Positions 1 through 64,000 of a DNA stretch of 64,000 bases are shown here, in pieces. The stretch is from Paludisphaera mucosa (GTDB taxonomy: Bacteria > Planctomycetota > Planctomycetia > Isosphaerales > Isosphaeraceae): assembly GCF_029589435.1 (NCBI RefSeq), contig NZ_JARRAG010000002.1, positions 4,154,001-4,218,000 on the forward strand. Reading direction: 5' to 3'. Below the pieces are notes generated by a model, which worked only from the letters and a program-made list of their open reading frames with translations, did no database searches and had not been told where the DNA came from. Positions within the stretch are counted from its first letter, which is position 1. Each line of letters starts with the position of its first letter. The position numbers and the translations under genes are program-made.

Positions 1-130
1 CGCCGGTCTTCTTGAGCGGCTCGGTGAGCGACTTCTCAGGCTTCTTGTTCTTGTCGGTCAGCTCCGAGAAGTCGCTGACCGACGCGTTGCGGCGGCCCGG
101 ACTGGTCGGCTTGTAGTAGCGGATGCCCAT
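1..130 (-). CDS. rplB: 50S ribosomal protein L2, N-terminal part (runs off the window)
   Basis: The minus strand from 130 reads [15 protein letters not shown] followed by a Lys-rich stretch, which is the typical L2 N-terminus that contacts 23S rRNA near the peptidyl transferase centre. Only about 43 residues are present because the gene continues past base 1. It follows rplW on the same strand, which is the standard S10-operon order. The 119-bp gap to rplW is wide for this operon and contains a strong hairpin. Identification rests on the N-terminal signature and the gene order. Confidence 0.93.
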
Positions 131-199
131 CGCTGGATCCCTCTGCGGGCGGCCGGCTGGCGGCCGCGCCCCTTCGCGTCTCGGTGTTCGGTCCCGGGG

Positions 200-218
200 G
201 GCGGGCCCGGGGCCCGCC
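200..218 (-). other. GC hairpin between rplW and rplB
   Basis: GGCGGGCC at 200-207 and GGCCCGCC at 211-218 form a perfect 8-bp stem with a 3-base loop, inside the 119-bp rplW-rplB spacer. There is no T-tract, so it is not a classical terminator. It could tune readthrough or mRNA processing within the operon, but that role is inference. Confidence 0.4.
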
Positions 219-249
219 GCGTCCCTGATTTCGGTCGGCTCAGGTCAGG

Positions 250-576
250 TCAATAGAAGTCGATCCGGTAGTCGTCGTGGAGGGCGACGATCGCCTTCTT
301 CCAGCCCCGGGTGCGGCCCTGCTGGAGGCGGACCCGCCGCAGCTTCCCCTTGCGGTTCTGGGTGCGGACGTCGCGGACCTTGACGTTGAACAGGGTCTCG
401 ACGGCCGCCTTGATCTCGGTCTTGCCCGCCAGCGGGTTGACCTCGAAGGTGTAGGCGTTGTGCCGCTCCGAGAGGTGGGTCGCCTTCTCGGTGATCAGCG
501 GCCGGACGACCACCTGGTGGGGGTCGAGCGGCGGGCCCTTGCGGGTGTAGGCCGGGGCTCGGCGGAGCGTTACCAT
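250..576 (-). CDS. rplW: 50S ribosomal protein L23
   Basis: A 108-aa protein with the L23 core: 'VVRPLITEKATHL' near residue 23, then 'YTFEVNPLAGKTEIKAAVE', and a basic C-terminal half. L23 binds 23S rRNA domain III at the polypeptide exit tunnel, where trigger factor and SRP dock. It starts 4 bp after the rplD stop, so the two are probably translationally coupled. Its length is slightly above the usual 95-100 aa because of a short N-terminal extension. The C-terminus ends in 'DDYRIDFY', an aromatic tail. Confidence 0.95.
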   Translation of the reverse strand: MVTLRRAPAYTRKGPPLDPHQVVVRPLITEKATHLSERHNAYTFEVNPLAGKTEIKAAVETLFNVKVRDVRTQNRKGKLRRVRLQQGRTRGWKKAIVALHDDYRIDFY

Positions 577-580
577 GGTC

Positions 581-1309
581 TCAGGCCTCCACGGCGCGGC
601 GCGCCGACTGGGTCTTCACGCGCTCGATCAGGGCCGCCAGCGCCTCGCGGGTGAGGACCAGGTAGCGCTGCTTGAGCACGTCGTAGGTGTTGAACTCGGA
701 GACCGGGGCCACCTGCACGCCGTCGATGTTGCGGGCGCTGCGGTAGAGGACCGGGTCGGCGGCGGCGATCCCCAGCAGGATCGTGCGGCCGTCGAGGGTG
801 CGGCGGGCGGCCTGCGCCTTGGTCTCGCCGACGGCCTCGACGGACTCGGCCTCGGTGAGGTCGGGCCGGGCGATGGCCTTCAGGGCCTTGGCGACGACCC
901 GGGTCTTGGGCTGGTCGAGCTTCAGGCCCTCGAGCACCAGCACCTGGTTGTCCTGGAACTTGGACAGCAGGGCCATCCGCACGGCGGCCCGCACGGCCCG
1001 CCGGGGGAGGCTGTAGCGGTAGTCGCGGTTGCGGCGGGCGAAGGCGACGCCGCCGCCCTTCCGCTTGTTGGTGCGCTTCGAGCCGGCGCGGGCGTTGCCG
1101 GTCCCCTTCTGGCGGAACAGCTTCTTGCCCGAGCCGGCGACGTCGGCGCGGCCGCGGGTGTTGACGGTCCCGACCCGGCGGGCCGCCAGGTGCATCAGGA
1201 CGACGTCGTGCAGGAGCTGCTTGTTGACCTCGCCGCCGAACGCGGCCGGGTCGACCTGCTCCTCGCCCACCTTGGCGCCGTCGGCGTTGTATACAGGAAT
1301 CGTCAGCAT
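581..1309 (-). CDS. rplD: 50S ribosomal protein L4
   Basis: A 242-aa protein starting MLTIPVYNADG, with the L4 loop motif around 'RQKGTGNARAGS' and a C-terminal Rossmann-like half. L4 is a primary 23S rRNA binder whose loop lines the exit tunnel, and in some bacteria it represses its own operon. An in-frame ATG at 1324 is possible, but the GGAG there touches the start codon, so 1309 is preferred. It is about 35 residues longer than the E. coli protein. The 38-bp gap to rplC and 4-bp gap to rplW support one transcript. Confidence 0.95.
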   Translation of the reverse strand: MLTIPVYNADGAKVGEEQVDPAAFGGEVNKQLLHDVVLMHLAARRVGTVNTRGRADVAGSGKKLFRQKGTGNARAGSKRTNKRKGGGVAFARRNRDYRYSLPRRAVRAAVRMALLSKFQDNQVLVLEGLKLDQPKTRVVAKALKAIARPDLTEAESVEAVGETKAQAARRTLDGRTILLGIAAADPVLYRSARNIDGVQVAPVSEFNTYDVLKQRYLVLTREALAALIERVKTQSARRAVEA

Positions 1310-1347
1310 GGTGATCGCATCCATCTCCGAGGGTCCGCGAACCCGAC

Positions 1348-1983
1348 TCAGCCCTTGTTGGTCTGACGGACGGTCAGGTAGCCGCCGTTGGGGCCGGGCA
1401 CGGCGCCGCGGAGCAGCAAGAGGTTGTTGGTCGGGTCGATCCGGACGACTTCCAGGTTCCGCACGGTCACCTGCGTGTTGCCGAACTGGCCCGGCTTGCG
1501 GATGCCCTTGCGGGTCCGCGACGGGTCGGCGCTGGGGCCGGAGGAGCCGGGATGGCGGTGCATCCGCTTGACGCCGTGGGTCGCCCGCAGGCCGCGGAAC
1601 CCGTGACGCTTGATGACGCCCGAGAAGCCCCGGCCCTTGCTGACGCCGGTGACGTCCACGTTCTTGATCTCGCTGAAGACCTCGACGGTCAGCTTGGCCC
1701 CGGCCTGGACGTCGACCACGGGGCCCGCCTGGCGGATCTCGCGGACGTATCGCTTGGGCTCGGCGTCGACCTTCTTGGCGTGGCCCCGCTCGGCCTGGGT
1801 CGCGTTCTTCCGCTTCTTGTCGTCGAAGCCGAGCTGGACCGCGTGGTAGCCGTCGACGTCGTCGGTGCGGACCTGCAGCACGGTGCAGGGGCCGCACTCC
1901 AGAACCGTGATCGGGACGGCGGTGCCGTCCTCTTGGAAGATCTGGGTCATTCCGACCTTCCGTCCCAGCAGTCCCACTCGCAT
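1348..1983 (-). CDS. rplC: 50S ribosomal protein L3
   Basis: A 211-aa protein starting MRVGLLGRKVGMTQIF, the conserved L3 N-terminus, with the central loop 'HRHPGSSGPSADPSR' that reaches toward the peptidyl transferase centre. L3 initiates 50S assembly. The start at 1983 is supported by GGAG seven bases upstream. The preceding gene rpsJ ends 323 bp away, an unusually large spacer that carries a possible separate promoter and folded leader. Length and motif are normal for the family. Confidence 0.96.
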   Translation of the reverse strand: MRVGLLGRKVGMTQIFQEDGTAVPITVLECGPCTVLQVRTDDVDGYHAVQLGFDDKKRKNATQAERGHAKKVDAEPKRYVREIRQAGPVVDVQAGAKLTVEVFSEIKNVDVTGVSKGRGFSGVIKRHGFRGLRATHGVKRMHRHPGSSGPSADPSRTRKGIRKPGQFGNTQVTVRNLEVVRIDPTNNLLLLRGAVPGPNGGYLTVRQTNKG

Positions 1984-2306
1984 CGTCGAACTCCGTGTAC
2001 AACCGGTGGCGGCGCTACCGCCGGCCGAGGCCGGGCCCGGGGATCCGGGACGCCCGGCGGGCCTCGCGGCGAGGCGTGTTCCAATCAACCTGGGGTGGGG
2101 CGGGCTTCGACGGGGGGATCGCGGCCAGGCTTTTCGGCGATCCCATTCCCGACGCCGGGGCTGTCTCTCGGCCGAGGCCGATTGAGGCGTCCGACGCGTC
2201 CGGACGTGCACGTACAGTCGTACGCGGTCCAGGAAGCCATGAATCCGGAGCGTCGACTCTAACAGCCGACGCCGGACGATTCAATCCTCTACCTCGCCTT
2301 CGCGGC
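1984..2306 (-). promoter_or_regulatory. Structured 323-bp leader between rpsJ and rplC
   Basis: No protein-coding gene is supported in this stretch. It contains several short palindromes: CTCGGCCGAG at 2167-2176, CGTCCGGACG near 2197-2206, and a CGTAC/GTACG stem with a four-base loop at 2211-2224. Together with the promoter-like pair at 2256-2284 this suggests a separately transcribed, folded leader for rplCDWB. Ribosomal protein operons are often autoregulated through such leaders. Which protein, if any, binds here is unknown. Confidence 0.45.
2256..2284 (-). promoter_or_regulatory. Possible internal sigma70-like promoter for rplC
   Basis: On the minus strand TTGAAT (2284-2279) is followed after 17 bp by TAGAGT (2261-2256). 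It sits just downstream of the rpsJ stop codon and would give a leader of about 265 nt before rplC. Both boxes deviate from consensus, so confidence is moderate. Confidence 0.4.
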
Positions 2307-2648
2307 TCAGGAGCCCGACGGCGAAGCCTTGATCTTGATGTCCACGCCCGCGGGCAGGCTCAGCTTGTTCAAGGCGTCGATGGTCTTGTTCGTCGGCTGG
2401 ACGATGTCGATCAGGCGCTTGTGCGTCCGGATCTCGAACTGCTCCCGCGACTTCTTGTCGATGTGCGGGCTGCGGAGCACCGTGTAGCGCTCGATCCGCG
2501 TCGGCAGGGGGATCGGTCCGTGAACGATGGCCTCGGTCCGCTTGGCCGTGTCGACGATGTCTTTGGCCGATTGATCCAGGATGGTGTGATCGTAGGCTTC
2601 CATCCGGATTCGAATCCGCTCGTTGCTGATACCCGCCACCGCAGTCAC
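2307..2648 (-). CDS. rpsJ: 30S ribosomal protein S10
   Basis: A 113-aa protein with the S10 core '[14 protein letters not shown]', 'GPIPLPTR' and 'THKRLIDI'. S10 binds the 3' domain of 16S rRNA in the 30S head and also acts with NusB in antitermination. The start is probably GTG at 2648, preceded by GGAAGG at very short spacing. GTG at 2639 would have better spacing and remove three residues. As usual it heads the S10 operon, with a convincing promoter at 2726-2754. Confidence 0.95.
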
Positions 2649-2725
2649 GTCCTTCCGGCCCGAAACCCGTCCGATCCGAGGTAGGTCCGTCCCACCTTAA
2701 GTCGCTCGTCACGCAGGAAAGTAAG

Positions 2726-2754
2726 AGTGTAACGCGACCCCCCCAGACCGTCAA
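2726..2754 (-). promoter_or_regulatory. Promoter of the S10 operon
   Basis: On the minus strand TTGACG (2754-2749), a 17-bp spacer and TACACT (2731-2726) form a good sigma70-type promoter about 80 bp upstream of rpsJ. It is divergent from the promoter at 2838-2866. Confidence 0.65.
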
Positions 2755-2837
2755 CCGGACTCCTCGCCGTTTTTTCTCGGAATCTTCGATGCAACCCCAA
2801 CCGCGAGGGGCCGTCCCACGATCCACGCATGGCGTAC

Positions 2838-2866
2838 TTGACCGGATTCGATCCGAAACTTATAAA
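2838..2866 (+). promoter_or_regulatory. Promoter of the HAF-repeat/PEP-CTERM gene
   Basis: TTGACC at 2838-2843, a 17-bp spacer and TATAAA at 2861-2866 give a near-consensus sigma70 promoter. The predicted start of transcription leaves a leader of about 85 nt before the ATG at 2958. Confidence 0.65.
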
Positions 2867-2957
2867 AGCCGTCTCACGACTGCGGGGCCGTTCGCAGCCG
2901 CCGGTGATGGACGCCGGCCCGCCCTCGATCGACCGCCCGAGACCAGGGAGGGTCTTA

Positions 2958-4091
2958 ATGAACTTATCGACGCAACTCGCCTATCGACGACTCCTTCCGG
3001 CCCTCTTGCTCGTCTCCGCCTGGACGGCCGAGGCCCGCGCGGTCCCGTACAAGATTGTCGATCTCGGGACGCTGCCGGGTACCTCCAGCAGCGTCGCGAC
3101 CTCGATCAACAATCAGGGCCAGGTCGTCGGGATCTCCTATAACGACGGCGACGGCGTCTACGCGCCGTTGATCCGGGCGAACGCCAACCCGGGTCGGTTC
3201 CTCGGGAACGGCGATGGGGCCAGGTCGTTCCTCTCCGACGGCTCGACGATGACCTCGATCGCGCCCACGGGGGGCCTGGCGACGTCGATCAACGACAGCG
3301 GCCAGGTCGTCGGGGGTGCGTACACCTCGATCAACAATTCCGGCCAGTACGTCGGGTCGACGCAGTCGGGCGTGCAGCCGTATTTCGACCAGACGAAGGA
3401 GGATCCGCCGGCGGTGAAGATCGACGGCTCGTACGTCGCGCCGTCGAGCGTCTCGGGAGGCGTGTCGACGTCGCTGCCGATCATCCCGTACGCCGTGAAC
3501 GACTCGGGGACGATCGGGGGGACGGTTTACACGCAAGAAGCCCCCTACGTGCCGTGGAACCGCGAACTCTTCAATGGTTACCGTCCCGTCGTCTACCAGG
3601 ACGGCCGGACGTCGTACGTCGGCTACACGCCGGGCAACGGCATGGCCGGCTTGGACGCCCGCGTGGTGGGGATCAACGATCGTGGCCAGGTGTTGATCCA
3701 GGAGCATTGGTACGGGGCGGGCCTGACCTTCCAGGTCTACGACCTGAAAACCGGAGCGAACAGCAGGCCCGACCCGATGCGCTCGCCCGTCATGAACGTC
3801 GCCACGGCCATCAACGACGCCGGACAGGTCGTGGGCAACGGCTTCCTGTCCGACGGCTCGACCATGCAGAAGCTCGTCGACCTGCTGCCGTCGCCCGGCG
3901 GCTGGAGCGACCTGAACGCGACGGACATCAATGACGCGGGCGCGATCGTCGGCCAGGGGACGATCGACGGCCAGTTCCACGCCTTCCTGATGACGCCCGA
4001 GACGGTCCCCGAGCCGTCGACGGTCCTCATCTGGGCGACGATCGCCGCGCTCGGCGTGGGCCGGCTACGGCTCGCGCGGAAGGGACGCTGA
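2958..4091 (+). CDS. Secreted HAF-repeat protein with PEP-CTERM anchor
   Basis: A 377-aa protein with a signal peptide (hydrophobic LLPALLLVSAWTA, then AEARA) and repeated 'SINxxGQVVG' units near residues 38, 101, 230, 275, 310 and 350, the HAF extracellular repeat. It ends with VPEPSTVL, a transmembrane stretch and a basic tail, the PEP-CTERM signal that an exosortase recognises. It is therefore exported and probably surface-retained; its ligand is unknown. The start at 2958 has GGGAGGG about five bases upstream. No exosortase gene is visible in the window. It stands alone between divergent and convergent neighbours. Confidence 0.85.
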   Translation: MNLSTQLAYRRLLPALLLVSAWTAEARAVPYKIVDLGTLPGTSSSVATSINNQGQVVGISYNDGDGVYAPLIRANANPGRFLGNGDGARSFLSDGSTMTSIAPTGGLATSINDSGQVVGGAYTSINNSGQYVGSTQSGVQPYFDQTKEDPPAVKIDGSYVAPSSVSGGVSTSLPIIPYAVNDSGTIGGTVYTQEAPYVPWNRELFNGYRPVVYQDGRTSYVGYTPGNGMAGLDARVVGINDRGQVLIQEHWYGAGLTFQVYDLKTGANSRPDPMRSPVMNVATAINDAGQVVGNGFLSDGSTMQKLVDLLPSPGGWSDLNATDINDAGAIVGQGTIDGQFHAFLMTPETVPEPSTVLIWATIAALGVGRLRLARKGR

Positions 4092-4099
4092 GGTTGCGA

Positions 4100-4119
4100 A
4101 CGGCGGGCCGTCCCGCCGT
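4100..4119. terminator. Bidirectional hairpin between convergent genes
   Basis: ACGGCGGG (4100-4107) and CCCGCCGT (4112-4119) form a perfect 8-bp stem with loop CCGT. It fills the 30-bp gap between the HAF gene and the hydrolase gene, which converge here. There is no U-tract, but the position fits a two-way terminator. Confidence 0.5.
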
Positions 4120-4121
4120 CG

Positions 4122-4937
4122 TCATCCGCCGCCCGCGACGCCCTGTTTCACGAACGCCGCGACCTCGCGGATCACCTCCCTGGCGATCAGGATCCGGCGG
4201 TGGCCGTAGCGTTCGGTGATGCGCAACGTGGCCCCCGGCCAGGCCGAGGCCACCGCGCGGGCCTCCGCCACCGGGATCGCATCGTCCCCCTGGTCGTGGA
4301 CCACCAGGGCGGGGACGGTCAGGCCGGCCGCGAAGCGGGCGACGTCCAGGTCTGCGAGCGGCTCGCCCACGTCCTGCTCGACCAGGGCCAGGAAGCGTTC
4401 GGCGTCGACGCCCTCGATCTGGTGGCGGGCGCACCAGCGCCCCACCATGCCGAGGAGCGACGACGGGCCGCTGATCAGGACTGCACGACTCGCCCGCAGC
4501 CCACGCCGGAGGGCCACGGCCGTCGCCGCGGCGCCGAACGAGTGGCCCACGATCCCGGCCAGCGGGCCCAGCTCCGCACCGATCGCGGCGAGCGTCCGGC
4601 CGTATTGCAGAACGTTGACGGTCTCGCCCGGCGAATCGCCGTGGGCGGGGGCGTCGACGGCCACGACGCGCAGGCCGGCGTCGGCCAGGGGTGCGAGGAA
4701 GGCCCCCCAGTGCGAGCGACGGCTTTCCCAGCCGTGGGCGAGCAGGACGATCGGGCCCTCGCCCCACGAGGTCGCCGCCAGGCCGCATTCGAGATCCAGA
4801 GGGGCGCCCCGGCCCAACAACTCATCGTCGCGCGGGGCGCGAGGCGTCGGCCGCGGGGTGAGGAACCGCAGCACCCGGCCTCGCAGCCACGCCTCATGCT
4901 CGGCCGGGCTCTGGTTTGGAATCGGGATCTCCATCAT
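4122..4937 (-). CDS. Alpha/beta-fold hydrolase
   Basis: A 271-aa cytoplasmic protein with the alpha/beta hydrolase plan: oxyanion region 'LLAHGWESR' around residues 65-73, nucleophile elbow GHSFG with Ser133, an acid in 'DQGDDAIP', and a C-terminal catalytic His in 'YGHRR'. The substrate cannot be told from sequence. It is transcribed away from the MarR gene at 5036, and the 98-bp divergent gap contains a TTGTA/TACAA palindrome, so MarR control is likely but inferred. A second Met follows immediately at 4934. Confidence 0.85.
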   Translation of the reverse strand: MMEIPIPNQSPAEHEAWLRGRVLRFLTPRPTPRAPRDDELLGRGAPLDLECGLAATSWGEGPIVLLAHGWESRRSHWGAFLAPLADAGLRVVAVDAPAHGDSPGETVNVLQYGRTLAAIGAELGPLAGIVGHSFGAAATAVALRRGLRASRAVLISGPSSLLGMVGRWCARHQIEGVDAERFLALVEQDVGEPLADLDVARFAAGLTVPALVVHDQGDDAIPVAEARAVASAWPGATLRITERYGHRRILIAREVIREVAAFVKQGVAGGG

Positions 4938-4998
4938 TCCCCTCGCATCCGTGCCGAAGACATCGAGCCGGCGGACGGCCCGGCCCGGCGAAGCTCGA

Positions 4999-5010
4999 TT
5001 GTATTTACAA
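4999..5010. promoter_or_regulatory. Candidate MarR operator (TTGTA-N2-TACAA)
   Basis: TTGTATTTACAA is a perfect inverted repeat with a 2-bp centre in an otherwise very GC-rich intergenic gap. It lies 26 bp before the MarR start and 62 bp before the divergent hydrolase start, where MarR regulators usually bind their own promoter. Confidence 0.5.
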
Positions 5011-5035
5011 CGGAATGCGGCTACAAGAGAAGCCC

Positions 5036-5479
5036 ATGAGCGCCGAGCGACCGATCCACGAACTGGCGGACGAGATGGCCTCGGCCTGCCTGGCGGGCCA
5101 CGCCCGGCTGCTGAGCCGCCTGCTCACGAATCGCTACGAGGCGACGGTCGCGCCGTTGGGGCTGACGATCGCCCGGGTCTTGCTCCTCGGGGCGGTCGCG
5201 AAACACGGCAAGGTCACGCCGTCGGTGCTGGCCGAGCAGCTGGGCTTCGACCCGTCGACGCTGAGCCGGAACTTCAAAATGCTCCGCTCGGAAGGGCTCA
5301 TCGACATGGCCCATGCGTCCGACGGCGGCCACACCGTGGTCTCGTTGACGCCCCAAGGAGAGAGCCTCTTCCGGCAGGCCAACGAGCGCTGGCGGGTCGC
5401 CCAGCGCGAGGCCGAGGCCGCCCTGGGATCCCGGCTCAGCGCGAGCGTCCGGGCCGCGGCCCGCAAGCTCCGCGATTGA
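5036..5479 (+). CDS. MarR-family transcriptional regulator
   Basis: A 147-aa protein with the MarR winged helix-turn-helix: 'VTPSVLAEQLGFDPSTLSRN' (recognition helix about residues 65-85), then the wing 'HTVVSLTPQG'. MarR dimers bind palindromes near their own gene and often release DNA when a small aromatic or lipid ligand, or an oxidant, binds. The ATG at 5036 has AAGAGA upstream; an in-frame ATG at 5015 would add seven residues. The neighbours are the divergent hydrolase and the downstream ketosynthase, so its regulon may include both. Confidence 0.88.
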   Translation: MSAERPIHELADEMASACLAGHARLLSRLLTNRYEATVAPLGLTIARVLLLGAVAKHGKVTPSVLAEQLGFDPSTLSRNFKMLRSEGLIDMAHASDGGHTVVSLTPQGESLFRQANERWRVAQREAEAALGSRLSASVRAAARKLRD

Positions 5480-5500
5480 GGACTTTTTTTGGCGGAAGGC

Positions 5501-5528
5501 GTGTATCTACATCCGGTTGCCGATACAC
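5501..5528. promoter_or_regulatory. Inverted repeat upstream of the ketosynthase gene
   Basis: GTGTAT (5501-5506) and ATACAC (5523-5528) are perfect inverted arms separated by 16 bp, in the 105-bp gap between marR and the ketosynthase. The arms contain TGTA/TACA like the operator at 4999, so a second MarR site is possible. Confidence 0.35.
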
Positions 5529-5584
5529 AAAGCGACGAACGATCGCGTTCGGGGCGAGGTCGGCGGGCTTTCCGAGGGGGGACG

Positions 5585-6877
5585 ATGGAGACGAGGCGGT
5601 CGGGATGGCGGCGGGTGGTGATCACGGGGATGGGGACGGTGAATCCGCTGGGATCGAGCGTGGCGGAATCCTGGGCCGGCCTGTGCGCCGGGAGGAGCGG
5701 CGTCGGGCCGATCGAGCAATTCGACCCGGGCGCCTTCCCCGTGCGCTTCGCAGGCGAGGTGAAGGGGTTCAGTACGGCGATGCTGCCGAATCCGAAGGCG
5801 GCGAAACGGATGGACCGGGTCGCCCAGTTCGCGGTCTGCGCGGCGGCCGAGGCCGTGCGCGACGCCGGGCTGGACCTCGCGGCCGGCGACCCGTTCCGCC
5901 GCGGGGTCGTGCTGGGTTGCGGCATCGGCGGGCTGAACGAGTTCGAGGCGGGCCACGGCGCGTACCTGAGGGCGGGGCCGCGGCGGATCAGTCCGTTCGT
6001 GATCCCCAAGATGATGCCCAACGCGGCGCCCGCATCGATCGCGATCGAGTTCGGGCTGATGGGCCCGAGCGCCGCGGTGGCCTCGGCCTGCTCGTCGGCC
6101 GCCGACGCGGTGGGCGACGCCTACCGCGCGATCCAGCGCGGCGAGGCCGACGTCATGCTCGCCGGCGGAGCGGAGGCCCCGATCACGCCGATGGGCCTGG
6201 GCGGTTTCGTCGCCTCGCGCGCCCTCTCGACCCGCAACGACGCCCCTCAGGCCGCAAGCCGACCCTTCGACCGCGACCGCGACGGCTTCGTGCTGGCCGA
6301 GGGGGCCGGCGTCGTGGTGCTGGAAGACCTGGAACACGCCCGCCGCCGCGGCGCGCGGATCTACGTCGAACTCCTCGGCTACGCCCGCACGAACGACGCC
6401 TACGGGATCGCCGCCCCCCACCCCGACGGCCTCGGCGCGGCCCGCGCGATCCGCCTGGCGATGGACGACGCGGGCCTGAATCCGGCCGACGTCGACTACA
6501 TCAACGCCCACGCCACCAGCACCGGACTGGGCGACGCGGTCGAGACGAAAGCCCTGAAGCAGGCCCTCGGCGATCGTGCGTACCGCGTCGCGATCAGCAG
6601 CACCAAGGGGATGACCGGCCACCTCTGCGGGGCCAGCGGGGCGATCGAGCTGATCGCCGCCACCCTGGCGATCGTCCACGGGGTCGTCCCCCCAACGATC
6701 AACCTCGAAAACCCCGATCCCGACTGCGACCTCGACTACGTCCCCAACGTCGCCCGCTCCATGCCCGTCCGCGCCGCGCTTTCGACGAGCTTCGGTTTCG
6801 GCGGCCACAACTCGTGCCTGGCGATCGGCTCGCTGGACCGGCCCATCAACTCGGCGAGCCGGGATCCCATTGTTTGA
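5585..6877 (+). CDS. fabF: Beta-ketoacyl-ACP synthase II (FabF-type)
   Basis: A 430-aa condensing enzyme of fatty acid synthesis, which elongates acyl-ACP with malonyl-ACP in the cytoplasm. The catalytic triad is visible: Cys169 in SACSS, His309 in INAHATST, His346 in KGMTGHLCG. Start 5585 has a GAGGGGGG tract four bases upstream. Length is normal for FabF. It follows marR by 105 bp without other fab genes nearby, so it may be an extra, regulated ketosynthase or part of a small polyketide or lipid-modifying route rather than the housekeeping FabF. The last 32 bp overlap the convergent gene at 6846. Confidence 0.88.
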   Translation: METRRSGWRRVVITGMGTVNPLGSSVAESWAGLCAGRSGVGPIEQFDPGAFPVRFAGEVKGFSTAMLPNPKAAKRMDRVAQFAVCAAAEAVRDAGLDLAAGDPFRRGVVLGCGIGGLNEFEAGHGAYLRAGPRRISPFVIPKMMPNAAPASIAIEFGLMGPSAAVASACSSAADAVGDAYRAIQRGEADVMLAGGAEAPITPMGLGGFVASRALSTRNDAPQAASRPFDRDRDGFVLAEGAGVVVLEDLEHARRRGARIYVELLGYARTNDAYGIAAPHPDGLGAARAIRLAMDDAGLNPADVDYINAHATSTGLGDAVETKALKQALGDRAYRVAISSTKGMTGHLCGASGAIELIAATLAIVHGVVPPTINLENPDPDCDLDYVPNVARSMPVRAALSTSFGFGGHNSCLAIGSLDRPINSASRDPIV

Positions 6878-7322
6878 GGATCCGCACGTCGTCGGCCGGG
6901 GCCGGCCACAGCACGGCGAGGTAGTGGTCGTCGCCATCGGTCCCAGCCTCTTCGATCGTGTCGAAACCGCCGTGGTGCGAACGGACCCGATACCAGCCCG
7001 GCTCGATGGCGAACTCGGCGACCGGGCCGCCGGTGCATTCGTGGACCTGGAGCCGCCCCGTGCGCAGATGCAGGCTCGCCTCGGCGACGTGGTCCCAGGC
7101 GTCGAGGTCGCAGGCCGGCTCGGCGTCGTGGATCTCCACCTCGACGGCCACGGTCATGTCCCGCTCCGGCTGGATCACGACGACGTGCGGGCCGGTCTTG
7201 ATGCGTCGACGCACGTCCTCGTCGGTGTACTCCTCCGGAGCCTCCTGGGTCATGCCCCGATCCCACAGGTAGAACTGGTGATAGTCGGCGAACACCTCGA
7301 ACGCCTGGCGCTGCAAACGCAT
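6846..7322 (-). CDS. Conserved hypothetical protein (158 aa)
   Basis: I do not recognise the family. The 158-aa product is acidic and rich in short beta-strand-like stretches ('HVVVIQPERDMTVAVEVEI', 'GWYRVRSHHGGF'), without signal peptide or TM segment. The start at 7322 is supported by GGAGG five bases upstream. Its 3' end overlaps the fabF 3' end by 32 bp in antisense. It lies 162 bp downstream of a 62-bp element shared with the region before the FHA gene at 18805. Confidence 0.7.
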   Translation of the reverse strand: MRLQRQAFEVFADYHQFYLWDRGMTQEAPEEYTDEDVRRRIKTGPHVVVIQPERDMTVAVEVEIHDAEPACDLDAWDHVAEASLHLRTGRLQVHECTGGPVAEFAIEPGWYRVRSHHGGFDTIEEAGTDGDDHYLAVLWPAPADDVRILKQWDPGSPS

Positions 7323-7483
7323 GACGGCCTCCGACGGAGCGAGGGGCGGGCCGGAACGGGACGGAATCGCCGAGAATCCGGCGCGGCGTCGTTCCAAATC
7401 GGCGATTCGGTCGCATGGTAAGGGATAAGGGATGCTGCGCTTCGCAGGGTCTCCGGCACGACGTCGTCAGCGGGATCCGGGAG

Positions 7484-7545
7484 TTCGAAAACACTATCGA
7501 TATGAACGAGCGAAGCCAATTGGATTCGACGTAACCTTAATGAAA
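7484..7545. repeat. 62-bp dispersed element, copy A
   Basis: Shares ordered blocks with 18947-19008: TTCGAAA, TCGATATGA, GCCAA(T/C)TGGATTCGAC, AACCT and ATGAAA, over the same total length of 62 bp. Both copies lie between two minus-strand genes, 70-97 bp after one stop and 142-162 bp before the next start. The rest of the 292-bp gap (7323-7614) shows nothing else I can name. Confidence 0.55.
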
Positions 7546-7614
7546 CATTGACCTTGAGCCAGAAACAGGATTGGCTCGGTTCCGGCAACGAAGCCGATCT
7601 CGGCGGGTTCGATT

Positions 7615-8355
7615 TCAGCCGTCGCCGTCGGGCGCGGCGGCGGGTTCTTCGACGCCGTTGGGCATGGGGAGGCGGCCGTTGCGGATGACGTGGGTGAGCA
7701 TGGTCCGGGCGCGGTCGGGCCAGGGGGCGGACTGGATGGCCGCGATGGTCTCCTCGATGGGGTAGGCGATCCGCTTCAGCTCGACGCGGCCGTCCTCGAT
7801 GATCGCATAGGCGGCGCGGGGGTCGCCGTCGCGGGGGAGGCCGACGCTGCCGGGGTTGACGACGAGCTGGTCGCCGACCTTGAGCTTGAACTGCATGTGC
7901 GAGTGGCCCACGCAGATGACGTCGGCGTCGACGTTCTCCAGCCGGCGGGCCCAGGCGGCCTCGTCGCGGAGCAGGTACTCGTCGAGCGGGTCGCGGGGCG
8001 TGGCGTGGACGAGCAGGAAGCGGAGGTCGCCGAGCGTCACCCGCTGCGTCACGGGGAGCTGCAGCAGGTACTTGCGCTCCTCGGGCCCCAGCGCGTCCCA
8101 CTGGTCGGGCCGGGTGACGCGCGTCAGGTAGCGGAAGCCGACGTCGCCCGTGACGGGGACCTCCTGGGCGACGCCGTGGTCGTGGTTGCCGCGCACGGCG
8201 TAGTCGGCGTTCGCCATCGCCCAGCGGACGCACGGGGAGGGCTCCGGGCCGTAGTCGACCAGGTCCCCCAGGCAGAAGCAGGCGTCGTGGGGTTCGTCGA
8301 TCGCGGCGAGGGCCGCGCGGTTGGCGTGGACGTCGGAGACGACGAGGATCCTCAT
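7615..8355 (-). CDS. Metallophosphoesterase (calcineurin-like, YfcE type)
   Basis: A 246-aa protein with the five phosphoesterase motifs: DVH at residues 8-10, GDLVDYG, GNHDHG, a central His region 'LLVHATPRD', and 'GHSHMQFK' with 'NPGSVG'. These bind two metal ions and hydrolyse phosphodiesters; the substrate is unknown. It starts 24 bp after the asparagine synthase stop, so the two form an operon. It is not the PdeM of the DNA-ligase cluster, which belongs to a different subfamily and locus. Confidence 0.9.
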   Translation of the reverse strand: MRILVVSDVHANRAALAAIDEPHDACFCLGDLVDYGPEPSPCVRWAMANADYAVRGNHDHGVAQEVPVTGDVGFRYLTRVTRPDQWDALGPEERKYLLQLPVTQRVTLGDLRFLLVHATPRDPLDEYLLRDEAAWARRLENVDADVICVGHSHMQFKLKVGDQLVVNPGSVGLPRDGDPRAAYAIIEDGRVELKRIAYPIEETIAAIQSAPWPDRARTMLTHVIRNGRLPMPNGVEEPAAAPDGDG

Positions 8356-8379
8356 CCTATTCCTTAATCTCGATAACCA

Positions 8380-10263
8380 TCATTCGAGCCATTGTTCGTG
8401 CCAGAGCTGGAACATCAGGAGCGTCCAGAGCGGCTTGCGGTGGTCGCGGACGCCGGCGCGGTGTTCGGCGACGCGGCGGGCGACCTCCTCGGGCCGGAAG
8501 AGGCCCTGGGCCCGCAGGCGGTCGGGGGAGAGGAGTCGGTCGAGCAGGGGGGCGAGCGGCCCGCGCAGCCAGCGGGCGACGGGGATGCCGAAGCCCTTCT
8601 TGGGCCGCTTCAGGATCGAGTCCGGCAGCCGGTCGGCGGCGGCCCGCTTGAGCAGCCGCTTGGTCGTCCCCTTGCCGTACTTGTACGACGACGGCAGGCC
8701 CCGCACCTCGTCGACCAGGGCCGCGTCCAGGAAGGGGGCGCGGACCTCCAGGCCGCAGGCCATGCTGGCGCGGTCGACCTTTGTCAGGATGTCCTCGGGG
8801 AGGTAGGTCTCCTGGTAGAGGGCGAGCGAGCGGTCGAGCGGGTCGCCGGGGGTCTCGGCGGCGATCCGGGCGGCGAGCGCGGCGTGCTCGGCCTCGACGT
8901 CGATCGGCGGCCGGACGAGCAGCCGGGCCAGCTCGGGGCCCGAGAACGAGCCCAGCCAGCGCTGGTGGGCGAGGGCGGGGGCCTCGGCCGCGCCGCGGAG
9001 GAACTGCTTGAGCTTGAAGTCGAGGCTGAAGTTGCGGTGGTCGACGGGCAGCCGGCCGACGGCGGCCTCGGCCAGCGCGCGGGCGGGGCGGGGGAGGCCG
9101 CGGAAGAGCCTGGCGGCGCGTTCGGCCTCGAAGGTCGGGTAGCCGGCGATCAGCTCGTCGGCCCCGTCGCCCCCGAGCGCGACCGTGACGTGCTCGCGGG
9201 CGAACCGGCTGAGCAGGTGCGTCGGCAGGACGGAGGCGTCGCCGAACGGCTCGTCGAGCCAGGCCGCGACCTGGGGCAGCAATTCGAGCACCTGCTCGAC
9301 CGAGAAGGTCCGCTCGTGGTGGTCGGTCCCCAGGAGCTTCGCCACGGCCCGCGCGTGGCCGCTCTCGTCGAAGCTGGGGTCCTCGAAGCCGATCGAGAAG
9401 GTGTGGACGCTCGCGGCGGGCTCGACCTCGCAGAGGGCCGCGGCGACGCTCGACGAATCGACCCCGCCGGACAGGAAGACGCCGAGCGGGACGTCCGAGC
9501 GGCGGTGGCGGGCCACCGAGTTGCGGAACGAGCCCCAGAACCGCGAGGCGGCCTCCTCGAACGGCGGCGGGCTCGGGTCGCGCGGGTCGCCGGGCCGGGG
9601 GAAGAACCGCGAGACCTCGACGCGGCCGTCCTCCCAGGTCAGGACGTGCCCGCGCGGCAGCTTGCGGACGCCTCGCCAGATCGAGTAGGGGGCGGGGACG
9701 TACTCGTAGAAGAGGTAGCGCGCCAGGCCGTCGGGGTCGAGCGCGCGGGGGACGTCCGGGTGCTTCAGCAGCGCCTTGGGCTCGGATCCGAACGCCAGGC
9801 CGCCGCCGGGCAGCTCGGCGTAGTAGAGCGGCTTCTGGCCCATCCGGTCGCGCGCCAGCACCAGCCTGCGGCGGGGGCCGTCCCAGATCGCCAGGGCGAA
9901 CATGCCGTTGAGCCGCTCGACGAACGCGTCGCCGACCTCCTCGTAGAGGTGCACGAGCGTCTCGGTGTCGCAATGGGTCCGGTAGCGGTGGCCCTTCGCT
10001 TCGAGCGCGGGCCGCAGCTCCAGCTCGTTGTACAGCTCGCCGTTGTAGACGATCCAGACGGAGTCGTCCTCGTTGGCGAGGGGCTGGGCGCCGCCCTCGA
10101 CGTCGATGATCGAGAGCCGGCGATGCCCCAGGGCCACCGGGCCGGCGACGTGCACGCCGTCTCCGTCGGGCCCGCGATGCGCGAGGGCGGCGGTCATGGC
10201 CGCGACCACCGACCGATCCGCGGACGCCTCCCCGCCGTTCACGAACCCGGCGATCCCACACAT
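8380..10263 (-). CDS. asnB: Asparagine synthase (glutamine-hydrolysing)
   Basis: A 627-aa enzyme that transfers ammonia from glutamine to aspartate using ATP. It begins MCGIAGF, so Cys2 becomes the N-terminal nucleophile of the class II glutaminase domain (about residues 2-190). The ATP pyrophosphatase loop SGGVDSS lies near residue 262, and 'GGDGADELIAGYP' follows. Full family length. It may make asparagine or amidate a cell-surface compound, since many long AsnB paralogues do so. The phosphoesterase gene follows by 24 bp. Confidence 0.93.
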   Translation of the reverse strand: MCGIAGFVNGGEASADRSVVAAMTAALAHRGPDGDGVHVAGPVALGHRRLSIIDVEGGAQPLANEDDSVWIVYNGELYNELELRPALEAKGHRYRTHCDTETLVHLYEEVGDAFVERLNGMFALAIWDGPRRRLVLARDRMGQKPLYYAELPGGGLAFGSEPKALLKHPDVPRALDPDGLARYLFYEYVPAPYSIWRGVRKLPRGHVLTWEDGRVEVSRFFPRPGDPRDPSPPPFEEAASRFWGSFRNSVARHRRSDVPLGVFLSGGVDSSSVAAALCEVEPAASVHTFSIGFEDPSFDESGHARAVAKLLGTDHHERTFSVEQVLELLPQVAAWLDEPFGDASVLPTHLLSRFAREHVTVALGGDGADELIAGYPTFEAERAARLFRGLPRPARALAEAAVGRLPVDHRNFSLDFKLKQFLRGAAEAPALAHQRWLGSFSGPELARLLVRPPIDVEAEHAALAARIAAETPGDPLDRSLALYQETYLPEDILTKVDRASMACGLEVRAPFLDAALVDEVRGLPSSYKYGKGTTKRLLKRAAADRLPDSILKRPKKGFGIPVARWLRGPLAPLLDRLLSPDRLRAQGLFRPEEVARRVAEHRAGVRDHRKPLWTLLMFQLWHEQWLE

Positions 10264-10598
10264 CGCGTCGCCGATCCTCTCGCCCGTCGAAGCCGCCGCG
10301 TCGTCGCTCCCGCCGGTTCAGGGTACCGCAAGCGTTCGGCGTCGCGAAAGCCCTTCATCGCCGAGGCCTCCCCGGCCGGGAAGGCGGAGCGCGGCCGCCG
10401 CATGCTGGACTTGAGGCGCAGGGTCGCATACAAAAGGATCGCGACTCCCCTCGGGTCCGAAATGGACCAGCCGGGAGGAGCCGCGGGCCTCCGACACGCC
10501 GATGCGGCGGACGCCGTCCCGGGTCTCGGACCTTCGACGCGGGCGACGTCCCGGCGGCGAAACACCTCGATCCCTCTTCCTCGACAAGGAGACGCTCC
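10264..10598. other. 335-bp divergent intergenic region
   Basis: Lies between asnB (minus) and the 10599 gene (plus). It must hold promoters for both, but I find no pair of boxes close to consensus. The only AT-rich patch is ATACAAAAGG around 10429-10438. No ORF, repeat or RNA gene is supported. Confidence 0.5.
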
Positions 10599-11141
10599 AT
10601 GCGATCTTTGACCCCCGTCGCGATCGTCTGCGTGGTCCTGCTCGGCTACCAGGCCGCGCGTTCGCAGCAGCAGCCGGCCGCCGCGCCGGCGCACGACTCC
10701 GCGGCGAAGGTCGCCGCCTCGACCTACGAGCACCTCGCCACGGCGATCATCGAGATCGAGGCGACCGAAGACGAGCTGGTCAAGAGCGTCCTGATCGGCT
10801 ACCAGAGCGCCGCCCAGGGCCACCTCAAGGCCGCCGCCCAAGACGCCGCGGGCCGGGTCGGCCACCTCGAAGCGGCCGCGGCCGAGATCACGAACATCGC
10901 CAACGAGGGCGACAAGCAGATCCAGGCCGTCCGCCAGCGGCTGGCCAAGGCCGGCCACACCCACAACACCGACGTCGAGACCAAGACCGACTACATCTGG
11001 GTCACGAACCGCGAGAAGAAGGGCCTGCTCGACCTGGCCTCGAAGGTGGGCCGCGCCGGCGCCGGCGCCACGGCCGCCGAGCTGGACGCGCTGGGCGTCG
11101 AGCTGGCCAAGGCCGTCGAGGCCGCCATCGCGCCGGAGTGA
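10599..11141 (+). CDS. Secreted hypothetical protein, alpha-helical (180 aa)
   Basis: Family not recognised. The protein has a signal peptide (residues 1 to about 22, 'VAIVCVVLLGYQAARS'), a Gln/Pro/Ala linker, then a helical, Ala-rich body with many charged heptad-like stretches ('LEAAAAEITNIANEGDKQI'). The ATG has AAGGAGA eight bases upstream, a strong ribosome site. It is probably periplasmic. It is followed by the REP-like pair and the CRTAC1 lipoprotein gene on the same strand. Confidence 0.75.
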   Translation: MRSLTPVAIVCVVLLGYQAARSQQQPAAAPAHDSAAKVAASTYEHLATAIIEIEATEDELVKSVLIGYQSAAQGHLKAAAQDAAGRVGHLEAAAAEITNIANEGDKQIQAVRQRLAKAGHTHNTDVETKTDYIWVTNREKKGLLDLASKVGRAGAGATAAELDALGVELAKAVEAAIAPE

Positions 11142-11180
11142 ACGGCGATTCGCGGAGGTCGAAAGACAGGACCTTCCGAC

Positions 11181-11235
11181 GCCTTCCCCACTCGCGGGGG
11201 AAGGCAGACCCCGCAGGGGTCGGATGAGGGGGAGG
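11181..11235 (+). repeat. REP-like palindromic element, left copy
   Basis: Contains GCCTTCCCC, a short loop and GGGGAAGGC, then CCCCGCAGGGG and GGATGAGGGGGAG. It is an inverted copy of 11301-11352. The element can fold into one or two GC-rich hairpins. Confidence 0.65.
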
Positions 11236-11300
11236 ACGCGCCTGGCCCTGTCGGAGTACCCAGACGGCTCGAATGTTACGGCCACGGCTTCCGTGCTCGT

Positions 11301-11352
11301 CTCCCCCTCATCCGGCCCTTCGGGCCACCTTCCCCCGCGAAGGGGGGAAGGC
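11301..11352 (-). repeat. REP-like palindromic element, right inverted copy
   Basis: CTCCCCCTCATCC, then GGCCCTTCGGGCC and CCTTCCCCC/GGGGGGAAGGC. Read on the minus strand it matches the left copy in block order. The two copies are 65 bp apart and fill most of the 343-bp gap 11142-11484, which holds nothing else clear. Confidence 0.65.
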
Positions 11353-11484
11353 TATCGAGGTCCGGACCTCGCATCGGCGACGACCGGTCGCGCGTCCCTC
11401 GGCCGCCGCGAATCGTCCTTCTCCATAGCGAGGAAGGCCGTCCAGATCCGGGGCCTCCTGCACCGTCCGCCTGAGGATCTCGCC

Positions 11485-13200
11485 GTGCACCGCCTCCGCT
11501 TGCTGCTGATCATCCCCCTGCTCGCGACGTCGGCCTGCGGGGGCCCCGCGCCGTCGGCGCCTCCCGTCGCGAAGGAGGAGAAGCCGACGCCGACGCCCGG
11601 CCCGCCGCAGCCGAGGTTCGTGGACGTCGCCGAGGCGGCCGGCCTCAAGACGGTCCTCTACGGCGGCGGGCCCGACAAGGATCACATCCTCGAATCCGTC
11701 GGCACCGGCTGCGCGATCGTCGACTACGACGGCGACGGCCGTCTGGACGTCTTCCTCGTGAACGCCTGGGTGCTGGACGAGCAGCCTTCGCAGGTCAAGC
11801 TCAAGGGCCGCAACGCCCTCTATCGCAACAAGGGCGAGGGCGCGTTCGAGGACGTCACCGCGAAGGCCGGCGTCGCCGACGAGAGCTGGGGCTGCGGCGT
11901 CTCGGCCGCCGACTACGACAACGACGGCCGGGTCGACTTCTACGTCACCAACTTCGGCCCCAACCGGCTCTACCGCAACAAGGGCGACGGCACCTTCGAG
12001 CAGGTCGCCGAGAAGGCCGGCGTCGCCGAGGCGGGCTGGGGCGCGGGCTCGGCCTTCTTCGACTCCGACGGTGACGGCGACCTCGACCTGTACGTCGCCA
12101 ATTACATCGAAGCCACGATGGACGAGGTCCTCGCGGCCCGCCGGACCACCGTCTGGCGCGACATGGTCAAGGTCCTCTCCGGCCCCTTCGGCCTGCGCGG
12201 CGGCCGCGACCGGTTCTACCGCAACAACGGCGACGGCGCCTTCACCGACGTCACCGACGCGGTCGGCATGACCGACACGGCCGAGTCGTACGGCCTGGGC
12301 GTGCTCGCGTCCGACCTCGACATGGACGGCGACGTCGACGTCTTCGTGGCCAACGACTCCAACCCCAACTTCCTCTACCGCAACAACGGCGACGGCACCT
12401 TCACCGAGGTCGGCACCTGGAGCGGCGCCGGCGTCAACGGCGGCGGCGTGGCGCAGGCCGGCATGGGCGTCGACTCGGCCGACTTCGACGGCGACGGCCT
12501 GCCGGACATCCTCGTCACCACGTTCGCCCAGGACTCGGCCACGATCTATCGCAACGAGGGCGACCTCGCCTTCCAGGACGTGGCGGTCCCGACCGGGCTC
12601 AAGGCGATCACCTACCGGGCCCTGAAGTGGGGCTGCGCCTTCTTCGACTACGACCAGGACGCCGACGTCGACGTCGCGATCGCCAACGGCCACATCTATC
12701 CGCAGGTCGACCTCTCGCCCGAGCTGAACGAGACCTACCGCCAGCGGCCGTTCCTGCTCCGCAACGACAAGGGGCGGCTCACCGACGTCTCGAAGGACGC
12801 CGGGCCCGGCTTCCAGGTCGCGGCCTCGGCGCGTGGGCTGGCCGTCGGCGACTACGACGACGACGGCGACCTCGACCTCCTGTTCACGGCCATGGACGCG
12901 CCCCCCCTGCTGCTCCGCAACGACACGACGGGCGCGGGCCACTGGCTGAAGCTCCGCCTGCTCAACCGTCACGGCAGCCCCGCGATCAACGCCCGCGCGG
13001 CCGTCACGGTCGGCGGGAAGACCCAGATCCGCGAGATGCGCAGCGGGTCGTCCCACCAGTCGCAGAACGCCCTCGAACTCCACCTCGGCCTGGGCGCCGC
13101 CACGACCGCCGACCGCGTCGAGATCGCCTGGCCCGGCGGCCGGAAGTCGACCCTCGAACACGTCGAGGCCGACCGCACGCTGACCGTCCGCGACGAGTGA
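11485..13200 (+). CDS. CRTAC1-family FG-GAP/VCBS repeat lipoprotein with ASPIC/UnbV domain
   Basis: A 571-aa exported protein. GTG at 11485 has GAGGA six to seven bases upstream and opens a short lipoprotein-type signal ending LLATSACGG. The body has repeated Ca-binding loops such as DYDGDGRLD, DYDNDGRVD and DSDGDGDLD, each in a beta-propeller blade, and the C-terminus has the ASPIC/UnbV-type stretch 'REMRSGSSHQSQN...HLGLG'. Such propellers act outside the cell as binding or adhesion proteins. The lipobox is weak (T-S-A-C), so the lipid anchor is less certain than export. The same frame stays open upstream, but no good start lies there. Confidence 0.88.
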   Translation: MHRLRLLLIIPLLATSACGGPAPSAPPVAKEEKPTPTPGPPQPRFVDVAEAAGLKTVLYGGGPDKDHILESVGTGCAIVDYDGDGRLDVFLVNAWVLDEQPSQVKLKGRNALYRNKGEGAFEDVTAKAGVADESWGCGVSAADYDNDGRVDFYVTNFGPNRLYRNKGDGTFEQVAEKAGVAEAGWGAGSAFFDSDGDGDLDLYVANYIEATMDEVLAARRTTVWRDMVKVLSGPFGLRGGRDRFYRNNGDGAFTDVTDAVGMTDTAESYGLGVLASDLDMDGDVDVFVANDSNPNFLYRNNGDGTFTEVGTWSGAGVNGGGVAQAGMGVDSADFDGDGLPDILVTTFAQDSATIYRNEGDLAFQDVAVPTGLKAITYRALKWGCAFFDYDQDADVDVAIANGHIYPQVDLSPELNETYRQRPFLLRNDKGRLTDVSKDAGPGFQVAASARGLAVGDYDDDGDLDLLFTAMDAPPLLLRNDTTGAGHWLKLRLLNRHGSPAINARAAVTVGGKTQIREMRSGSSHQSQNALELHLGLGAATTADRVEIAWPGGRKSTLEHVEADRTLTVRDE

Positions 13201-13224
13201 GCGCGGAGGACCGCGGCCTCGACC

Positions 13225-13473
13225 TCAGAACCCGAGGAAGAGGCCCCGATAGACCGCGTAGAGGCAGGCGATCGCGCCGAGGATGATCCACCAGGGCTTC
13301 CGGGCCGACGGGGCGTCCTCTCGCGAGATGTAGCTCCCGCACGACGGGCAACGTGGCGAGTCCTCGTGGATCTCCCGCCCGCAATACGGGCAGGGCGCAT
13401 TCTCATCCTCGTCATCATCCGGCCCGTCGTCCCAATCCTCCTCCTCGTCGTCGTCATCGTCCCAACGCGGCAT
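13225..13473 (-). CDS. Small zinc-ribbon membrane protein (82 aa)
   Basis: The 82-aa product has an extremely acidic N-terminus (residues 5-24), a zinc ribbon with Cys28, Cys31, Cys42 and Cys45 (CPYC...CPSC), and one C-terminal TM helix (about 61-80). The pattern suits a tail-anchored protein with its ribbon in the cytoplasm. The start at 13473 has GAGG eleven bases upstream, somewhat distant. A longer upstream frame lacks support. Function unknown; it converges with the CRTAC1 gene. Confidence 0.7.
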   Translation of the reverse strand: MPRWDDDDDEEEDWDDGPDDDEDENAPCPYCGREIHEDSPRCPSCGSYISREDAPSARKPWWIILGAIACLYAVYRGLFLGF

Positions 13474-13593
13474 GGCGAACGGCCCCTCATTTGCGATCTG
13501 TGCTCGGACATGGACACCGAACTTAGCCGATCCCGAGCCGGCCTCAAAGAGGAGCAGGATCGGGCCCCGTGGGCGTATCGCCGCACGAAGGGA

Positions 13594-13622
13594 CTGGCCA
13601 TCCGTCAACCGAGACGTACAAT
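13594..13622 (+). promoter_or_regulatory. Promoter placing transcription start at the exonuclease ATG
   Basis: CTGGCC (13594-13599), a 17-bp spacer and TACAAT (13617-13622). The -10 box ends six bases before the ATG at 13629 and no Shine-Dalgarno sequence precedes that ATG, so the mRNA may be leaderless. The -35 match is modest; the -10 match is good. Confidence 0.5.
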
Positions 13623-13628
13623 GACCCG

Positions 13629-14726
13629 ATGACCCCCGACGACCTTCTGCGACCCACCGATCTGGGCCTGTACTGCGAGGCCGGCGACTTCTACGTCGAT
13701 CCCTGGCGGCCCGTGCCGCGGGCCGTGATTACGCACGCCCATGCCGACCACGCCTGCTGGGGCTGTGGGCGGTACCTCTGCTCCGAGGAGGGGGCGGGAG
13801 TGCTGCAGGTGCGGATGGGTCGAGACGCCGTCATCGACGCCTTGCCGTTCGGCGAGGCCCTGACGATCCAGGGGATCCGTGTCTCGCTGCATCCGGCCGG
13901 GCACATCCTCGGCTCGGCGCAGGTGCGGCTGGAGCATCGCGGGCGGGTTTGGGTCGTCTCGGGCGACTACAAGGTCGAGCCCGACGCCACCTGCACGCCG
14001 TTCGAGCCCGTCCGCTGCGACGTCTTCGTGACCGAGTCGACCTTCGGCCTGCCCATCTACCGCTGGCCGACGCAAGGCGTGGTGTTCGACGAGATCAACG
14101 CCTGGTGGCGGGCCAACCGCGACGCCGGCAAGGCCAGCCTGCTGCTGGGCTACGCCCTGGGCAAGTCGCAGCGCCTGCTGTCGGGGCTCGACCCGAGCAT
14201 CGGCCCGATCTACACCCACGGGGCCGTCGAGAAGCTCAACCGCGCCTACCGCGAGGGGGGCGTCGCCCTGCCGCCCACCGAGTACGCCGGGGCCGCCGTC
14301 CGGGGCAAGAGCTGGGCCGGGGCCATGATCGTCGCGCCCCCCTCGGCGCACGGCACGCCCTGGGCGCGCAAGTTCGCCCCGCTCTCGACCGGGATCGCCT
14401 CGGGCTGGATGACCATCCGCGGCACCCGCCGCCGCAAGGCGCTCGACCGCGGCTTCGTCCTGTCCGACCACGTCGACTGGCCCGGCCTCCTGGGCGCGAT
14501 CGAGGCCACCGGGGCGAGCCGGGTCCTGGTGACCCACGGCTACACCTCGGTCGTCGTCCGCCACCTCCGCGAGCAGGGGCTCGACGCCGAGGTCCTCGCC
14601 ACCCGGTATGAAGGCGAAGGCGACGCCCAGGACCGAGCCGAGGGCGAGGCGATCGACGCCGAGGCCCAGGAACTCGAGGTTGTCGTCGACGCCGTCGCCG
14701 CGACCGACGCCGAGGAGGCCCCATGA
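13629..14726 (+). CDS. DNA ligase-associated exonuclease (metallo-beta-lactamase fold)
   Basis: A 365-aa member of the family found beside bacterial ATP-dependent ligases. The metal motif HAHADH is at residues 36-41, followed by 'LHPAGHILGSAQV', 'VSGDYKVE' and a C-terminal 'FVLSDHVDWPGL' and 'VTHGY', as in beta-CASP-like nucleases. It probably processes DNA ends before sealing. The stop overlaps the ligase start in ATGA, so translation is coupled. Full clusters usually add an Lhr-type helicase and the phosphoesterase PdeM; both are absent here. The C-terminus after about residue 335 is a Glu/Asp/Ala-rich tail. An upstream in-frame ATG exists, but the -10 box argues for 13629. Confidence 0.9.
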   Translation: MTPDDLLRPTDLGLYCEAGDFYVDPWRPVPRAVITHAHADHACWGCGRYLCSEEGAGVLQVRMGRDAVIDALPFGEALTIQGIRVSLHPAGHILGSAQVRLEHRGRVWVVSGDYKVEPDATCTPFEPVRCDVFVTESTFGLPIYRWPTQGVVFDEINAWWRANRDAGKASLLLGYALGKSQRLLSGLDPSIGPIYTHGAVEKLNRAYREGGVALPPTEYAGAAVRGKSWAGAMIVAPPSAHGTPWARKFAPLSTGIASGWMTIRGTRRRKALDRGFVLSDHVDWPGLLGAIEATGASRVLVTHGYTSVVVRHLREQGLDAEVLATRYEGEGDAQDRAEGEAIDAEAQELEVVVDAVAATDAEEAP

Positions 14727-16318
14727 GGGACTTCGCCCAGCTCTACGCGGCGCTCGACGAGACGACCCGGACGGGGGAGAAGGTCGAGGCGCTGACCTGC
14801 TATTTCGAGAGCGCCCCGCCGAGCGACGCCGCCTGGGCCGTCTACTTCCTGATCGGGCGGAAGCCCAAGCAGGTGATCCCCTCGAAGAAGATCCGCGAAT
14901 GGGCGACGGCCGAGGCGGGCGTCCCCGACTGGCTCTTCCAGGAGTCGTACGACGCCGTGGGCGACGTGGCCGAGACCATCGCCCTGCTGCTCCCGCCGTC
15001 CGAAAGGTCGACCGACCTGCCGCTCGCCGAGTGGGTCGAGGAGCGGCTACTCCCCTTGCGAGGCGCCGACGAGGAGGTCCAGCGGGCCGCGATGCTGGAG
15101 GCCTGGCGGGCGATGGACCGTCCCCAGCGGTTCGTCTGGAACAAGCTGATCAGCGGCGGGTTCCGGGTGGGCGTCTCGCAGCAGTTGGTCACACGGGCCC
15201 TGGCCAAGGTGGGCGGGGTCGAGCCGGCGGTCGTCGCCCACCGTCTGATGGGGGATTGGGAGCCGGGCCCGCGGTTCATCGGCCGGCTCCTGGCCCCCGA
15301 CGCGGCCGACGCCGACCACAGCCGGCCGTATCCGTTCTGCCTGGCCTACGGGCTCGAAGGAGAGCCCGACGCCCTCGGCCCCGTCGAGGACTGGCAGGCC
15401 GAGTGGAAGTGGGACGGCATCCGCTCGCAGCTGATCCGCCGCGGCGGCGACACGTTCCTCTGGTCGCGCGGCGAGGAACTGGTGACCGACCGCTACCCCG
15501 AACTGGCCACGCTGGGCGCCTTCCTCCCCGAGGGGACGGCGATCGACGGCGAGATCCTGCCGTACCTCGAAGGCGTCCCGCTGCCGTTCGCCCAGCTCCA
15601 GCGGCGGATCGGCCGGAAGACGGTGGGCAAGACGATCCTGGCCGAGGTCCCCGTCGTCCTGATCGCCTACGACCTCCTCGAATTCGAGGGCCGCGACCTC
15701 CGCGCCGAGCCGTTCCAGCAGCGCCGGGCGTTGTTGGCCGGCCTGGTCGAGCGGGTCGGCCGGTCCGACCGCCTGATCCTCTCGCCGGTGGTCGCGGCGA
15801 CCTCGTGGGAGGCGATGGCCGCGGCCCGGCAGGAGTCGCGGCTGCACCAGGCCGAGGGCCTGATGCTCAAGCGGCTGAACTCGCCGTACCACGTCGGCCG
15901 CAAGCGGGGCGACTGGTGGAAGTGGAAGGTCGACCCGTTCACCGTCGACGCCGTGCTGACCGCCGCCCAGCGCGGCAGCGGCAAGCGGGCCAGCCTGTAC
16001 ACCGACTATACCTTCAGCGTCTGGGACGACGACCGCCGCCTGATCCCGTTCGCCAAGGCCTACTCCGGCCTCACCGACGCCGAGATCGCCCGGGTCGACG
16101 CCTTCGTCCGCCGCAACATGGTCGAGAAGTTCGGCCCCGTCCGCACCGTCAAGCCCGAGCTGGTCTTCGAGCTCGCCTTCGAAGGCATCCAGCGCTCGCC
16201 GCGCCACAAGTCGGGCATCGCCGTCCGCTTCCCCCGCATCCTCCGCTGGCGTCAGGACAAGCCCGCCGACGAGGCCGACACCCTCGACTCCATCCGCAGC
16301 ATGCTGCCGCCGGCGTGA
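14723..16318 (+). CDS. ATP-dependent DNA ligase, bacterial LigB/LigC-like
   Basis: A 531-aa ligase with an N-terminal DNA-binding domain (about 1-200), a nucleotidyltransferase domain starting with motif I 'EWKWDGIR' (Lys229 is the adenylated residue), 'DGEILPY' and 'EGLMLKR' motifs, and a C-terminal OB domain. It seals nicks using ATP and most likely works in repair with the exonuclease it overlaps by 4 bp. Length fits the family. Replication presumably relies on a NAD-dependent ligase elsewhere. Confidence 0.93.
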   Translation: MRDFAQLYAALDETTRTGEKVEALTCYFESAPPSDAAWAVYFLIGRKPKQVIPSKKIREWATAEAGVPDWLFQESYDAVGDVAETIALLLPPSERSTDLPLAEWVEERLLPLRGADEEVQRAAMLEAWRAMDRPQRFVWNKLISGGFRVGVSQQLVTRALAKVGGVEPAVVAHRLMGDWEPGPRFIGRLLAPDAADADHSRPYPFCLAYGLEGEPDALGPVEDWQAEWKWDGIRSQLIRRGGDTFLWSRGEELVTDRYPELATLGAFLPEGTAIDGEILPYLEGVPLPFAQLQRRIGRKTVGKTILAEVPVVLIAYDLLEFEGRDLRAEPFQQRRALLAGLVERVGRSDRLILSPVVAATSWEAMAAARQESRLHQAEGLMLKRLNSPYHVGRKRGDWWKWKVDPFTVDAVLTAAQRGSGKRASLYTDYTFSVWDDDRRLIPFAKAYSGLTDAEIARVDAFVRRNMVEKFGPVRTVKPELVFELAFEGIQRSPRHKSGIAVRFPRILRWRQDKPADEADTLDSIRSMLPPA

Positions 16319-16328
16319 AGCGGCTCGC

Positions 16329-17369
16329 TCAGGAGCCGGAACGCCTGGGGCTCATCTCGTCGCGGAGCGACTTGCCGGCGCCGCCGGACTCGAAGACGTG
16401 CAGGCCGAAGCGTTCGGAGAGTTCCTTGCAGACGCGGACGCCGCGGACGCTGTTCCCCTTCTCGTCGAGGGGGGGCGAGAAGACGCCGATGCCGGCGACG
16501 CCGGGGATGACGGCGACGATCCCGCCCCCCACGCCGCTCTTGGCGGGCAGGCCGATCCGGTAGGCCCACTCGCCGGCGAAGTCGTAGATCCCGCACGAGA
16601 GCATGATGCTCAGCAGGTCCTTGACGTACTCGGCCTTCAGGGCGCGCTCGCCGGTGATCGGGTTCACGCCGCCGTTGGCGAGGGTCGCCCCCATCACGGC
16701 CAGGTCGTGGCAGTCGACCAGCACGGAGCATTGCTGGAAGTAGAGTTCGAGCGTCTCGTCGACCCGATCCTCGATCATCCCGAAGTTCATCATCAGGTGC
16801 GCGATCGCCCGGTTGCGATGGCCCGTGGCGCGCTCCGAGAGGAACGTCGCGTTCTCGACGTAGGCCTCGCGGCCGATGTAGCGGCGGAACATCTCCATGA
16901 GCCGCTTGAAGCGTTCGGCCTGGTCCTTCCCCTTGATCAGGTCGGCCGTGGCGATGGCCCCGGTGTTGACCATGGGGTTCAGGGGCCGGTTGGTCGCCTC
17001 GTCCAGCACGATCGAGTTGAACGCCTCGCCGGTCGGCTCGACGCCGACCTTGGACAGGACGTGCTCGCGGCCATGGTCTTCCAGGGCCAGGCCGAAGACG
17101 AACGGCTTGGAGATCGACTGGATGCTGAAGAGCCGGTCCGAGTCGCCGACGTCGAACCGCAGGCCGTCGGCCGTCACCACGCTGATGGCGAACCAGTCCG
17201 GGCTCGCGCCGGCCAGCTCCGGGATGTACGAGGCCACCGCGCCCGAGTTGATCGGGGCGTGGTCGCGATGCAGCTTCTGGAGGGTCTCGCGGAAGGGGGC
17301 GGCCGCCGACTTCATCTTGCCCATCAGGGCGTCGAGATCGCCGCGATCCGATTTCGAGTCTGCAGCCAC
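16329..17369 (-). CDS. glsA: Glutaminase A
   Basis: A 346-aa serine-dependent beta-lactamase-fold glutaminase (glutamine to glutamate plus ammonia). The catalytic SxxK is Ser85-Ile-Ser-Lys88 in 'SIQSISKPF', with 'NPMVNTGAI' and the late '[12 protein letters not shown]' motif. Length is about 35 residues above the usual 310, from short extensions at both ends. It lies 82 bp after the MinD-like gene in an apparent operon with it and the FHA gene, an odd partnership. A small CGGCTC/GAGCCG hairpin overlaps its 3' end at 16321-16338 and could separate it from the convergent ligase. Confidence 0.93.
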
Positions 17370-17451
17370 GGTGCGTCCACTCCAGTTTCGCGGTGTGAAG
17401 GGGCTTCGCGGGCGGGACGCGTCCGCGCGGGGGGCGGCCCCGCAGGAGGAT

Positions 17452-18222
17452 TCAAGTGAGGAAGTGGTCGGCCACCTGCTGGAGGCCGCGGGTCAGGGGA
17501 TGGTCGGGGAACCGCATCGCGAAGATCCCGGCGCTCCCCAGCCGGGCGATGTCGCCGTCGAGCGGCAGCAGGCCCACGACCTGGGCCTTGTAGGCGGCCT
17601 CGACCTGGGCGCGCAGCAGGTCGACGTCCATCCCGGGGGGGACCTTGTTGACGATGATCTGGAGGTCGTTCACCTCGAGCCGGCGGGCCAGCTCGACCGT
17701 GACCGCCGTCCCCTGGAAGTCCTGGTTGTCGGGTCGCATGATCAGCAGGAGCGTGTCGGAGAGGGCGATCGAGAGCAGGGTCTCCTCGTTGACGCCGGGG
17801 TGGGTGTCGATGAAGAGATAGTCCAGGTCCAGCTCGCGGATCAGGGCGCGGAAGCCGTCGGTCAGCAGGCCCACGTCGTAGCCGTCGCGGAGGATGCGGG
17901 CGATCTCGCCGGCCCGGACGCTCGACGGGATCAGGATGACGCGGCCCCGGGGCTCGCCGTTCGGCAGCCGCTCCTCGGGCCACGACACGACCTCGCGCGC
18001 CGCCTGCTCGATGCGGCACCGCCCCCACAGGTAGTCGTTGAGGGTGAACTCGACCGACTCTTCCTGGAGCCCGAAGATCACGTGGATCCCGGGCGAGTGG
18101 ATGTCGGTGTCGATCACCCCGACCCGCTTCCCGGCCAGCGCCAGCAGGGTCGCCAGGTTGGCCGTCGTGTTCGACTTGCCGGTTCCACCCCGGAACGAGT
18201 GGACGGAGATGATTTTGGCCAT
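17452..18222 (-). CDS. MinD/ParA-like P-loop ATPase
   Basis: A 256-aa SIMIBI ATPase. Its P-loop is FRGGTGKSN at residues 10-18, so the signature Lys of the deviant Walker A motif is Arg11. Walker A' '[10 protein letters not shown]' and the '[14 protein letters not shown]' switch are intact. MinD-type proteins form ATP-dependent dimers that position complexes at membranes or poles. There is no C-terminal amphipathic MinD helix clearly visible. It lies 73 bp after the FHA gene and before glsA, so it may be a partner of an FHA-regulated complex. Confidence 0.88.
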
Positions 18223-18295
18223 GACTGCTTTCGGGGTAGATGATCATCCGGCGCGGCGAGCCCCCTCGCGGATCACCGACGGTCGAAGGCGGCTC

Positions 18296-18805
18296 TCATC
18301 GGGTCTCGTTCGGGTCCGACGTCCGCGGGCCCTTCAGGCGTTTCAGCGAGTCCTTGAGGCTGCGGAAGACGTCGCCCTCGCTGATCTCGTCGACCTCTTT
18401 CCTGAGCTTCTCGACGTCCAGGAGCAGGAGGGGGAGCTGGTCCGGGACCTGGCCGACCGTGGTCTCCTCGCAGGTCGCCTCGCCGTACGGGTCGAGGCGG
18501 ATGAAGGGGCCCTTCACGCCCAGCCGGAAGAGGAATCCCGTCAGGGCCTGCGGTTCGAGCCGGAGGCCGAGGAGTTTCCGGGGGCCGCAGAAGATCCCCT
18601 GGGGGCTCAGCACGGTCAGGATCCAGGCGTCGCCGTCCCTGGTCAGGTACACGTGCTCGCGCGAGACGAGCTGATCGGCGACGACGACGTCGTTGTCCGT
18701 GGAGCGGCCGATCCGGATGAGGTCTTTGCCTTCGAAGAACCAATGCTGACGCGGCCTGCCGTTCGGCGTATCCAGCAGGACCAGGGCGACCCTGGAATCC
18801 CTCAC
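18296..18805 (-). CDS. FHA-domain protein
   Basis: A 169-aa cytoplasmic protein. Residues about 10-85 form an FHA domain with 'IRIGRSTDNDVVV' and 'VSREHVYL', the Gly-Arg and Ser-x-x-His residues that read phosphothreonine. The C-terminal half is charged and helical ('LDVEKLRKEVDEI'). GTG at 18805 is chosen because GGGAAAGG lies seven bases upstream; the frame continues open to 18973 but looks non-coding. It heads the MinD-like/glutaminase operon. The phospho-partner is unknown. Confidence 0.8.
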   Translation of the reverse strand: MRDSRVALVLLDTPNGRPRQHWFFEGKDLIRIGRSTDNDVVVADQLVSREHVYLTRDGDAWILTVLSPQGIFCGPRKLLGLRLEPQALTGFLFRLGVKGPFIRLDPYGEATCEETTVGQVPDQLPLLLLDVEKLRKEVDEISEGDVFRSLKDSLKRLKGPRTSDPNETR

Positions 18806-18946
18806 AGGCGGACCTTTCCCATCACATGGAGAGCTGCCGCGCGAGGCTTCGCCGCCGCAGCAGGGTTCGTCCATCGCGACTTTCGCGGTCTCGAGGCCGC
18901 CCTCGGACCTTCGGGCGCCCCCCGACGTCGCGGGACGATCCGGCTC

Positions 18947-19008
18947 TTCGAAATCGTGTCTCGATATGATCACGCCGCCAACTGGATTCGACCAGTGAAC
19001 CTATGAAA
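18947..19008. repeat. 62-bp dispersed element, copy B
   Basis: Sister of 7484-7545 with the same ordered blocks and the same length. It lies 142 bp before the FHA gene start and 97 bp after the DUF1501 stop. It is followed by an A-rich tract at 19003-19013. The rest of 18806-19104 shows no gene. Confidence 0.55.
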
Positions 19009-19104
19009 AAAAGGTCCTGGTTTCAAGAAAAATCCATGACGGCTCGCCCGACGCCCTCCCGAGCTTCCGGCCGTCCGGGTCGCGCGGGCCGGACGGGGCC
19101 GGAT

Positions 19105-20526
19105 TCACGCCAGGAGGTCCTGGACCACGGTCCCCTTCACGTCGGTCAGGCGGAAGTCGCGGCCGGCGTGGCGGAAGGTCAGGCGGGTGTGGTCGAGGCC
19201 CAGCAGGTGGAGGATCGTGGCGTGCAGGTCGTGGACGTGGACGCCGTCCCGGGCGACGTGGATGCCGTGCTCGTCGGTCGCGCCGTGGACGTGCCCGGCC
19301 TTGACGCCGCCGCCGGCCATCCAGGTCGAGAAGGCCCAGTGGTGGTGCTCCCTCCCCTTGGCGGCGGCCGACTCGTGGTAGGGGGTGCGGCCGAACTCGG
19401 TGGTCCAGACGACCAGGGTGTCCTCCAGCAGGCCGCGCGACTTGAGGTCGCGGATCAGGCCGGCGATCGGGCGGTCGACGTTGCGGGCGAGGGGGACGTG
19501 GGTCTGCATGTCGCCGTGGGCGTCCCAGTTGTTCGACGCGCCCGAGTCGACCAGCTCGATGAACCGGACCCCGCGCTCCGACAGCCGGCGGGCGACCAGG
19601 CATTGCCAGGCGAACCCCTGGGTCGAGCCCCGCTCCAGGCCGTAGAGCTTCAGGGTGGCGTCGGACTCCTGCGACACGTCGAAGGCGTCGGGGGCCTCGT
19701 GCTGCATGCCGAAGGCGGTCTCGAACGACTGGATCCGCGCGGCCAGCCGGGGATCGTCGCCGCGGGCCGCCGAGTGGTCGCGGTTGAGGTCCTGGATCCG
19801 CGCGATCTCGCGCTCCTGGAGCGAGGCCGAGCGGAGCCGGCGATGGAGGTCGGCGATCGGCTCGGGGCCGGGCGTCACCCGCGTCCCCTGGTGGCAGCCG
19901 GGGAGGAAGTCGGCCCCCCAGGCCTGCTCGCCGGCGTAGGGGGTCTGGGGGGCGATCACCACGAACGACGGCAGGTTCCGATTGAACGTCCCCAGGCCGT
20001 AGCTCACCCAGGCCCCGACGCTCGGCCGGGCGAAGGTGATCGAGCCGGTATGCGCCTGGAGCGTCGCCTCGTAGTGGTTCGTGTGGTCCGACTTCATCGA
20101 CCGGATCACGCAGAGGTCGTCGACGCAGCCGGCGATCTCCGGGAAGAGCGAGCTGACCTCGATCCCGCTCTCGCCGTGCTTCGCGAACGACCAGTCCGGC
20201 CGCTTGAGGTAGCGGGTGTACTTGCCGCGCTTCCCCTGCCACTCGTCGATGGCGATGGTCTTGCCGTGGTCGGCGAACAGGTTCGGCTTGGGGTCGAACG
20301 AGTCGACGTGCGACACGCCCCCCGTCATGTAAAGCATGATCACCCGCTTGGCCCGTGCGGGGAAGTGGGGGACGCGAGGGGCCAGGGGGTCGGCGGGGGC
20401 CGAGCTTCCCGCGTCCGCGGCCGAGAGGTCGGCGAGGATCCCCGAGAGCCAGAGCGAGCCGCAGCCCAGCCCGGCCGCGGAGCGGATCAGGTCGCGCCGG
20501 GTGACGTCGGTCGGTCGGTCGGCCAT
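19105..20526 (-). CDS. DUF1501 family exported protein
   Basis: A 473-aa protein with a Tat-like N-terminus (TRRDLIRSAAGLG) and the DUF1501 fold, related to sulfatases and alkaline phosphatases: 'MLYMTGGVSHVDSFDPKP', 'HYEATLQAHTG', 'VWTTEFGRTPY' and a terminal HD-rich part 'VHVHDLHATILHLLGLDH'. In planctomycetes it is usually paired with a PSCyt1/DUF1549/DUF1553 protein, as here, with a 17-bp gap. The pair acts outside the cytoplasmic membrane, possibly on sulfated polysaccharides; this is not proven. GAGG lies upstream of the ATG at 20526. Confidence 0.92.
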   Translation of the reverse strand: MADRPTDVTRRDLIRSAAGLGCGSLWLSGILADLSAADAGSSAPADPLAPRVPHFPARAKRVIMLYMTGGVSHVDSFDPKPNLFADHGKTIAIDEWQGKRGKYTRYLKRPDWSFAKHGESGIEVSSLFPEIAGCVDDLCVIRSMKSDHTNHYEATLQAHTGSITFARPSVGAWVSYGLGTFNRNLPSFVVIAPQTPYAGEQAWGADFLPGCHQGTRVTPGPEPIADLHRRLRSASLQEREIARIQDLNRDHSAARGDDPRLAARIQSFETAFGMQHEAPDAFDVSQESDATLKLYGLERGSTQGFAWQCLVARRLSERGVRFIELVDSGASNNWDAHGDMQTHVPLARNVDRPIAGLIRDLKSRGLLEDTLVVWTTEFGRTPYHESAAAKGREHHHWAFSTWMAGGGVKAGHVHGATDEHGIHVARDGVHVHDLHATILHLLGLDHTRLTFRHAGRDFRLTDVKGTVVQDLLA

Positions 20527-20543
20527 GCCCCCACCTCGCTTCC

Positions 20544-22868
20544 TCAGTCGACGTAGACGAATTCGTTGGTCCCGAACAGGATCCGCGCGACGCTGGCCCA
20601 GGCGCGGCGGTCGAGCGCCTCGGGGGGGTCGCCGTCGCCGACCAGGTCGGCCCGGCACTGGTCGAGATGGCCGCGCATCCGCTCGACCTCGGCGGCCGAA
20701 GCGGGCCGGCCCAGGACGATGCGGAACGCCCGGTCGATCCGCGCCGCCGGGTCCGCGGTCGCCGCGATCAGGCGGGCGGCGAAGTCCTCGGACGCCCGGT
20801 GCACGAGCGGGTCGTTCAGGAAGAAGAGCGACTGCGTCGGCACGGTCGTGGCATTCCGGCCCTCGGTGCTCGAATTGGGGTCGGCCCCGTCGAACAGGGC
20901 CAGGAACGGGTGCCGCCGGATCCGCTGGGTCATCAGGTAGACGCTGCGGCGGTCGCTGGGGTAGACGGCCAGGAACGGGGCGTGCTGGGTGTACCCCCAT
21001 TGTGCGACCGGCGGGAACGGGTGCGCGGGCGCCCGGCCGGGGTCGAGGTCGCCCGCGACGAGCAGGATCGCGTCGCGGATCTCCTCGGCGTCGAGCCGGC
21101 GCCGGTTGAAATGGCCCAGCCAGACGTTCTCGGGGTCGGCCTCGGCTTCGGCCGCCGAGGTCGATGACGCTTCTGTCGCCGAGGCCATTTGGTACGCGGC
21201 CGAGAGCAGGATCCGGCGGTGGAGCGATTTGATCGAGCAGCCGTCCTGGAGGAATCGGGAGGCCAGCCAGTCGAGCAGCTCGGGGTGCGAGGGGGGCGTC
21301 CCCTTGACGCCGAAGTTGCTCGCCGACGCCACGAGGCCCCGGCCGAAGTGGTGTTGCCACACGCGATTGACGAGCACCCGGTACGTCAGCGGATTGCCGC
21401 GGTCGGTCAGCCAGGCCGCCAGCTCGCGACGGCCGCTGCCGGCGGCGATGGCGGGGCGGTCGCGGCCGACGAGGACTTCCGGGAAGCCCCGCCGGACCTC
21501 GGCCCCCAGGTTTTTGGGGTCGCCCCGGCGCTGGATCCGCGAGTCCGCCGGCTGGGGCGACTCGGCCACCGCGTACGCCAGCTCGGCGGCCTCGGCGGGC
21601 CGGCCGGGGGCCGGGGGCATTGCCACGAAGTCCTTGGGGCGCTTCGTCTCCTCGCCGCCGGGGAAGGGGTAGCGGGTGCTCTCGAAGATCCCGTAGAGCG
21701 CGTAATAGTCGGCCTGGCGGATCGGGTCGAACTTGTGGTCGTGGCACCGGGCGCAGGCGATCGTCAGGCCCAGGACCGACTTGCCGAGGGCGTCGATCGT
21801 GTCGTCGATCGTGAGGTTGTGATAGTTCTGGGGGTCGAACCCGAATCGTCGCGAGACGGCGATGAACCCGGTCGCGATCACCGCCGCGCGAGCCCGATCG
21901 GCGGGGCCGGCCGCGGCCAGGAGGTCGCCGGCGACCTGCTCGGCGAGGAACCGGTCGTAGGGCAGATCCGCGTTGAAGGCGTCGATCACGTAGTCGCGAT
22001 AGCGGTACGCCTCGGGGACCGGATAGTCGGCGGTCTCGCCGGCGGTGTCGGCGTAACGGACGAGGTCGAGCCAGCGCCGGCCCCAGCGCTCGCCGTACTG
22101 GGGCGTCGCGAGCAGGCGGTCGATCAGCCGGGCGTAGGCGTCGGGCGCGGGATCGGCCTCGAAAGCGTCGACGTCCTCGGCGGTGGGCGGGAGGCCGATC
22201 AGGTCGAACGTCGCCCGACGGATGAGCGCCCGTCGGCTCGCCGGCCGTGCGGGCGATCGGCCCCGGGCCTCCAGCTTCTCCAGCACGAAGCAATCGATCG
22301 GCGAGGACGGCCAGGCCCGGTCGCGAACGTCGGGGATAGGCGGGTCGGTCAGCGGGCGGAACGACCAGTGCGAGCGGCCGGCCTCGATGTCGGGGCCTCC
22401 GGTCGTCTCGGCTGCGACCGGTGCGGGGGCGGCGTCGACGGTGGCCCCCGGCCAGGCCGCGCCTTGCTCGATCCAGCGGCTCAGGGCCCCGATCTCGACG
22501 TCGTCGAGCCTGCGGTCGGGGGGCATCCGGGGTTCGTCGTGGTAGCGGACCGCGCGGATGAGCAGGCTGTCCTCGACGTTCCCCGGCACAATCGCGGGGC
22601 CGCTGTCGCCCCCTTCGAGGATCTTGGCCCGCGAGCTGAGGTCCAGCCCCCCACGCACCTTGACCTTTGCCTCGGCCGTCTTCGCCGGCCCGCCGTGGCA
22701 GCCGAGGCAGCGCCCGACCAGGAGCGGCCGGACCGACTTCTCGAAGAACTCCTCGGCCTCACCTCGGGGCGGGGCCTCGGCCGACGTCGCGATCCCCGCG
22801 CAAGCGGACGCCAGGATCCATGCCGCCAGGATTCGCCCCGCACCGAGTTGTCTCGTCGAGGAATTCAT
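20544..22868 (-). CDS. PSCyt1/DUF1549/DUF1553 planctomycete cytochrome protein
   Basis: A 774-aa protein with a signal peptide (to about residue 30), a planctomycete-type cytochrome c domain with haem motif CLGCH near residue 54, DUF1549 (about 165-370, with 'CARCHDHKFDPI') and DUF1553 (about 470-740, with 'LTYRVLVNRVWQHHFGRGLV'). It is exported and probably binds haem. It is the first gene of the DUF1501 pair and is 115 bp downstream of the ferredoxin gene. Such pairs are strongly amplified in planctomycete genomes. Confidence 0.93.
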   Translation of the reverse strand: MNSSTRQLGAGRILAAWILASACAGIATSAEAPPRGEAEEFFEKSVRPLLVGRCLGCHGGPAKTAEAKVKVRGGLDLSSRAKILEGGDSGPAIVPGNVEDSLLIRAVRYHDEPRMPPDRRLDDVEIGALSRWIEQGAAWPGATVDAAPAPVAAETTGGPDIEAGRSHWSFRPLTDPPIPDVRDRAWPSSPIDCFVLEKLEARGRSPARPASRRALIRRATFDLIGLPPTAEDVDAFEADPAPDAYARLIDRLLATPQYGERWGRRWLDLVRYADTAGETADYPVPEAYRYRDYVIDAFNADLPYDRFLAEQVAGDLLAAAGPADRARAAVIATGFIAVSRRFGFDPQNYHNLTIDDTIDALGKSVLGLTIACARCHDHKFDPIRQADYYALYGIFESTRYPFPGGEETKRPKDFVAMPPAPGRPAEAAELAYAVAESPQPADSRIQRRGDPKNLGAEVRRGFPEVLVGRDRPAIAAGSGRRELAAWLTDRGNPLTYRVLVNRVWQHHFGRGLVASASNFGVKGTPPSHPELLDWLASRFLQDGCSIKSLHRRILLSAAYQMASATEASSTSAAEAEADPENVWLGHFNRRRLDAEEIRDAILLVAGDLDPGRAPAHPFPPVAQWGYTQHAPFLAVYPSDRRSVYLMTQRIRRHPFLALFDGADPNSSTEGRNATTVPTQSLFFLNDPLVHRASEDFAARLIAATADPAARIDRAFRIVLGRPASAAEVERMRGHLDQCRADLVGDGDPPEALDRRAWASVARILFGTNEFVYVD

Positions 22869-22983
22869 GGCGATCGCACCGCCGCCTGGGAAGGACGCCC
22901 GTCGTTAGCGAATCAACCATACGGTCGACCATGCGATTGTGCAACGAAAATTCAACACGACCCGCCGCCGGGGCGCCCACCGG

Positions 22984-23274
22984 TCAGGCCCCCGTCTCGC
23001 CCTTCGCGAGGGGCTCCTTCCGGTCGGTGATCGGAGGACAACGGTCGGCCATCTCCCGGTTGAGCGCGACGAATTCCTTCCATTCGTCCGGGACCTCGGG
23101 CTCGGGGAAGATCGCATCGACCGGACACTCGACGCGGCAGGCGTCGCAATCGATGCACTCGTCGGGGGCGATGAACAGCATCTGCTCGCCCTCGCGAAAG
23201 CAGTCGCAAGGGCAGACCAGGACGCAATCGGTGTATTTGCACCCGAAGCACGGCTCCGTCACGACATAGGCCAC
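22984..23274 (-). CDS. fdxA: 7Fe-type ferredoxin
   Basis: A 96-aa electron carrier. The first cluster region has 'CFGCKYTDCVLVCPCDCF' (3Fe-4S pattern with extra Cys), the second 'CIDCDACRVECP' (4Fe-4S). The C-terminal extension 'VPDEWKEFVALNREMA' is typical of FdxA ferredoxins. It works in the cytoplasm; the redox partner is not visible. It precedes the PSCyt1 gene by 115 bp, so co-transcription is uncertain. Confidence 0.93.
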   Translation of the reverse strand: MAYVVTEPCFGCKYTDCVLVCPCDCFREGEQMLFIAPDECIDCDACRVECPVDAIFPEPEVPDEWKEFVALNREMADRCPPITDRKEPLAKGETGA

Positions 23275-23449
23275 GGCACGGTCTCCTGTTCAGGATCTCA
23301 ACCCTTCCCGCCTCCTGGTGATTCCCTTTCCGGGGCCGGAGCGGCCAGATTCAGGCCGGGATTCGTTAGAATGCCCGAAACGGGCCGGGGCAGGTCGGCG
23401 TCGGGTCGGTCCTCGACGCCGATTCGAACTTGGGGAGGAGTCGACTTCG

Positions 23450-24037
23450 ATGGCAACGGACGGGGCTCGGGACCCGTGGACGTCGATCGTCCTGCTGGAG
23501 AGGTTCCGCGACGGCGACGACCGGGCCGCGGAAGCCCTCTTCGCCCGCTACTTCGAGCGGCTCGCATCGCTGGCCCGCAGCCGGCTCTCGATGCGCCTGG
23601 CGCGGCGGACGGATCCCGAGGACGTCGCGCTCTCGGCGTATCGCAGCTTCTTCGTCGCGGCGCGAGAGGGCCGTTACGTCCTGGGCCGCGGCGGCGACCT
23701 CTGGCGACTGCTGTCGGCCATCGCCTGCCACAAGATCCTCAAGCAGGCCCGGCGCGAGGGGGCGGCGAAGCGCTCGCGACACGTGGAGGCGCCCCTCGAC
23801 CAGGACGCCGAGGCGAACCTGACCGGGCCCTCGCACGAGGACGCCGTCGCGCTGGCCGACGAGTTGGAACGCGTCTTCTCGCTCCTCGACCCCTTCGGGA
23901 GGCGCGTGCTGCAACTCCAGCTGCAAGGCCTCGGGACGCCCGAAATCGGCGACGCCCTGGGGCGCTCGGAACGCACCGTCCGTCGCACGACGGCCCGGAT
24001 CCGCGAACTGCTGGCCGGTCGTCTCCACGATGCATGA
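23450..24037 (+). CDS. RNA polymerase ECF-type sigma factor
   Basis: A 195-aa sigma factor of the planctomycete ECF type. Region 2 spans about residues 15-95 ('EALFARYFERLASLARSRL', 'DPEDVALSAYRSFF') and region 4 about 130-190 ('LDPFGRRVLQLQLQGL', 'EIGDALGRSERTVRR'). The ATG at 23450 has GGAGGAG nine bases upstream. It overlaps the kinase gene by 8 bp, the classic planctomycete pairing in which the kinase or its membrane partners control the sigma factor. No anti-sigma gene is seen. Confidence 0.92.
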   Translation: MATDGARDPWTSIVLLERFRDGDDRAAEALFARYFERLASLARSRLSMRLARRTDPEDVALSAYRSFFVAAREGRYVLGRGGDLWRLLSAIACHKILKQARREGAAKRSRHVEAPLDQDAEANLTGPSHEDAVALADELERVFSLLDPFGRRVLQLQLQGLGTPEIGDALGRSERTVRRTTARIRELLAGRLHDA

Positions 24038-25388
24038 CCCCGAGTTCGAATCGCGCGTGCTCCGCTTCGAGCGGGCCTGGCGATCAGGTGGCCCGCCCGA
24101 GATTGGCGACTACCTGGGACATCCTTTCGCAACCACGTCCCCCGGGCGCGAGAAGTTGCTCGTCGAGTTGATCTGCGTCGATCTCGAATTTCGCGCGCGG
24201 AGCCCCGCCCACACCGGGCCGCCCACGCTGGCAAGCTACGTGGATCGCTTCCCGGAACTGCACTGCCTCGATCGACTTCCCGTCGAACTCGTCGGCGAGG
24301 CCTACCGGGTGCGTCGGAGGTGGGGCGACCGGCCTTCGCACGCGACGTTCTTGGAGCCGTTCAAGGAGAGGCGCGACGAGATCCATGCGGCTCTGCTCCA
24401 CATCGACGCCGAGCTGCACGACGAACTCGGAGGGGTCGGCCCCCCCGCCCGGCCCTCCTCGCCGAGCCATGCGAGCGGAATAGTCGACGAGGGCGCCGAC
24501 GTCCCGATGCTCTCGCACCGGGATTTCCTCCTCCGGCGGTTGATCGGGGCGGGCAGGACGGGGAAGGTCTACGAGGCTGGGCGACTCGGCGACGGTCGCG
24601 ACGTCGCCGTGAAGTTCCTTCGAAAGTCCCTGCTGAGACACGCCGACGTCGTCCGCCGGTTCGTCGACGAGGCCCGCATCGTCGCCGGGCTGCATCATCC
24701 GAACATCGTCGGCGTCCAGGGACTCGGCCGCACCCCCGCCGGCTCCTACTTCATCGTGATGGAACTCGTCCTCGGCGGAGATCTCTCGCGGCACTCCCGC
24801 GAACGTCGCATCCCCGAAGACGAGGCGGTGCGATGGGCGATGGAGATCTGCGAGGCCCTTGCCCATGCCCACGAGCGCGGCGTGGTCCATTGCGACCTCA
24901 AGCCGGCCAACATCCTGATCGACGTCGGCGGCCGGATCCGGGTCACGGACTTCGGCCTCGCGCGTTCGCTCGCCGGCGAGTCCCTCGGGGCGGCCGAGGT
25001 CGAGGGGACCGCGCCGTTCATGGCCCCCGAACAAGCGTCCCGCTCCTGGGGGGTCATCGATCGACGGACGGACGTCTACGGGCTCGGCGCGGTCCTGTAC
25101 GCTTTGCTGACCGGGCGTCCTCCTTTCGTCGGCGAGCGGTCGTCCGCAATCCTCGCGGACGTCGTCTCGCCGACCCCCGTCGTCTCGCCCTCGCGCCACC
25201 GCCCCGACCTCTCCGAGCGCCTGAGCGACCTCTGCCGTCGGTGCCTCGCCAAGTCGCCGGAAGATCGATTCGCGACCGCCGATGAGGTCCGATCGGCCCT
25301 CGTCGCCTTCCAGGCGGCATCGCCGCGAGAATCGACGCCGGGTGACGCTCAGGGCTTCGACCGGCCCGGGATGCCGACGACGGGATAG
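24030..25388 (+). CDS. Serine/threonine protein kinase coupled to the ECF sigma factor
   Basis: A 452-aa Hanks-type kinase. The N-terminal 160 residues resemble the alpha-helical region often found before the kinase domain in planctomycetes. The kinase domain spans about 165-430: loop 'IGAGRTGKVYEAG', catalytic Lys in 'VAVKFLRK', 'HCDLKPANIL' (an HCD in place of HRD, so a non-RD kinase), DFG, and APE-like 'MAPEQAS'. No TM segment follows, unlike PknB receptors, so it is probably cytoplasmic. Its start lies inside the sigma gene. Its last 40 bp overlap the convergent hydrolase gene. Confidence 0.92.
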   Translation: MHDPEFESRVLRFERAWRSGGPPEIGDYLGHPFATTSPGREKLLVELICVDLEFRARSPAHTGPPTLASYVDRFPELHCLDRLPVELVGEAYRVRRRWGDRPSHATFLEPFKERRDEIHAALLHIDAELHDELGGVGPPARPSSPSHASGIVDEGADVPMLSHRDFLLRRLIGAGRTGKVYEAGRLGDGRDVAVKFLRKSLLRHADVVRRFVDEARIVAGLHHPNIVGVQGLGRTPAGSYFIVMELVLGGDLSRHSRERRIPEDEAVRWAMEICEALAHAHERGVVHCDLKPANILIDVGGRIRVTDFGLARSLAGESLGAAEVEGTAPFMAPEQASRSWGVIDRRTDVYGLGAVLYALLTGRPPFVGERSSAILADVVSPTPVVSPSRHRPDLSERLSDLCRRCLAKSPEDRFATADEVRSALVAFQAASPRESTPGDAQGFDRPGMPTTG

Positions 25389-26572
25389 GCTTCCCCCGAG
25401 GGCCTGACGGACGCGGTCTTCGCGCCGAAGAGTTCGCGGGCGGCCTTCTGGAAGGTGGGGAGGATGGTCTCGCCGCGCTTGGTCCAGGAGGCGTGCTGGA
25501 CGAGGAAGACGGTGATGAGCTTCCGCTCGCGGTCGTAGGCCGAGTTGGTGTTGTAGGCCCCGCCGTGGGTGAAGACCTTGCCGTCGGCCCCGATGCCGAA
25601 TCCGTAGTTGGAATGGGCCTCGCCGGACTGGTCGGAGGTCATCTGCCGCACGGCCTTCTCGGAGAGGATGCGCCGGCCTTCGAAGACGCCGTCGTTGGCC
25701 AGCATCTGGTAGAAGCGGCAGACTTCGGCGGCGGTCGAGAAGAGGCCGCCGGCGGGCATCGGCTGGCGGTCGGGCGAGTCGAGCGGGTACTTGAGCTGGT
25801 CGATGTGGGTCGCTTCGAGGCCGTCGTTGCCGAGCTTGTACGCCTTGGGGACCCGGACCAGCCGCGCGCCGGCGGGGCTGAACGTGGTGTCGACCATGCC
25901 CAGGGGCCGGAACAGGCGCTCGTCGAGGAACGTCTCATACGGCGTGCCGCTCACGACCTCGAGGATCCGGCCGGCGGTGTTGATGCCGGCGTTCGAGTAC
26001 TGCGATTTCATCCCGGGCTCGAACGACAGCGGGAGCCTCGCGTAGCTCCGGACCCGATCCGCCAGCGGGAAGAGGTCGAGGGTCGGCTTCTCCATCGGCG
26101 AGCTGAACGGCAGGCCGCTGGTGTGGCTGAGGACCTCGCGGACCAAGATCGGGTGCCGCGGCGTCTTGAGCGATCCGCCTTCGGCGGCGACCTTCACGTC
26201 GGCGAATTCCGGCAGGTACTTCGCCACCGGCGCGTCGACGTCGACCTTCCCCTCGTCGACCAGGATCATCAGCGCCGCGGCGGTGATCGGCTTCGATTGC
26301 GAGGCGATCCAGAAGACCGCGTCCGTCGTCATCGGCCGCTTCGCCGCCACATCCGCCCAGCCGACGGCCTCCAGGTCGAGCACCTTCTCGGGCGTCGCCA
26401 CCAGCGTCACCGCGCCGGCGAGCGTCCCGTCGTCGACGGACGGCTGGAGCCGCGACGCGATCGTCGCGCCGTCCTCGGCCCGCCCCACGACGCCGAAAAG
26501 GGCCGAGAGGCAGGCGAGTCCGAGGGAGAAGGCCGGGAAACGACGGCGGCGGGCGAAGAACGACGATTGCAT
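25349..26572 (-). CDS. Serine hydrolase, beta-lactamase class C/esterase family
   Basis: A 407-aa exported protein with a signal peptide ('FSLGLACLSALFGVVGRAED'). The class C catalytic SxxK is in 'SQSK' and Tyr-x-Asn in 'YSNAG'; 'VFTHGGAYNT' matches the late HxG motif. Substrates may be peptidoglycan peptides or esters; resistance to beta-lactams cannot be inferred. The start at 26572 has GGAGG six bases upstream. It converges with the kinase with a 40-bp antisense overlap. Confidence 0.9.
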   Translation of the reverse strand: MQSSFFARRRRFPAFSLGLACLSALFGVVGRAEDGATIASRLQPSVDDGTLAGAVTLVATPEKVLDLEAVGWADVAAKRPMTTDAVFWIASQSKPITAAALMILVDEGKVDVDAPVAKYLPEFADVKVAAEGGSLKTPRHPILVREVLSHTSGLPFSSPMEKPTLDLFPLADRVRSYARLPLSFEPGMKSQYSNAGINTAGRILEVVSGTPYETFLDERLFRPLGMVDTTFSPAGARLVRVPKAYKLGNDGLEATHIDQLKYPLDSPDRQPMPAGGLFSTAAEVCRFYQMLANDGVFEGRRILSEKAVRQMTSDQSGEAHSNYGFGIGADGKVFTHGGAYNTNSAYDRERKLITVFLVQHASWTKRGETILPTFQKAARELFGAKTASVRPSGEAYPVVGIPGRSKP

Positions 26573-27156
26573 GAGGAGCCTCCAGATCGCGGCCGGGTCG
26601 AGACGTCGGGCTCGCGGCGGCGAGACCTGTTTCATGAAGAACACGACCGGGCGCGAGACGATTACGACCCTATCGATAAAGAGACTCCGGATCGACGTCG
26701 TCGTCCGAGCGGCCCGGGGCGACATGCGTCGAACTCCGCCGGCTCGCACGGGATCGGCCGTCCGACCCGTCGCGAGATGGCCGACTCCGAGCCCGAAAGA
26801 CGCAAGGCCGCCCCTTCGATCGAGGCCGGTCCGCGATTGGGCTCGCGCGGGGGCCGAGATCCCTGGAATACGTCGACCTGGAGGCCGGATCACGCCCCGC
26901 ACCCGGCGCGACTGCGTGCGGGCGAGGCGGAGCCCAAGCTTCGATCTCGTCGACAAGATCATGATATTCATTTTTCATACTTTTTATACGTCAATGAAAG
27001 AACATGGTCCGCCGCCCGTCCCTATCGATGGAAGCATCGTCGGGCCGGCTCGCCGGGTCTCGGCGTTCGCGGTTGGAACGGAGCAGGTTGCATGACCATG
27101 AACCCCGCGGAATTCCGCCGCCGGGTCCTTGTTCTTATCCATGAGAAGGCATCCCG
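26573..27156. other. 584-bp divergent intergenic region with AT-rich patch
   Basis: Lies between the serine hydrolase (minus) and the beta-helix protein (plus). The only compositional anomaly is 26956-27000, where TTCATTTTTCATAC and TTTTTATACG stand out from GC-rich surroundings; it could hold promoter boxes, but none fit a clean spacing. No gene is supported. Confidence 0.5.
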
Positions 27157-30100
27157 ATGAAATCGCCCCGCATCACGCATCGCCGCAGCGTCGCACGGAC
27201 CCGCGCCCGCCCGTCTCGCCCCCGGCTGGAGGTGATGGAGGACCGCACGCTGCTGGCGACGATCGTCGTCACCGGCGCGGGGGACGCGATCGCCGTCGAC
27301 GGGGTCGTGACGCTCCGCGAGGCGATCGCGGCGGCGAACACCAACGCGGCCTCGGGAGACGCGGCCGCGGGATCGCCCGGGCTGGATACGATCGCCTTCA
27401 ACATCCCCGGCGGCGGCGTGCAGACGATCGCCACGCTCACGGACCTGCCCGCGACCACCGAGCCGGTCGTGATCGACGGCTACACCCAGCCCGAGGCCCG
27501 GCCCAACGCCAACGGCCCGGGCCTGGGGGGCGACGCGGTCCTGCGCATCCAGATCGTCCCCAGCGTGGGCCGCGTCGGCACGAACGGCCTGCTCATCGAC
27601 GGCGGCGGCAGCACGGTGCGGGGCCTGGTCATCGACAGCGGTTTCAACAACGGGATCAACGTCCGGGCGCTCGGCGGCAACACGATCGTCGGCAACTACA
27701 TCGGCACGACCCCCGACGGCCTCTCCAAGGCGACCAACCCGGGGTCGAGCAACGCGATCCTGGTCCAGTCGTCGAACAACCGGATCGGCGGCCCCGCCCC
27801 CGCGGACCGGAACGTGATCGTCAGCTACCAGGGAATCCACGTGCCCTCCGGCCCGGCCGTGGAGGCCTCGAACAACGTGATCCAGGGCAACTTCATCGGC
27901 ACCGACGCCGCCGGCGCGAGGGGCTTCCGCGGCGACTTCCTCGGCGTCTTCATCGAGTCGGGCTCGGGCGACCGGATCGGCGGGTCCGAGCCGGGCGAGG
28001 GCAACCTGATCTCGGGCGTGTCGCAGGCCGTCTCCATCTATCTCGGCGGCCCGCATGAGGACCCCGACATCCGCAACAGCAACGGCGGGCACGTCATCCA
28101 GGGCAACCTGATCGGCCCCGACGTCACCGGGAACGCCCTGCTGCCCTTCATCAATTCCTCCAACAATCCGAGCGTGGGCTTCGAGGCGATCGGGATCTTC
28201 ATCATCAACCTGGGCCACTACGATCCGACGGTCGATCCCCTCCCGATCACGATCGGCGGGCCCGCCCCCGGCGCGGGGAACGTGATCGGCGGCTCCGTGT
28301 CGGGGTCCGCCATGAGGCTCGACTACCCCCAGGAGTTCGACGCCCCGACCACGATCCAGGGGAACTACATCGGCACCGACCGCACCGGCCTGTTGAACTT
28401 CCGGAACGTCTACGGCGGCATCGAGCTGGGCCGGACGATGAAGAACGTCGGGATCGTCGGCAACACGATCGCCTTCAATTCGGCCTCGTTCAACTCGGCC
28501 GTGATCATCCCGCCCGGCGAGACGGGCAATTTCGTCGTGGGCAACTCGATCCACGACAACGGCGCGGGCAACCCCGGGATCATCCGCACCTCGGACCTGG
28601 GCCCGGCGGCCCCGGTCCTGACGTCGGCGACGGTCGCCGGCGCCGCGACGATCGTGCAGGGGACGGTCGCGGGCGCGGCGGGCTCGGTCGTCCGGGTGGA
28701 CCTCTACGCCAACGCGACCCCGACTCCGCCCAACACCGTCCAGGGCCAGACGCCGGTCCTGACGGTCATGGTGACGATCGGCGCGAACGGGATCGGGACC
28801 TTCACGGCGAACTTCGCCGCCGTGGCCTCGCAGCCGCTGATCACCGCGACGGCGACCTCGCCGGGCAACACCACGAGCCCGTTCTCCGCGCCCGCCGGGT
28901 CGGTCTTCGTCGACACGTCGGCCGACCTGAGCGTCGCCGTCGTCGGGGCACCGGGGACGGTCGCGCCCGGGGGCGACGTCCGCTTCACCCTCACCGTCGT
29001 CAACGCGGGCCCCGACGCCTCGCAGGGCCTCACGCTCACCGGCGCGGTCCCGCTCGGCGCCACGTTCGTCTCGTTCGCCGCCCCGGCCGGCTGGACGACC
29101 TCGACGCCGGCCGTCGGGGCCGCCGGCCCGGTCGTCGCGAACGCCCCGAACCTGGCCGTCGGCTCGATCGCGACCTTCACGCTGATCGTCCGCGTCGACG
29201 CCGGCGCGGCGGGCGGCTCGACGATCACGAACACGGCCTCGATCGCCGCGTCCACGCCCGACGTCGACCCGGCCGACGACGACGCCTCCGCCGCCGTCAC
29301 CGTCGCCGCAGGAGAGACGCCGCCGCCCGGCGAGAATCCGCCGCCGGCGCCTGCGTCCGCCGACCTCGTGGTGAGCCTGGCCGCCGATCCCGGCGTCGTG
29401 ATCGTCGGCGACACGATTGTCTACACGCTTCGCGTGCTGAACGCCGGCCCGAGCCCCGCCACCGGCGTGGTCCTGAGCGACGCGCTACCGGTCGGCGTGG
29501 ACTTCGTCTCGGCGAGCCTCGGGAGCTACGATCCCACCTCACGAATTCTCACCGTCGGTCTCGGCGGCCTGGCCCCGGGGGTCGGCGCCACGATCACCCT
29601 GACGGCGCGGGCCGGGGTTGCCGGGACGATCGTCAACGTCGCCCGCGTCCGCGCCGACCAGGCCGACCCGGACTCCGGCGACAATACGGCCGCCCGGACC
29701 GACGCGGTGGGCCCCCTGGCGGCCGCCGGCGGCCCCCGGGTGACGTCCGTGCTCCGCAACGGCATCCACGCCATGCCGACCTCGCTGGTCGTGTCCTTCG
29801 ACCGCGACCTGGATCCGACGCGGGCGCAGGACGTCGGCAACTATCGGCTCGCGGCGGCTGGCCGCGACGTGCCGGTCGGATCGGCGACGTACGACGCGTC
29901 GTCGCGCGCGGTGACGATCCGGCCCGTCGGGCGGATCAACATCCACCACCCCTTCCTGCTCGTCGTCGGCGGCGGTCTCGCCGACGCGGCCGGCAACGCC
30001 CTGGACGGCTCGGGCGACGGCCGGCCCGGGACCGACTACCGAGCGAACGTCGTCTGGTACGGCCCGGGCACGCGGGTCAGCCCGGAGCGACCCGCGGCGT

Positions 30101-30213
30101 CCCGGACGCCACTCCGGGCTTCCTACCGAGCTGCCTTGCCGAGTCGTCCCACGCCGAGATTCGCCAGCCCGATCCGCCCCCAGGTTCACGCCATGGCGAG
30201 GGCGTCGCGCTGA
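27157..30213 (+). CDS. Large secreted beta-helix protein with DUF11 domains (LEPR-type signal)
   Basis: A 1018-aa surface protein. Residues 24-33 read LEVMEDRTLL, the planctomycete LEPR-xLL-type N-terminal sorting motif. Then a CSLREA-like 'VTLREAIAAANTN', a right-handed beta-helix with many 'NxIxGNxIGT' rungs (about 90-480), and two DUF11 domains, 'ADLSVAVVGAPGTVAPGGDV' (about 588-705) and 'ADLVVSLAADPGVVIVGDT' (about 735-850). The C-terminal Ig-like 'PRVTSVLRNG' region (about 860-980) precedes a basic tail. It likely acts in adhesion or glycan binding. The ATG has AAGG eight bases upstream. Confidence 0.88.
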   Translation: MKSPRITHRRSVARTRARPSRPRLEVMEDRTLLATIVVTGAGDAIAVDGVVTLREAIAAANTNAASGDAAAGSPGLDTIAFNIPGGGVQTIATLTDLPATTEPVVIDGYTQPEARPNANGPGLGGDAVLRIQIVPSVGRVGTNGLLIDGGGSTVRGLVIDSGFNNGINVRALGGNTIVGNYIGTTPDGLSKATNPGSSNAILVQSSNNRIGGPAPADRNVIVSYQGIHVPSGPAVEASNNVIQGNFIGTDAAGARGFRGDFLGVFIESGSGDRIGGSEPGEGNLISGVSQAVSIYLGGPHEDPDIRNSNGGHVIQGNLIGPDVTGNALLPFINSSNNPSVGFEAIGIFIINLGHYDPTVDPLPITIGGPAPGAGNVIGGSVSGSAMRLDYPQEFDAPTTIQGNYIGTDRTGLLNFRNVYGGIELGRTMKNVGIVGNTIAFNSASFNSAVIIPPGETGNFVVGNSIHDNGAGNPGIIRTSDLGPAAPVLTSATVAGAATIVQGTVAGAAGSVVRVDLYANATPTPPNTVQGQTPVLTVMVTIGANGIGTFTANFAAVASQPLITATATSPGNTTSPFSAPAGSVFVDTSADLSVAVVGAPGTVAPGGDVRFTLTVVNAGPDASQGLTLTGAVPLGATFVSFAAPAGWTTSTPAVGAAGPVVANAPNLAVGSIATFTLIVRVDAGAAGGSTITNTASIAASTPDVDPADDDASAAVTVAAGETPPPGENPPPAPASADLVVSLAADPGVVIVGDTIVYTLRVLNAGPSPATGVVLSDALPVGVDFVSASLGSYDPTSRILTVGLGGLAPGVGATITLTARAGVAGTIVNVARVRADQADPDSGDNTAARTDAVGPLAAAGGPRVTSVLRNGIHAMPTSLVVSFDRDLDPTRAQDVGNYRLAAAGRDVPVGSATYDASSRAVTIRPVGRINIHHPFLLVVGGGLADAAGNALDGSGDGRPGTDYRANVVWYGPGTRVSPERPAASRTPLRASYRAALPSRPTPRFASPIRPQVHAMARASR

Positions 30214-30225
30214 CGATCGCGTGAG

Positions 30226-30264
30226 TCGGCGGGTGCCTGCGAGCTTCTCGGAGACGCCCGCCGA
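30226..30264. terminator. Long composite hairpin between convergent genes
   Basis: Outer arms TCGGCGGG (30226-30233) and CCCGCCGA (30257-30264), an internal 6/6 loop, and an inner CGAG/CTCG stem with loop CTT. It sits in the 68-bp gap between the beta-helix gene and ggt, which converge, and could end both transcripts. No U-tract. Confidence 0.5.
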
Positions 30265-30281
30265 ACCGTGAAGCGGGCGTG

Positions 30282-32006
30282 TCAGTACCCCATCGCGCCG
30301 CCGTCCTTGCGGGGGTCGGAGCCGCCCATGAGGACGCCGCGGTCGAGGTCGATGCGGACGGCCTGGTAGCCGCCGTAGCCTCCCCGCGACTCGACGAGGT
30401 GGTGGCCCTTGGCCTCCAGGGCGCGACGGACCTCGGGGCCGATCTCGGATTCGAGGGCCGTGGATCCGCCGCCGCGGGCGGGGCGGCCGGTGGGCTCCGA
30501 CGAACCCAGGTGGCGGAAGCGGGGGGCGTCGCCGGACTCCTGGACGTCCATGCCGAAGTCGACCATGTTGCAGACCATCTGGGCGTGGCCCTGGGCCTGC
30601 ATATCCCCGCCCATCAATCCGAAGCTCAGCCAGGGCTTGCCGTCCTTGGTGACGAACGCCGGGATGATCGTGTGGAAGGGCCGCTTCCGGGGCTCCAGGC
30701 GGTTGGGATGGCCCGGGTCGAGCGCGAACGAGCAGCCGCGGTTCTGGATCGCGAACCCGAGGTCGCCGGGGACGTGGCCCGAGCCGAAGCCGTTGTAATT
30801 GCTCTGGATGAGGCTCACCGCGTTGAAGTCGCCGTCGACGACGGTCATGTAGATCGTGTCGCCGTGCTTCGGCTCGCCGGGCGTCGGGCGGTCGTTGGCG
30901 CGGTCGGGGTCGATCAGCTTGCGGCGGACGTCGGCGTACTCCTTGGAGATCAGCTCGCGGACGGGGACCTCGGCCTTCTCGGGGTCGGCGTAGTACCGCG
31001 CCCGGTCCTCGTAGGCGAGCTTCTTGGCCTCGATCATCAGGTGGAGCGCCTGGGCCGACTGGGGTCCCATGCTCTTGAGGTCGTAGGCTTCCAGCAGGTT
31101 GAGCATCTGCAAGACGGCGATCCCCTGGCCGTTGGGCGGCAGTTCCCAGACGTCGTAGCCGCGGTAGTTGGTGGAGACCGGCTCGACCCACGTCGACGCG
31201 TGCTCGGCGAAGTCGGAGGCCGCGAACAGGCCGTCGACGGACTCGGAATAGCGGACGATCGCCTCGGCCAGCGGACCCTTGTAGTAGGCGTCGCGGCCCC
31301 CCTCGGCGATCGCCTTCAGCGACCGCGCCAGGCCGGGGTTGCGGAAGAGGTCGCCCACCCCCGGCGCGCGGCCGTCGGGGAGGTAGCAGGCGGCCGAACT
31401 CGGCACCCGCGACAGCCCCGCGCGCGAGGCCCGCCAGTCGGCGGCGATGATCTCGCTGACGGGGAAGCCTTCCTCGGCGTACTGGATGGCGGGGGCGAGG
31501 AGGTCGGACCAGGAGAGCGTCGCGAACTTGCGCCTCAGCTCGTCCCAGCCGTCGACGCAGCCGGGGACGGACCAGCTCAGGGACCCGTGGTCGGGGATCT
31601 CCGTCAGCCCCTTGTCGCGGAAGTAGGAGAGGTCGGCCTTCCCCGGCGACCGGCCGCTGGCGTTCAGGCCGTGGAGCTTCTTCCCCTTGGCGTCCCAGAC
31701 GATCGCGAAGAGGTCGCCGCCGATCCCGCACGACATGGGCTCGACGACGCCCAGCACGGCGTTCGCCGCGATCGCCGCGTCGATCGCGTTGCCCCCCTTC
31801 TGCAACACGCGGATCGCCGCCGCGGTGGCCAGCGGCTGGCTCGTCGCCGCCATCCCGCGGCGGGCGACCACCGTCGACCGCGTCTTCTGCAACGGCCCCG
31901 ACGGCCGGTCGTGCCCCAGGGCGGCCTTCGAGGCCCCCGCGCCCAGCCACGCGAGGCCCGCTATGCCGCATCGAAGGATCGTCCTGCGAGGATGGGCGTT
32001 CGACAT
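30282..32006 (-). CDS. ggt: Gamma-glutamyltransferase
   Basis: A 574-aa N-terminal nucleophile hydrolase that cleaves gamma-glutamyl bonds of glutathione and similar compounds. An N-terminal RRTILR-AGLAWLG stretch looks like a Tat or Sec export signal, giving a periplasmic enzyme. The processing Thr is in 'HGDTIYMTVVDGDFN', followed by 'NAVSLIQSNYNGFGSG' of the small subunit. The large-subunit sugar 'NPG' site is in the 'CGIGGDLFA' region. It starts 45 bp after the LRR gene stop, so the two form an operon. Confidence 0.93.
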   Translation of the reverse strand: MSNAHPRRTILRCGIAGLAWLGAGASKAALGHDRPSGPLQKTRSTVVARRGMAATSQPLATAAAIRVLQKGGNAIDAAIAANAVLGVVEPMSCGIGGDLFAIVWDAKGKKLHGLNASGRSPGKADLSYFRDKGLTEIPDHGSLSWSVPGCVDGWDELRRKFATLSWSDLLAPAIQYAEEGFPVSEIIAADWRASRAGLSRVPSSAACYLPDGRAPGVGDLFRNPGLARSLKAIAEGGRDAYYKGPLAEAIVRYSESVDGLFAASDFAEHASTWVEPVSTNYRGYDVWELPPNGQGIAVLQMLNLLEAYDLKSMGPQSAQALHLMIEAKKLAYEDRARYYADPEKAEVPVRELISKEYADVRRKLIDPDRANDRPTPGEPKHGDTIYMTVVDGDFNAVSLIQSNYNGFGSGHVPGDLGFAIQNRGCSFALDPGHPNRLEPRKRPFHTIIPAFVTKDGKPWLSFGLMGGDMQAQGHAQMVCNMVDFGMDVQESGDAPRFRHLGSSEPTGRPARGGGSTALESEIGPEVRRALEAKGHHLVESRGGYGGYQAVRIDLDRGVLMGGSDPRKDGGAMGY

Positions 32007-32051
32007 GCTCAGGGGCTCCTTGAAGGCGGCCGTCCGTCGGGCCGGGGTGGG

Positions 32052-34208
32052 TCAGAAATCGCCGTGCTGGATGCGGAGTTCGGGGAGGCGCTTCCTCAGG
32101 TCTTCGAGGCCGGCCTCCGTGACCTTCGTCCAGGTGATGCTGAGATATTCGAGCTTCGGAAGGACCATGAGATGCGCCAGGCCCAGGTCGGTGATCTTGT
32201 CGCCGGAGATGTAGAGCCGCCGAAGCTTGGGCAGCGACCGGAACATTGCAAGCGAGGCGTCGTCCAGCTTGTTGTAGTAGAGATTGAGGAGGTGCACCTC
32301 CTGCAGGCCCCGCAGGGCGGGCAGGCCGGCGCCGGTGATCTTGTTGTCGGGCAGGGAGAGGCTTTGGAGCCGCGTCAGCCCGCGGAGGTGGGCGAGCCCG
32401 GCGTCGGTGACGTTCGCCTTGACGACCTCGAGGACTTCCAGGTTCTTGAGGGCGGCGAGCTGCGCCATGCCGGCGTCGCCCAGGTCGGAATAGCCGATCA
32501 GGAGATGCTTGAGCTTGGGGACGTCCTTCAAGTGGGCCAGGCCGGCGGCGGTCACGGGCGTCGCGCCGATGTCGAGCTCGCTCAACTCGGGCAATCCCTG
32601 GAGGTGGGCGAGCCCGGCGTCCGTGACGTCGGTCGACGAGAGGTCGAGCGAGACGAGCCTGGGCATGCCCTTGAGCTGCGCGAGGCCGCCGTCGCCGATC
32701 GGGACGTACGACAGGTTCAATTCCTGGAGGCTCGGGAACGTCTTCAGCAGCGCGAGCCCGGCCCCGGTGATCGGCTCGCCGACGAAGCCCATGTCCTTCG
32801 ACAGGACGAGCCGGCGCAGTTTGGGCAGCCCCTTCAGGGCGGCGAGGCCGGCGTCGCCGACGTCGGCCGTGACGAGGGTGAGGTTTTCCAGGTTCGCGAG
32901 CTTCTGGAGCGAGCGCAGGCCCGCGTCGGTCACGAGCGTCTGGTCGATGTTCAGGTCGGTCAGGCCGGCGAGGCGGCCGACGACCTGCAGCCCGGCGTCG
33001 GTCGTCGGCGTGCCGATGAGGTTGAGCTTCTTCAGGCCGGCCAGGCCCGCGAGGTTCTCGAGGCCGGCGTCGCCCACCCTCGTCTCCCGGAGCGAGATCG
33101 ACTGCAGATTCTTCAGGCCCCGCAGGTGGACCATGCCCTGGTCGTCGATCGCCTGCCTGGACAGCTCGAGGGTGGTGATCGCGGCGAATCCGTCGAGGTC
33201 CATGCCCTGGAACCGGCCGGTGAGGGCCTGGAAGTATTCCAGGTCGGCGACGGTCGGGCGGGCCGCCGCCAGGGCGCGGGGCGTGGGCCTGGCGGGTTTC
33301 TTGACCGCGAGCGCGGGGGCGGCCGGGAAGCCGCCGGGCTGGCCGGTCGGCCTCGGGGCGGCGAGCGCCCCCGAATACGAGTAGAGGGCCTGCGCGACGC
33401 CGTGGCGGCCGTTCTTCTTCGTGAACCGGAAGAGCGAGGCGACCCAGCGCGAATGGCCGGCCGTGCGCAGCGAGTGGATGAAATAGTATCCCTGGGCGTC
33501 GCGGCGGACCTCCGACGACCGCGCCTCGGTCCCGTCCTTCCAGCCCCAGAGGTCGGCCGCGTTCGACCCCTCGCCCCAGCTGCTGCCGAGGTCGATCTTC
33601 GTCCCCGCCCAGTCGCCGGGCCCGAAACGCAGCCTGTACGACTCGAACTCGGGGACGTACCCCTCGTCGTTGGGCCCCAGCCGGCCGCTGAAGCCGAGGG
33701 CCGCGACGCCCTCCCTGGGGCTCGCCGGATTCCCCCCATAGGGGATCACGACGTTCGCGACGCCTTGGCGTCCGTCCCTCAGCGTATAGCGGAAGTTGGC
33801 GACCACCCAGTCGTCGGCTTCAGCCGTCGCCAGCGAGTAGATGAAGTAGAATCCGTCCTCGTCCGAGAGCGCGTCGGTCGCCTTGACGTTCAGGCCGTCG
33901 GGCCAGTTCCAGAGGTCTTCCGGCTTCTTGTCGCCCCAGGCGCTCGTGATGATGATCCGGGCGCCCGCCCAGTCGCCCGGCCCGAACCGCAGCTTGTACG
34001 ACTCGAAGCCGGGGACGAAGCCCTCGTCTTGGGGGCCGACCTTCCCGCCGAAGCCGAACGACACGGCCGAACGCGGACCCGCCGCGGCCGCCGTCGTCGG
34101 CTCGGCCTTGACCGCCGCCTGGAAGGCCGACGCGACGGTACCGATCGAACAGGCCGCCGAGAAGGCCACGACGAACACCGCCGCGGCGAATCGAGCCTTC
34201 CTGCGCAT
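32052..34208 (-). CDS. Leucine-rich-repeat protein with duplicated N-terminal module
   Basis: A 718-aa exported protein: signal peptide (residues 1 to about 29), two copies of an unnamed module of about 108 aa (residues 50-157 and 170-277) sharing 'EGF/YVPxFESYxLRFGPGDWAG', then bacterial-type LRRs from about residue 300 to the end ('VTDAGLAHLxGLxxLxxL' units of about 24 aa). The ATG at 34208 has GGAGG six bases upstream. LRRs suggest protein binding outside the cell. It is transcribed with ggt downstream. Confidence 0.88.
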   Translation of the reverse strand: MRRKARFAAAVFVVAFSAACSIGTVASAFQAAVKAEPTTAAAAGPRSAVSFGFGGKVGPQDEGFVPGFESYKLRFGPGDWAGARIIITSAWGDKKPEDLWNWPDGLNVKATDALSDEDGFYFIYSLATAEADDWVVANFRYTLRDGRQGVANVVIPYGGNPASPREGVAALGFSGRLGPNDEGYVPEFESYRLRFGPGDWAGTKIDLGSSWGEGSNAADLWGWKDGTEARSSEVRRDAQGYYFIHSLRTAGHSRWVASLFRFTKKNGRHGVAQALYSYSGALAAPRPTGQPGGFPAAPALAVKKPARPTPRALAAARPTVADLEYFQALTGRFQGMDLDGFAAITTLELSRQAIDDQGMVHLRGLKNLQSISLRETRVGDAGLENLAGLAGLKKLNLIGTPTTDAGLQVVGRLAGLTDLNIDQTLVTDAGLRSLQKLANLENLTLVTADVGDAGLAALKGLPKLRRLVLSKDMGFVGEPITGAGLALLKTFPSLQELNLSYVPIGDGGLAQLKGMPRLVSLDLSSTDVTDAGLAHLQGLPELSELDIGATPVTAAGLAHLKDVPKLKHLLIGYSDLGDAGMAQLAALKNLEVLEVVKANVTDAGLAHLRGLTRLQSLSLPDNKITGAGLPALRGLQEVHLLNLYYNKLDDASLAMFRSLPKLRRLYISGDKITDLGLAHLMVLPKLEYLSITWTKVTEAGLEDLRKRLPELRIQHGDF

Positions 34209-34347
34209 CCTCGACCTCCCGACCGCCTGTCGCTTGCTGACGCGCCCATGCCTTCGCCCCTGGGAACCGGCCATGATAGCAAGCCGATCGGGCTCCGGAC
34301 AAAGGAAAGCGGGACGGCGAGGCGCCGGCCCGGGGGGCTGCGACGGT

Positions 34348-34376
34348 TGATTTCGCCGCCTCCCGCCCTCACAATG
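34348..34376 (+). promoter_or_regulatory. Promoter of the HtrA-like protease gene
   Basis: TTGATT (34348-34353), a 17-bp spacer and CACAAT (34371-34376), about 57 bp before the ATG at 34433, in the divergent gap with the LRR gene. Confidence 0.5.
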
Positions 34377-34432
34377 GCGGACGGCCACGCAACTTGCACC
34401 TCGCGCCCAGCCGATCGGGGGTCGTTTCGCAC

Positions 34433-36001
34433 ATGGCGTCGTACAACGAGACGGATGACGGGTATGGGTACGACGCGCCGCCGCCGAGGCCGACGACCCC
34501 GCCGGTGAGGCGGGGGTTCGTGATGATCCTGGCGCTCCTGAGCCTGGCGGTGCTGGCGGTCTACGGCGTGCCGTTCGTGGCCGAGCGGGCCGGGCGGGCG
34601 TGGGAGGCGGGGCGGGCGCAGTCGGCGTCGGCGGCGCTGGCGAAGCTGGACGAGCAGGGGGCGGTGAGCCAGGCCTCGCGGCTCTTCCGGCTGGCGACGA
34701 CGGCCGTCTCGCCGGCGGTCGTGAACGTCCGGTCGTTCCGCGGCAATCCCGGCGTCGGCCGCCACGGGCTGCAGCTCGGCGTCCCGCCCAGCCAGCGCGA
34801 GGGGGTCCGCAGCGAGCTGGGCTCGGGCGTGGTGATCGACGCGGCCGCCGGCTACATCGTCACCAACAACCACGTCATCCAGGACGCCGAGCAGATCGTC
34901 GTGCGCCTCGGCCCCCGCGACGACGTCCCGGCGCGGCTGGTCGGGGCCGACCCCAAGACCGACCTGGCGGTGCTGCAGGTCAAGACCCCGCTCAAGACCG
35001 CCGCGCAGTGGGGGGATTCGAACAAGCTGGACATCGGCGACTGGGTGCTGGCGATCGGCAGCCCCCTGGGCTTTGACCACTCGGTGACGGCGGGGATCGT
35101 CTCGGCGACCGAGCGGAACGACCTGCGGATCGCCGAGTACGAGTCGTTCATCCAGACCGACGCCGCGATCAACCCGGGCAACTCGGGGGGGCCGCTGGTC
35201 GACCTCTCGGGGCGGATCGTCGGCATCAACACGGCGATCATCACCCAGTCGGGCGGCTACGAGGGCATCGGCCTGGCGATCCCCTCGTCGCTGGCGAAGC
35301 GGATCGTCGACGCCCTGATCAAGGACGGCAAGGTGACCCGGGGCTTCCTGGGCGTGGCCATGCAGCCGCTCGACGGCGAGACCGCGCGGGCGCTGAAGCT
35401 CCCGGGGGGGGCCGGCGGCGTGGTCGTGGGTGGCGTGCTCCCCGACGGCCCGGCCGCCCGCGCCGACCTGCACCCCGGCGACGTCATCGTCTCGCTCGAC
35501 GGCCGCCCCGTCCACGACCCGACCGGCCTGCGGTACGTCACGGCCGACCTGGGCGCGGGGGTCGACGTCCCGGTCGTCTACTACCGCGACGGCGCCGAGC
35601 GCACGGCGACCGTGAAGCTGACCGAATCGCCCACGAACCCCGAGATCGCCCCCCTGGGCTTCCGCGTCAAGGAGGCGAGCGCCCCGGAGGGGGACGGCAA
35701 GCCCCGGACGATCGTGGAGGTCGACCGCGTGGTCGCCGCCGGCCCCGCCTTCAACGCCGGCCTCCGGCCCGGGATGTGGATCGTCGCGGTCGGCAAGACG
35801 CCGGTCGAGTCGCTGATGCAGTTCCTCGCGCTGATCCGCAACTTCGACCTCGAACGCCAGCTCCCCCTCGTCGTCTTCTCCCAGGACGGCCGCGGCACGG
35901 GCCTCGTCATCCTCGGCCCCAAGGCCATGCAGGACCAGCCGCCGGGGCAGGCGGCGCCGGACGTCCCGCCGGCCCTCCCGCCGGTCGCCCCCACGCCCTG
36001 A
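34433..36001 (+). CDS. HtrA/DegP-like serine protease with two PDZ domains
   Basis: A 522-aa protease. One N-terminal TM segment (about 29-50) anchors a periplasmic trypsin fold with triad His147 (TNNHV), Asp177 (KTDLAV) and Ser251 (GNSGGP). Two PDZ domains follow (about 305-400 and 410-500). It degrades or refolds damaged envelope proteins. The first 26 residues are cytoplasmic and acidic/Pro-rich. A TTG 39 bp upstream could lengthen it, but ATG 34433 fits better. It begins a run of plus-strand envelope genes. Confidence 0.92.
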   Translation: MASYNETDDGYGYDAPPPRPTTPPVRRGFVMILALLSLAVLAVYGVPFVAERAGRAWEAGRAQSASAALAKLDEQGAVSQASRLFRLATTAVSPAVVNVRSFRGNPGVGRHGLQLGVPPSQREGVRSELGSGVVIDAAAGYIVTNNHVIQDAEQIVVRLGPRDDVPARLVGADPKTDLAVLQVKTPLKTAAQWGDSNKLDIGDWVLAIGSPLGFDHSVTAGIVSATERNDLRIAEYESFIQTDAAINPGNSGGPLVDLSGRIVGINTAIITQSGGYEGIGLAIPSSLAKRIVDALIKDGKVTRGFLGVAMQPLDGETARALKLPGGAGGVVVGGVLPDGPAARADLHPGDVIVSLDGRPVHDPTGLRYVTADLGAGVDVPVVYYRDGAERTATVKLTESPTNPEIAPLGFRVKEASAPEGDGKPRTIVEVDRVVAAGPAFNAGLRPGMWIVAVGKTPVESLMQFLALIRNFDLERQLPLVVFSQDGRGTGLVILGPKAMQDQPPGQAAPDVPPALPPVAPTP

Positions 36002-36037
36002 GCCGGGCGGCCGAAGGCTCCTCGCCCGGGTTTGGCG

Positions 36038-36065
36038 CTGACAGGATCGCGGATCCGGCTAAAAT
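36038..36065 (+). promoter_or_regulatory. Promoter of the lipase-like gene
   Basis: CTGACA (36038-36043), 16-bp spacer, TAAAAT (36060-36065); each box differs from consensus at one base. The leader to ATG 36119 is about 47 nt. Confidence 0.6.
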
Positions 36066-36118
36066 CCCCGCCGAGTTCCTGTCGACGGCGACGGCCGGGC
36101 CATGGAGACGTGCGGCGG

Positions 36119-38029
36119 ATGAGACGGCGATGGTGGGGGGCCTGGCTGCTGGCGGCGGTCGTCGCGACGACGGCGGCGGGCGGCTGCGCCTCGATCGTCG
36201 TCCATCAGCGGCCGATCGTCGGCCGGGAGACGCACGAGGTCGTCGAGACGACCTCGCAGGGGCCGGCGGGTAACCGCCGTGCGCACGCGCTGATCCGGAC
36301 CGGGCTGGAGCTGGACCGGAAGCACCCGGCCTGGGCGATCACCTATTTCCGCGACGCGGCCCTGGAGGCCTTGCCCGCCCTCTCGGCGGCCGAGGGCTCG
36401 CCGGAGGCGGTCGACGGCCGCGCCACGTACCGCCGCGCGATCGAGTACCTGCTGGCCACGGCCGACCGCCGGGTGAAGTCCGAGCGGATCTCGTGGCGGG
36501 CGGCGATGGAGCAGTCGGGGACGGCCGTGGCGGGGCGGGTCGCCCTGTACGACGCCGCGCTCTGGCAGGAGGTCTTGCCGGCCCAGCAGTTCGAGGTGAA
36601 GGGCTTCCGGCGGACGATGGGGCAGGGCGGCGTCGGCGCGCCGGTCGTGATCCGCATGGCCCGCAGCGTCGAGAACCGCGTGAGGACGGTCGAGGGCGCC
36701 GTCGACCTGACCGACCCGTCGGAGAAGCACTTCCCGCTGCAGCTCTTCCGCTCGGCCTCGGCCGTCGTCCGCCCCGGCGGGCCGGGCGGCCCGAAGGCGG
36801 TCCTGGAGCTGCGCGACCCGGTGCGCGAGCCCGACATGACGTGGACCCGCGGCGACGGCCCGGCGCTCCCGCTGGCCTACGACATGACCATCGGCCTCGC
36901 CCGCCAGTTCCACGAGGGGAACCTCGACCTCATCGGCAGCCTCGGCGTCCTCTACCCCTCGGAGTACGACGGCCGGACGGGCCTCTTCATGATGGATCCG
37001 TACCAGCCCGGCAAGATCCCGGTCGTCTTCGTCCACGGCCTGATGTCCAGCCCCGGCGCCTGGTCCAACGCCCTGAACGAGCTTCGGGGCGACCCCGAGC
37101 TGCGCAAGAAGTACCAGTTCTGGATGTTCTTCTACTCCACAGGCAACCCGATCCTGACCTCGGCCGCCCGCCTGCGGTCGTCGTTGATCTCGATCCGCGA
37201 CGAGTTCGACCCGATGGAGCGGGACCCGGCGCTCGACGACATGATCCTGATCGGCCACAGCATGGGGGGCGTTTTGACCCGGCTGATGGTCAGCGACAGC
37301 GAGAGCCGGCTCTGGCAGGCCGCGACGGCGAAGTCGCCGGACGACGTCGTGCTGGCCGACGAGCCCAAGCGGATGCTGATGGATTCGATGTTCTTCGCGC
37401 CCGTGCCGACCGTCAAGCGGGCCGTCTTCGTGGCGACGCCGCACCACGGCAGCCCCCTGGGGGACGCCTGGATCGGCCGGGTCGCCTCGCGGCTGATCCG
37501 CGTGCCGAAGGACGTCCTGGACGTCCAGGGGGCGCTGGCGAAGCTCAACGGCGGCGACGACGTCTCGTGGGACTTCAAGAACCGCCGCTACGCCACCAGC
37601 GTCGCGCAGCTCGGCCTGACCAATCCGGTCCTCCAGGCGGTCTCCACGCTGCCGATCCGCGAGGACCTGCCGTACCACTCGATCATCGGCTTCAACGGCA
37701 AGGAGCCGCTCCCCACCGGCGGCGACGGCGTCGTGCCGTACCTGAGCGCCCACATCGACGGCGCGATGACCGAGCTGATCGTCTCCAGCGGCCACACGGC
37801 GCAGGAGACCGAGCCCGCGATCGCCGAGATGCGCCGGATCCTGATCCTCCACCACAAGGAATACGCCGCCGACCGCCGCGCGATCGCCGCCGGCTCGCCG
37901 CCGACCCTCCACGCCGCCCGTCCCGACGGCCCCACCCCCCTCCGGTTCGACGAGGCCGCCGCCGACCCCCGGATCAAGGCCCAGGTCGCCCACGACCAGG
38001 AGCCCCTCGACCTCCGCCTGATCCGCTGA
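36119..38029 (+). CDS. Lipase-like alpha/beta hydrolase lipoprotein
   Basis: A 636-aa protein with signal peptide 'LLAAVVATTAAGGCAS', a lipobox-like AGGC. The N-terminal half (about 30-300) has no recognised domain. The C-terminal half is an alpha/beta hydrolase: 'VVFVHGLMSSPGAW' (oxyanion hole), 'LIGHSMGGVLTRL' (Ser nucleophile) and 'SSGHTAQE' (His). This is the layout of lipases and PGAP1-like acyl-hydrolases. It lies 117 bp after the protease with its own promoter. Substrate unknown. Confidence 0.87.
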   Translation: MRRRWWGAWLLAAVVATTAAGGCASIVVHQRPIVGRETHEVVETTSQGPAGNRRAHALIRTGLELDRKHPAWAITYFRDAALEALPALSAAEGSPEAVDGRATYRRAIEYLLATADRRVKSERISWRAAMEQSGTAVAGRVALYDAALWQEVLPAQQFEVKGFRRTMGQGGVGAPVVIRMARSVENRVRTVEGAVDLTDPSEKHFPLQLFRSASAVVRPGGPGGPKAVLELRDPVREPDMTWTRGDGPALPLAYDMTIGLARQFHEGNLDLIGSLGVLYPSEYDGRTGLFMMDPYQPGKIPVVFVHGLMSSPGAWSNALNELRGDPELRKKYQFWMFFYSTGNPILTSAARLRSSLISIRDEFDPMERDPALDDMILIGHSMGGVLTRLMVSDSESRLWQAATAKSPDDVVLADEPKRMLMDSMFFAPVPTVKRAVFVATPHHGSPLGDAWIGRVASRLIRVPKDVLDVQGALAKLNGGDDVSWDFKNRRYATSVAQLGLTNPVLQAVSTLPIREDLPYHSIIGFNGKEPLPTGGDGVVPYLSAHIDGAMTELIVSSGHTAQETEPAIAEMRRILILHHKEYAADRRAIAAGSPPTLHAARPDGPTPLRFDEAAADPRIKAQVAHDQEPLDLRLIR

Positions 38030-38161
38030 CGCGGCCCCTCGGCACGCGGGCCGCTCGACTTGACGAAAAATCGCCGCCCGGGTACAAGCCCCCCGAATCC
38101 ACGCCGTCCGCACGGTCGACGGCGCGCGCCCCGTGCGGACTTCGAGAAAGCGAGAATCCCG

Positions 38162-39226
38162 ATGCGGACCCCGACCCGGCTGCGACTCGCCGCCCTTAGC
38201 GTCGTCCTCGGACTCACGCCGCTGACCGCGGCCCGGGCGCAGAAGCCGCCCGACGTCGTCGTCGGCCAGGCGAGCCAGGCGATGAGCGAGGTCACGCGCA
38301 ACCCCAAGACGGGCATGCCCCGGCTGGTCATGCGCAAGGCCCAGGGGATCGCGATCATCCCGGGCATGTTCAAGGCCGGCTTCGTCATCGGCGCCCGGTT
38401 CGGCCGCGGCGTTCTGCTCGTCCGCCAGCCCGACGGCACCTGGAGCAACCCGGTCTTCATCCACCTGATGGGCGGCAGCTTCGGGTTCCAGGCCGGGGCG
38501 CAGAAAACCGACCTGATCCTGGTCTTCCAGACCCAGCGCGGGCTCGACCGCTTCATCAAAGGGCGCGACAAGCTGACCCTGGGCGTCGACGTCGGCGCGG
38601 CGGCCGGGCCGGTCGGCAAGCGGTTCGAGGCCGGCACCGACGTCGCCCTGAAGTCGGAGATCCTCTCGTACTCCAACAGCCGCGGCGTCTTCGCCGGCGT
38701 CTCGGCCGAGGGGGGCACGCTCCAGATCGACTGGCGGGCCAACATGAACTACTACGGCCGGCCGGTCTCCGTCGGCGAGATCCTCGCCATCAACAGCACG
38801 CTCCCCGTCCCCGTCGAGGCCGAGTCGCTCCAGGCCCTCCTCGCCGAGAAGACCGCCTCGCCCGTCCCGGTCGCCCCCGGCGAGGTGATCCAGGGCGAGA
38901 CCATCATCCTCGAAGGCGACGACGTCGTCGCGCCCCGGACCACTCGCGCGACGCCCGCGCCCCGGACCCGCCCCCGCGTCGTCCGCCCCGAGCCGATCGT
39001 CGAGGACGGCGACCTCGACCCGCTCCCGAGCGCCAAGCCGGCCCCGCGGCCCTCGACCGACGCCAACGACGAGGACCTGCCGTCCGCCGTCCCCGACCCG
39101 CGTCCGGCGCGTCCCGAGAATCAGCCCCTGCCCAGGGTCGAGTCGAAGCCCAAGCCGAAGCCCAGCGCCGAGCCCGACGACATCGACCTGGACGACGTCC
39201 CGCCCCTCGACCCGCCCAAGCCCTGA
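38162..39226 (+). CDS. SYLF (Ysc84)-domain exported protein
   Basis: A 354-aa protein with a signal peptide ('LAALSVVLGLTPLTAARAQ'), a SYLF lipid-binding domain (about residues 40-215) with 'AQGIAIIPGMFKAGFVIGARFGRG' split over its core, and an acidic/Pro-rich low-complexity tail from about residue 235. SYLF domains bind phosphoinositides in eukaryotes; in bacteria the role is unclear. GAGAA lies upstream of the ATG. It follows the lipase gene by 132 bp. Confidence 0.87.
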   Translation: MRTPTRLRLAALSVVLGLTPLTAARAQKPPDVVVGQASQAMSEVTRNPKTGMPRLVMRKAQGIAIIPGMFKAGFVIGARFGRGVLLVRQPDGTWSNPVFIHLMGGSFGFQAGAQKTDLILVFQTQRGLDRFIKGRDKLTLGVDVGAAAGPVGKRFEAGTDVALKSEILSYSNSRGVFAGVSAEGGTLQIDWRANMNYYGRPVSVGEILAINSTLPVPVEAESLQALLAEKTASPVPVAPGEVIQGETIILEGDDVVAPRTTRATPAPRTRPRVVRPEPIVEDGDLDPLPSAKPAPRPSTDANDEDLPSAVPDPRPARPENQPLPRVESKPKPKPSAEPDDIDLDDVPPLDPPKP

Positions 39227-39260
39227 CCCGACCACCGCATGTCAAGCGAGGAGGCGACCG

Positions 39261-39668
39261 ATGGGAGCCTGGGGACACGGCGGCTTCGAGAACGACGATG
39301 CAGCCGACTTCGTGGCCGACCTCCTGGCCGACCCGACGTGGAAGCCGGTTGCGGAGGCCCTGAACACCGTCCTAGACGCCGAGGACGACTGGCTCGAAGC
39401 GCCGACGGCGTCGGTCGCGATCGCCGCGGCCGAGGTCGTCGCCATCGCCCTCGGCAGGCCGGCGGCCGAACTCCCCGACGGGCTCCCCGACTGGATCTCG
39501 AGACGCGAGGCCCCGGAGCCGAAGCTCGTCGAGAAGGCCCGGCTCGCCATCGAGCGGATCCTCCAGGATTCGGAGTTGAAGGACCTCTGGGAGGAGACCC
39601 CGGACTCGGCGGCATGGCATGAAGAGATGGAGAGCCTGTCTCGCCGGGTGAGCGGGGCCGGCTCCTAG
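39261..39668 (+). CDS. DUF4259 family protein
   Basis: A 135-aa cytoplasmic protein starting MGAWGHGGFENDDAADFV, the DUF4259 signature, with an all-helical body. Function unknown in the family. GAGGAGG lies about six bases upstream of the ATG. It is 34 bp after the SYLF gene and probably cotranscribed with it. Confidence 0.88.
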   Translation: MGAWGHGGFENDDAADFVADLLADPTWKPVAEALNTVLDAEDDWLEAPTASVAIAAAEVVAIALGRPAAELPDGLPDWISRREAPEPKLVEKARLAIERILQDSELKDLWEETPDSAAWHEEMESLSRRVSGAGS

Positions 39669-39779
39669 CTCCCGGGTCGCCGATGGAAGCGACTCGCGGG
39701 CCGGTCGATTCCCCGACGCCCGCCGATCCGGTATCCTGAGGCTCGCGATCGGCGAGGCGAGCAAGACCGGGGGACGACG

Positions 39780-40328
39780 ATGAGCGAGCGCATCCTGCTG
39801 CGGACGGGCGAGGCGTTGGTGGAAGGGGCCGAGGACTACCTCTGCGCCGAGCCGGAGATCGTGATCGGCGAGTTCGACGGCCCCGTCGGCCAGGCGTTCG
39901 CGAACCTGATCGGCGACCAGGTGAAGGGGCACTCGCGGGTCTTCGCGATCCTCAACAGCGACGTCCAGGTCCGGCCCGCGACCATCATGGTCAGCAAGGT
40001 CACGGTCAAGAGCGCCGAGTACACGAACATCCTGATGGGCACCGTGCAGGCCGCGATCGCCCACGGCGTCCTCGACGCCGTCCGCTCGGGCGACATCCCC
40101 CGCGACAAGGTGAACGACCTGGGGATCATCTACTCGGTCTGGCTCGACCCCGCCGTGGTCGAGGTCGACGACCTCGACCACAAGGCCCTCTTCGACGTCC
40201 ACCGCGAGGCCACCGCCAAGGTCATCCGCAAGGCCCTGCGCAACGAGCCGACGATCGACTGGCTCCTGGAGAACCAGGATCAGGTCGAGCACTACTTCCA
40301 CAAGCTGGGCCTCGACGGCGAGCTCTGA
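39780..40328 (+). CDS. fae: Formaldehyde-activating enzyme (Fae)
   Basis: A 182-aa protein matching Fae: 'EIVIGEFDGPVGQAFANLIGD' region, 'HSRVFAILNSDVQVRPATIM', and 'NILMGTVQAAIAHGV'. Fae condenses formaldehyde with tetrahydromethanopterin. The catalytic His typically near residue 17-22 of short Fae proteins is not obvious in this longer N-terminus, so activity needs care. No other H4MPT genes are nearby. It stands in a plus-strand run with DUF4259 and VOC genes. Confidence 0.88.
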   Translation: MSERILLRTGEALVEGAEDYLCAEPEIVIGEFDGPVGQAFANLIGDQVKGHSRVFAILNSDVQVRPATIMVSKVTVKSAEYTNILMGTVQAAIAHGVLDAVRSGDIPRDKVNDLGIIYSVWLDPAVVEVDDLDHKALFDVHREATAKVIRKALRNEPTIDWLLENQDQVEHYFHKLGLDGEL

Positions 40329-40385
40329 TCGCGTCGACCCGACCCTCGAATCTCAAGGCCGTCCCCACGTCACCCCGGAGCGGTC

Positions 40386-40802
40386 ATGGAAAAAGATCCC
40401 CCGACGATCGACATCTTCCCGCGCACGGTCGCGGCCTGGCTGTCCGTCCGCGACAGCCAGCGGGCCGTCGCCTTCTACAAGGCGGCGTTCGACGCCGTGG
40501 AGTCCTTCCGCCTCGAAGACCCGGACGGCGCCCTGGTCGCCAGGCTCTCGATCGACGGCTCGGAATTCTGGGTGGGCGACGAGTCCCCCGAGCACGGCAA
40601 CTTCAGCCCCGAGTCCCTCGGCGGCGGCACGGCGCGGATGATCCTGACCGTGCCCGACCCCGACGTCGTCTTCGCCCGGGCGCTGAAGGCCGGCGCCTCG
40701 GAAGTCCACCCCGTCCGCGAGGAACACGGCTGGCGTCTGGGACGCGTCGTCGACCCCTTCGGCCACCACTGGGAGATCGGCTGCCCGGCCTCGGCATCCT
40801 GA
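40386..40802 (+). CDS. VOC/glyoxalase superfamily protein (PhnB-like)
   Basis: A 138-aa protein with paired beta-alpha-beta-beta-beta units: 'VAAWLSVRDSQRAVAFYKAAF' (first) and 'ARMILTVPDPDVVFARALKAGA' (second), ending 'VVDPFGHHWEIG'. This is the PhnB-like VOC layout; such proteins bind a metal or small molecule. It is 57 bp after fae, so C1 or aldehyde chemistry is possible but inferred. Confidence 0.87.
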   Translation: MEKDPPTIDIFPRTVAAWLSVRDSQRAVAFYKAAFDAVESFRLEDPDGALVARLSIDGSEFWVGDESPEHGNFSPESLGGGTARMILTVPDPDVVFARALKAGASEVHPVREEHGWRLGRVVDPFGHHWEIGCPASAS

Positions 40803-40808
40803 CCGCGG

Positions 40809-41063
40809 TCACAACGAACGATTTCTCAGCCGTTCCAGCGTGGCGACGTCGTCGGCGAAGTCTTCCGGGGTCGGTCGATGGATCGGGATTTTCCGGCCCG
40901 TGAGTTCCTGCTCGAACTCGACGCGGCTCATTCCCGCCATCTTCGCGGCGGGCCAAAGATTCAACCTGCCGATGTCGAACAGGCGGCAGGCGATCTCGAC
41001 GACGGCCTCACGTTCCGTCATGCCCGCCTGCTGCAGCGTCTCATCGGAGATCACGACGGGCAT
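40809..41063 (-). CDS. UPF0175 family protein (antitoxin-like), orphan
   Basis: An 84-aa protein with 'REAVVEIACRLFDIGRLNLWPAAKMAGMSRVEFEQEL', split over two helices, the UPF0175 pattern. Family members often sit beside PIN-domain DUF3368 genes as antitoxins; no such partner is next to it here, as the next gene downstream is the convergent VOC gene six bases away. GGGAG lies eight bases before the ATG at 41063. It may be a remnant module in the accessory patch. Confidence 0.8.
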   Translation of the reverse strand: MPVVISDETLQQAGMTEREAVVEIACRLFDIGRLNLWPAAKMAGMSRVEFEQELTGRKIPIHRPTPEDFADDVATLERLRNRSL

Positions 41064-41155
41064 GGCCGGAACTCCCGTAGGCTGGGATCGGTGATTTCCC
41101 CTCCCGATCACCCCATCCTACATCTCCGGAATCGAGGCCGTCGAGCGATCGCGAT

Positions 41156-41240
41156 TCATGCGATCACGCGCAGCTTCCGAAGGCAACGGGCCGCCTCGTC
41201 GCCCTTGCTGAAGCAGAAGGTCTGGCCGTTCCACGAACGC
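41156..41240 (-). pseudogene. Decayed C-terminus of a second aminotransferase
   Basis: Minus-strand translation reads FCFSKGDEAARCLRKLRVIA and then TGA. It matches the end of the aminotransferase at 43747 (FCFCKRDETLDEAARRLRKLRVLT) including the stop, with a four-residue deletion. The match fades upstream of 41240. It is a fragment of a paralogue, lying about 2.6 kb from the intact gene. Confidence 0.7.
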
Positions 41241-41344
41241 TGCTTCACTCACCACGAGGCAGCGGACTATCGCCGACTCGCAAGGAAGCGACGGGGGTTG
41301 CCGAAGCTGACGAAGGCGGGGAAAAGGGCGATCGGCGCCTATCC

Positions 41345-41797
41345 CTATTCCACTGCATCAGGTGGCGAGTCTTGAGCGTCGATGGCGGGTACAGGCCCCG
41401 GCTCAAGCAGGACCGTGGTCGAGGGCATCTGTTCGGCGATCCCGGGACGCTTCGGCATACGGGCACGGATGTCGTCGATCAGCTTTTGATGGGAGCGATT
41501 GGAGTGCCACCATCGGAAGAGCGAGATCAGCCCTTGGACGAGCAGCAGCCAGAAAGCAACGAGGTACGACGTGTAAATGCGGTTCGATTCAATGGTCGCC
41601 GTCTGAAGGGTGACGAGTATCGAAAGCGCTGTCGGCAGCATGGCGAGGGCGAAATTCAAGTGCAGCTGGCCTGTCGGTCCTTCCGCCAGGCGCTCGAATT
41701 CCGCCTCGGACAGCTCGTAAACCTTCAACTCGCCGAGCGGCGCGTAGACGACGATGGGGGGAGTAGGCCTAGGATTCTGATTCTTACGGGGCGGCAT
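41345..41797 (-). CDS. Two-TM membrane protein next to DUF1883
   Basis: A 150-aa protein, family not recognised. TM helices are at about 46-67 and 75-97. The N-terminal segment 'LKVYELSEAEFERL' and a C-terminal Pro-rich tail lie on the same side. It starts 3 bp after the DUF1883 stop, so translation is coupled. Its codons are less GC-rich at the third position than in neighbours, which suggests transfer. Confidence 0.75.
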   Translation of the reverse strand: MPPRKNQNPRPTPPIVVYAPLGELKVYELSEAEFERLAEGPTGQLHLNFALAMLPTALSILVTLQTATIESNRIYTSYLVAFWLLLVQGLISLFRWWHSNRSHQKLIDDIRARMPKRPGIAEQMPSTTVLLEPGPVPAIDAQDSPPDAVE

Positions 41798-41800
41798 CCG

Positions 41801-42079
41801 TTACCTCGTCGCTCCTACGCCGCGATGGAGCCTCACGCCGGCTTTGACAGTCCCGCCATAGCCGCCTAGATCGACGGCCAGGTGCCATCGACCCTGGTGC
41901 GGGGGTGAGAGCCGCATGGGCGACTGTTTCGCCAGCCCGCCGTAATATTGGAAGGCCCGCCCGGCACAGTAGTTTTCGAAGTTGGCCGTGTCTAGCAGCA
42001 TCACATTCGCCTGCCCGTCGAGCGTGACTTCAATCAGGTCGTCCGGGCCTACGTCGAACTCTTGGTGAAGGAAGTTCAT
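41801..42079 (-). CDS. DUF1883 family protein
   Basis: A 92-aa protein with 'DLIEVTLDGQANVMLLDTAN', 'RAFQYYGGLAKQSPMRL' and 'GRWHLAVDLGGYGGTVKAGV', the DUF1883 beta-rich domain. GAGGGAGA precedes the ATG at 42079. Function is unknown. The coupled two-TM gene and the accessory surroundings suggest a small membrane-linked module. The 200 bp upstream to the IS end hold an open frame but no supported gene. Confidence 0.85.
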   Translation of the reverse strand: MNFLHQEFDVGPDDLIEVTLDGQANVMLLDTANFENYCAGRAFQYYGGLAKQSPMRLSPPHQGRWHLAVDLGGYGGTVKAGVRLHRGVGATR

Positions 42080-42271
42080 GTCTCCCTCTCAAAGGCTGGA
42101 GGCTATGAGACGCCCCACATCCTCGGCGCATCAAACAAACCGGCTTTCCCGATTCTACAAGGTCATCCAGGATTCCTGCAGCCGATCTCTGCATCTCGGC
42201 TTTTGGATCGTACGCCGCATCTTCCGCCTTTATCCTCGGCTCCTTCATCCCAGAGGTTCGAGCCGCCCTCT

Positions 42272-42280
42272 CTCGGACGC
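42272..42280. repeat. Left 9-bp target site duplication of the IS
   Basis: CTCGGACGC immediately before the left inverted repeat, repeated exactly at 43580-43588 after the right end. Confidence 0.85.
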
Positions 42281-42299
42281 CAGGGCCAGCGCGCACTTA
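42281..42299 (+). repeat. Left terminal inverted repeat of the IS
   Basis: CAGGGCCAGCGCGCACTTA; partner at 43561-43579 differs at two positions. Confidence 0.85.
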
Positions 42300-42397
42300 T
42301 AGGTAGATTCGGCGGAGTCTGGCGGCTTGCGCCGGATCGAGTCATCGGTTAGACCATCTCCAGGCGGCGTCACGGCGCGGGGGACGGGGGTCGGTCG

Positions 42398-43564
42398 ATG
42401 GCGGATGCGAGCCGGTTCGGTATGGACGAGGTGGCGGCGTTCTTCCAGGACCTGGATGACCCGCGGTCGGAGATCAATCGCAAGCATCCGCTGGCCTCGG
42501 TGGTGGTGATCGCCCTGGTCGCGGTCCTGGCGGGGGCCTCCGGGCCGACGGCGATCGCGCGGTGGGCGGCGTTCAAGCGGGGTCTGCTCGAGTCGATCCT
42601 GCCGCTGCCGAACGGGGTGCCGTGCAAGGACGTCTTCCGGCGCGTGTTGATGGCCCTGCGGCCCGAGGCGTTCCAGCCGTGCTTCGCCGCCTGGCTGCGG
42701 TCGCTGCGCGACGAGGCCGCGGCCGAGACGGGCGTCGAGCGGCCCACGCTGGCGATCGACGGCAAGACCCTGCGTCGCAGCCACGACCGCAAGAACGGCC
42801 TGGGGGCGTTGCACTCGGTGACCGCCTGGGCGAGCGAGTACGGCCTGTCGCTGGGCCAGGTCGCTTGCGATGAGAAGTCGAACGAGATCGCTGCGATCCC
42901 CGAGTTGCTGAAGCTGATCGACGTCTCCGGCGGCGTCGTGACGATCGACGCGATGGGCTGCCAGAGGGAGGTCGCCGGGGCGGTCGTCGCCGCCGGCGGC
43001 GACTACGTGCTGGCGCTGAAGGGGAACCAGGGGACGCTGCATCGGGCGGCCGTCGCCCACGTCCTGGGGCGTTGGGACGAAGGGTTCGCGGGGGAGCCGG
43101 TCGGCCGCCTCCAGGTCGATGAGGCGGCCCACGGCCGTCGCGAGTCGCGGACGTACATCCAGCTCGAGGCCCCGAAGGACCTCCCCGGCTTCGAGGCGTG
43201 GCGGGGGCTGAGGTCGATCGGCGTGGCGATCTCCGAGGTCGTCCGCGAGGGAAAGACGGCGGAGGACGTCCGCTACTACATCAGCAGCCTGCCGGTCGAG
43301 CCCGACGCTAAGGCGTTCGCCCACGCGGTCCGCTCGCGCTGGGGGATCGAGAACGGCTGCCACTGGACCCTCGACGTGACCTTCCGCGAGGACGAGTCGC
43401 GAATCCGAGAGGAGCACCTGCGCCAGAACATGGCCTGGCTGAATCGCTTCTGCCTGTCCCTGCTCAAGCGGCACCCCGGGCGGGACAGCGTCGCCATGAA
43501 GCGACGCGGATGCGGATGGAGCGACGACTACTTGATGGAAGTCGTTAGAGGATCGACATGTTAG
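42398..43564 (+). CDS. ISAs1-family transposase
   Basis: A 388-aa DDE transposase. Catalytic residues are Asp121 in 'LAIDGKTLRRS', Asp184 in 'VTIDAMGCQ' and Glu318 in 'WGIENGCHWTLDVTF'. The N-terminus has 'DPRSEINRKHPLASVVVIAL', typical of ISAs1. Full length and uninterrupted, it should be active. It cuts and pastes the element between its inverted repeats. Confidence 0.95.
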   Translation: MADASRFGMDEVAAFFQDLDDPRSEINRKHPLASVVVIALVAVLAGASGPTAIARWAAFKRGLLESILPLPNGVPCKDVFRRVLMALRPEAFQPCFAAWLRSLRDEAAAETGVERPTLAIDGKTLRRSHDRKNGLGALHSVTAWASEYGLSLGQVACDEKSNEIAAIPELLKLIDVSGGVVTIDAMGCQREVAGAVVAAGGDYVLALKGNQGTLHRAAVAHVLGRWDEGFAGEPVGRLQVDEAAHGRRESRTYIQLEAPKDLPGFEAWRGLRSIGVAISEVVREGKTAEDVRYYISSLPVEPDAKAFAHAVRSRWGIENGCHWTLDVTFREDESRIREEHLRQNMAWLNRFCLSLLKRHPGRDSVAMKRRGCGWSDDYLMEVVRGSTC

Positions 43565-43579
43565 TGAGCGCTGGCCCTG
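43561..43579 (-). repeat. Right terminal inverted repeat of the IS
   Basis: Minus-strand reading CAGGGCCAGCGCTCACTAA; overlaps the transposase stop codon. Confidence 0.85.
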
Positions 43580-43588
43580 CTCGGACGC
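43580..43588. repeat. Right 9-bp target site duplication
   Basis: CTCGGACGC, identical to 42272-42280. Confidence 0.85.
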
Positions 43589-43746
43589 CGATGACTGTCG
43601 CCGGCTGGAGACCCCGCCCGCCTGAACTTTCCGAATGTTAGCTCGAAAACCGCAGGCTCGCGGCGCTTCCGCCTCGCCGACTGGTACAGGAAACTCGAGA
43701 GGTTCCTTTCCAAGCGGGGTCCATTCATGCGAACCATGGAATGTCG

Positions 43747-44916
43747 TCAGGTGAGCACTCGCAGCTTCCGCAGCCTTCGGGCCGCCTCGTCGAGGGTCTC
43801 GTCGCGCTTGCAGAAGCAGAAGCGGACGTACGAGCGGCCCAGGGATTTGTCGCGGAAGAAGCTCGAACCGGGGACGGTCGCGACGCCGATCTCGCGGACC
43901 AGCTTGTCGGCGAAGGCGACGTCGTCGTCGACGCCGAACGGGCCGATGCCGGCCATGACGTAGTACGCCCCCTGGGGCGCTTCGAACTCGAAGCCGACCT
44001 CCCACAGGGCCTTGCAGAACCGGTCCCGGCGCGCCTGGTAGCCGGCGGCGAGGGCGTCGTAATAGTCGCGAGGCAGCCGGTAGGCGACCGCGCCGGCCTC
44101 CTGGAGCGGGGCCGCCGCGCCGATCGAGACGAAGTCGTGCATCTGCCGGAACGCCTTCGTCAGGTGCGGCGGGGCCAGGATCGTCCCCACCCGCCAGCCG
44201 GTGACGGAGTAGGTCTTCGACATCCCGCCGACCGTCACCGACCGCTCCCACATGCCGTCGAGGGCGGCCATGGCCACGTGCTCGCGGCCGTCGAAGAGGA
44301 TGTGCTCGTAGATCTCGTCGGTGATCGCGATCACGTCCCACTTGCGGCAGAGGGCGGCGACGGCCTCCAGCTCGGCGCGGGTGAAGACGGCGCCGGTGGG
44401 GTTGTTGGGGTTGCACAGCACGACGGCCTTGGTGCGGTCGTTGAAGGCCGCGGCCAGCTCGTCGAGGTCGAACTTCCAGTCCGGCGGGCGGACGGGGACG
44501 AACCGCGGCGTCGCGCCGGCGATCATGCAGTCGGGCCAGTAGTTCTCGTAGAAGGGCTGGGTGAGGATCACCTCGTCGCCCGGGTTGATGATCGACAGCA
44601 GGGCCACCAGCATGGCCTCGGTGCTGCCGCAGGTGACGGTGATCTCGGACTCGGGGTCGACGGCCAGCCCCAGGTGCCAGGCGGCGTGCTCGGCGACGGC
44701 CTCGCGGAGGTCGTGCGCGCCCCAGGTGATCGCGTACTGGTTGACGTCGCCCTGGATGGCGCGGCAGGCGGCGTCCTTGAGGGCCTGCGGGGCGGGGAAG
44801 TCGGGCATCCCCTGGGCCAGGTTGACGGCGTTGTGACGCCGGGCCTCGATCGACATGCCGCGGATGACGCTGTCGGTGAACCGCGAGGCCTTCGCGGCGA
44901 TCAACGGATGCTGCAT
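43747..44916 (-). CDS. PLP-dependent aminotransferase, class I/II
   Basis: A 389-aa fold-type I aminotransferase. The PLP lysine is Lys234 in 'GGMSKTYSVTGWR'; 'NPNNPTG' (169-175) and 'AITDEIYEHI' are present. The layout is that of the kynurenine/methionine-type or aspartate-type aminotransferases; the substrate cannot be fixed. It lies 158 bp to the right of the IS target repeat. A decayed relative of its C-terminus is at 41156. Confidence 0.9.
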   Translation of the reverse strand: MQHPLIAAKASRFTDSVIRGMSIEARRHNAVNLAQGMPDFPAPQALKDAACRAIQGDVNQYAITWGAHDLREAVAEHAAWHLGLAVDPESEITVTCGSTEAMLVALLSIINPGDEVILTQPFYENYWPDCMIAGATPRFVPVRPPDWKFDLDELAAAFNDRTKAVVLCNPNNPTGAVFTRAELEAVAALCRKWDVIAITDEIYEHILFDGREHVAMAALDGMWERSVTVGGMSKTYSVTGWRVGTILAPPHLTKAFRQMHDFVSIGAAAPLQEAGAVAYRLPRDYYDALAAGYQARRDRFCKALWEVGFEFEAPQGAYYVMAGIGPFGVDDDVAFADKLVREIGVATVPGSSFFRDKSLGRSYVRFCFCKRDETLDEAARRLRKLRVLT

Positions 44917-44998
44917 CGTTCGACGTACCGGGTTCGGGTCGGGACCGCCGCCGCGGCGGGCTGGCGGCGGCGGCGGCGGTCCAGGTCGGATCCGAAAA

Positions 44999-45421
44999 TC
45001 ACTCGGGCTTGTGGGCGTCGTGGCAGGCCTTGCACGAGCCGCCGATGTTCTTGGCGGCGGTCTTGAAGCCGGCGACGTCCTTCTTGTCGACGGCCGTGCT
45101 CAGCGACTTGGACTCGTCGGCGAGGGCCTTGGTGAGCTTCGCCCACGAGGACTTGTCCCCCTTCGGGGCGTCGTTCTTGCCCAGGTCGGGGGCGTACTTG
45201 GAGAACGCCTCGGAAGCCGTCTTGACCTTGGTCCAGTCGGGCGAGTCGGTCTTGGACGCGGCCTTCAAGGTGTTGTTCGGCGAGGACTTGCCCGCGAACA
45301 GCTTCTTCATCACCACCTCGACGCTGGCCGTTTCGTCGGCCGCGGCGTCGACCCGCGCGGCCGACAGGCCGGCGGCGACGATCAGGGCGGCCAGGCTCGC
45401 ACCGCAGATCAGGCTCTTCAT
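44999..45421 (-). CDS. Exported monohaem cytochrome, class II-like
   Basis: A 140-aa protein with a signal peptide (to about residue 27) and one haem motif near the C-terminus, CKACH at about 131-135, as in four-helix cytochromes c556/c'. It should transfer electrons in the periplasm. GAGGAG lies seven bases before the ATG at 45421. A perfect 9-bp hairpin lies in the leader at 45454-45474. Confidence 0.85.
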   Translation of the reverse strand: MKSLICGASLAALIVAAGLSAARVDAAADETASVEVVMKKLFAGKSSPNNTLKAASKTDSPDWTKVKTASEAFSKYAPDLGKNDAPKGDKSSWAKLTKALADESKSLSTAVDKKDVAGFKTAAKNIGGSCKACHDAHKPE

Positions 45422-45771
45422 GCAGAACTCCTCAATGAGGCCGTCGAGAATCAGGGCCTCCGACGCGGAGGCCCGACGTTGCGTCGTCGGAGAGCGCGGC
45501 CGGACCGCCACACGATCCGACCCGAATAGACTACCGGCAAGCCGGGGTGCGAGCCAGAACAGTCCGCCGCGACGTCCCGCCGACCCGTGCGCCGGGGTGC
45601 GGAGTGCGGCGGTTCCCGGACCCGGGTTTCTCGGCGGGCTCCGCGGCATGGCCCTTGCCTACCCGGGGATCCGGAAATACCCTCTCTTCATGACGGTCGC
45701 GCGGATCCGTCCCGCGGCGGGATCGAGGGCGGCCATACGAGATTCGATGCGGAACCCCGGGAGTCGACCCC
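45422..45771. other. 350-bp divergent intergenic region
   Basis: Lies between the cytochrome gene (minus) and the metallopeptidase gene (plus). Besides the hairpin at 45454-45474 I see no gene and no clean promoter pair; CTATTC near 45525 is the only -10-like patch on the minus strand. Confidence 0.5.
45454..45474 (-). promoter_or_regulatory. Perfect hairpin in the cytochrome gene leader
   Basis: GGGCCTCCG (45454-45462), loop ACG, CGGAGGCCC (45466-45474). It lies 33 bp upstream of the start codon at 45421. It could be an attenuator or stabiliser; the role is inference. Confidence 0.5.
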
Positions 45772-46635
45772 ATGCGCTGGCAAGGCGGGCGTGAGAGCGA
45801 AAATGTCGAGGATCGTCGCGGGATGTCGCCGGCCATGGTCGGCGGCGGGATCGGGACGCTGATCGTGATCCTCCTGGCCGCCTTCTTCGGGATCGATCCG
45901 CGGCCGCTGCTGCAGGTCTTCGGCGGCGGCCCCGGCGGCGGGGGCGGCGGCGCGGCCCAGAAGCAGGCGCGCGAGCTGTCGCCCGAGGAGAAGCAGCAGG
46001 GCCAGTTCGTCCGCACCCTGATGGGGATGACCGAGGACGTCTGGACCGAGCAGTTCGCCAAGCTGGGCCGGCGGTACGAGGAGCCGACGCTCGTCCTGTT
46101 CTCGGGCCAGGTCTCGACCCAGGGCTGCGGCGCGGCCAGCTCGAACGTCGGGCCGTTCTACTGCCCCGGCGATCAGAAGGTCTACATCGACCTGACCTTC
46201 TACGACGAGCTGAAGGACCGGTTCAAGGCCCCCGGCGAGTTCGCCCAGGCCTACGTGATCGCCCACGAGGTCGGCCACCACGTCCAGAACTTGCTGGGGA
46301 TCAGCGAGAAGATCTCGCGGGCGCAGCAGCAGGTCGGCAAGGCCGAGGCCAACCAGCTCTCGGTCATGCTGGAGCTGCAGGCCGACTTCTTCGCGGGCGT
46401 GTGGGCCCACCACATCGAGAAGAAGCGGCACATCCTCGAGACCGGCGACATCGAGTCCGGCCTCAAGGCCGCGACGGCCATCGGCGACGACGCGCTCCAG
46501 AAGCAGGCCCAGGGCTACGCCGTCCCCGACTCGTTCACCCACGGCACGTCCGAGCAGCGGGTCCGCTGGTTCACCAAGGGCCTGCAGACCGGCGACGTCA
46601 ACCAGGGCGACACCTTCAACGCGCCGAGCCTCTGA
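45772..46635 (+). CDS. Neutral zinc metallopeptidase, YpfJ type
   Basis: A 287-aa protein starting MRWQGGRESENVEDRRG, the conserved N-terminus of this family, which fixes the start. One TM helix (about 21-40), a Gly-rich linker, then the peptidase domain with HEVGHH at 165-170 and a Glu-rich helix 'LELQADFFAGVWAHH'. It is inferred to be a membrane-anchored zinc peptidase facing the periplasm. Substrates unknown. Confidence 0.92.
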   Translation: MRWQGGRESENVEDRRGMSPAMVGGGIGTLIVILLAAFFGIDPRPLLQVFGGGPGGGGGGAAQKQARELSPEEKQQGQFVRTLMGMTEDVWTEQFAKLGRRYEEPTLVLFSGQVSTQGCGAASSNVGPFYCPGDQKVYIDLTFYDELKDRFKAPGEFAQAYVIAHEVGHHVQNLLGISEKISRAQQQVGKAEANQLSVMLELQADFFAGVWAHHIEKKRHILETGDIESGLKAATAIGDDALQKQAQGYAVPDSFTHGTSEQRVRWFTKGLQTGDVNQGDTFNAPSL

Positions 46636-46903
46636 CCCGAACCGGCGCAACCGCCCCAGCCGGCGCGACAGTCGCAATCGTCGCGCCGGAACCAACCCTC
46701 GCCCGACGCTCGACCGTCGCGTCGGCGCGGGCGATTGGGAGCGGACGAGGTCCTCCGGGGGCCGATAGAGAGGGCAGTTCGGGATCCGGCGACGGAGTTC
46801 GTCGGGTCCCTGTCGCGGCGTCGGGCCCCGGCCGGGTCGTCCGTCCGGGGGAGGATTCCCGCCGACCGTCGCCTCGCCTCTCGCGATCAAGGAGGATCGT
46901 CGC

Positions 46904-48127
46904 ATGTCGACCTCGTCGAACCGTCCCCGTTCGCCGCGTCACACGTTCCGCCCGACGGCGACCGCCGACGCCCGGCTCGAAGAGCGGGTCGTCATGTCGG
47001 CGTCGCCGGTTTCGCTCCATCAATACCTCAGCCTCTCGCAGCGGCTGCTGGCGAACCCGTCGCCCCGCGTCGCCCGCGTCGTGGGCTTCCCGGCGTTCAC
47101 CAAGGACGCCCCGGGGGTCTCCGAGAACCCGCGGACGATCCTCGCGCCGGTGATCCAGACGATCCGCGGCGGCCAGTCGGTCAACGTCGTCACCAACGAC
47201 GGCTCCCGGTTCCGGATCCAGCTCGGCTACGTCTCGAACACCCAGCAGACCTCGGCCGCCGAGGGCTCGGCCGGCGCCTACGCCCAGGGATCCGGCTCGA
47301 CGGCCCTCTCGATCGCCCAGCCGACCGAGACGCCCCAGCCCCAGGGGACGGTCCGCGTCTATCCCCGGCCCGACGGTTCGGTGGGGATCATCGTCGACGG
47401 CTCGACCTCGAACACCGAGCTGTCGATCAATCCGCTGCCGCGGTCGATCCGCAAGGGCTACGCCCACAGCTTCGCCTACGGCCAGGCCGACCAGAGCCGC
47501 GTCCTGGACGTCAGCTCGATCACGATCAACAGCGGCGCGATCGCCTCGATCCTGGGCTTCCACACCGCCGACCTGACCGGCCCCGTCGTGGTCAGCGGCA
47601 CCCAGGCCATCGACCGGATCGCCTTCCGCTCGATCCAGCCGGGCGCGTCGATCACCACCGGCGGCGACCTCAACACCCTCGACGTCCTCCAGGGCGTCAC
47701 GATCAGCGGCAGCGGCGACAACATCGCCATCGGCCGCGACCTGAACCTGCTGAACGTCGGCGGCGACCTGGTCCTGGAGAACGGGGCGAACTTCTTCGTG
47801 GCCCGCGACCTGGGCCTCGTCCCCCAGCCGCCCAAGGGGACGGGGACCGGCTCCAACGTGCTGACCCTGAACGTGCCCCTCGTCGGCACCCAGTCGACGA
47901 CCCAGTTCCCGGCCGTCTCGGGATTCATCCAGGGCGACGTCATCGTCAATCCCGGCAGCCAGTTCGCGATCGGCCGGGCGATCGACAATCAGCTCCAGGT
48001 CAACGGTGACTTCATCGGGACGAGTCGGTTCAGCTTCCTGACGAACGGGATCACGCCCGTCGTGAACCCCGACGGCACGGTCACCCAGCCCGACGCCGTC
48101 AACGTCCTCGGCGCCAGGACGGCCTGA
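46904..48127 (+). CDS. Secreted protein with LEPR-like N-terminus
   Basis: A 407-aa protein; ATG 46904 has GGAGG eight bases upstream. The N-terminus has 'ARLEERVVMS' at about residues 23-32, a variant of the planctomycete LExxEDRxLL sorting motif. The body is rich in beta-strand repeats ('INSGAIASILG', 'GDLNTLDVLQGV'), as in surface beta-helix or adhesin proteins. No known domain is seen. It stands alone, 268 bp after the metallopeptidase. Confidence 0.78.
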   Translation: MSTSSNRPRSPRHTFRPTATADARLEERVVMSASPVSLHQYLSLSQRLLANPSPRVARVVGFPAFTKDAPGVSENPRTILAPVIQTIRGGQSVNVVTNDGSRFRIQLGYVSNTQQTSAAEGSAGAYAQGSGSTALSIAQPTETPQPQGTVRVYPRPDGSVGIIVDGSTSNTELSINPLPRSIRKGYAHSFAYGQADQSRVLDVSSITINSGAIASILGFHTADLTGPVVVSGTQAIDRIAFRSIQPGASITTGGDLNTLDVLQGVTISGSGDNIAIGRDLNLLNVGGDLVLENGANFFVARDLGLVPQPPKGTGTGSNVLTLNVPLVGTQSTTQFPAVSGFIQGDVIVNPGSQFAIGRAIDNQLQVNGDFIGTSRFSFLTNGITPVVNPDGTVTQPDAVNVLGARTA

Positions 48128-48153
48128 GCGGGGCCGCCCCGACCCGCCCGGCC

Positions 48154-49134
48154 TCAGGGCTTCGCGCCGGCCTCCAGGTAGGCCGGCGCGAGGTCCTTCT
48201 TGAACCCGCCGACGCCCGAGTTGTTGGGCTCGTAAGGCTCGACGAAGCCGGCCTTCACCCCCTCGGCGGGGATCTTCTCCTCGAGGCCGAGCGCCCAGAA
48301 GACGCCGTTGAGGGCGAGCTTCCGCATGGGCTCGGCCTTGAAGTCGAACGGGTGCCCGAGGGTCGTGAAGAAGACCCGCGCCGGCTTGCCGCTCGCGCCG
48401 GTGTAGGTCTTCGTCCAGGCGACGGGGTTGGTCTCGGGGAACCGGGCGAACTCCTTCGCGTGGCCCGACTTGAGCGCCTTGCCGGTCAGCAGCTTCGTGC
48501 ATTCCCCCTCCAGCGAGTCGCCGCCGCCCTCGACGTGGTAGAGCCACGAGTAGGTCTCGAAGGGCGTCACCCCCCGCAGGACCGGGTGGCCGGCCTCGGA
48601 CGGGTTGGGCGTGACGGCCGTCAGCATCTCCTTGCCGTCGCCGAAGTGACCGTGGTGGGTGATCCACCTCTGGCCGAAGATCTTGCGCTCCCAGGCCTCG
48701 TTCATCTCGGCCGCGTGGGGGCCGCCGTCGTACTTGAAGGCGTGGGTCGCGGTGCGGAGGCCCATCATCGGACGGCCGCTCTCGGCGTACTTCTTGATCC
48801 GGCCGAGCTGGTCGTCGGGCAGCTTGCGGAACCGCGTGAACATGACCACGAGGTCGGCGTCGTCGAGGGCTTCCAGGCCGACGATGTTCGCCAGCGCGTC
48901 GGGGTCGACCTTCCCCTTCTCGTCCATCGAGTAGCAGACCGAGACGCGGAAGCCGTGCGACTTCTCGAGGATCTTCGCCAGCATCGGCAGCGACTCCTCG
49001 CTGCGATACTCCTCGTCGCCCGAGATGAAGACGACGTGGGGCGCCTTCGCCGGCCCCTCGCCGGCCCGCGCCGCGAGGGTCAGGGAGAGGAGCAGGCAGG
49101 CCGGGCTGATCCAGCGGGCGAAGGCGCGCGTCAT
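48154..49134 (-). CDS. ThuA-domain exported protein
   Basis: A 326-aa protein with a signal peptide ('[17 protein letters not shown]'). The ThuA-like, glutamine amidotransferase-related fold covers about 40-280: '[15 protein letters not shown]', '[13 protein letters not shown]', '[12 protein letters not shown]' and the late '[11 protein letters not shown]'. In planctomycetes such proteins are linked to sugar handling outside the cytoplasm. GAGG lies eight bases upstream of the ATG at 49134. Confidence 0.88.
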
Positions 49135-49225
49135 GGGTGGGACCTCGGGGAAGGGGGCCGTTTCCGCCGTTATAAGGGCGGCGGGCCCGCCGTGCAACGG
49201 CCCGGGATCGGGTCGCCGCGCCGGC

Positions 49226-50158
49226 TCAGGCCTGGTCGGCGTGCTCGTGGGGGTGCGGGAACGGCTCAAGATGGACGAGGACGTCGCGGACGATCGGGAA
49301 GCGTTCGAGGAGCTGGTCCTTCACCCGGTGGCTGATCCGGTGCCCCTCGTCCACGGTCAGCGCGGCCGAGACCTGGACGTGGATGTCGACCAGGTACTCC
49401 AGGCCCGTCTTGCGGACCCAGAGCTTGTCGACCTTGCGGACCTGCGGCACGCCCACGGCGGCGTCGCGGATCGCCTCGACGAACTCCGAATCGGCCTGGG
49501 CGTCCATCAGCTCCTGGCCGCTGGACAGCAAAAGACGGGTCGCCGAGTTGAGGATCACCGCCACCACGACCATGCCCGCCACGCCGTCGAGGAACGCGTA
49601 GCGGGGCCCGAGGATCCGCACGAGCGCCAGGCTGATGAGCACGGCCAGGGCGCTGAGGGCGTCGGAGCGGTGGTCCCAGGCGTTGGCGGTCAGGGCGCTG
49701 GAGCCCAGCCGACGGCCGAGGCGGATCTTGAACTGGTAGAGCGCCTCCTTGATCAGCACGTTCACGCCGGCGATCAGGAGGGTCCAGAGCGGCGGGGTCT
49801 CCGTGGTCGGCTCGGGCGGGAAGGATCGGAGCGTGTTCCAGCCGACGATCAGGGCCGAGACGATCACCAGGACCGCGACGTTCGACCCCGCGATGGCCTC
49901 GGCCCGGGTGTGGCCGTAGGGGTGTTCGGCGTCCGCCGGCTTCTGGGCCACCCGGAAGGCGAGCAGGATGGCGGACGAGGTGAAGACGTCCCCCAGCGAG
50001 TTGACCGCGTCCGAGACCATCGCCAGCGACCCGCCGACGATCCCCCCGAACAGCTTCGCCCCGCCCAGCGCGAGGTTGACCACCAGCCCCAGCAGCGTCG
50101 CGCGCACGGCCTCGTGGTAGAGGTTCCGCTTGACCGATTCCCAGGTCCGACCGCCCAT
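49226..50158 (-). CDS. Cation diffusion facilitator (CDF) transporter
   Basis: A 310-aa metal/proton antiporter with six predicted TM helices, motifs '[15 protein letters not shown]' (first metal site) and '[13 protein letters not shown]' (second), and a C-terminal cytoplasmic domain ('[16 protein letters not shown]'). It exports zinc or similar ions. The start at 50158 lacks a strong ribosome site; ATG 50215 is an alternative. It follows the 873-aa gene by 97 bp. Confidence 0.9.
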
Positions 50159-50255
50159 GCGCCGAAGTCCACCGCCGCGATTGACGGCGCATCCGCCCCC
50201 GGCGACCCCTATCATAGCTGCGGAGCTCAGGTCTGCAACCGGCCGGCGGTCGTCC

Positions 50256-52877
50256 TCACGCACCCGCGTCGAGGTCCCATACCGCGGCCAGCGGCTCGAA
50301 TCCGCCGTCGGCCCATCGGAACAGGCCCCGGGGGCCGAGGTCGACGACGAGCGCTCCGACGAGGTCGACCATGATCTCGCGCGGATCGTCCGAATCCAGC
50401 TTGGTCAGGACGGCGTCCCGATCCCGCCGCCAGAGTCCGTACGGCCCGAAGTCGAGATAGAGCGAACCGTCGGGTGAGGCCGCAAGCGCCTGCGGATTCC
50501 CGGAGTTGAGCTGGCGGAAGCCCGAGCCGTCGCGCCAGTCCCAGAGCCCGTATACCCCATAGTCGACGTACAGGACTCCGCCTGGGCCCCCGGCGAGGCC
50601 CTCGGGATTCGCCGCGTTGAGCTGGCGGAAGCCATAGCCCTCGCGCCACCGCCAGAGCCCGTAAGGGCCGTAGTCGATGAAGAGGGTCCCGTCCGGGCCG
50701 AACGCCAGGCCCTCCGGATCCGCGGCGTTGATCGGCCGGATCCAACCGTTCCCGATCCAGAGCCCGAACGATCCGTAGTCGACTGCGAGCGAGCCGCCGG
50801 GCCCGGCGGCGATCGTCTGGGGGTCGGCGTCGTTGAGCTTGCGGTACGCGCCCTCCGACCAGAACCACAGCCCGCGCGGGCCGAAATCGAGGAACAGCGT
50901 CCCGTCCGCCGAGGCGGCTATGGCCTCGGGGTCGTCGGTGTTGATCTGATGGAAGCCGGCGGCCGACCAGGTCCACACGCCCCGCCCCTCGCCTTCGAGG
51001 TAGAGCGCCGGCGACTCGGGAGGCGGGCCTTCTCCGGGTTCGACGACCGTGAAGTAGACGGTCGCGACATTGGAGGCGAGGTCGCCGTCGTGGACCTGAT
51101 AGGTGAACGAGTCGGTCCCCACGAACCCCGCGCTCGGCGTGTAACGGAACTCTCCCTGGTAGCCCGTGGAGATGCTGCCGTGCCGTAGATCCGAGACCGT
51201 CCCCATCGTCACGAATCCGCTCCCGACGCGGGCGAAGTCGTTGGCGAGCAGGCCGATCCTGGGTCCTGGCGTGGGCCAGACGGTCAGCACGCCGCCGGCC
51301 TCGACGCGGTACATATCGTCGACGGCGATCGGGATCATGTCGGGCGTATCTACGAACTTCGCGACGAAGGCGGCGGACCGGCCGATCGAGGTCAGGACAC
51401 GGGAGCCCGTCGGGCTCGGGTCGACGTCGACGGCCCCCTCGAAGCGGCCGAGGACGAAGCTCTTGAAATTCAACGTCGGCAGGCCGACGCCCCATGAAGC
51501 CCCGTCCCCTCCCATGGACCGGGCGAGCTCGACCTTCCCCGAGGGCTCCAGGCACCACAGGAACGCACTGCCGCGGCCGGCGTCGCGGAGCGTGCGGACG
51601 CCCGCCCCGGGGTCGAAGTCGACGTCGCCGGTGAATCCTCCCGTCGCCCAGACGCTCAAGACGTGGGCCGTGATCGCCTCGACCGCGTCGTCGCCCTGGC
51701 CGCCCGCGGCGGCGACCCAGTCGAGAGCGTCGGTCGACTCGTCATAGCGCGCGAGGAACCCGTCGGCCCCCCCCGCGGAGGTGCGGATCCCCGCGCCGTC
51801 GGGGCCGCCGAAATCCACCCGGCCTTCGAATGCGCCGGAAATGTAGTAGTAACTGGGCCGCGGCGGCGTCGTGTAGCGGTAGTCGATCTCGGCCAGGTCC
51901 GTGGGCCGGTCGTCGCCGGGTCCGCCGAAGGTCCGGAGGGTCCGGGGATCGCCGACCCCCCAGAAGGTGACGACGAAGCCGTCGCGACCGCCGGCGCTGG
52001 TCCGCAGCATGGGCCCTTCGGAGATCCACCTGAGGTCGATACCGTCTCCGAAGCTGAGGTCGGCCGTCCCCTCGAACGTGCCCAGGATCCTCGACTCGCT
52101 CGCGGCCACGGCCCCGTCGTCCCCGGGACCGCCGGCGCGGGCGGCCGACGAGTACCACCATGAGCCGTCCCGGGCCAGGTCGACGTAGAAGACGTCCGCC
52201 CCCCCCGCCGACGTCATCGTTCGCGGCGAGCCGGCCAACCGGAGGCCGGGGTCGAAGTTGGCGGTCCCGCGGAACGACCCGACGACGAACAGGTGGTCCC
52301 ACGCCAGGGCGAGCCCCGTCGCTTCGTCGTCGCCGGGCCCCCCGAAGCCGCGGGCCCAGTGGAGCGAGCCGTCGGCGACGGCGAATTGCGCCAGGAAGGC
52401 GTCGGTCCCCCCCTCGCTCGTCAGGAGGGTCGTCCCGTAACCCGGTCCGAACTCCACCGACCCCGAGAAGGCCCCGACGACGACGATGTACTGCTGATTG
52501 AGGCCGAAATGCCGGTCATCCAACTTGACGTCGTTGATCCGATCGTCCCCCGGTCCACCGAAAGACCGGGCCCAGCGCAGCCTCCCCATGCGGTCGTACG
52601 AGGCGAGGAAGGCGTCCTCGCCCCCCGCGCTCGTCAGCGCGAACACGCCTTCGCCCGGATCGAAGTCGATGGTCCCGGTGAACGAGCCCACGACCCACGG
52701 CCCGTCGGTGCCGGCGGCCTCCCGAATGGTGACGGCGCCCTGGCCGCCGAGCGCGAACCCCGACTCGAAGTCGGCGACCGTGGACAGAACGGTTCGGTCC
52801 TCCAGCACCTCGAATACGGGCGGGCGCGACGGGCGGCGGCGCGGCTTCACGACGGCGAACGGGGCCTTGTAGAGCAT
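50256..52877 (-). CDS. Large secreted repeat protein (SBBP-like, cadherin-like, GLW repeats)
   Basis: An 873-aa surface protein. 'LEVLEDRTVLS' near residues 23-33 is the LEPR-xLL-type signal. Residues about 40-510 hold SBBP/propeller-like repeats with 'SAGGxDxFL' and 'GGPGDD' marks; about 525-610 is a cadherin-like/VCBS domain ('IAVDDMYRVEAGG', 'GLLANDF', 'TDSFTYQVHD'). Residues 622-873 are seven tandem 32-38-aa repeats with GLWxW and xLNxxNPExLA marks. Probably adhesion. It precedes the CDF gene. Confidence 0.87.
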   Translation of the reverse strand: MLYKAPFAVVKPRRRPSRPPVFEVLEDRTVLSTVADFESGFALGGQGAVTIREAAGTDGPWVVGSFTGTIDFDPGEGVFALTSAGGEDAFLASYDRMGRLRWARSFGGPGDDRINDVKLDDRHFGLNQQYIVVVGAFSGSVEFGPGYGTTLLTSEGGTDAFLAQFAVADGSLHWARGFGGPGDDEATGLALAWDHLFVVGSFRGTANFDPGLRLAGSPRTMTSAGGADVFYVDLARDGSWWYSSAARAGGPGDDGAVAASESRILGTFEGTADLSFGDGIDLRWISEGPMLRTSAGGRDGFVVTFWGVGDPRTLRTFGGPGDDRPTDLAEIDYRYTTPPRPSYYYISGAFEGRVDFGGPDGAGIRTSAGGADGFLARYDESTDALDWVAAAGGQGDDAVEAITAHVLSVWATGGFTGDVDFDPGAGVRTLRDAGRGSAFLWCLEPSGKVELARSMGGDGASWGVGLPTLNFKSFVLGRFEGAVDVDPSPTGSRVLTSIGRSAAFVAKFVDTPDMIPIAVDDMYRVEAGGVLTVWPTPGPRIGLLANDFARVGSGFVTMGTVSDLRHGSISTGYQGEFRYTPSAGFVGTDSFTYQVHDGDLASNVATVYFTVVEPGEGPPPESPALYLEGEGRGVWTWSAAGFHQINTDDPEAIAASADGTLFLDFGPRGLWFWSEGAYRKLNDADPQTIAAGPGGSLAVDYGSFGLWIGNGWIRPINAADPEGLAFGPDGTLFIDYGPYGLWRWREGYGFRQLNAANPEGLAGGPGGVLYVDYGVYGLWDWRDGSGFRQLNSGNPQALAASPDGSLYLDFGPYGLWRRDRDAVLTKLDSDDPREIMVDLVGALVVDLGPRGLFRWADGGFEPLAAVWDLDAGA
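50259..51014 (-). repeat. Seven tandem 'GLW' repeats in the 873-aa protein
   Basis: Coding repeat of about 36 codons. Each unit reads roughly (L)xxDYGxYGLWxWxxGxGFRQLN, then NPxxLAxxPDG. Units 1-6 are complete; the last is shortened. The pattern looks like small beta-propeller blades. Confidence 0.75.
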
Positions 52878-53180
52878 CGCAGTCTCTTCGGAAAGAGTCC
52901 GCCCCGGGTCTGCCCCGCGTCGTCGCCGGGCTCTATACCGGGGTTGCGCCGCGTCCTCCCTCTCGTCGGGCCGGGAGGCGCTTCGCTCCTACCCAGGCTA
53001 TAAGCCCTCGTCCATTGATTCAAGATTGCGCCCGCGTATCCTCGCGATCGGCGCCCCGACGATCGGTGCGACGTGTGGCCCTGTCGGCGGCTGCTCACGG
53101 TCGCGATTGCGGTCCGCGGTCGCGTCGGGCATCATGCGACGCAAACCTTGTCGACGCCCTGGCGTCGAGGAGACCTATCC
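52878..53180. other. 303-bp divergent intergenic region
   Basis: Lies between the 873-aa gene (minus) and the DUF6157 gene (plus). It holds the promoter-like pair at 53015-53042 and, on the minus strand, TTGAAT with TATAGC 15 bp later around 52998-53024, so overlapping divergent promoters are likely. No gene seen. Confidence 0.45.
53015..53042 (+). promoter_or_regulatory. Possible promoter for the DUF6157 gene
   Basis: TTGATT (53015-53020), 16-bp spacer, TATCCT (53037-53042). Confidence 0.4.
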
Positions 53181-53603
53181 GTGAAGCCGATCCACAAGAC
53201 GTTCGTGCTGGTCGCGGCCGACTGCCCGGCCTCCCGGGGGAGGGCCCCGCTCGCGAAGGGGGCCGGGCCGACCGTCGCGCTCCTGCAATACGAGCTGCTG
53301 ACCTCGCGGCCGTATACGCTCACGTTGGAGGACCTCATCCTCGCCGTCCACGTCCGCCGCGCGGGGATCCCGGAGGCCGAGGCGGCGAAGCGGGAGGCGG
53401 CGATCCGGGCCGAGCTGTTCGCGAAGCCCCACCCCTGCATGCGGGCCTCGCCGCTGCCGAAGTCGTACGGCTGGGGCGTGCACCACGACGAGGACGGCCG
53501 GATCGCGATCGTCGGGGTCGAGACGGAGGAGTACGCCCGCTTCGCCCGCGGCGAGTTCGCGGGCGTCGAGGTCGTCCCCGCCATGCGGAACAAGCGGGCC
53601 TGA
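53181..53603 (+). CDS. DUF6157 family protein
   Basis: A 140-aa cytoplasmic protein. It begins with GTG at 53181, preceded by GAGGAG eight bases upstream. 'TFVLVAADCPASRGRAP', 'TVALLQYELL', 'CMRASPLPKSYGWGVHHDEDG' in parts and the terminal 'MRNKRA' match DUF6157. Function unknown. A GNAT remnant follows 18 bp later. Confidence 0.88.
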   Translation: MKPIHKTFVLVAADCPASRGRAPLAKGAGPTVALLQYELLTSRPYTLTLEDLILAVHVRRAGIPEAEAAKREAAIRAELFAKPHPCMRASPLPKSYGWGVHHDEDGRIAIVGVETEEYARFARGEFAGVEVVPAMRNKRA

Positions 53604-53621
53604 CCCGGGGGCGAGGACGCC

Positions 53622-53711
53622 ATGACGATCATCCGCCCCGAACGCACCGGCGACGAGCCGGAGATCCACGGCGCGGCCCTCCCAGTGGACGCCGACGGTG
53701 GGCGCCGATAG
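53622..53711 (+). pseudogene. Truncated GNAT acetyltransferase N-terminus
   Basis: A 29-codon frame starting MTIIRPERTGDEPEIHGA matches the usual first helix of GNAT acetyltransferases and then stops at TAG. A GGCGAGGACG tract precedes it. The rest of the enzyme is missing, so this is a remnant. Confidence 0.55.
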
Positions 53712-53770
53712 AGTCGAGACGTCGCCTCGCGACGCCTTGCCGTATCGATCCCCAAACGGAGGTAGTCGCA

Positions 53771-54208
53771 ATGGTGACGTCGCCCGGCGCAGCGAGGATG
53801 CCACGCGAGAGCCTGGCGCTCCCGCGGCTGCTCGCGAGCATCCTCTTCGCCTTGGCCGCCGTCTTCGGGCTCGTTGCGGCCGTCGCCCTCACGGCCCTGC
53901 TGTCCGGCGGCCGGATGCCCTTCATGATCGCCGCCGCGACCGCACCGATCGCGTGGGTCCTGACCTGGCTCGGGTTGCGGCTCTGGACCGGCCGCGCGAT
54001 CCCGAGCTGGTTCATCACCACATTTTTCGTCACGCTCCTCATCGGCGGCGGAGTCGCGCCCGCCATCAGGCTGCTCAAGCCGGGCACCTGGATGGAAGCC
54101 CTGGCCTTGCTCATCATGAGTTTCACGGCGCTCTACTCTTACGCGTCGGCCCCACATCCGACCGCGGGCGATCTTCCCGACTCGAAGAAGCGCGACGACC
54201 TGTCGTGA
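53771..54208 (+). CDS. Small four-TM membrane protein
   Basis: A 145-aa protein with four hydrophobic segments (about 20-45, 50-66, 78-97, 107-125) and a charged C-terminal tail. GGAGG lies eight bases upstream of the ATG at 53771. Family not recognised. It converges with ilvA, 13 bp away. Confidence 0.75.
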   Translation: MVTSPGAARMPRESLALPRLLASILFALAAVFGLVAAVALTALLSGGRMPFMIAAATAPIAWVLTWLGLRLWTGRAIPSWFITTFFVTLLIGGGVAPAIRLLKPGTWMEALALLIMSFTALYSYASAPHPTAGDLPDSKKRDDLS

Positions 54209-54221
54209 GCCCGCCCCCCCG

Positions 54222-55766
54222 TCAGCGCAGGAACAGCCGATAGACGGGGTTCTCCGTCTCGTCGATGCAGGGGTAGCCGAGGACGGCGGCGAAGTCGTCG
54301 AAGGCGGGCCGCTCGTCGTCGGGCATCTGGAGGCCGACGAGGACGCGGGCGTAGTCGGCCCCCTGATTGCGGTAGTGGAACAGGCTGATGTTCCAGTGCG
54401 GGGGCATGTTCGCCAGGAACCGCATGAGCGCGCCGGGACGCTCGGGGAACTCGAAGCGGTAGAGCCGCTCCTCGCTCGCGAGCGGGTTGCGGCCGCCGAC
54501 GAGGTGGCGGACGTGCTCCTTGGCCAGCTCGTCGCCGGTCAGGTCGACGACCGGGAAGCCCTCGGCGACGAACCGCGAGGCCAGCGCCCCGGCCTCGTCC
54601 CGGCCCGAGACGGCCAGGCCGATGAGGACGTGGGCGGAAGGGGCGGCGGAGATCCGGTAGTTGAACTCGGTGACGCTGCGCGGGCCCATCGCCTCGCAGA
54701 GCCGCTTGAGGCTGCCGGGCCGCTCGGGGATCGTGACGGCGAACAGCGCCTCGCGCTCCTCGCCGACCTCGGCCCGCTCGGCGACGAACCGGAGGCGGTC
54801 GAAGTTCATGTTGGCCCCGCAGGCGATCGCGACCAGGGTCTCGCCCTCCAGGCCGTGCTTCGCCGCGTACTGCTTGGCCCCCGCCACCGAGAGCGCCCCG
54901 GCCGGCTCCAGGATGCTGCGGGTGTCCTCGAACACGTCCTTGATCGCGGCGCAGGCGGCGTCGGCGTCGACCGCGACGAAGTCGTCGACCAGCTCGCGCG
55001 TCAGCCGGAACGTCTCGGCGCCGACGAGCTTGACGGCCGTGCCGTCGGAAAACAGGCCGACGTCGGCCAGCGTCACCCGCTTGCCGGCGCGGACCGACCG
55101 GATCATGGCGTCGGAGTCGGTCGACTGCACGCCGATCACCCGGATCTCGGGCCGCACGGCCTTGATGTACGCCGCGACCCCCGAGATCAGCCCGCCGCCG
55201 CCGATCGCCGCGAAGACCGCGTGGATCGGCCCCTGGCGCTGGCGGAGGATCTCCATCGCGATCGTCCCCTGGCCGGCGATCACGTCCGGGTCGTCGAACG
55301 GGTGGACGAACGTGTAGCCGTGGACCTCGCACAGCTCCAGGGCGTGCGAATGGGCGTCGGAATAGCTCTCGCCGTGCAGCACGACCTCGCCGCCGAGGGC
55401 CCGCACGGCGTCGACCTTGAGCGACGGCGTCGTCACCGGCATGACGATCGTCGCCCGGCAGGCCAGCTTCTTCGCGCTCAGGGCCACGCCCTGCGCGTGG
55501 TTGCCCGCCGACGCGCAGACGACCCCCCGGCCGCGCTGGTCGGGCGTCAGGTGGACCATCTTGTTGTACGCCCCCCGGAGCTTGAAGCTGAAGACCGGCT
55601 GCTCGTCCTCGCGTTTCAGCCAGACGTCGTTGCCGAGCCGGGCGGAGAGCTTCGGCGCGCGCTCCAGCGGCGTCTCGATCGCCACGTCGTACACGCGGGC
55701 CGTGAGGATCTTCTGGAGGTAGTCCATCCGCCCCAGGGGGGCTTCGGGGCGGCCGGCGCCGGTCAT
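54222..55766 (-). CDS. ilvA: Threonine ammonia-lyase, biosynthetic
   Basis: A 514-aa PLP enzyme converting threonine to 2-oxobutanoate, the first step of isoleucine synthesis. Lys62 in 'FSFKLRGAYN' holds PLP; 'SAGNHAQGVA' and 'GGGGLISG' bind cofactor phosphate. Two ACT-like regulatory domains fill the C-terminal third (about 335-514), as in the isoleucine-inhibited form. ATG 55766 has only a weak ribosome site; ATG 55727 is a fallback. Confidence 0.94.
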   Translation of the reverse strand: MTGAGRPEAPLGRMDYLQKILTARVYDVAIETPLERAPKLSARLGNDVWLKREDEQPVFSFKLRGAYNKMVHLTPDQRGRGVVCASAGNHAQGVALSAKKLACRATIVMPVTTPSLKVDAVRALGGEVVLHGESYSDAHSHALELCEVHGYTFVHPFDDPDVIAGQGTIAMEILRQRQGPIHAVFAAIGGGGLISGVAAYIKAVRPEIRVIGVQSTDSDAMIRSVRAGKRVTLADVGLFSDGTAVKLVGAETFRLTRELVDDFVAVDADAACAAIKDVFEDTRSILEPAGALSVAGAKQYAAKHGLEGETLVAIACGANMNFDRLRFVAERAEVGEEREALFAVTIPERPGSLKRLCEAMGPRSVTEFNYRISAAPSAHVLIGLAVSGRDEAGALASRFVAEGFPVVDLTGDELAKEHVRHLVGGRNPLASEERLYRFEFPERPGALMRFLANMPPHWNISLFHYRNQGADYARVLVGLQMPDDERPAFDDFAAVLGYPCIDETENPVYRLFLR

Positions 55767-55905
55767 GGGGAAGTCTCGGGGGCGACCCGGCGATCGTGCG
55801 GAGGGTCGGGACGTCGCGCTCGGGGCGGGCTCGGGGGCCCGCCGAATTCGCCCCATTCTACGGCGAGCCGGCCCGGTCGACGAGCCGGCCTTTGGGAAGG
55901 GCCGT

Positions 55906-56553
55906 TCACCGGGACGCGGAGCCGGTGGTGAAATTCCGATTCACGCGATCCATCAACTGCCCGAAGACGGCGGGGTTGTAGCCGACCGTGAAGCTCAGCA
56001 GCGACGAGAGCCCGGCCAGGCGGATGTACTTCTCCAGCGAGAGGTTGGTGAAGGCCTGGTCCGAGAGGATCACCGAGCCGGACTGGATGATCAGGAAGAT
56101 GAAGAACCCCCGGGTCACGGCGGCGATGTAGGCGTCGCGACGCCCGAGCGGCGCGGCCGGCGCGGCGGGATCGACCGCGCCGACGGCCCGGAACCCGAGC
56201 ACCCCGAGGAACGCCGAGACGCAGCAGAGCATCGCGGTGTTCGTCACGGTGTGGCAGAGCGCGATCACGACCAGGCAGCCGACGACCTCGGCCAGGCTGG
56301 AGGCCAGGTGCTTGCGGATCGGGTCGATGTAATCCTGCGTCCCGACCGTGATCCCGGCCGTCACCAGGAACACCCAGGCCACGAACGCCAGCAGGCTGGC
56401 CGCGATCTCCACCCGATCGAGCCGGGAGTGCGGCGGGAGGGCCCCTGGGACCGTGCCGTCCGACGCCGCTTTCGCCGGCGCCGGCATGGCGAGCCGACCG
56501 TTCCGATCCTCGCCGACGCTTAGGTCGACCGCATGTTCCGGTTCCGCCATCAT
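55906..56553 (-). CDS. Hypothetical membrane protein (215 aa)
   Basis: Family not recognised. About four TM helices: 55-80, 100-125, 150-170 and 180-198, with a hydrophilic N-terminus of 50 residues. GAGAGGAG lies just upstream of a double ATG (56553 and 56550). It lies 139 bp upstream of ilvA on the same strand. Confidence 0.72.
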   Translation of the reverse strand: MMAEPEHAVDLSVGEDRNGRLAMPAPAKAASDGTVPGALPPHSRLDRVEIAASLLAFVAWVFLVTAGITVGTQDYIDPIRKHLASSLAEVVGCLVVIALCHTVTNTAMLCCVSAFLGVLGFRAVGAVDPAAPAAPLGRRDAYIAAVTRGFFIFLIIQSGSVILSDQAFTNLSLEKYIRLAGLSSLLSFTVGYNPAVFGQLMDRVNRNFTTGSASR

Positions 56554-56795
56554 CCCGCTCCTCTCGTGGCAGGGCCGATGCTCCGGACAAGGATACGCGT
56601 GCGAAGTTCGCGAACTTTCCCAGCCGCTCGCGAGTCTTTCGCGAAGCCGAAGGCGAAGTTGGGGACGAACGCCGTCACTCCAGGATGAAACGACCCGTAT
56701 CCGTGGGCAACAGGCTGCCACGCCCGGTGGATCATCTTCGAGATAGGCGTCGACCTCGGGCCCGGTTCGGTCGGCCCGGGATGCGGGAGTCAGAC

Positions 56796-57299
56796 ATGGC
56801 GACGGTGCACGTGAATCTCGGCGAGATCGGTCCCCACTGGACCAAAGCCTGCAAGAAGGCGGTGGCCGACCTCAACGCTCTCTTCCATCGCAAGGGCGTC
56901 GCGGTCGTCCTCTCCGCCAGCGGCGCGGAAGGGCCGTCCATCACCGTCAGGACCGACTCCGGCATCCTGGGGACCGCCGTCCACGGCAAGACCACCGCCG
57001 AGACGGGCGACGGGGGCCGGCTGCTGCGTGCCGAGGTCCGCCTGCCGGTCAAGGTCGTCATCAACACGCCCGACGGCGTCCGGCAAGCCGGCCCCGGCGT
57101 CCTCAAAGTGATCGCCGCCCACGAGTTCGTCCACGCGCTCGGACAGGTCGAGCACAGCTCGCACCTGATGGCCCAGACGCTCTACAAGCAGCTGGGAAAC
57201 AGCCCCGCCGGCGACACCCTTAAGGCGGGCGCCGTCACCTTGCCCCCGCTCTCGCTCGCGTCCGATACGGTCGAACTGCTGAAGTCGATCTGGGGGTGA
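56796..57299 (+). CDS. Metzincin-like metalloprotease with shifted zinc motif
   Basis: A 167-aa protein. 'HEFVHALGQVEHSSH' has His109, Glu110, His113, Gly116 and His120, i.e. HExxHxxGxxxH with one extra residue before the third His of the usual metzincin motif. No signal peptide is visible, so it may be cytoplasmic or released otherwise. GGGAG lies six bases upstream of the ATG at 56796. Function unknown. Confidence 0.75.
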   Translation: MATVHVNLGEIGPHWTKACKKAVADLNALFHRKGVAVVLSASGAEGPSITVRTDSGILGTAVHGKTTAETGDGGRLLRAEVRLPVKVVINTPDGVRQAGPGVLKVIAAHEFVHALGQVEHSSHLMAQTLYKQLGNSPAGDTLKAGAVTLPPLSLASDTVELLKSIWG

Positions 57300-57464
57300 G
57301 CGGGCGGGACGGAGCGCTCGAAAGCGAGGGGCCGGCACCCTCTCCGAGTGCTGATCGGACCCGTGCAGGGCCTGAACCGAGCCCGACATGGAGGCCGTCC
57401 GCGCCTCATCAGCCGCATAATGACCCCTCATTCCGCCGCGCATGGGGAGCTTTGCGATTCGACC

Positions 57465-58199
57465 TCACGTGTCCACCGGCGTCTCGGTGTAGAGGGGATG
57501 CTCCCCTACGAGCCAGATCGAGGCCCGGTGTCGGTGGTGAGTCACGCGCTCCACCTCGGCCACGCGTCGGTCCACGCATTCCTCGATCGGTCGACCGTCG
57601 ATCGCCAGGTCTTCCCGCACGACGATCCGCAACTTCTCCAGGGGGAGTCGTTCGATCGATCTCGTCTCGATCGGCCGGGCGAGGGGCTTGCGGCCCTTCA
57701 GTCGGCCCCGAAGCCGGACGTGGACGTCGTAACAGAATTCGCGGTACGCTGCGAGTTCGTCGAGAGGGCGGAGCGCCGGCCTCTCGAGCAGGCTCCTGGC
57801 GTCGTCGCCCAGGAAACCCAGGGCGTCGGCGACGGCGAACTTGTCGACGAGCTGGTCGTGCGACGGGAGATCGACTCGCCCCAGGGACCAGGCGAGGATG
57901 GCCATTCCCTCGCACGCCCACGTGGACTCGATCGCTTTCGATCGTGGGATGCTTCCGACGGGCGTCTCGAGGAGCGCGGCTTCCAGGGGCTCTATCGCGG
58001 CGAAGAGCCCAAGGTCCCCGAGCCAGCGCACCAACCGGTCGTTGAAGTCGACGGCCCCGTCGGCGTCGTGCTCGAACTCGAACTCGATGCTCCCCCGGCA
58101 CGCCACGGCACCCTGGATCAAGGCGCGCGCGGCGACGACGCGGGCTTCGGGTGGAGCGCCTTCTCGGTCGTCGCCCCCCGGATCGGTTCCGCCGCCCAT
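57465..58199 (-). CDS. DUF4272 family protein coupled to an ABC ATPase
   Basis: A 244-aa protein with the DUF4272 pattern: 'VVAARALIQGAVACRG' in parts, 'WLGDLGLFAAIEPLEAALL', and 'TWACEGMAILAWSLGRVDLP'. It starts 5 bp after the ABC gene stop, so it is probably translated from the same mRNA. Function unknown. The C-terminal 60 residues lie outside the DUF and are charged. The 165-bp convergent gap 57300-57464 shows no gene. Confidence 0.8.
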   Translation of the reverse strand: MGGGTDPGGDDREGAPPEARVVAARALIQGAVACRGSIEFEFEHDADGAVDFNDRLVRWLGDLGLFAAIEPLEAALLETPVGSIPRSKAIESTWACEGMAILAWSLGRVDLPSHDQLVDKFAVADALGFLGDDARSLLERPALRPLDELAAYREFCYDVHVRLRGRLKGRKPLARPIETRSIERLPLEKLRIVVREDLAIDGRPIEECVDRRVAEVERVTHHRHRASIWLVGEHPLYTETPVDT

Positions 58200-58204
58200 C
58201 CCCC

Positions 58205-59131
58205 TCAGCTCGTGATGCCCTTGGTCAGGTGCATAAAGGCGGTCTCGAGGTTGATCTCGTCTTCCTTGAAGAGGGTGAGCTCGAAGCCGTTTTCGAGGAT
58301 TCGGCTGGCGAGGAAGCCGTACTTGACGATGCCCGGGCGGAGCTTGACGATCAGGACGCCGGCCTTCTCGTCGACGGTCTCGACCTCGGGCTGGGACTCG
58401 AGGAAGTCGGCGGCCTCGGTCAGGCGGTCGGCGACGTTGATGTTCAGGACGATGTCGGTCCGGACCCGCTTCATGACCTCGGTGACCTCGCCGTTCACCA
58501 GCAGGCAGCCCTGCTCGATGATGCCGATCTTGTTGCAGATGTCGGCCAGCTCGGGGAGGATGTGGCTCGACACCAGGATCGTCTTGCCCATGCTCCGCAG
58601 CTCCTTTAGGAGCGCCCGCATCTCGATCCGGGCGCGGGGGTCGAGGCCCGAGGCGGGCTCGTCCAGCAGGAGCACCTGGGGGTCGTGCAGCAGCGTCCGG
58701 GCCAGGCCCAGGCGCTGGGTCATCCCGCGCGAGAGGCTGGTGACAAGGGCGTCGCGCTTGTAGGTCAGGTCGACCAGCTCCAGGACCTCCTCGCAGATCT
58801 TCCGCCGGGCCGCGCCCTTGATGCGGTAGGCGGAGGCGAAGAATTCGAGGTACTCGATGACTTTCATGTCGTCGTACACGCCGAAGAAGTCGGGCATGTA
58901 GCCGATGACGCGGCGGATCTCCTTCGACCCGGTGTAGATCGAGTAGCCGCAGACGGTCGCCTCGCCCCAGCTCGGGTTGAGCAGGGTGGCGAGGATCCGC
59001 ATGGTCGTGGTCTTACCGGCGCCGTTGGGGCCGATGAAGCCGTAGACGTCCCCCTGGTCGAGCGTCAGGTTGAGGCGGTTCAGGGCGTACATGTCGCCGT
59101 ACATCTTCGTCAGGTCGTGCGTCTCGATCAT
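58205..59131 (-). CDS. ABC transporter ATP-binding protein
   Basis: A 308-aa ATPase. Walker A GPNGAGKTTT near residue 34, Q-loop region, a modified signature 'SLSRGMTQRLGLARTLL', Walker B 'VLLLDEPASGLD' and 'SSHILPE'. The type resembles gliding or multidrug exporters with separate permease genes. It lies 73 bp after the 768-aa membrane gene and 5 bp before DUF4272, in one operon. No classic permease with six TM helices is present. Confidence 0.92.
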   Translation of the reverse strand: MIETHDLTKMYGDMYALNRLNLTLDQGDVYGFIGPNGAGKTTTMRILATLLNPSWGEATVCGYSIYTGSKEIRRVIGYMPDFFGVYDDMKVIEYLEFFASAYRIKGAARRKICEEVLELVDLTYKRDALVTSLSRGMTQRLGLARTLLHDPQVLLLDEPASGLDPRARIEMRALLKELRSMGKTILVSSHILPELADICNKIGIIEQGCLLVNGEVTEVMKRVRTDIVLNINVADRLTEAADFLESQPEVETVDEKAGVLIVKLRPGIVKYGFLASRILENGFELTLFKEDEINLETAFMHLTKGITS

Positions 59132-59204
59132 CGCGGTCCGCCTCGTGTCGTCTCGCCTCGTCGGCCGGGCTGGGAGATGTTCGCGTCGGGATGGGGACGG
59201 CGCC

Positions 59205-61511
59205 TCAGGGCCGCGGCGGCGCGACGGCCGCGACCTTGGCGCCGGGGTTCTTGAGCGGCAGGACGACCCGCAGCAGGGTCGTCTGGTCGATCTTGGGCTG
59301 ATTGGGGGCGTTGCCGATCGCCAGCTGGGCCGCGGGCCGCGACAGCCGGGCGACGAGCATGGGCCGCTGGAGGACGAGTTGGCCGGTGAGGTCGAGGTCG
59401 TGCAGCACGGCGTTGCCGAGCGCCTGGTCCTGGCCGGTCCGGCGCGACTCGCTCTCGTGGAACATCACGGCCATGAGCAGGTCGCCGCGGTTCCGTAGGG
59501 CCGCGCCGTCGGGGGTGGCGGCGGCGAGGTAGTTCTTCTCGCGGTCCCTCAGCTCGCCCGAGAGGCTGCGGTCGCCCTTCAGGTCGACGCGGATCGTCTG
59601 GCCGGGGGCGATCTCGCCGAGCAGGTAGGCCCGCCGGTCGAAGGCGAGTACGGCGTCGGAGAGCGGGTAGGACTGCAAGTTCGTGATCGTGCCGCCGACG
59701 CGGTCGAAGCCGACGGGGATCAGGTCGGACTCGACGACCGGCGCGGCCGGGCCGAACCATCGCGAGGAGACGGTCCGGGTGCTCCAGATCGGCACCCGGA
59801 CGTGTTCGAGCCGCTCCAGGCCGCCGGTCGGCCCGTAGGCGTAGCCGCCGCCGGCGAACGAGAACCGGCCGTTCGAACCGCTCATGCCGCCGAACTGGGT
59901 CTCGGGGACGCCGAACCAGCTCGTGACCACCTCGACGCCCGGGGCGGGGCGGGGGGGGTCGCCGGGGGGCGACGCGGCCAGCGGGTCCGTGGTCCCGGAA
60001 TCGATCGCGACGGGCAGGAACGCCAGGTCGTAGTCGCGGTTCTGGGGGCTGAACAGGGTGGCCCACGACCGCCCCCGGGCCAGGCCCGAGACCTGGTCGA
60101 CGTCCAGCATGTCGACCTTGTTGACGAGCAGGTCGTCGCCCTTGAGCCGGTGCGCGGCCAGGTAGGCCAGCAGGCTGACGGCCGTCACGATCAGCGGGAA
60201 CGTGATCCAGGTCAGCTCCATCCGCTTGAGGACCTTCTTCAGGAAGAAGTAGTCCCCCGGGCCGATCGCCAGGATGTAGAGGAAGATCAGGAACGCCACC
60301 AGCCCGAACGACACCAGCTTCACCCTCGGGAACTGCTCCAGGGCGACGCGAAGCTGGCTCGCCAGGTCGGTGACGCCCGAGGCGTAGAACCGCGTCGAGC
60401 CCCCCACCAGGCCGGCGGTCGGGTCCTCCTCGAACCGGTCGCGCTTGAGGTCGAGCGCCTGGACCCAGAAGAGGCCGCGGTCGGCCCAGTCGGCGAAGAC
60501 CTTCTCCTCGACGTCGACCCCGATCAGCGTCACCCGGCCGAACCCGAGCGGGCCGCGGACGACCAGCGGCAGGCCGGCGATCGAGGCCAGCACCTTGCCG
60601 CCCCGCGCCTCGACGCCGTCGAGCTTCGTCGCCATGTGGGCGGGGCTGCCGGGGGGCGTGATCGGCTTGGTCGAGTTGGCGAAGGTGTCGAGCGCCTCCA
60701 GCGACTGCACCCGCTCGCGCCCGGCGAGCACGGCGGGCAGGACCGCCCCCAGGGCCGAGTCGCGCACGGCCTGCCAGTTCTCGCCGACGCCGACGACGAG
60801 GTGGCCGCCCCGCTTCGCCCACTCGACGAGCGCCTCGCCCTTGGGGCCGGCGAGCAGGTCCAGGGTGGCCTTGTCGGCGGTGTCGAGCACCACGGCCCGC
60901 GCGCCGTCGTAGCCCAGCCAGCGGCCGGGGAGGCGGTCGGACGCGGCGTCCAGCGCGGTCACGAACAGCTCGGACGCGCGGCCGTCGGGACGCTTGAACC
61001 CGGCGACCTCCTTCACCTGCTCCACCCCTTGCGGGTGGCCCGCGGTGAGGATCCAGGCGTCGTCGGGCGCGATGGCCGTCGGGTCGGTGCGCGCGATCTG
61101 CTCGCGGGAGCGCCCGCCCAGCCAGCGGCCTTCCTCGCTGTAGAGCCCTACCGAGAACCGGCCCTCGCGGCCGCCGGCGCGGGTGTAGGCGACGTACGTC
61201 CGGGTCTCGCCGGCCGGCACGTCGACCGGCTGCCGGGTCGCCGTGGGGACGCCGTCGTCGTCGCCGACCACGACGTCGAGGAAGCCCCGGAACGGGGTCC
61301 CGCCCCCCTTGAGCTGCACCCAGACGGGCGTCCACGCTCCGATCTTGAAGACGTCGCCGTCGCCGAAGCCGACGCGGAGGTTCTCGACCTCCACCGGCAG
61401 GGCGGCGAGTGCGGTGGAGGAGGCCGGGCCGCAGGCCCCGACGACCGCCGCCAGGGCGATCCAGCAGGCGAGCCGGGGACGAGGACGCAGGGCCGAGCGG
61501 ATGTTCATCAT
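59205..61511 (-). CDS. Large exported membrane protein upstream of the ABC ATPase
   Basis: A 768-aa protein. A signal peptide ('ACWIALAAVVGACG') starts it. The N-terminal half has a class I amidotransferase-like Rossmann stretch ('DLLAGPKGEALVEWAKRGGHLVVG'), then two TM helices near 400-420 and 440-465, and a beta-rich C-terminal half. The TM pair matches the planctomycete gliding-type ABC partner layout, which is inference. Start may be 61511 or 61508. Confidence 0.8.
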   Translation of the reverse strand: MMNIRSALRPRPRLACWIALAAVVGACGPASSTALAALPVEVENLRVGFGDGDVFKIGAWTPVWVQLKGGGTPFRGFLDVVVGDDDGVPTATRQPVDVPAGETRTYVAYTRAGGREGRFSVGLYSEEGRWLGGRSREQIARTDPTAIAPDDAWILTAGHPQGVEQVKEVAGFKRPDGRASELFVTALDAASDRLPGRWLGYDGARAVVLDTADKATLDLLAGPKGEALVEWAKRGGHLVVGVGENWQAVRDSALGAVLPAVLAGRERVQSLEALDTFANSTKPITPPGSPAHMATKLDGVEARGGKVLASIAGLPLVVRGPLGFGRVTLIGVDVEEKVFADWADRGLFWVQALDLKRDRFEEDPTAGLVGGSTRFYASGVTDLASQLRVALEQFPRVKLVSFGLVAFLIFLYILAIGPGDYFFLKKVLKRMELTWITFPLIVTAVSLLAYLAAHRLKGDDLLVNKVDMLDVDQVSGLARGRSWATLFSPQNRDYDLAFLPVAIDSGTTDPLAASPPGDPPRPAPGVEVVTSWFGVPETQFGGMSGSNGRFSFAGGGYAYGPTGGLERLEHVRVPIWSTRTVSSRWFGPAAPVVESDLIPVGFDRVGGTITNLQSYPLSDAVLAFDRRAYLLGEIAPGQTIRVDLKGDRSLSGELRDREKNYLAAATPDGAALRNRGDLLMAVMFHESESRRTGQDQALGNAVLHDLDLTGQLVLQRPMLVARLSRPAAQLAIGNAPNQPKIDQTTLLRVVLPLKNPGAKVAAVAPPRP

Positions 61512-61584
61512 GGAGGGCGTCGACAGGTGGTGCGCGTCGGATCCTACGCCACGTACGGTGCTACGCAGGCGGGGGGCCGACGGT

Positions 61585-61908
61585 TCAGGGTTTCTCGGCC
61601 GGGTCGCAGACGCAGGGCGATCGGCCGCAGCCGGGGCAGCCCAGGCCGTACTTGCGGCGGACGGCGTCGTCGAGGTCGACGCCCCGGATGTTGGCCAGGG
61701 TCGCCAGCCAGGCGAGGACGTCGGCCATCTCGAGCGCCAGCTCCTCGTGCGTCCCGGACCGGAGCGCCGTGGCCAGCTCGCCGAACTCCTCGGCCAGCCA
61801 GAGGAACGTCGCCTCGGCCCCGCGCGCGGCGTCCTTGGTCCCGTACATCTCCAGGATGGTCCGCTGCAGCCCGCGGAGCGTCAGACCGTCGTCGCCCGTC
61901 TCGCCCAT
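61585..61908 (-). CDS. MazG-like nucleotide pyrophosphohydrolase
   Basis: A 107-aa protein with the MazG-type metal helix pair 'EATFLWLAEEFGELATAL' and 'EMADVLAWLATLA' (acidic residues bind Mg). It should hydrolyse dNTPs or related nucleotides to the monophosphates. The tail has four cysteines (CPGCGRSPCVC), probably a small zinc site that the core family lacks. It is the first gene of a possible operon with the membrane and ABC genes; the gap to 61511 is 73 bp. Confidence 0.85.
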   Translation of the reverse strand: MGETGDDGLTLRGLQRTILEMYGTKDAARGAEATFLWLAEEFGELATALRSGTHEELALEMADVLAWLATLANIRGVDLDDAVRRKYGLGCPGCGRSPCVCDPAEKP

Positions 61909-62077
61909 GCGGCGATCTTACCCGATCGTGCGAGCGTGGTGCGAGGGGGAATCGGGAGGGCGATCGTCGGCCGTCGACGCCCCGGCCCCGCGGGCGTCGC
62001 CCTCGATCCCTCCGCTCGGTTATCCTCGATCGCGGTGGCGAGCCGATCGAGCCTCATCCCCGGAATCGAGGTGTAGG

Positions 62078-63124
62078 ATGCCGACCCGCAGAGACCTGCT
62101 CCGACTGGCCCCGGCGCCGTTCCTCCTGGGGGCCGCCCGCGCGGCCGAGGCGGCCGCCTTCGAGCGGATCGATTCCCACTTCCACATCCACCGCGACGCC
62201 CCGGCGGTGTTCGCCAGCCTGAAGGCCTCGGGCTGGAGCGGCCTCGACCTGGTCGTCTGCCCCGTCGCGGGCGACGAGCCCTTCGACCTCGAAGCCAGGC
62301 TCGACGCCACGCTCAAGGGCGCCCGGGCGAGCGGCGGCCGGGTGGCCTGGGCCTCGACCATCGACGCCCGCGGGTTCGAGTCGCCCGACTTCGCCGAGCG
62401 GGCGACCGCCCGCCTGCGCAAGACGTTCGCCGACGGCGCGATCGGCGTGAAGATCTGGAAGAACATCGGCATGTCGATCCGCGGCAAGTCGGGCGCGTAC
62501 CTGCTCCCCGACGACCCGTCCCTGACGCCGATCTACGAGACCATCGAGAAGGCCGGGAAGACCCTCGTCGCCCACCTGGCCGAGCCGGACGGGGCCTGGC
62601 TGCCGCTCGACGACAAGAACCCGGAGTTCCCCTACTACTCGAAGAACCCCCAGTGGCACATGCAGGGCAAGGGGACGCCCCCCAAGGAGGCGATCCTCGC
62701 GGCCCGCGACCGCGTTTTGGCCCGGTTCTCGAAGCTGCGCGTGGTCGGCTGCCACCTGGGGAGCGACGAGGACCACCTCGTCAGCCTGGCGCGCCGCCTC
62801 GACGAGTTCCCCAACTTCGCCGTCGACACGGCCGCCCGCACCCGCTATTTCGCCCGCGGCGACCGCGACCGGGCCGTCGCCTTCCTGACGAAGTACCAGG
62901 ACCGCATCCTGTACGCGACCGACTACGGCCTGCGCGACGCCGACCCCGAGGCCGGCGCGAAGGCCCTCCTGGCCCGCCACGACCAGGACGCGGCCTTCTA
63001 CTCCACCGACGCCGAGATGGTCTACGAGGGCCGCCCGACGCGCGGGCTCGCCCTCCCCGACGCCGTGGTGCGGAAGCTCTTCCGCGAAAACGCCCGCCGC
63101 TGGCTGCCGGGGATCGGGGTGTAA
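62078..63124 (+). CDS. Amidohydrolase family protein, exported
   Basis: A 348-aa protein with a Tat-like N-terminus (TRRDLLRLAPAPF). The amidohydrolase barrel shows 'IDSHFHIHRD' (first metal His pair), 'GVKIWKNIG', 'VVGCHLGSDEDH' and 'YATDYG', as in the amidohydrolase 2 group (decarboxylases and lactonases). GAGGTGTAGG precedes the ATG at 62078. Substrate unknown. Confidence 0.87.
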   Translation: MPTRRDLLRLAPAPFLLGAARAAEAAAFERIDSHFHIHRDAPAVFASLKASGWSGLDLVVCPVAGDEPFDLEARLDATLKGARASGGRVAWASTIDARGFESPDFAERATARLRKTFADGAIGVKIWKNIGMSIRGKSGAYLLPDDPSLTPIYETIEKAGKTLVAHLAEPDGAWLPLDDKNPEFPYYSKNPQWHMQGKGTPPKEAILAARDRVLARFSKLRVVGCHLGSDEDHLVSLARRLDEFPNFAVDTAARTRYFARGDRDRAVAFLTKYQDRILYATDYGLRDADPEAGAKALLARHDQDAAFYSTDAEMVYEGRPTRGLALPDAVVRKLFRENARRWLPGIGV

Positions 63125-63176
63125 GCTCACCGCGTGATCCGACGCCCGGTGACTGGCCGCCGAGGAAGAGTGGCGA

Positions 63177-63854
63177 ATGAACCAGGGGGAATGGGAACGA
63201 CTGATCGACGACCTCAAATCCGGCGGCGATCCGGGCCTCAGGGCGAGAGAGATCCTGGCTGCCCTGACGGATCGTTCCCGAATCCGCGACCTGGAGCGCC
63301 TGATCCGGGACGCCGATGACTTCGTGCGCGAGGCCGCAGCGAGCGGGCTGATCAATCTCGAAGGCTTACGGGCGCTCCCATTGCTCCTCGAGGCGTTGCG
63401 GCGCGGCTCGGAGGAGGGGCACGACAACGACACGCTCGCGTTCGAAGTCACGGAGTTGGTCGAGATGGAGAAGGCCGAAGCCGCCCCGCTGCTGCTGGAC
63501 CTGCTCCGGTCGGATCGCCCCGAACTCCGGGCGCAGGCCGCCTGGCTGCTCGGCTATCTCGATGACACGGTCGATCCCGGACCGCTGATCGAGGCGGTGA
63601 ACGACCCGAGTCCGGACGTCCGCGCGGAGGCCGCCGGCGCCCTGAGCTCCTTCCCTTGGCGTCCCGGGGTGCTGGAAGCGATGCTCTCCTTGCTCGACGA
63701 CCCCGACGAGGGAGTGCGCGTCTCGTCCGCTTCCGCCCTCGGATACCTCGGCGAGCGGCGGGCGGTCCCTGCGCTGCTAGGCGCGCTGAATGATCCTTCG
63801 GCGGAGGTCCGCCGGTTCGCCAGGCATTCGCTCAAGCTGCTCGGGGCCGATTAA
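63177..63854 (+). CDS. HEAT-repeat protein
   Basis: A 225-aa protein of helical pairs with 'DDFVREAAASGLINL', 'PELRAQAAWLLGYL', 'PDVRAEAAGALSSF' and 'EGVRVSSASALGYLG', about six HEAT repeats of about 31 aa. It is cytoplasmic, with a scaffold or binding role; no partner visible. GGAAGAG lies seven bases upstream of the ATG. Confidence 0.85.
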   Translation: MNQGEWERLIDDLKSGGDPGLRAREILAALTDRSRIRDLERLIRDADDFVREAAASGLINLEGLRALPLLLEALRRGSEEGHDNDTLAFEVTELVEMEKAEAAPLLLDLLRSDRPELRAQAAWLLGYLDDTVDPGPLIEAVNDPSPDVRAEAAGALSSFPWRPGVLEAMLSLLDDPDEGVRVSSASALGYLGERRAVPALLGALNDPSAEVRRFARHSLKLLGAD

Positions 63855-63950
63855 ACTCCGGGGCGCGCCCCTCCCAAGGCCGGGGGGCCTTCGTCGTTCA
63901 TCTCGCGATGGCGTGGGCCTTGAGTCGGACCGCGGCCGGGGTGTTCGGTT

Positions 63951-63976
63951 CGCGGCGGGGCTTCGCCCCCGCCGCG
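63951..63976. other. GC-rich hairpin near the window end
   Basis: CGCGGCGGGGC, loop TTC, then GCCCC-C-GCCGCG with one bulged base. It lies about 100 bp after the HEAT gene and could be a terminator. No gene can be supported in 63855-64000. Confidence 0.35.
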
Positions 63977-64000
63977 CGAGCCGGTCAGTCGTCCGCGCCC

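Follow-up and report, generated by a model that had tools for sequence, protein, structure and literature searches.

The main new result of this analysis is a conserved C-terminal helical tail, which the initial annotation had missed as an element shared between proteins, and which is apparently, as judged from sequence, a docking tag for a family of MinD-like ATPases; the contact itself we infer. In the window (the whole stretch of 64,000 nucleotides that was analysed), the tail is borne by an FHA protein whose gene stands beside those for such an ATPase and a glutaminase (GlsA), with the following features:

16329..17369, minus strand: glutaminase (GlsA), PF04960 412 bits
17452..18222, minus strand: MinD-like ATPase, RGG type, with CbiA/ParA/AAA_31 Pfam matches
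18172..18195, minus strand: Walker A motif FRGGTGKS, in which Arg11 takes the place of the signature Lys (translation)
18296..18805, minus strand: FHA protein gene, predicted phosphothreonine reader with C-terminal tail, PF00498 35.6 bits (cut-off 20.7)
18335..18415, minus strand: C-terminal two-helix tail, proposed ATPase-docking tag common to unrelated sensors (profile match)
18458..18460, minus strand: linker threonine, second T of EETTV, candidate phosphorylation site (T133, invariant in 28/28)
18566..18718, minus strand: FHA domain with conserved GR...SRxH residues (PF00498, residues 86-136)

The three ORFs that the initial annotation had named were confirmed in place, all on the minus strand and with family models above their cut-offs, and the small gaps ascribed to them measure 73 bp (FHA-MinD) and 82 bp (MinD-GlsA). 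The start of the FHA gene is uncertain; it is most likely the GTG at 18805, preceded by AAAGG, with in-frame alternatives up to 18973, and the PF00498 score was obtained on the longer ORF from 18973. ORF sets were mechanical six-frame ORFs throughout.

The C-terminal tail and its occurrence with the ATPase

In the AlphaFold2 model of the FHA protein, the tail forms two helices (residues 148-159 and 162-174). A profile built solely from 38 proteins that neighbour the ATPase in other phyla, with no planctomycete tails, matches all 28 aligned FHA proteins at E <= 0.013 among 21,827 ORFs, which come from stretches fetched mainly around the ATPase; the window protein is matched at E=0.013, and the range between E 0.016 and 1.5 is empty. 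A rhizobial VipB-like segment resembling the tail (one locus, L065, E 1.5) was taken as chance. In its own genome, the window FHA protein is the sole tail match (E 4.9e-13, with a model containing that tail). Moreover, a genome-wide search of the class sample (297 genomes, 39 of them with the ATPase), using a model that included tails of the same class (47 of the 87 tails in alignment A5), found the tail in 38/39 genomes with the ATPase versus 2/258 without it. Of those two genomes, G444 has its match in an FHA protein lying at the edge of a contig, and the match in G447 is weak and falls in a 50-aa frame. The one ATPase genome in which this search found no tail is G348, and in G207 the ATPase is only 37% identical and no longer has the P-loop motif, with the tail about 22 kb away.

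The tail carriers elsewhere differ in their sensor domain, being of GAF, receiver/HisKA, PAS, Cache-HAMP or CHASE3-HAMP-GAF type (Pfam scans of 50 of the 58 ORFs of the neighbour cluster and of 92 neighbours chosen from 148), and loci with tail and ATPase span planctomycetes, Chloroflexota, cyanobacteria, Pseudomonadota, actinobacteria and one Nannocystaceae genome. No tail was found in the examined stretch of 24/106 ATPase loci, some of them cut by contig ends; all five loci of the phylum's other classes (L082-L086) are among these. Covariation between tail and ATPase, assessed on 77 pairs, did not stand out clearly from a lineage-aware null: shuffles reached the observed value in 5/60 cases with 33 groups, 1/60 with 12 and 0/60 with 6. 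The duplicates L013, L030 and L031 (of L141, L144 and L163) and short-flank copies of refetched loci had been dropped before the counts, and L021, L023, L032, L063 and L071 were dropped for the covariation as well.

Because a tail profile from other phyla matches the FHA proteins and the tail co-occurs with the ATPase, the FHA protein seems to belong to a set of interchangeable sensors that feed into a single ATPase, and the ATPase would be the constant partner of this protein. PMC10241942 describes known ParA/MinD partners as touching their ATPase via short terminal peptides, and many ParA/MinD ATPases as orphans since their partner is unknown. Here, a short tail indicates the likely partner of an entire ATPase family from sequence alone, and sensors of very unlike kinds appear to converge on this family through it.

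Conservation of the gene order and linkage of the glutaminase

In the class sample, the order FHA-MinD-GlsA, whose conservation in relatives had been proposed as a check on the unit, is kept in 26/39 ATPase genomes from 8 families, and the trio is present in every ATPase family other than f82. The 13 genomes in which the order fails all fall in f82, where GlsA is not at the locus and where only G477 has any GlsA. Absence of GlsA or FHA at a locus means no phmmer match in the stretch examined, and L166 ends 183 bases past the ATPase. The flanks of the trio are scrambled, no flanking ORF having relatives in more than two other families, so that the trio has no conserved kinase beside it either. 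As the order is held in these 8 families while the flanks are unrelated, the unit is, on this comparative evidence, more than chance.

In the phylum sample, the ATPase was found in 9/199 genomes; three of them keep the trio, in G198 the ATPase stands with a GAF-type tail protein and a glsA in convergent orientation, and the other 5 gave no phmmer match to FHA or glsA in the locus stretch. Five cyanobacterial loci (L059, L239-L242) have the different order MinD-GlsA-tail sensor, and in one Chloroflexota genome GlsA lies beside tail sensors at L245 and L246. In other phyla, the search covered the genomes of 49 of 65 ATPase loci, and 33/49 of the ATPase genomes searched gave no GlsA match. The earlier description of the three genes as one unit holds, because glsA stays with FHA and MinD across 8 families and the combination turns up again, differently arranged, in cyanobacteria.

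The identification of the third gene as a glutaminase also stands, since GlsA exceeds the cut-offs of both PF04960 (27) and TIGR03814 glutaminase A (361.8 bits, cut-off 255.4). Its SIQSxSK segment, a Ser-x-x-Lys segment that we take to be catalytic in glutaminase, aligns with the solved glutaminase 3agd, and it is thus predicted by sequence to be a glutaminase, the single such match in its own genome. A 60-sequence tree had placed the linked GlsAs in one clade, which was lost with 92 sequences, and that claim was dropped. The 92-sequence tree, which includes 18 of the 28 trio GlsAs, has a trio clade (support 97) that also holds the unlinked genes of G105 and G251, which occur without FHA and ATPase, and a cyanobacterial clade of linked genes (100), in which L234 and L237 are the two unlinked members; these two clades are joined at only 45, and a Chloroflexota clade (100) lies beside unlinked cyanobacterial GlsAs (95). 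The cyanobacterial survey comprised 33 GlsA loci, among them the 30 that scored best across 64 genomes, and two GlsAs of the linked clade stand alone, in G627 and G629. In Chloroploca, L209 resembles the linked L207 and L208, and its label as free in the tree is a slip. Since no single supported clade unites the linked GlsAs, the linkage probably arose more than once.

Properties of the ATPase and the FHA protein

The ATPase matches PF01656 (59.7 bits, cut-off 25.4), PF10609 (66.2, cut-off 27.1) and PF13614 (51.2, cut-off 27), and its AlphaFold2 model (pLDDT 90.3) has the CbiA/ParA-family P-loop fold of the ParA/MinD superfamily, the nearest solved folds being MinD 1hyq (Z 30.2, rmsd 2.0, 230 aligned) and 4v03 (Z 29.5). 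It stays below the curated models of septum-site MinD (TIGR01968, 61.5 versus 212.9; TIGR01969, 87.1 versus 201.75). Arg11 does occupy the site of the deviant Walker A motif where MinD and ParA carry the signature Lys, as the initial annotation had it, but it is no peculiarity of the window protein: Arg is found at this place in 116/116 homologous ORFs above 200 bits, a count that includes three loci twice (with the duplicates L013, L030 and L031), and judging by these alignments it is the norm of the family. The motif reads R-GG-x-GK[ST] in 112 of these ORFs and FRRGTGKS or FRRGAGKS in the other 4. Among PADLOC models, none is matched by the FHA protein or GlsA, and matches of the ATPase to two PDC-M28B models (41.2 and 29.4 bits) are confined to residues 4-65 and 4-68. 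These are weak P-loop matches, and an anti-phage defence reading was not adopted on them.

The AlphaFold2 model of the FHA protein (mean pLDDT 82.7, pTM 0.60) is matched by Foldseek to the FHA domains 3po8, GarA 7rj3, OdhI 4qcj and DgcB 6hc0/6hc1. G50, R51, S65, R66 and H68, which we take to have a role in phosphopeptide binding, are invariant in 28/28 aligned FHA proteins; the fold, and the Arg, Ser and His kept in its binding loops, agree with a phosphothreonine reader, an identity that had been proposed before and is borne out by the PF00498 score. The type VI FHA protein TagH model TIGR03354 gave 24.2 bits versus a cut-off of 120.25. T133, between the FHA domain and the tail, is invariant in the same alignment and lies in a stretch (residues 132-137) that is predicted to be disordered, with pLDDT below 50. 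From alignment and model it is likely a candidate phospho-switch; its invariance could instead reflect a structural role.

Proposed mechanism, alternatives and related systems

Building on the genes, their conserved order, the co-occurrence of tail and ATPase, the invariant Thr and the predicted folds, we propose a sensor-ATPase-enzyme module, an explanation that we regard as evenly poised as a whole. Its constant hub would be the MinD-type ATPase of a distinct family, with Arg replacing the signature Lys, which the two-helix tails of exchangeable sensors would contact. In planctomycetes, Ser/Thr phosphorylation would set the FHA protein: a kinase would modify the linker Thr, the phospho-Thr would be bound by an FHA domain, either that of its own molecule or that of a neighbour, and this binding would hide, expose or cluster the tails, so that the ATPase shifts between nucleotide-bound dimer and monomer. 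The state of the ATPase might then govern how the glutaminase, as output, assembles, how active it is or where it is placed and, with it, how much glutamate and ammonia is produced locally. The earlier idea that a phospho-signal could control ATPase assembly and glutamate/ammonia release is thereby made specific through the invariant linker Thr. Extended across phyla, the scheme is more tentative: the tag would make any sensor an input to the RGG MinD, the local output would be, in planctomycetes and cyanobacteria, glutaminase and possibly, in Rhizobiales, secretion machinery, and the FHA protein would be the form switched by its linker Thr. If true, this would be a signalling scheme with a swapped sensor and a kept tag and ATPase, and Ser/Thr phosphorylation would be tied to glutamine breakdown in planctomycetes.

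A rather unlikely alternative is that the ATPase acts through the tail to position sensor clusters in the cell, together with GlsA as bound cargo, with GlsA activity unregulated. A constant enzyme-gene neighbour is unusual for positioning systems and weighs against it, as does the planctomycete sensor being a small FHA protein, with no second Pfam domain above cut-off in the window protein; it would accord with an ATPase fold nearest MinD, with the tail on Cache/HAMP receptors of other phyla, and with the placing of chemotaxis clusters and other cargos by ParA/MinD ATPases described in PMC10241942. That the FHA protein instead binds and regulates glutaminase directly, with the ATPase a separate passenger, as suggested by the fold matches to GarA and OdhI of Actinobacteria and by the linker sequence EETTV, seems improbable, since the FHA tail follows the ATPase even at loci that show no GlsA (f82, Rhizobiales), and since in 28/28 proteins the conserved Thr comes C-terminally after the FHA domain, whereas the phosphorylated ETTS motif of GarA/OdhI is N-terminal to it. 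As described in PMC12321487, GarA/OdhI share with the present protein an FHA domain, a Thr motif lying beyond that domain and a link to glutamate metabolism; the present protein differs in its extra tail and ATPase partner, and GarA/OdhI act on enzymes of 2-oxoglutarate metabolism, whereas here the enzyme is a glutaminase.

Mere co-inheritance with no shared function, as a mobile or convenient cassette, would fit the patchy spread of the ATPase (39/297 class genomes) and the persistence of GlsA genes where FHA and ATPase are missing, but the identical trio amid unrelated flanks in 8 families, and the cyanobacterial loci with ATPase, GlsA and tail sensor in another order, make it very improbable. 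Least probable is an accessory ATPase of type VI secretion recruited to other loci, with GlsA incidental. In Rhizobiales L060, the ATPase and a tail protein do lie amid VipA, VipB, Clp-type ATPase and ImpA/VasJ genes, VipA- and VipB-cluster ORFs occur in 5 loci, VipB is 9 kb from the ATPase in G373, and VipB is present in 22/39 ATPase genomes versus 92/258 others (Fisher p 0.02, uncorrected for relatedness). However, the VipB of the window's own genome is 1.8 Mb away and the trio has no conserved flanking gene at all; type VI secretion was rejected as a general context because 17/39 ATPase genomes have no VipB match.

Compared with known systems, the proposed module resembles those of the ParA/MinD (A/D) ATPases (MinD-MinE, FlhG, ParC, McdA) in the ATPase fold and in a dedicated, usually adjacent partner with a short conserved element. 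It differs from them in the Arg, in a partner that is a sensor, often with an enzyme gene attached, and in a helical C-terminal tail in place of the positively charged disordered N-terminus that PMC10241942 describes for characterised partners. MinD/ParA-like and FHA domains are also among the parts of vWA-MoxR and related NTP-dependent conflict systems, where PMC7159879 predicts the MinD/ParA-like domains to be inactive; here the P-loop is intact, and no MoxR or vWA protein was found among the 9 window ORFs scanned with Pfam. In the open-access literature searched, we found no paper joining a MinD-like ATPase, an FHA domain and a glutaminase, and no named system with this set, in agreement with the initial annotation. 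The Bdellovibrio protein DgcB, whose folds 6hc0 and 6hc1 are matched here, is related in that its FHA domain reads a phosphopeptide in the N-terminal region of its own protein (PMC6733907), but its output is the GGDEF domain of the same protein, whereas here it would be the separate ATPase.

Gene order of the trio in planctomycetes

The three genes under study lie on the minus strand of the window with intergenic gaps of 73 bp and then 82 bp, in the following transcription order:

18296-18805, minus strand, FHA protein, first gene (start uncertain)
17452-18222, minus strand, MinD-like ATPase, second gene
16329-17369, minus strand, glutaminase (GlsA), third gene

The last of them is the single glutaminase found in the 8.2-Mb genome of Paludisphaera mucosa. 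The ATPase has Arg11, within [11 protein letters not shown], at the signature-lysine position of its Walker A motif, and its nearest named relative comes from Paludisphaera soli (79% identity). The closest folds to its predicted structure (pLDDT 90.3) are MinD structures (1hyq, Z 30.2, rmsd 2.0, 230 residues; 4v03, Z 29.5), and it scores below the cut-offs of the curated MinD models. Convergent with glsA is an ATP-dependent DNA ligase gene (14723-16318, plus strand); the gene before it (13569-14726, plus strand) has a metallo-beta-lactamase match below the threshold, and the pair (13569-16318) resembles a ligase-associated nuclease pair. Upstream of the FHA gene lies a DUF1501 and PSCyt1/PSCyt2/PSD1 gene pair (19105-22868, minus strand), whose relatives occur near the trio beyond its own family only in three loci of family f2.

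The ATPase was found in 9 of the 199 genomes of the phylum sample, that of P. mucosa counted (E <= 1e-20), and in 39 of the 297 genomes of the class sample (E <= 1e-30), one of which (G207) has a protein with 37% identity and without the P-loop motif. The initial annotation had read FHA-MinD-glsA as one unit, and within the class this order is largely kept: FHA, ATPase and GlsA lie on one strand in 26 of the 39 ATPase genomes, as seen in the fetched flanks, representing eight families (f1, f2, f3, f83, f86, f87, f91 and f94). It is not kept in the remaining 13, all of family f82, where no FHA or GlsA match was present within the locus stretch examined, and 11 of these loci have a different protein there bearing the same tail, a conserved C-terminal element predicted to form two helices. 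Among 1,040 ORFs flanking the trio in the 26 loci, none has relatives in more than two other families; the arrangement is conserved, and background synteny is not the cause. In the class as a whole, GlsA is present in 47 genomes and together with the ATPase in 27. Results vary outside the class: in G198 the ATPase is accompanied by a tail protein of GAF type and by a convergent GlsA, and at the ATPase loci of five other genomes (L082-L086) neither a tail protein nor GlsA was seen. Tandem glutaminases, with two PF04960-like domains per ORF, occur in other genomes of the phylum (L091, L092, L093, L096, L103 and L106).

A C-terminal tail on different sensors

ATPase homologues with 48-79% identity were found in loci titled Chloroflexota, cyanobacteria, Rhizobiales, Methylococcus and actinobacteria, among others. 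Setting aside the ATPase itself and one mixed cluster, mostly of antisense frames, the largest cluster of neighbouring ORFs outside planctomycetes includes HAMP, Cache or Tll0287-type receptors; it also has short Rhizobiales proteins, coiled-coil-like by eye, as well as ORFs, transporter-like or cyclic-nucleotide-binding, that lack the tail. A similar terminal stretch of about 50 residues is common to many otherwise unrelated neighbours of the ATPase. From 38 of these tails, none belonging to a planctomycete FHA protein, we derived a profile and searched 21,827 six-frame ORFs of 139 loci with it. It matched the C-terminus of every one of the 28 planctomycete FHA proteins aligned (those of L014 and L015 and 26 from the class sample) with E-values from 4e-12 to 0.013, the weakest being the window's own protein, while nothing fell between 0.016 and 1.5. 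Since the ATPase was the main anchor for choosing the profiled loci, the genome-wide tests weigh more. The P. mucosa genome has one tail occurrence and no further match at E <= 10. In the class, the tail is present in 40 of the 297 genomes, though not as a test independent of the class members because the model included their tails: 38 of the 39 ATPase genomes, all except G348, plus G444 (in an FHA protein encoded at the edge of a contig) and G447 (in a 50-residue frame, E 0.003). In G207 the tail is about 22 kb away from the degenerate ATPase. After removal of three duplicates, 82 of 106 ATPase loci have a tail within the stretch examined and 24 do not.

The tail-bearing proteins carry FHA in the trio, GAF in L081, a receiver, either by itself or combined with HisKA or HAMP, in the six f82 proteins scanned and that of G207, and elsewhere Cache-HAMP, Tll0287 with HAMP or PAS, PAS, or CHASE3-HAMP-GAF. 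Sensor domains are thus exchanged while the tail is kept, and because the sensors vary and the tail is constant, we regard the FHA protein as one module that feeds input to the ATPase rather than primarily as a glutaminase partner. Partner proteins of ParA/MinD ATPases are reported to stimulate them via a charged disordered N-terminus (PMC10241942). By analogy with such partners, the tail would dock onto the ATPase and direct its nucleotide cycle, and a contact between the two is quite likely. Covariation of tail and ATPase columns did not clearly exceed a lineage-aware null (equalled by 5 of 60 shuffles with 33 groups, 1 of 60 with 12 and 0 of 60 with 6). The ATPase module with this unusual kind of partner tag is real and conserved, and lies within a known ATPase superfamily; neither a name nor a description of the trio module was found in the open-access literature searched. 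In G205, a second, unlinked FHA protein has the tail (L185, 2417-3145); two FHA sensors may therefore feed a single ATPase.

The alignment of the 28 FHA proteins has 13 invariant columns. They include G50, R51, S65, R66 and H68 of the FHA binding loops, F164 and L167 of the tail, and T133 of the linker. In the model of the FHA protein, T133 is in a stretch (132-137) with pLDDT <50 between the FHA fold and the two predicted tail helices (148-159 and 162-174). We lean slightly towards the linker threonine as a candidate phospho-switch. The FHA domain of DgcB reads a phosphopeptide from its own protein (PMC6733907), and GarA, phosphorylated at an N-terminal ETTS motif, binds enzymes and so controls glutamate metabolism (PMC12321487); unlike in GarA, the threonine of the trio FHA proteins is on the opposite side of the FHA domain.

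The glutaminase link and other contexts of the ATPase

GlsA is present in 64 of 194 cyanobacterial genomes sampled from the phylum of Laspinema. We inspected 33 cyanobacterial GlsA loci, of which 30 were the top scorers of this sample. In six (L191, L204, L227, L231, L232 and L236) the ATPase gene immediately precedes GlsA in the same orientation; two of these (L191 and L204) come from genomes picked for having the ATPase. Since a tail-bearing sensor follows GlsA in five of the six (Laspinema, G503, G612, G643 and G675; the sixth, G543, has no tail at the locus), the order in those five is ATPase-GlsA-sensor. Scytonematopsis (G503) has at least two ATPase copies, L241 3734-4543 and L037 10001-10762, one accompanied by GlsA and a PAS-type tail sensor and the other by a Tll0287-HAMP tail sensor. 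A member of the Chloroflexaceae (G517) has two GlsA genes, each located behind a tail sensor, and the stretches examined contain no ATPase. In Chloroploca, a distance of about 4 kb separates the ATPase from GlsA, which lies downstream. When 49 ATPase-bearing genomes from other phyla were searched, 16 gave a GlsA match (15 above the cut-off); GlsA is therefore optional.

In a tree of 92 GlsA domains, unlinked genes from two genomes (G105 and G251) fall within the trio clade (support 97), and the clade of linked cyanobacterial genes (support 100) has two unlinked members (G627 and G629); the two clades are joined with a support of only 45, and the Chloroflexota genes are placed elsewhere. The link between GlsA and the ATPase probably formed more than once, as judged from these sequences. 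On balance we moderately favour GlsA as a regulated output; the indication that the ATPase may act on it comes from gene order.

In the Rhizobiales locus L060 (4322-17011), the ATPase is among the type VI secretion genes VipA, VipB, ImpA/VasJ and Clp, and five loci contain ORFs belonging to these VipA and VipB clusters. In the class, VipB occurs in 22 of 39 ATPase genomes versus 92 of 258 others (p 0.02, ignoring relatedness), and in P. mucosa the trio and VipB are 1.8 Mb apart. A TssK-like ORF (by eye) is near the ATPase of G348 (L168, 1333-2760). STAS- and RsbW-type-looking ORFs (by eye) upstream of the ATPase at L020 and L055, and a SpoIIE-type phosphatase near that of Chloroploca, represent a partner-switching context. 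In addition, a second ATPase paralogue with RRGTGKS or RRGAGKS occurs in Chloroflexota (L025 14089-14883, L024 11892-12689, L035 14007-14882 and L058 13936-14793), separated in each case from the first by MFS-like ORFs, and in an Anaerolineaceae locus (L069, 1218-3149) a PrsW-type membrane protease and the ATPase are fused in one open frame.
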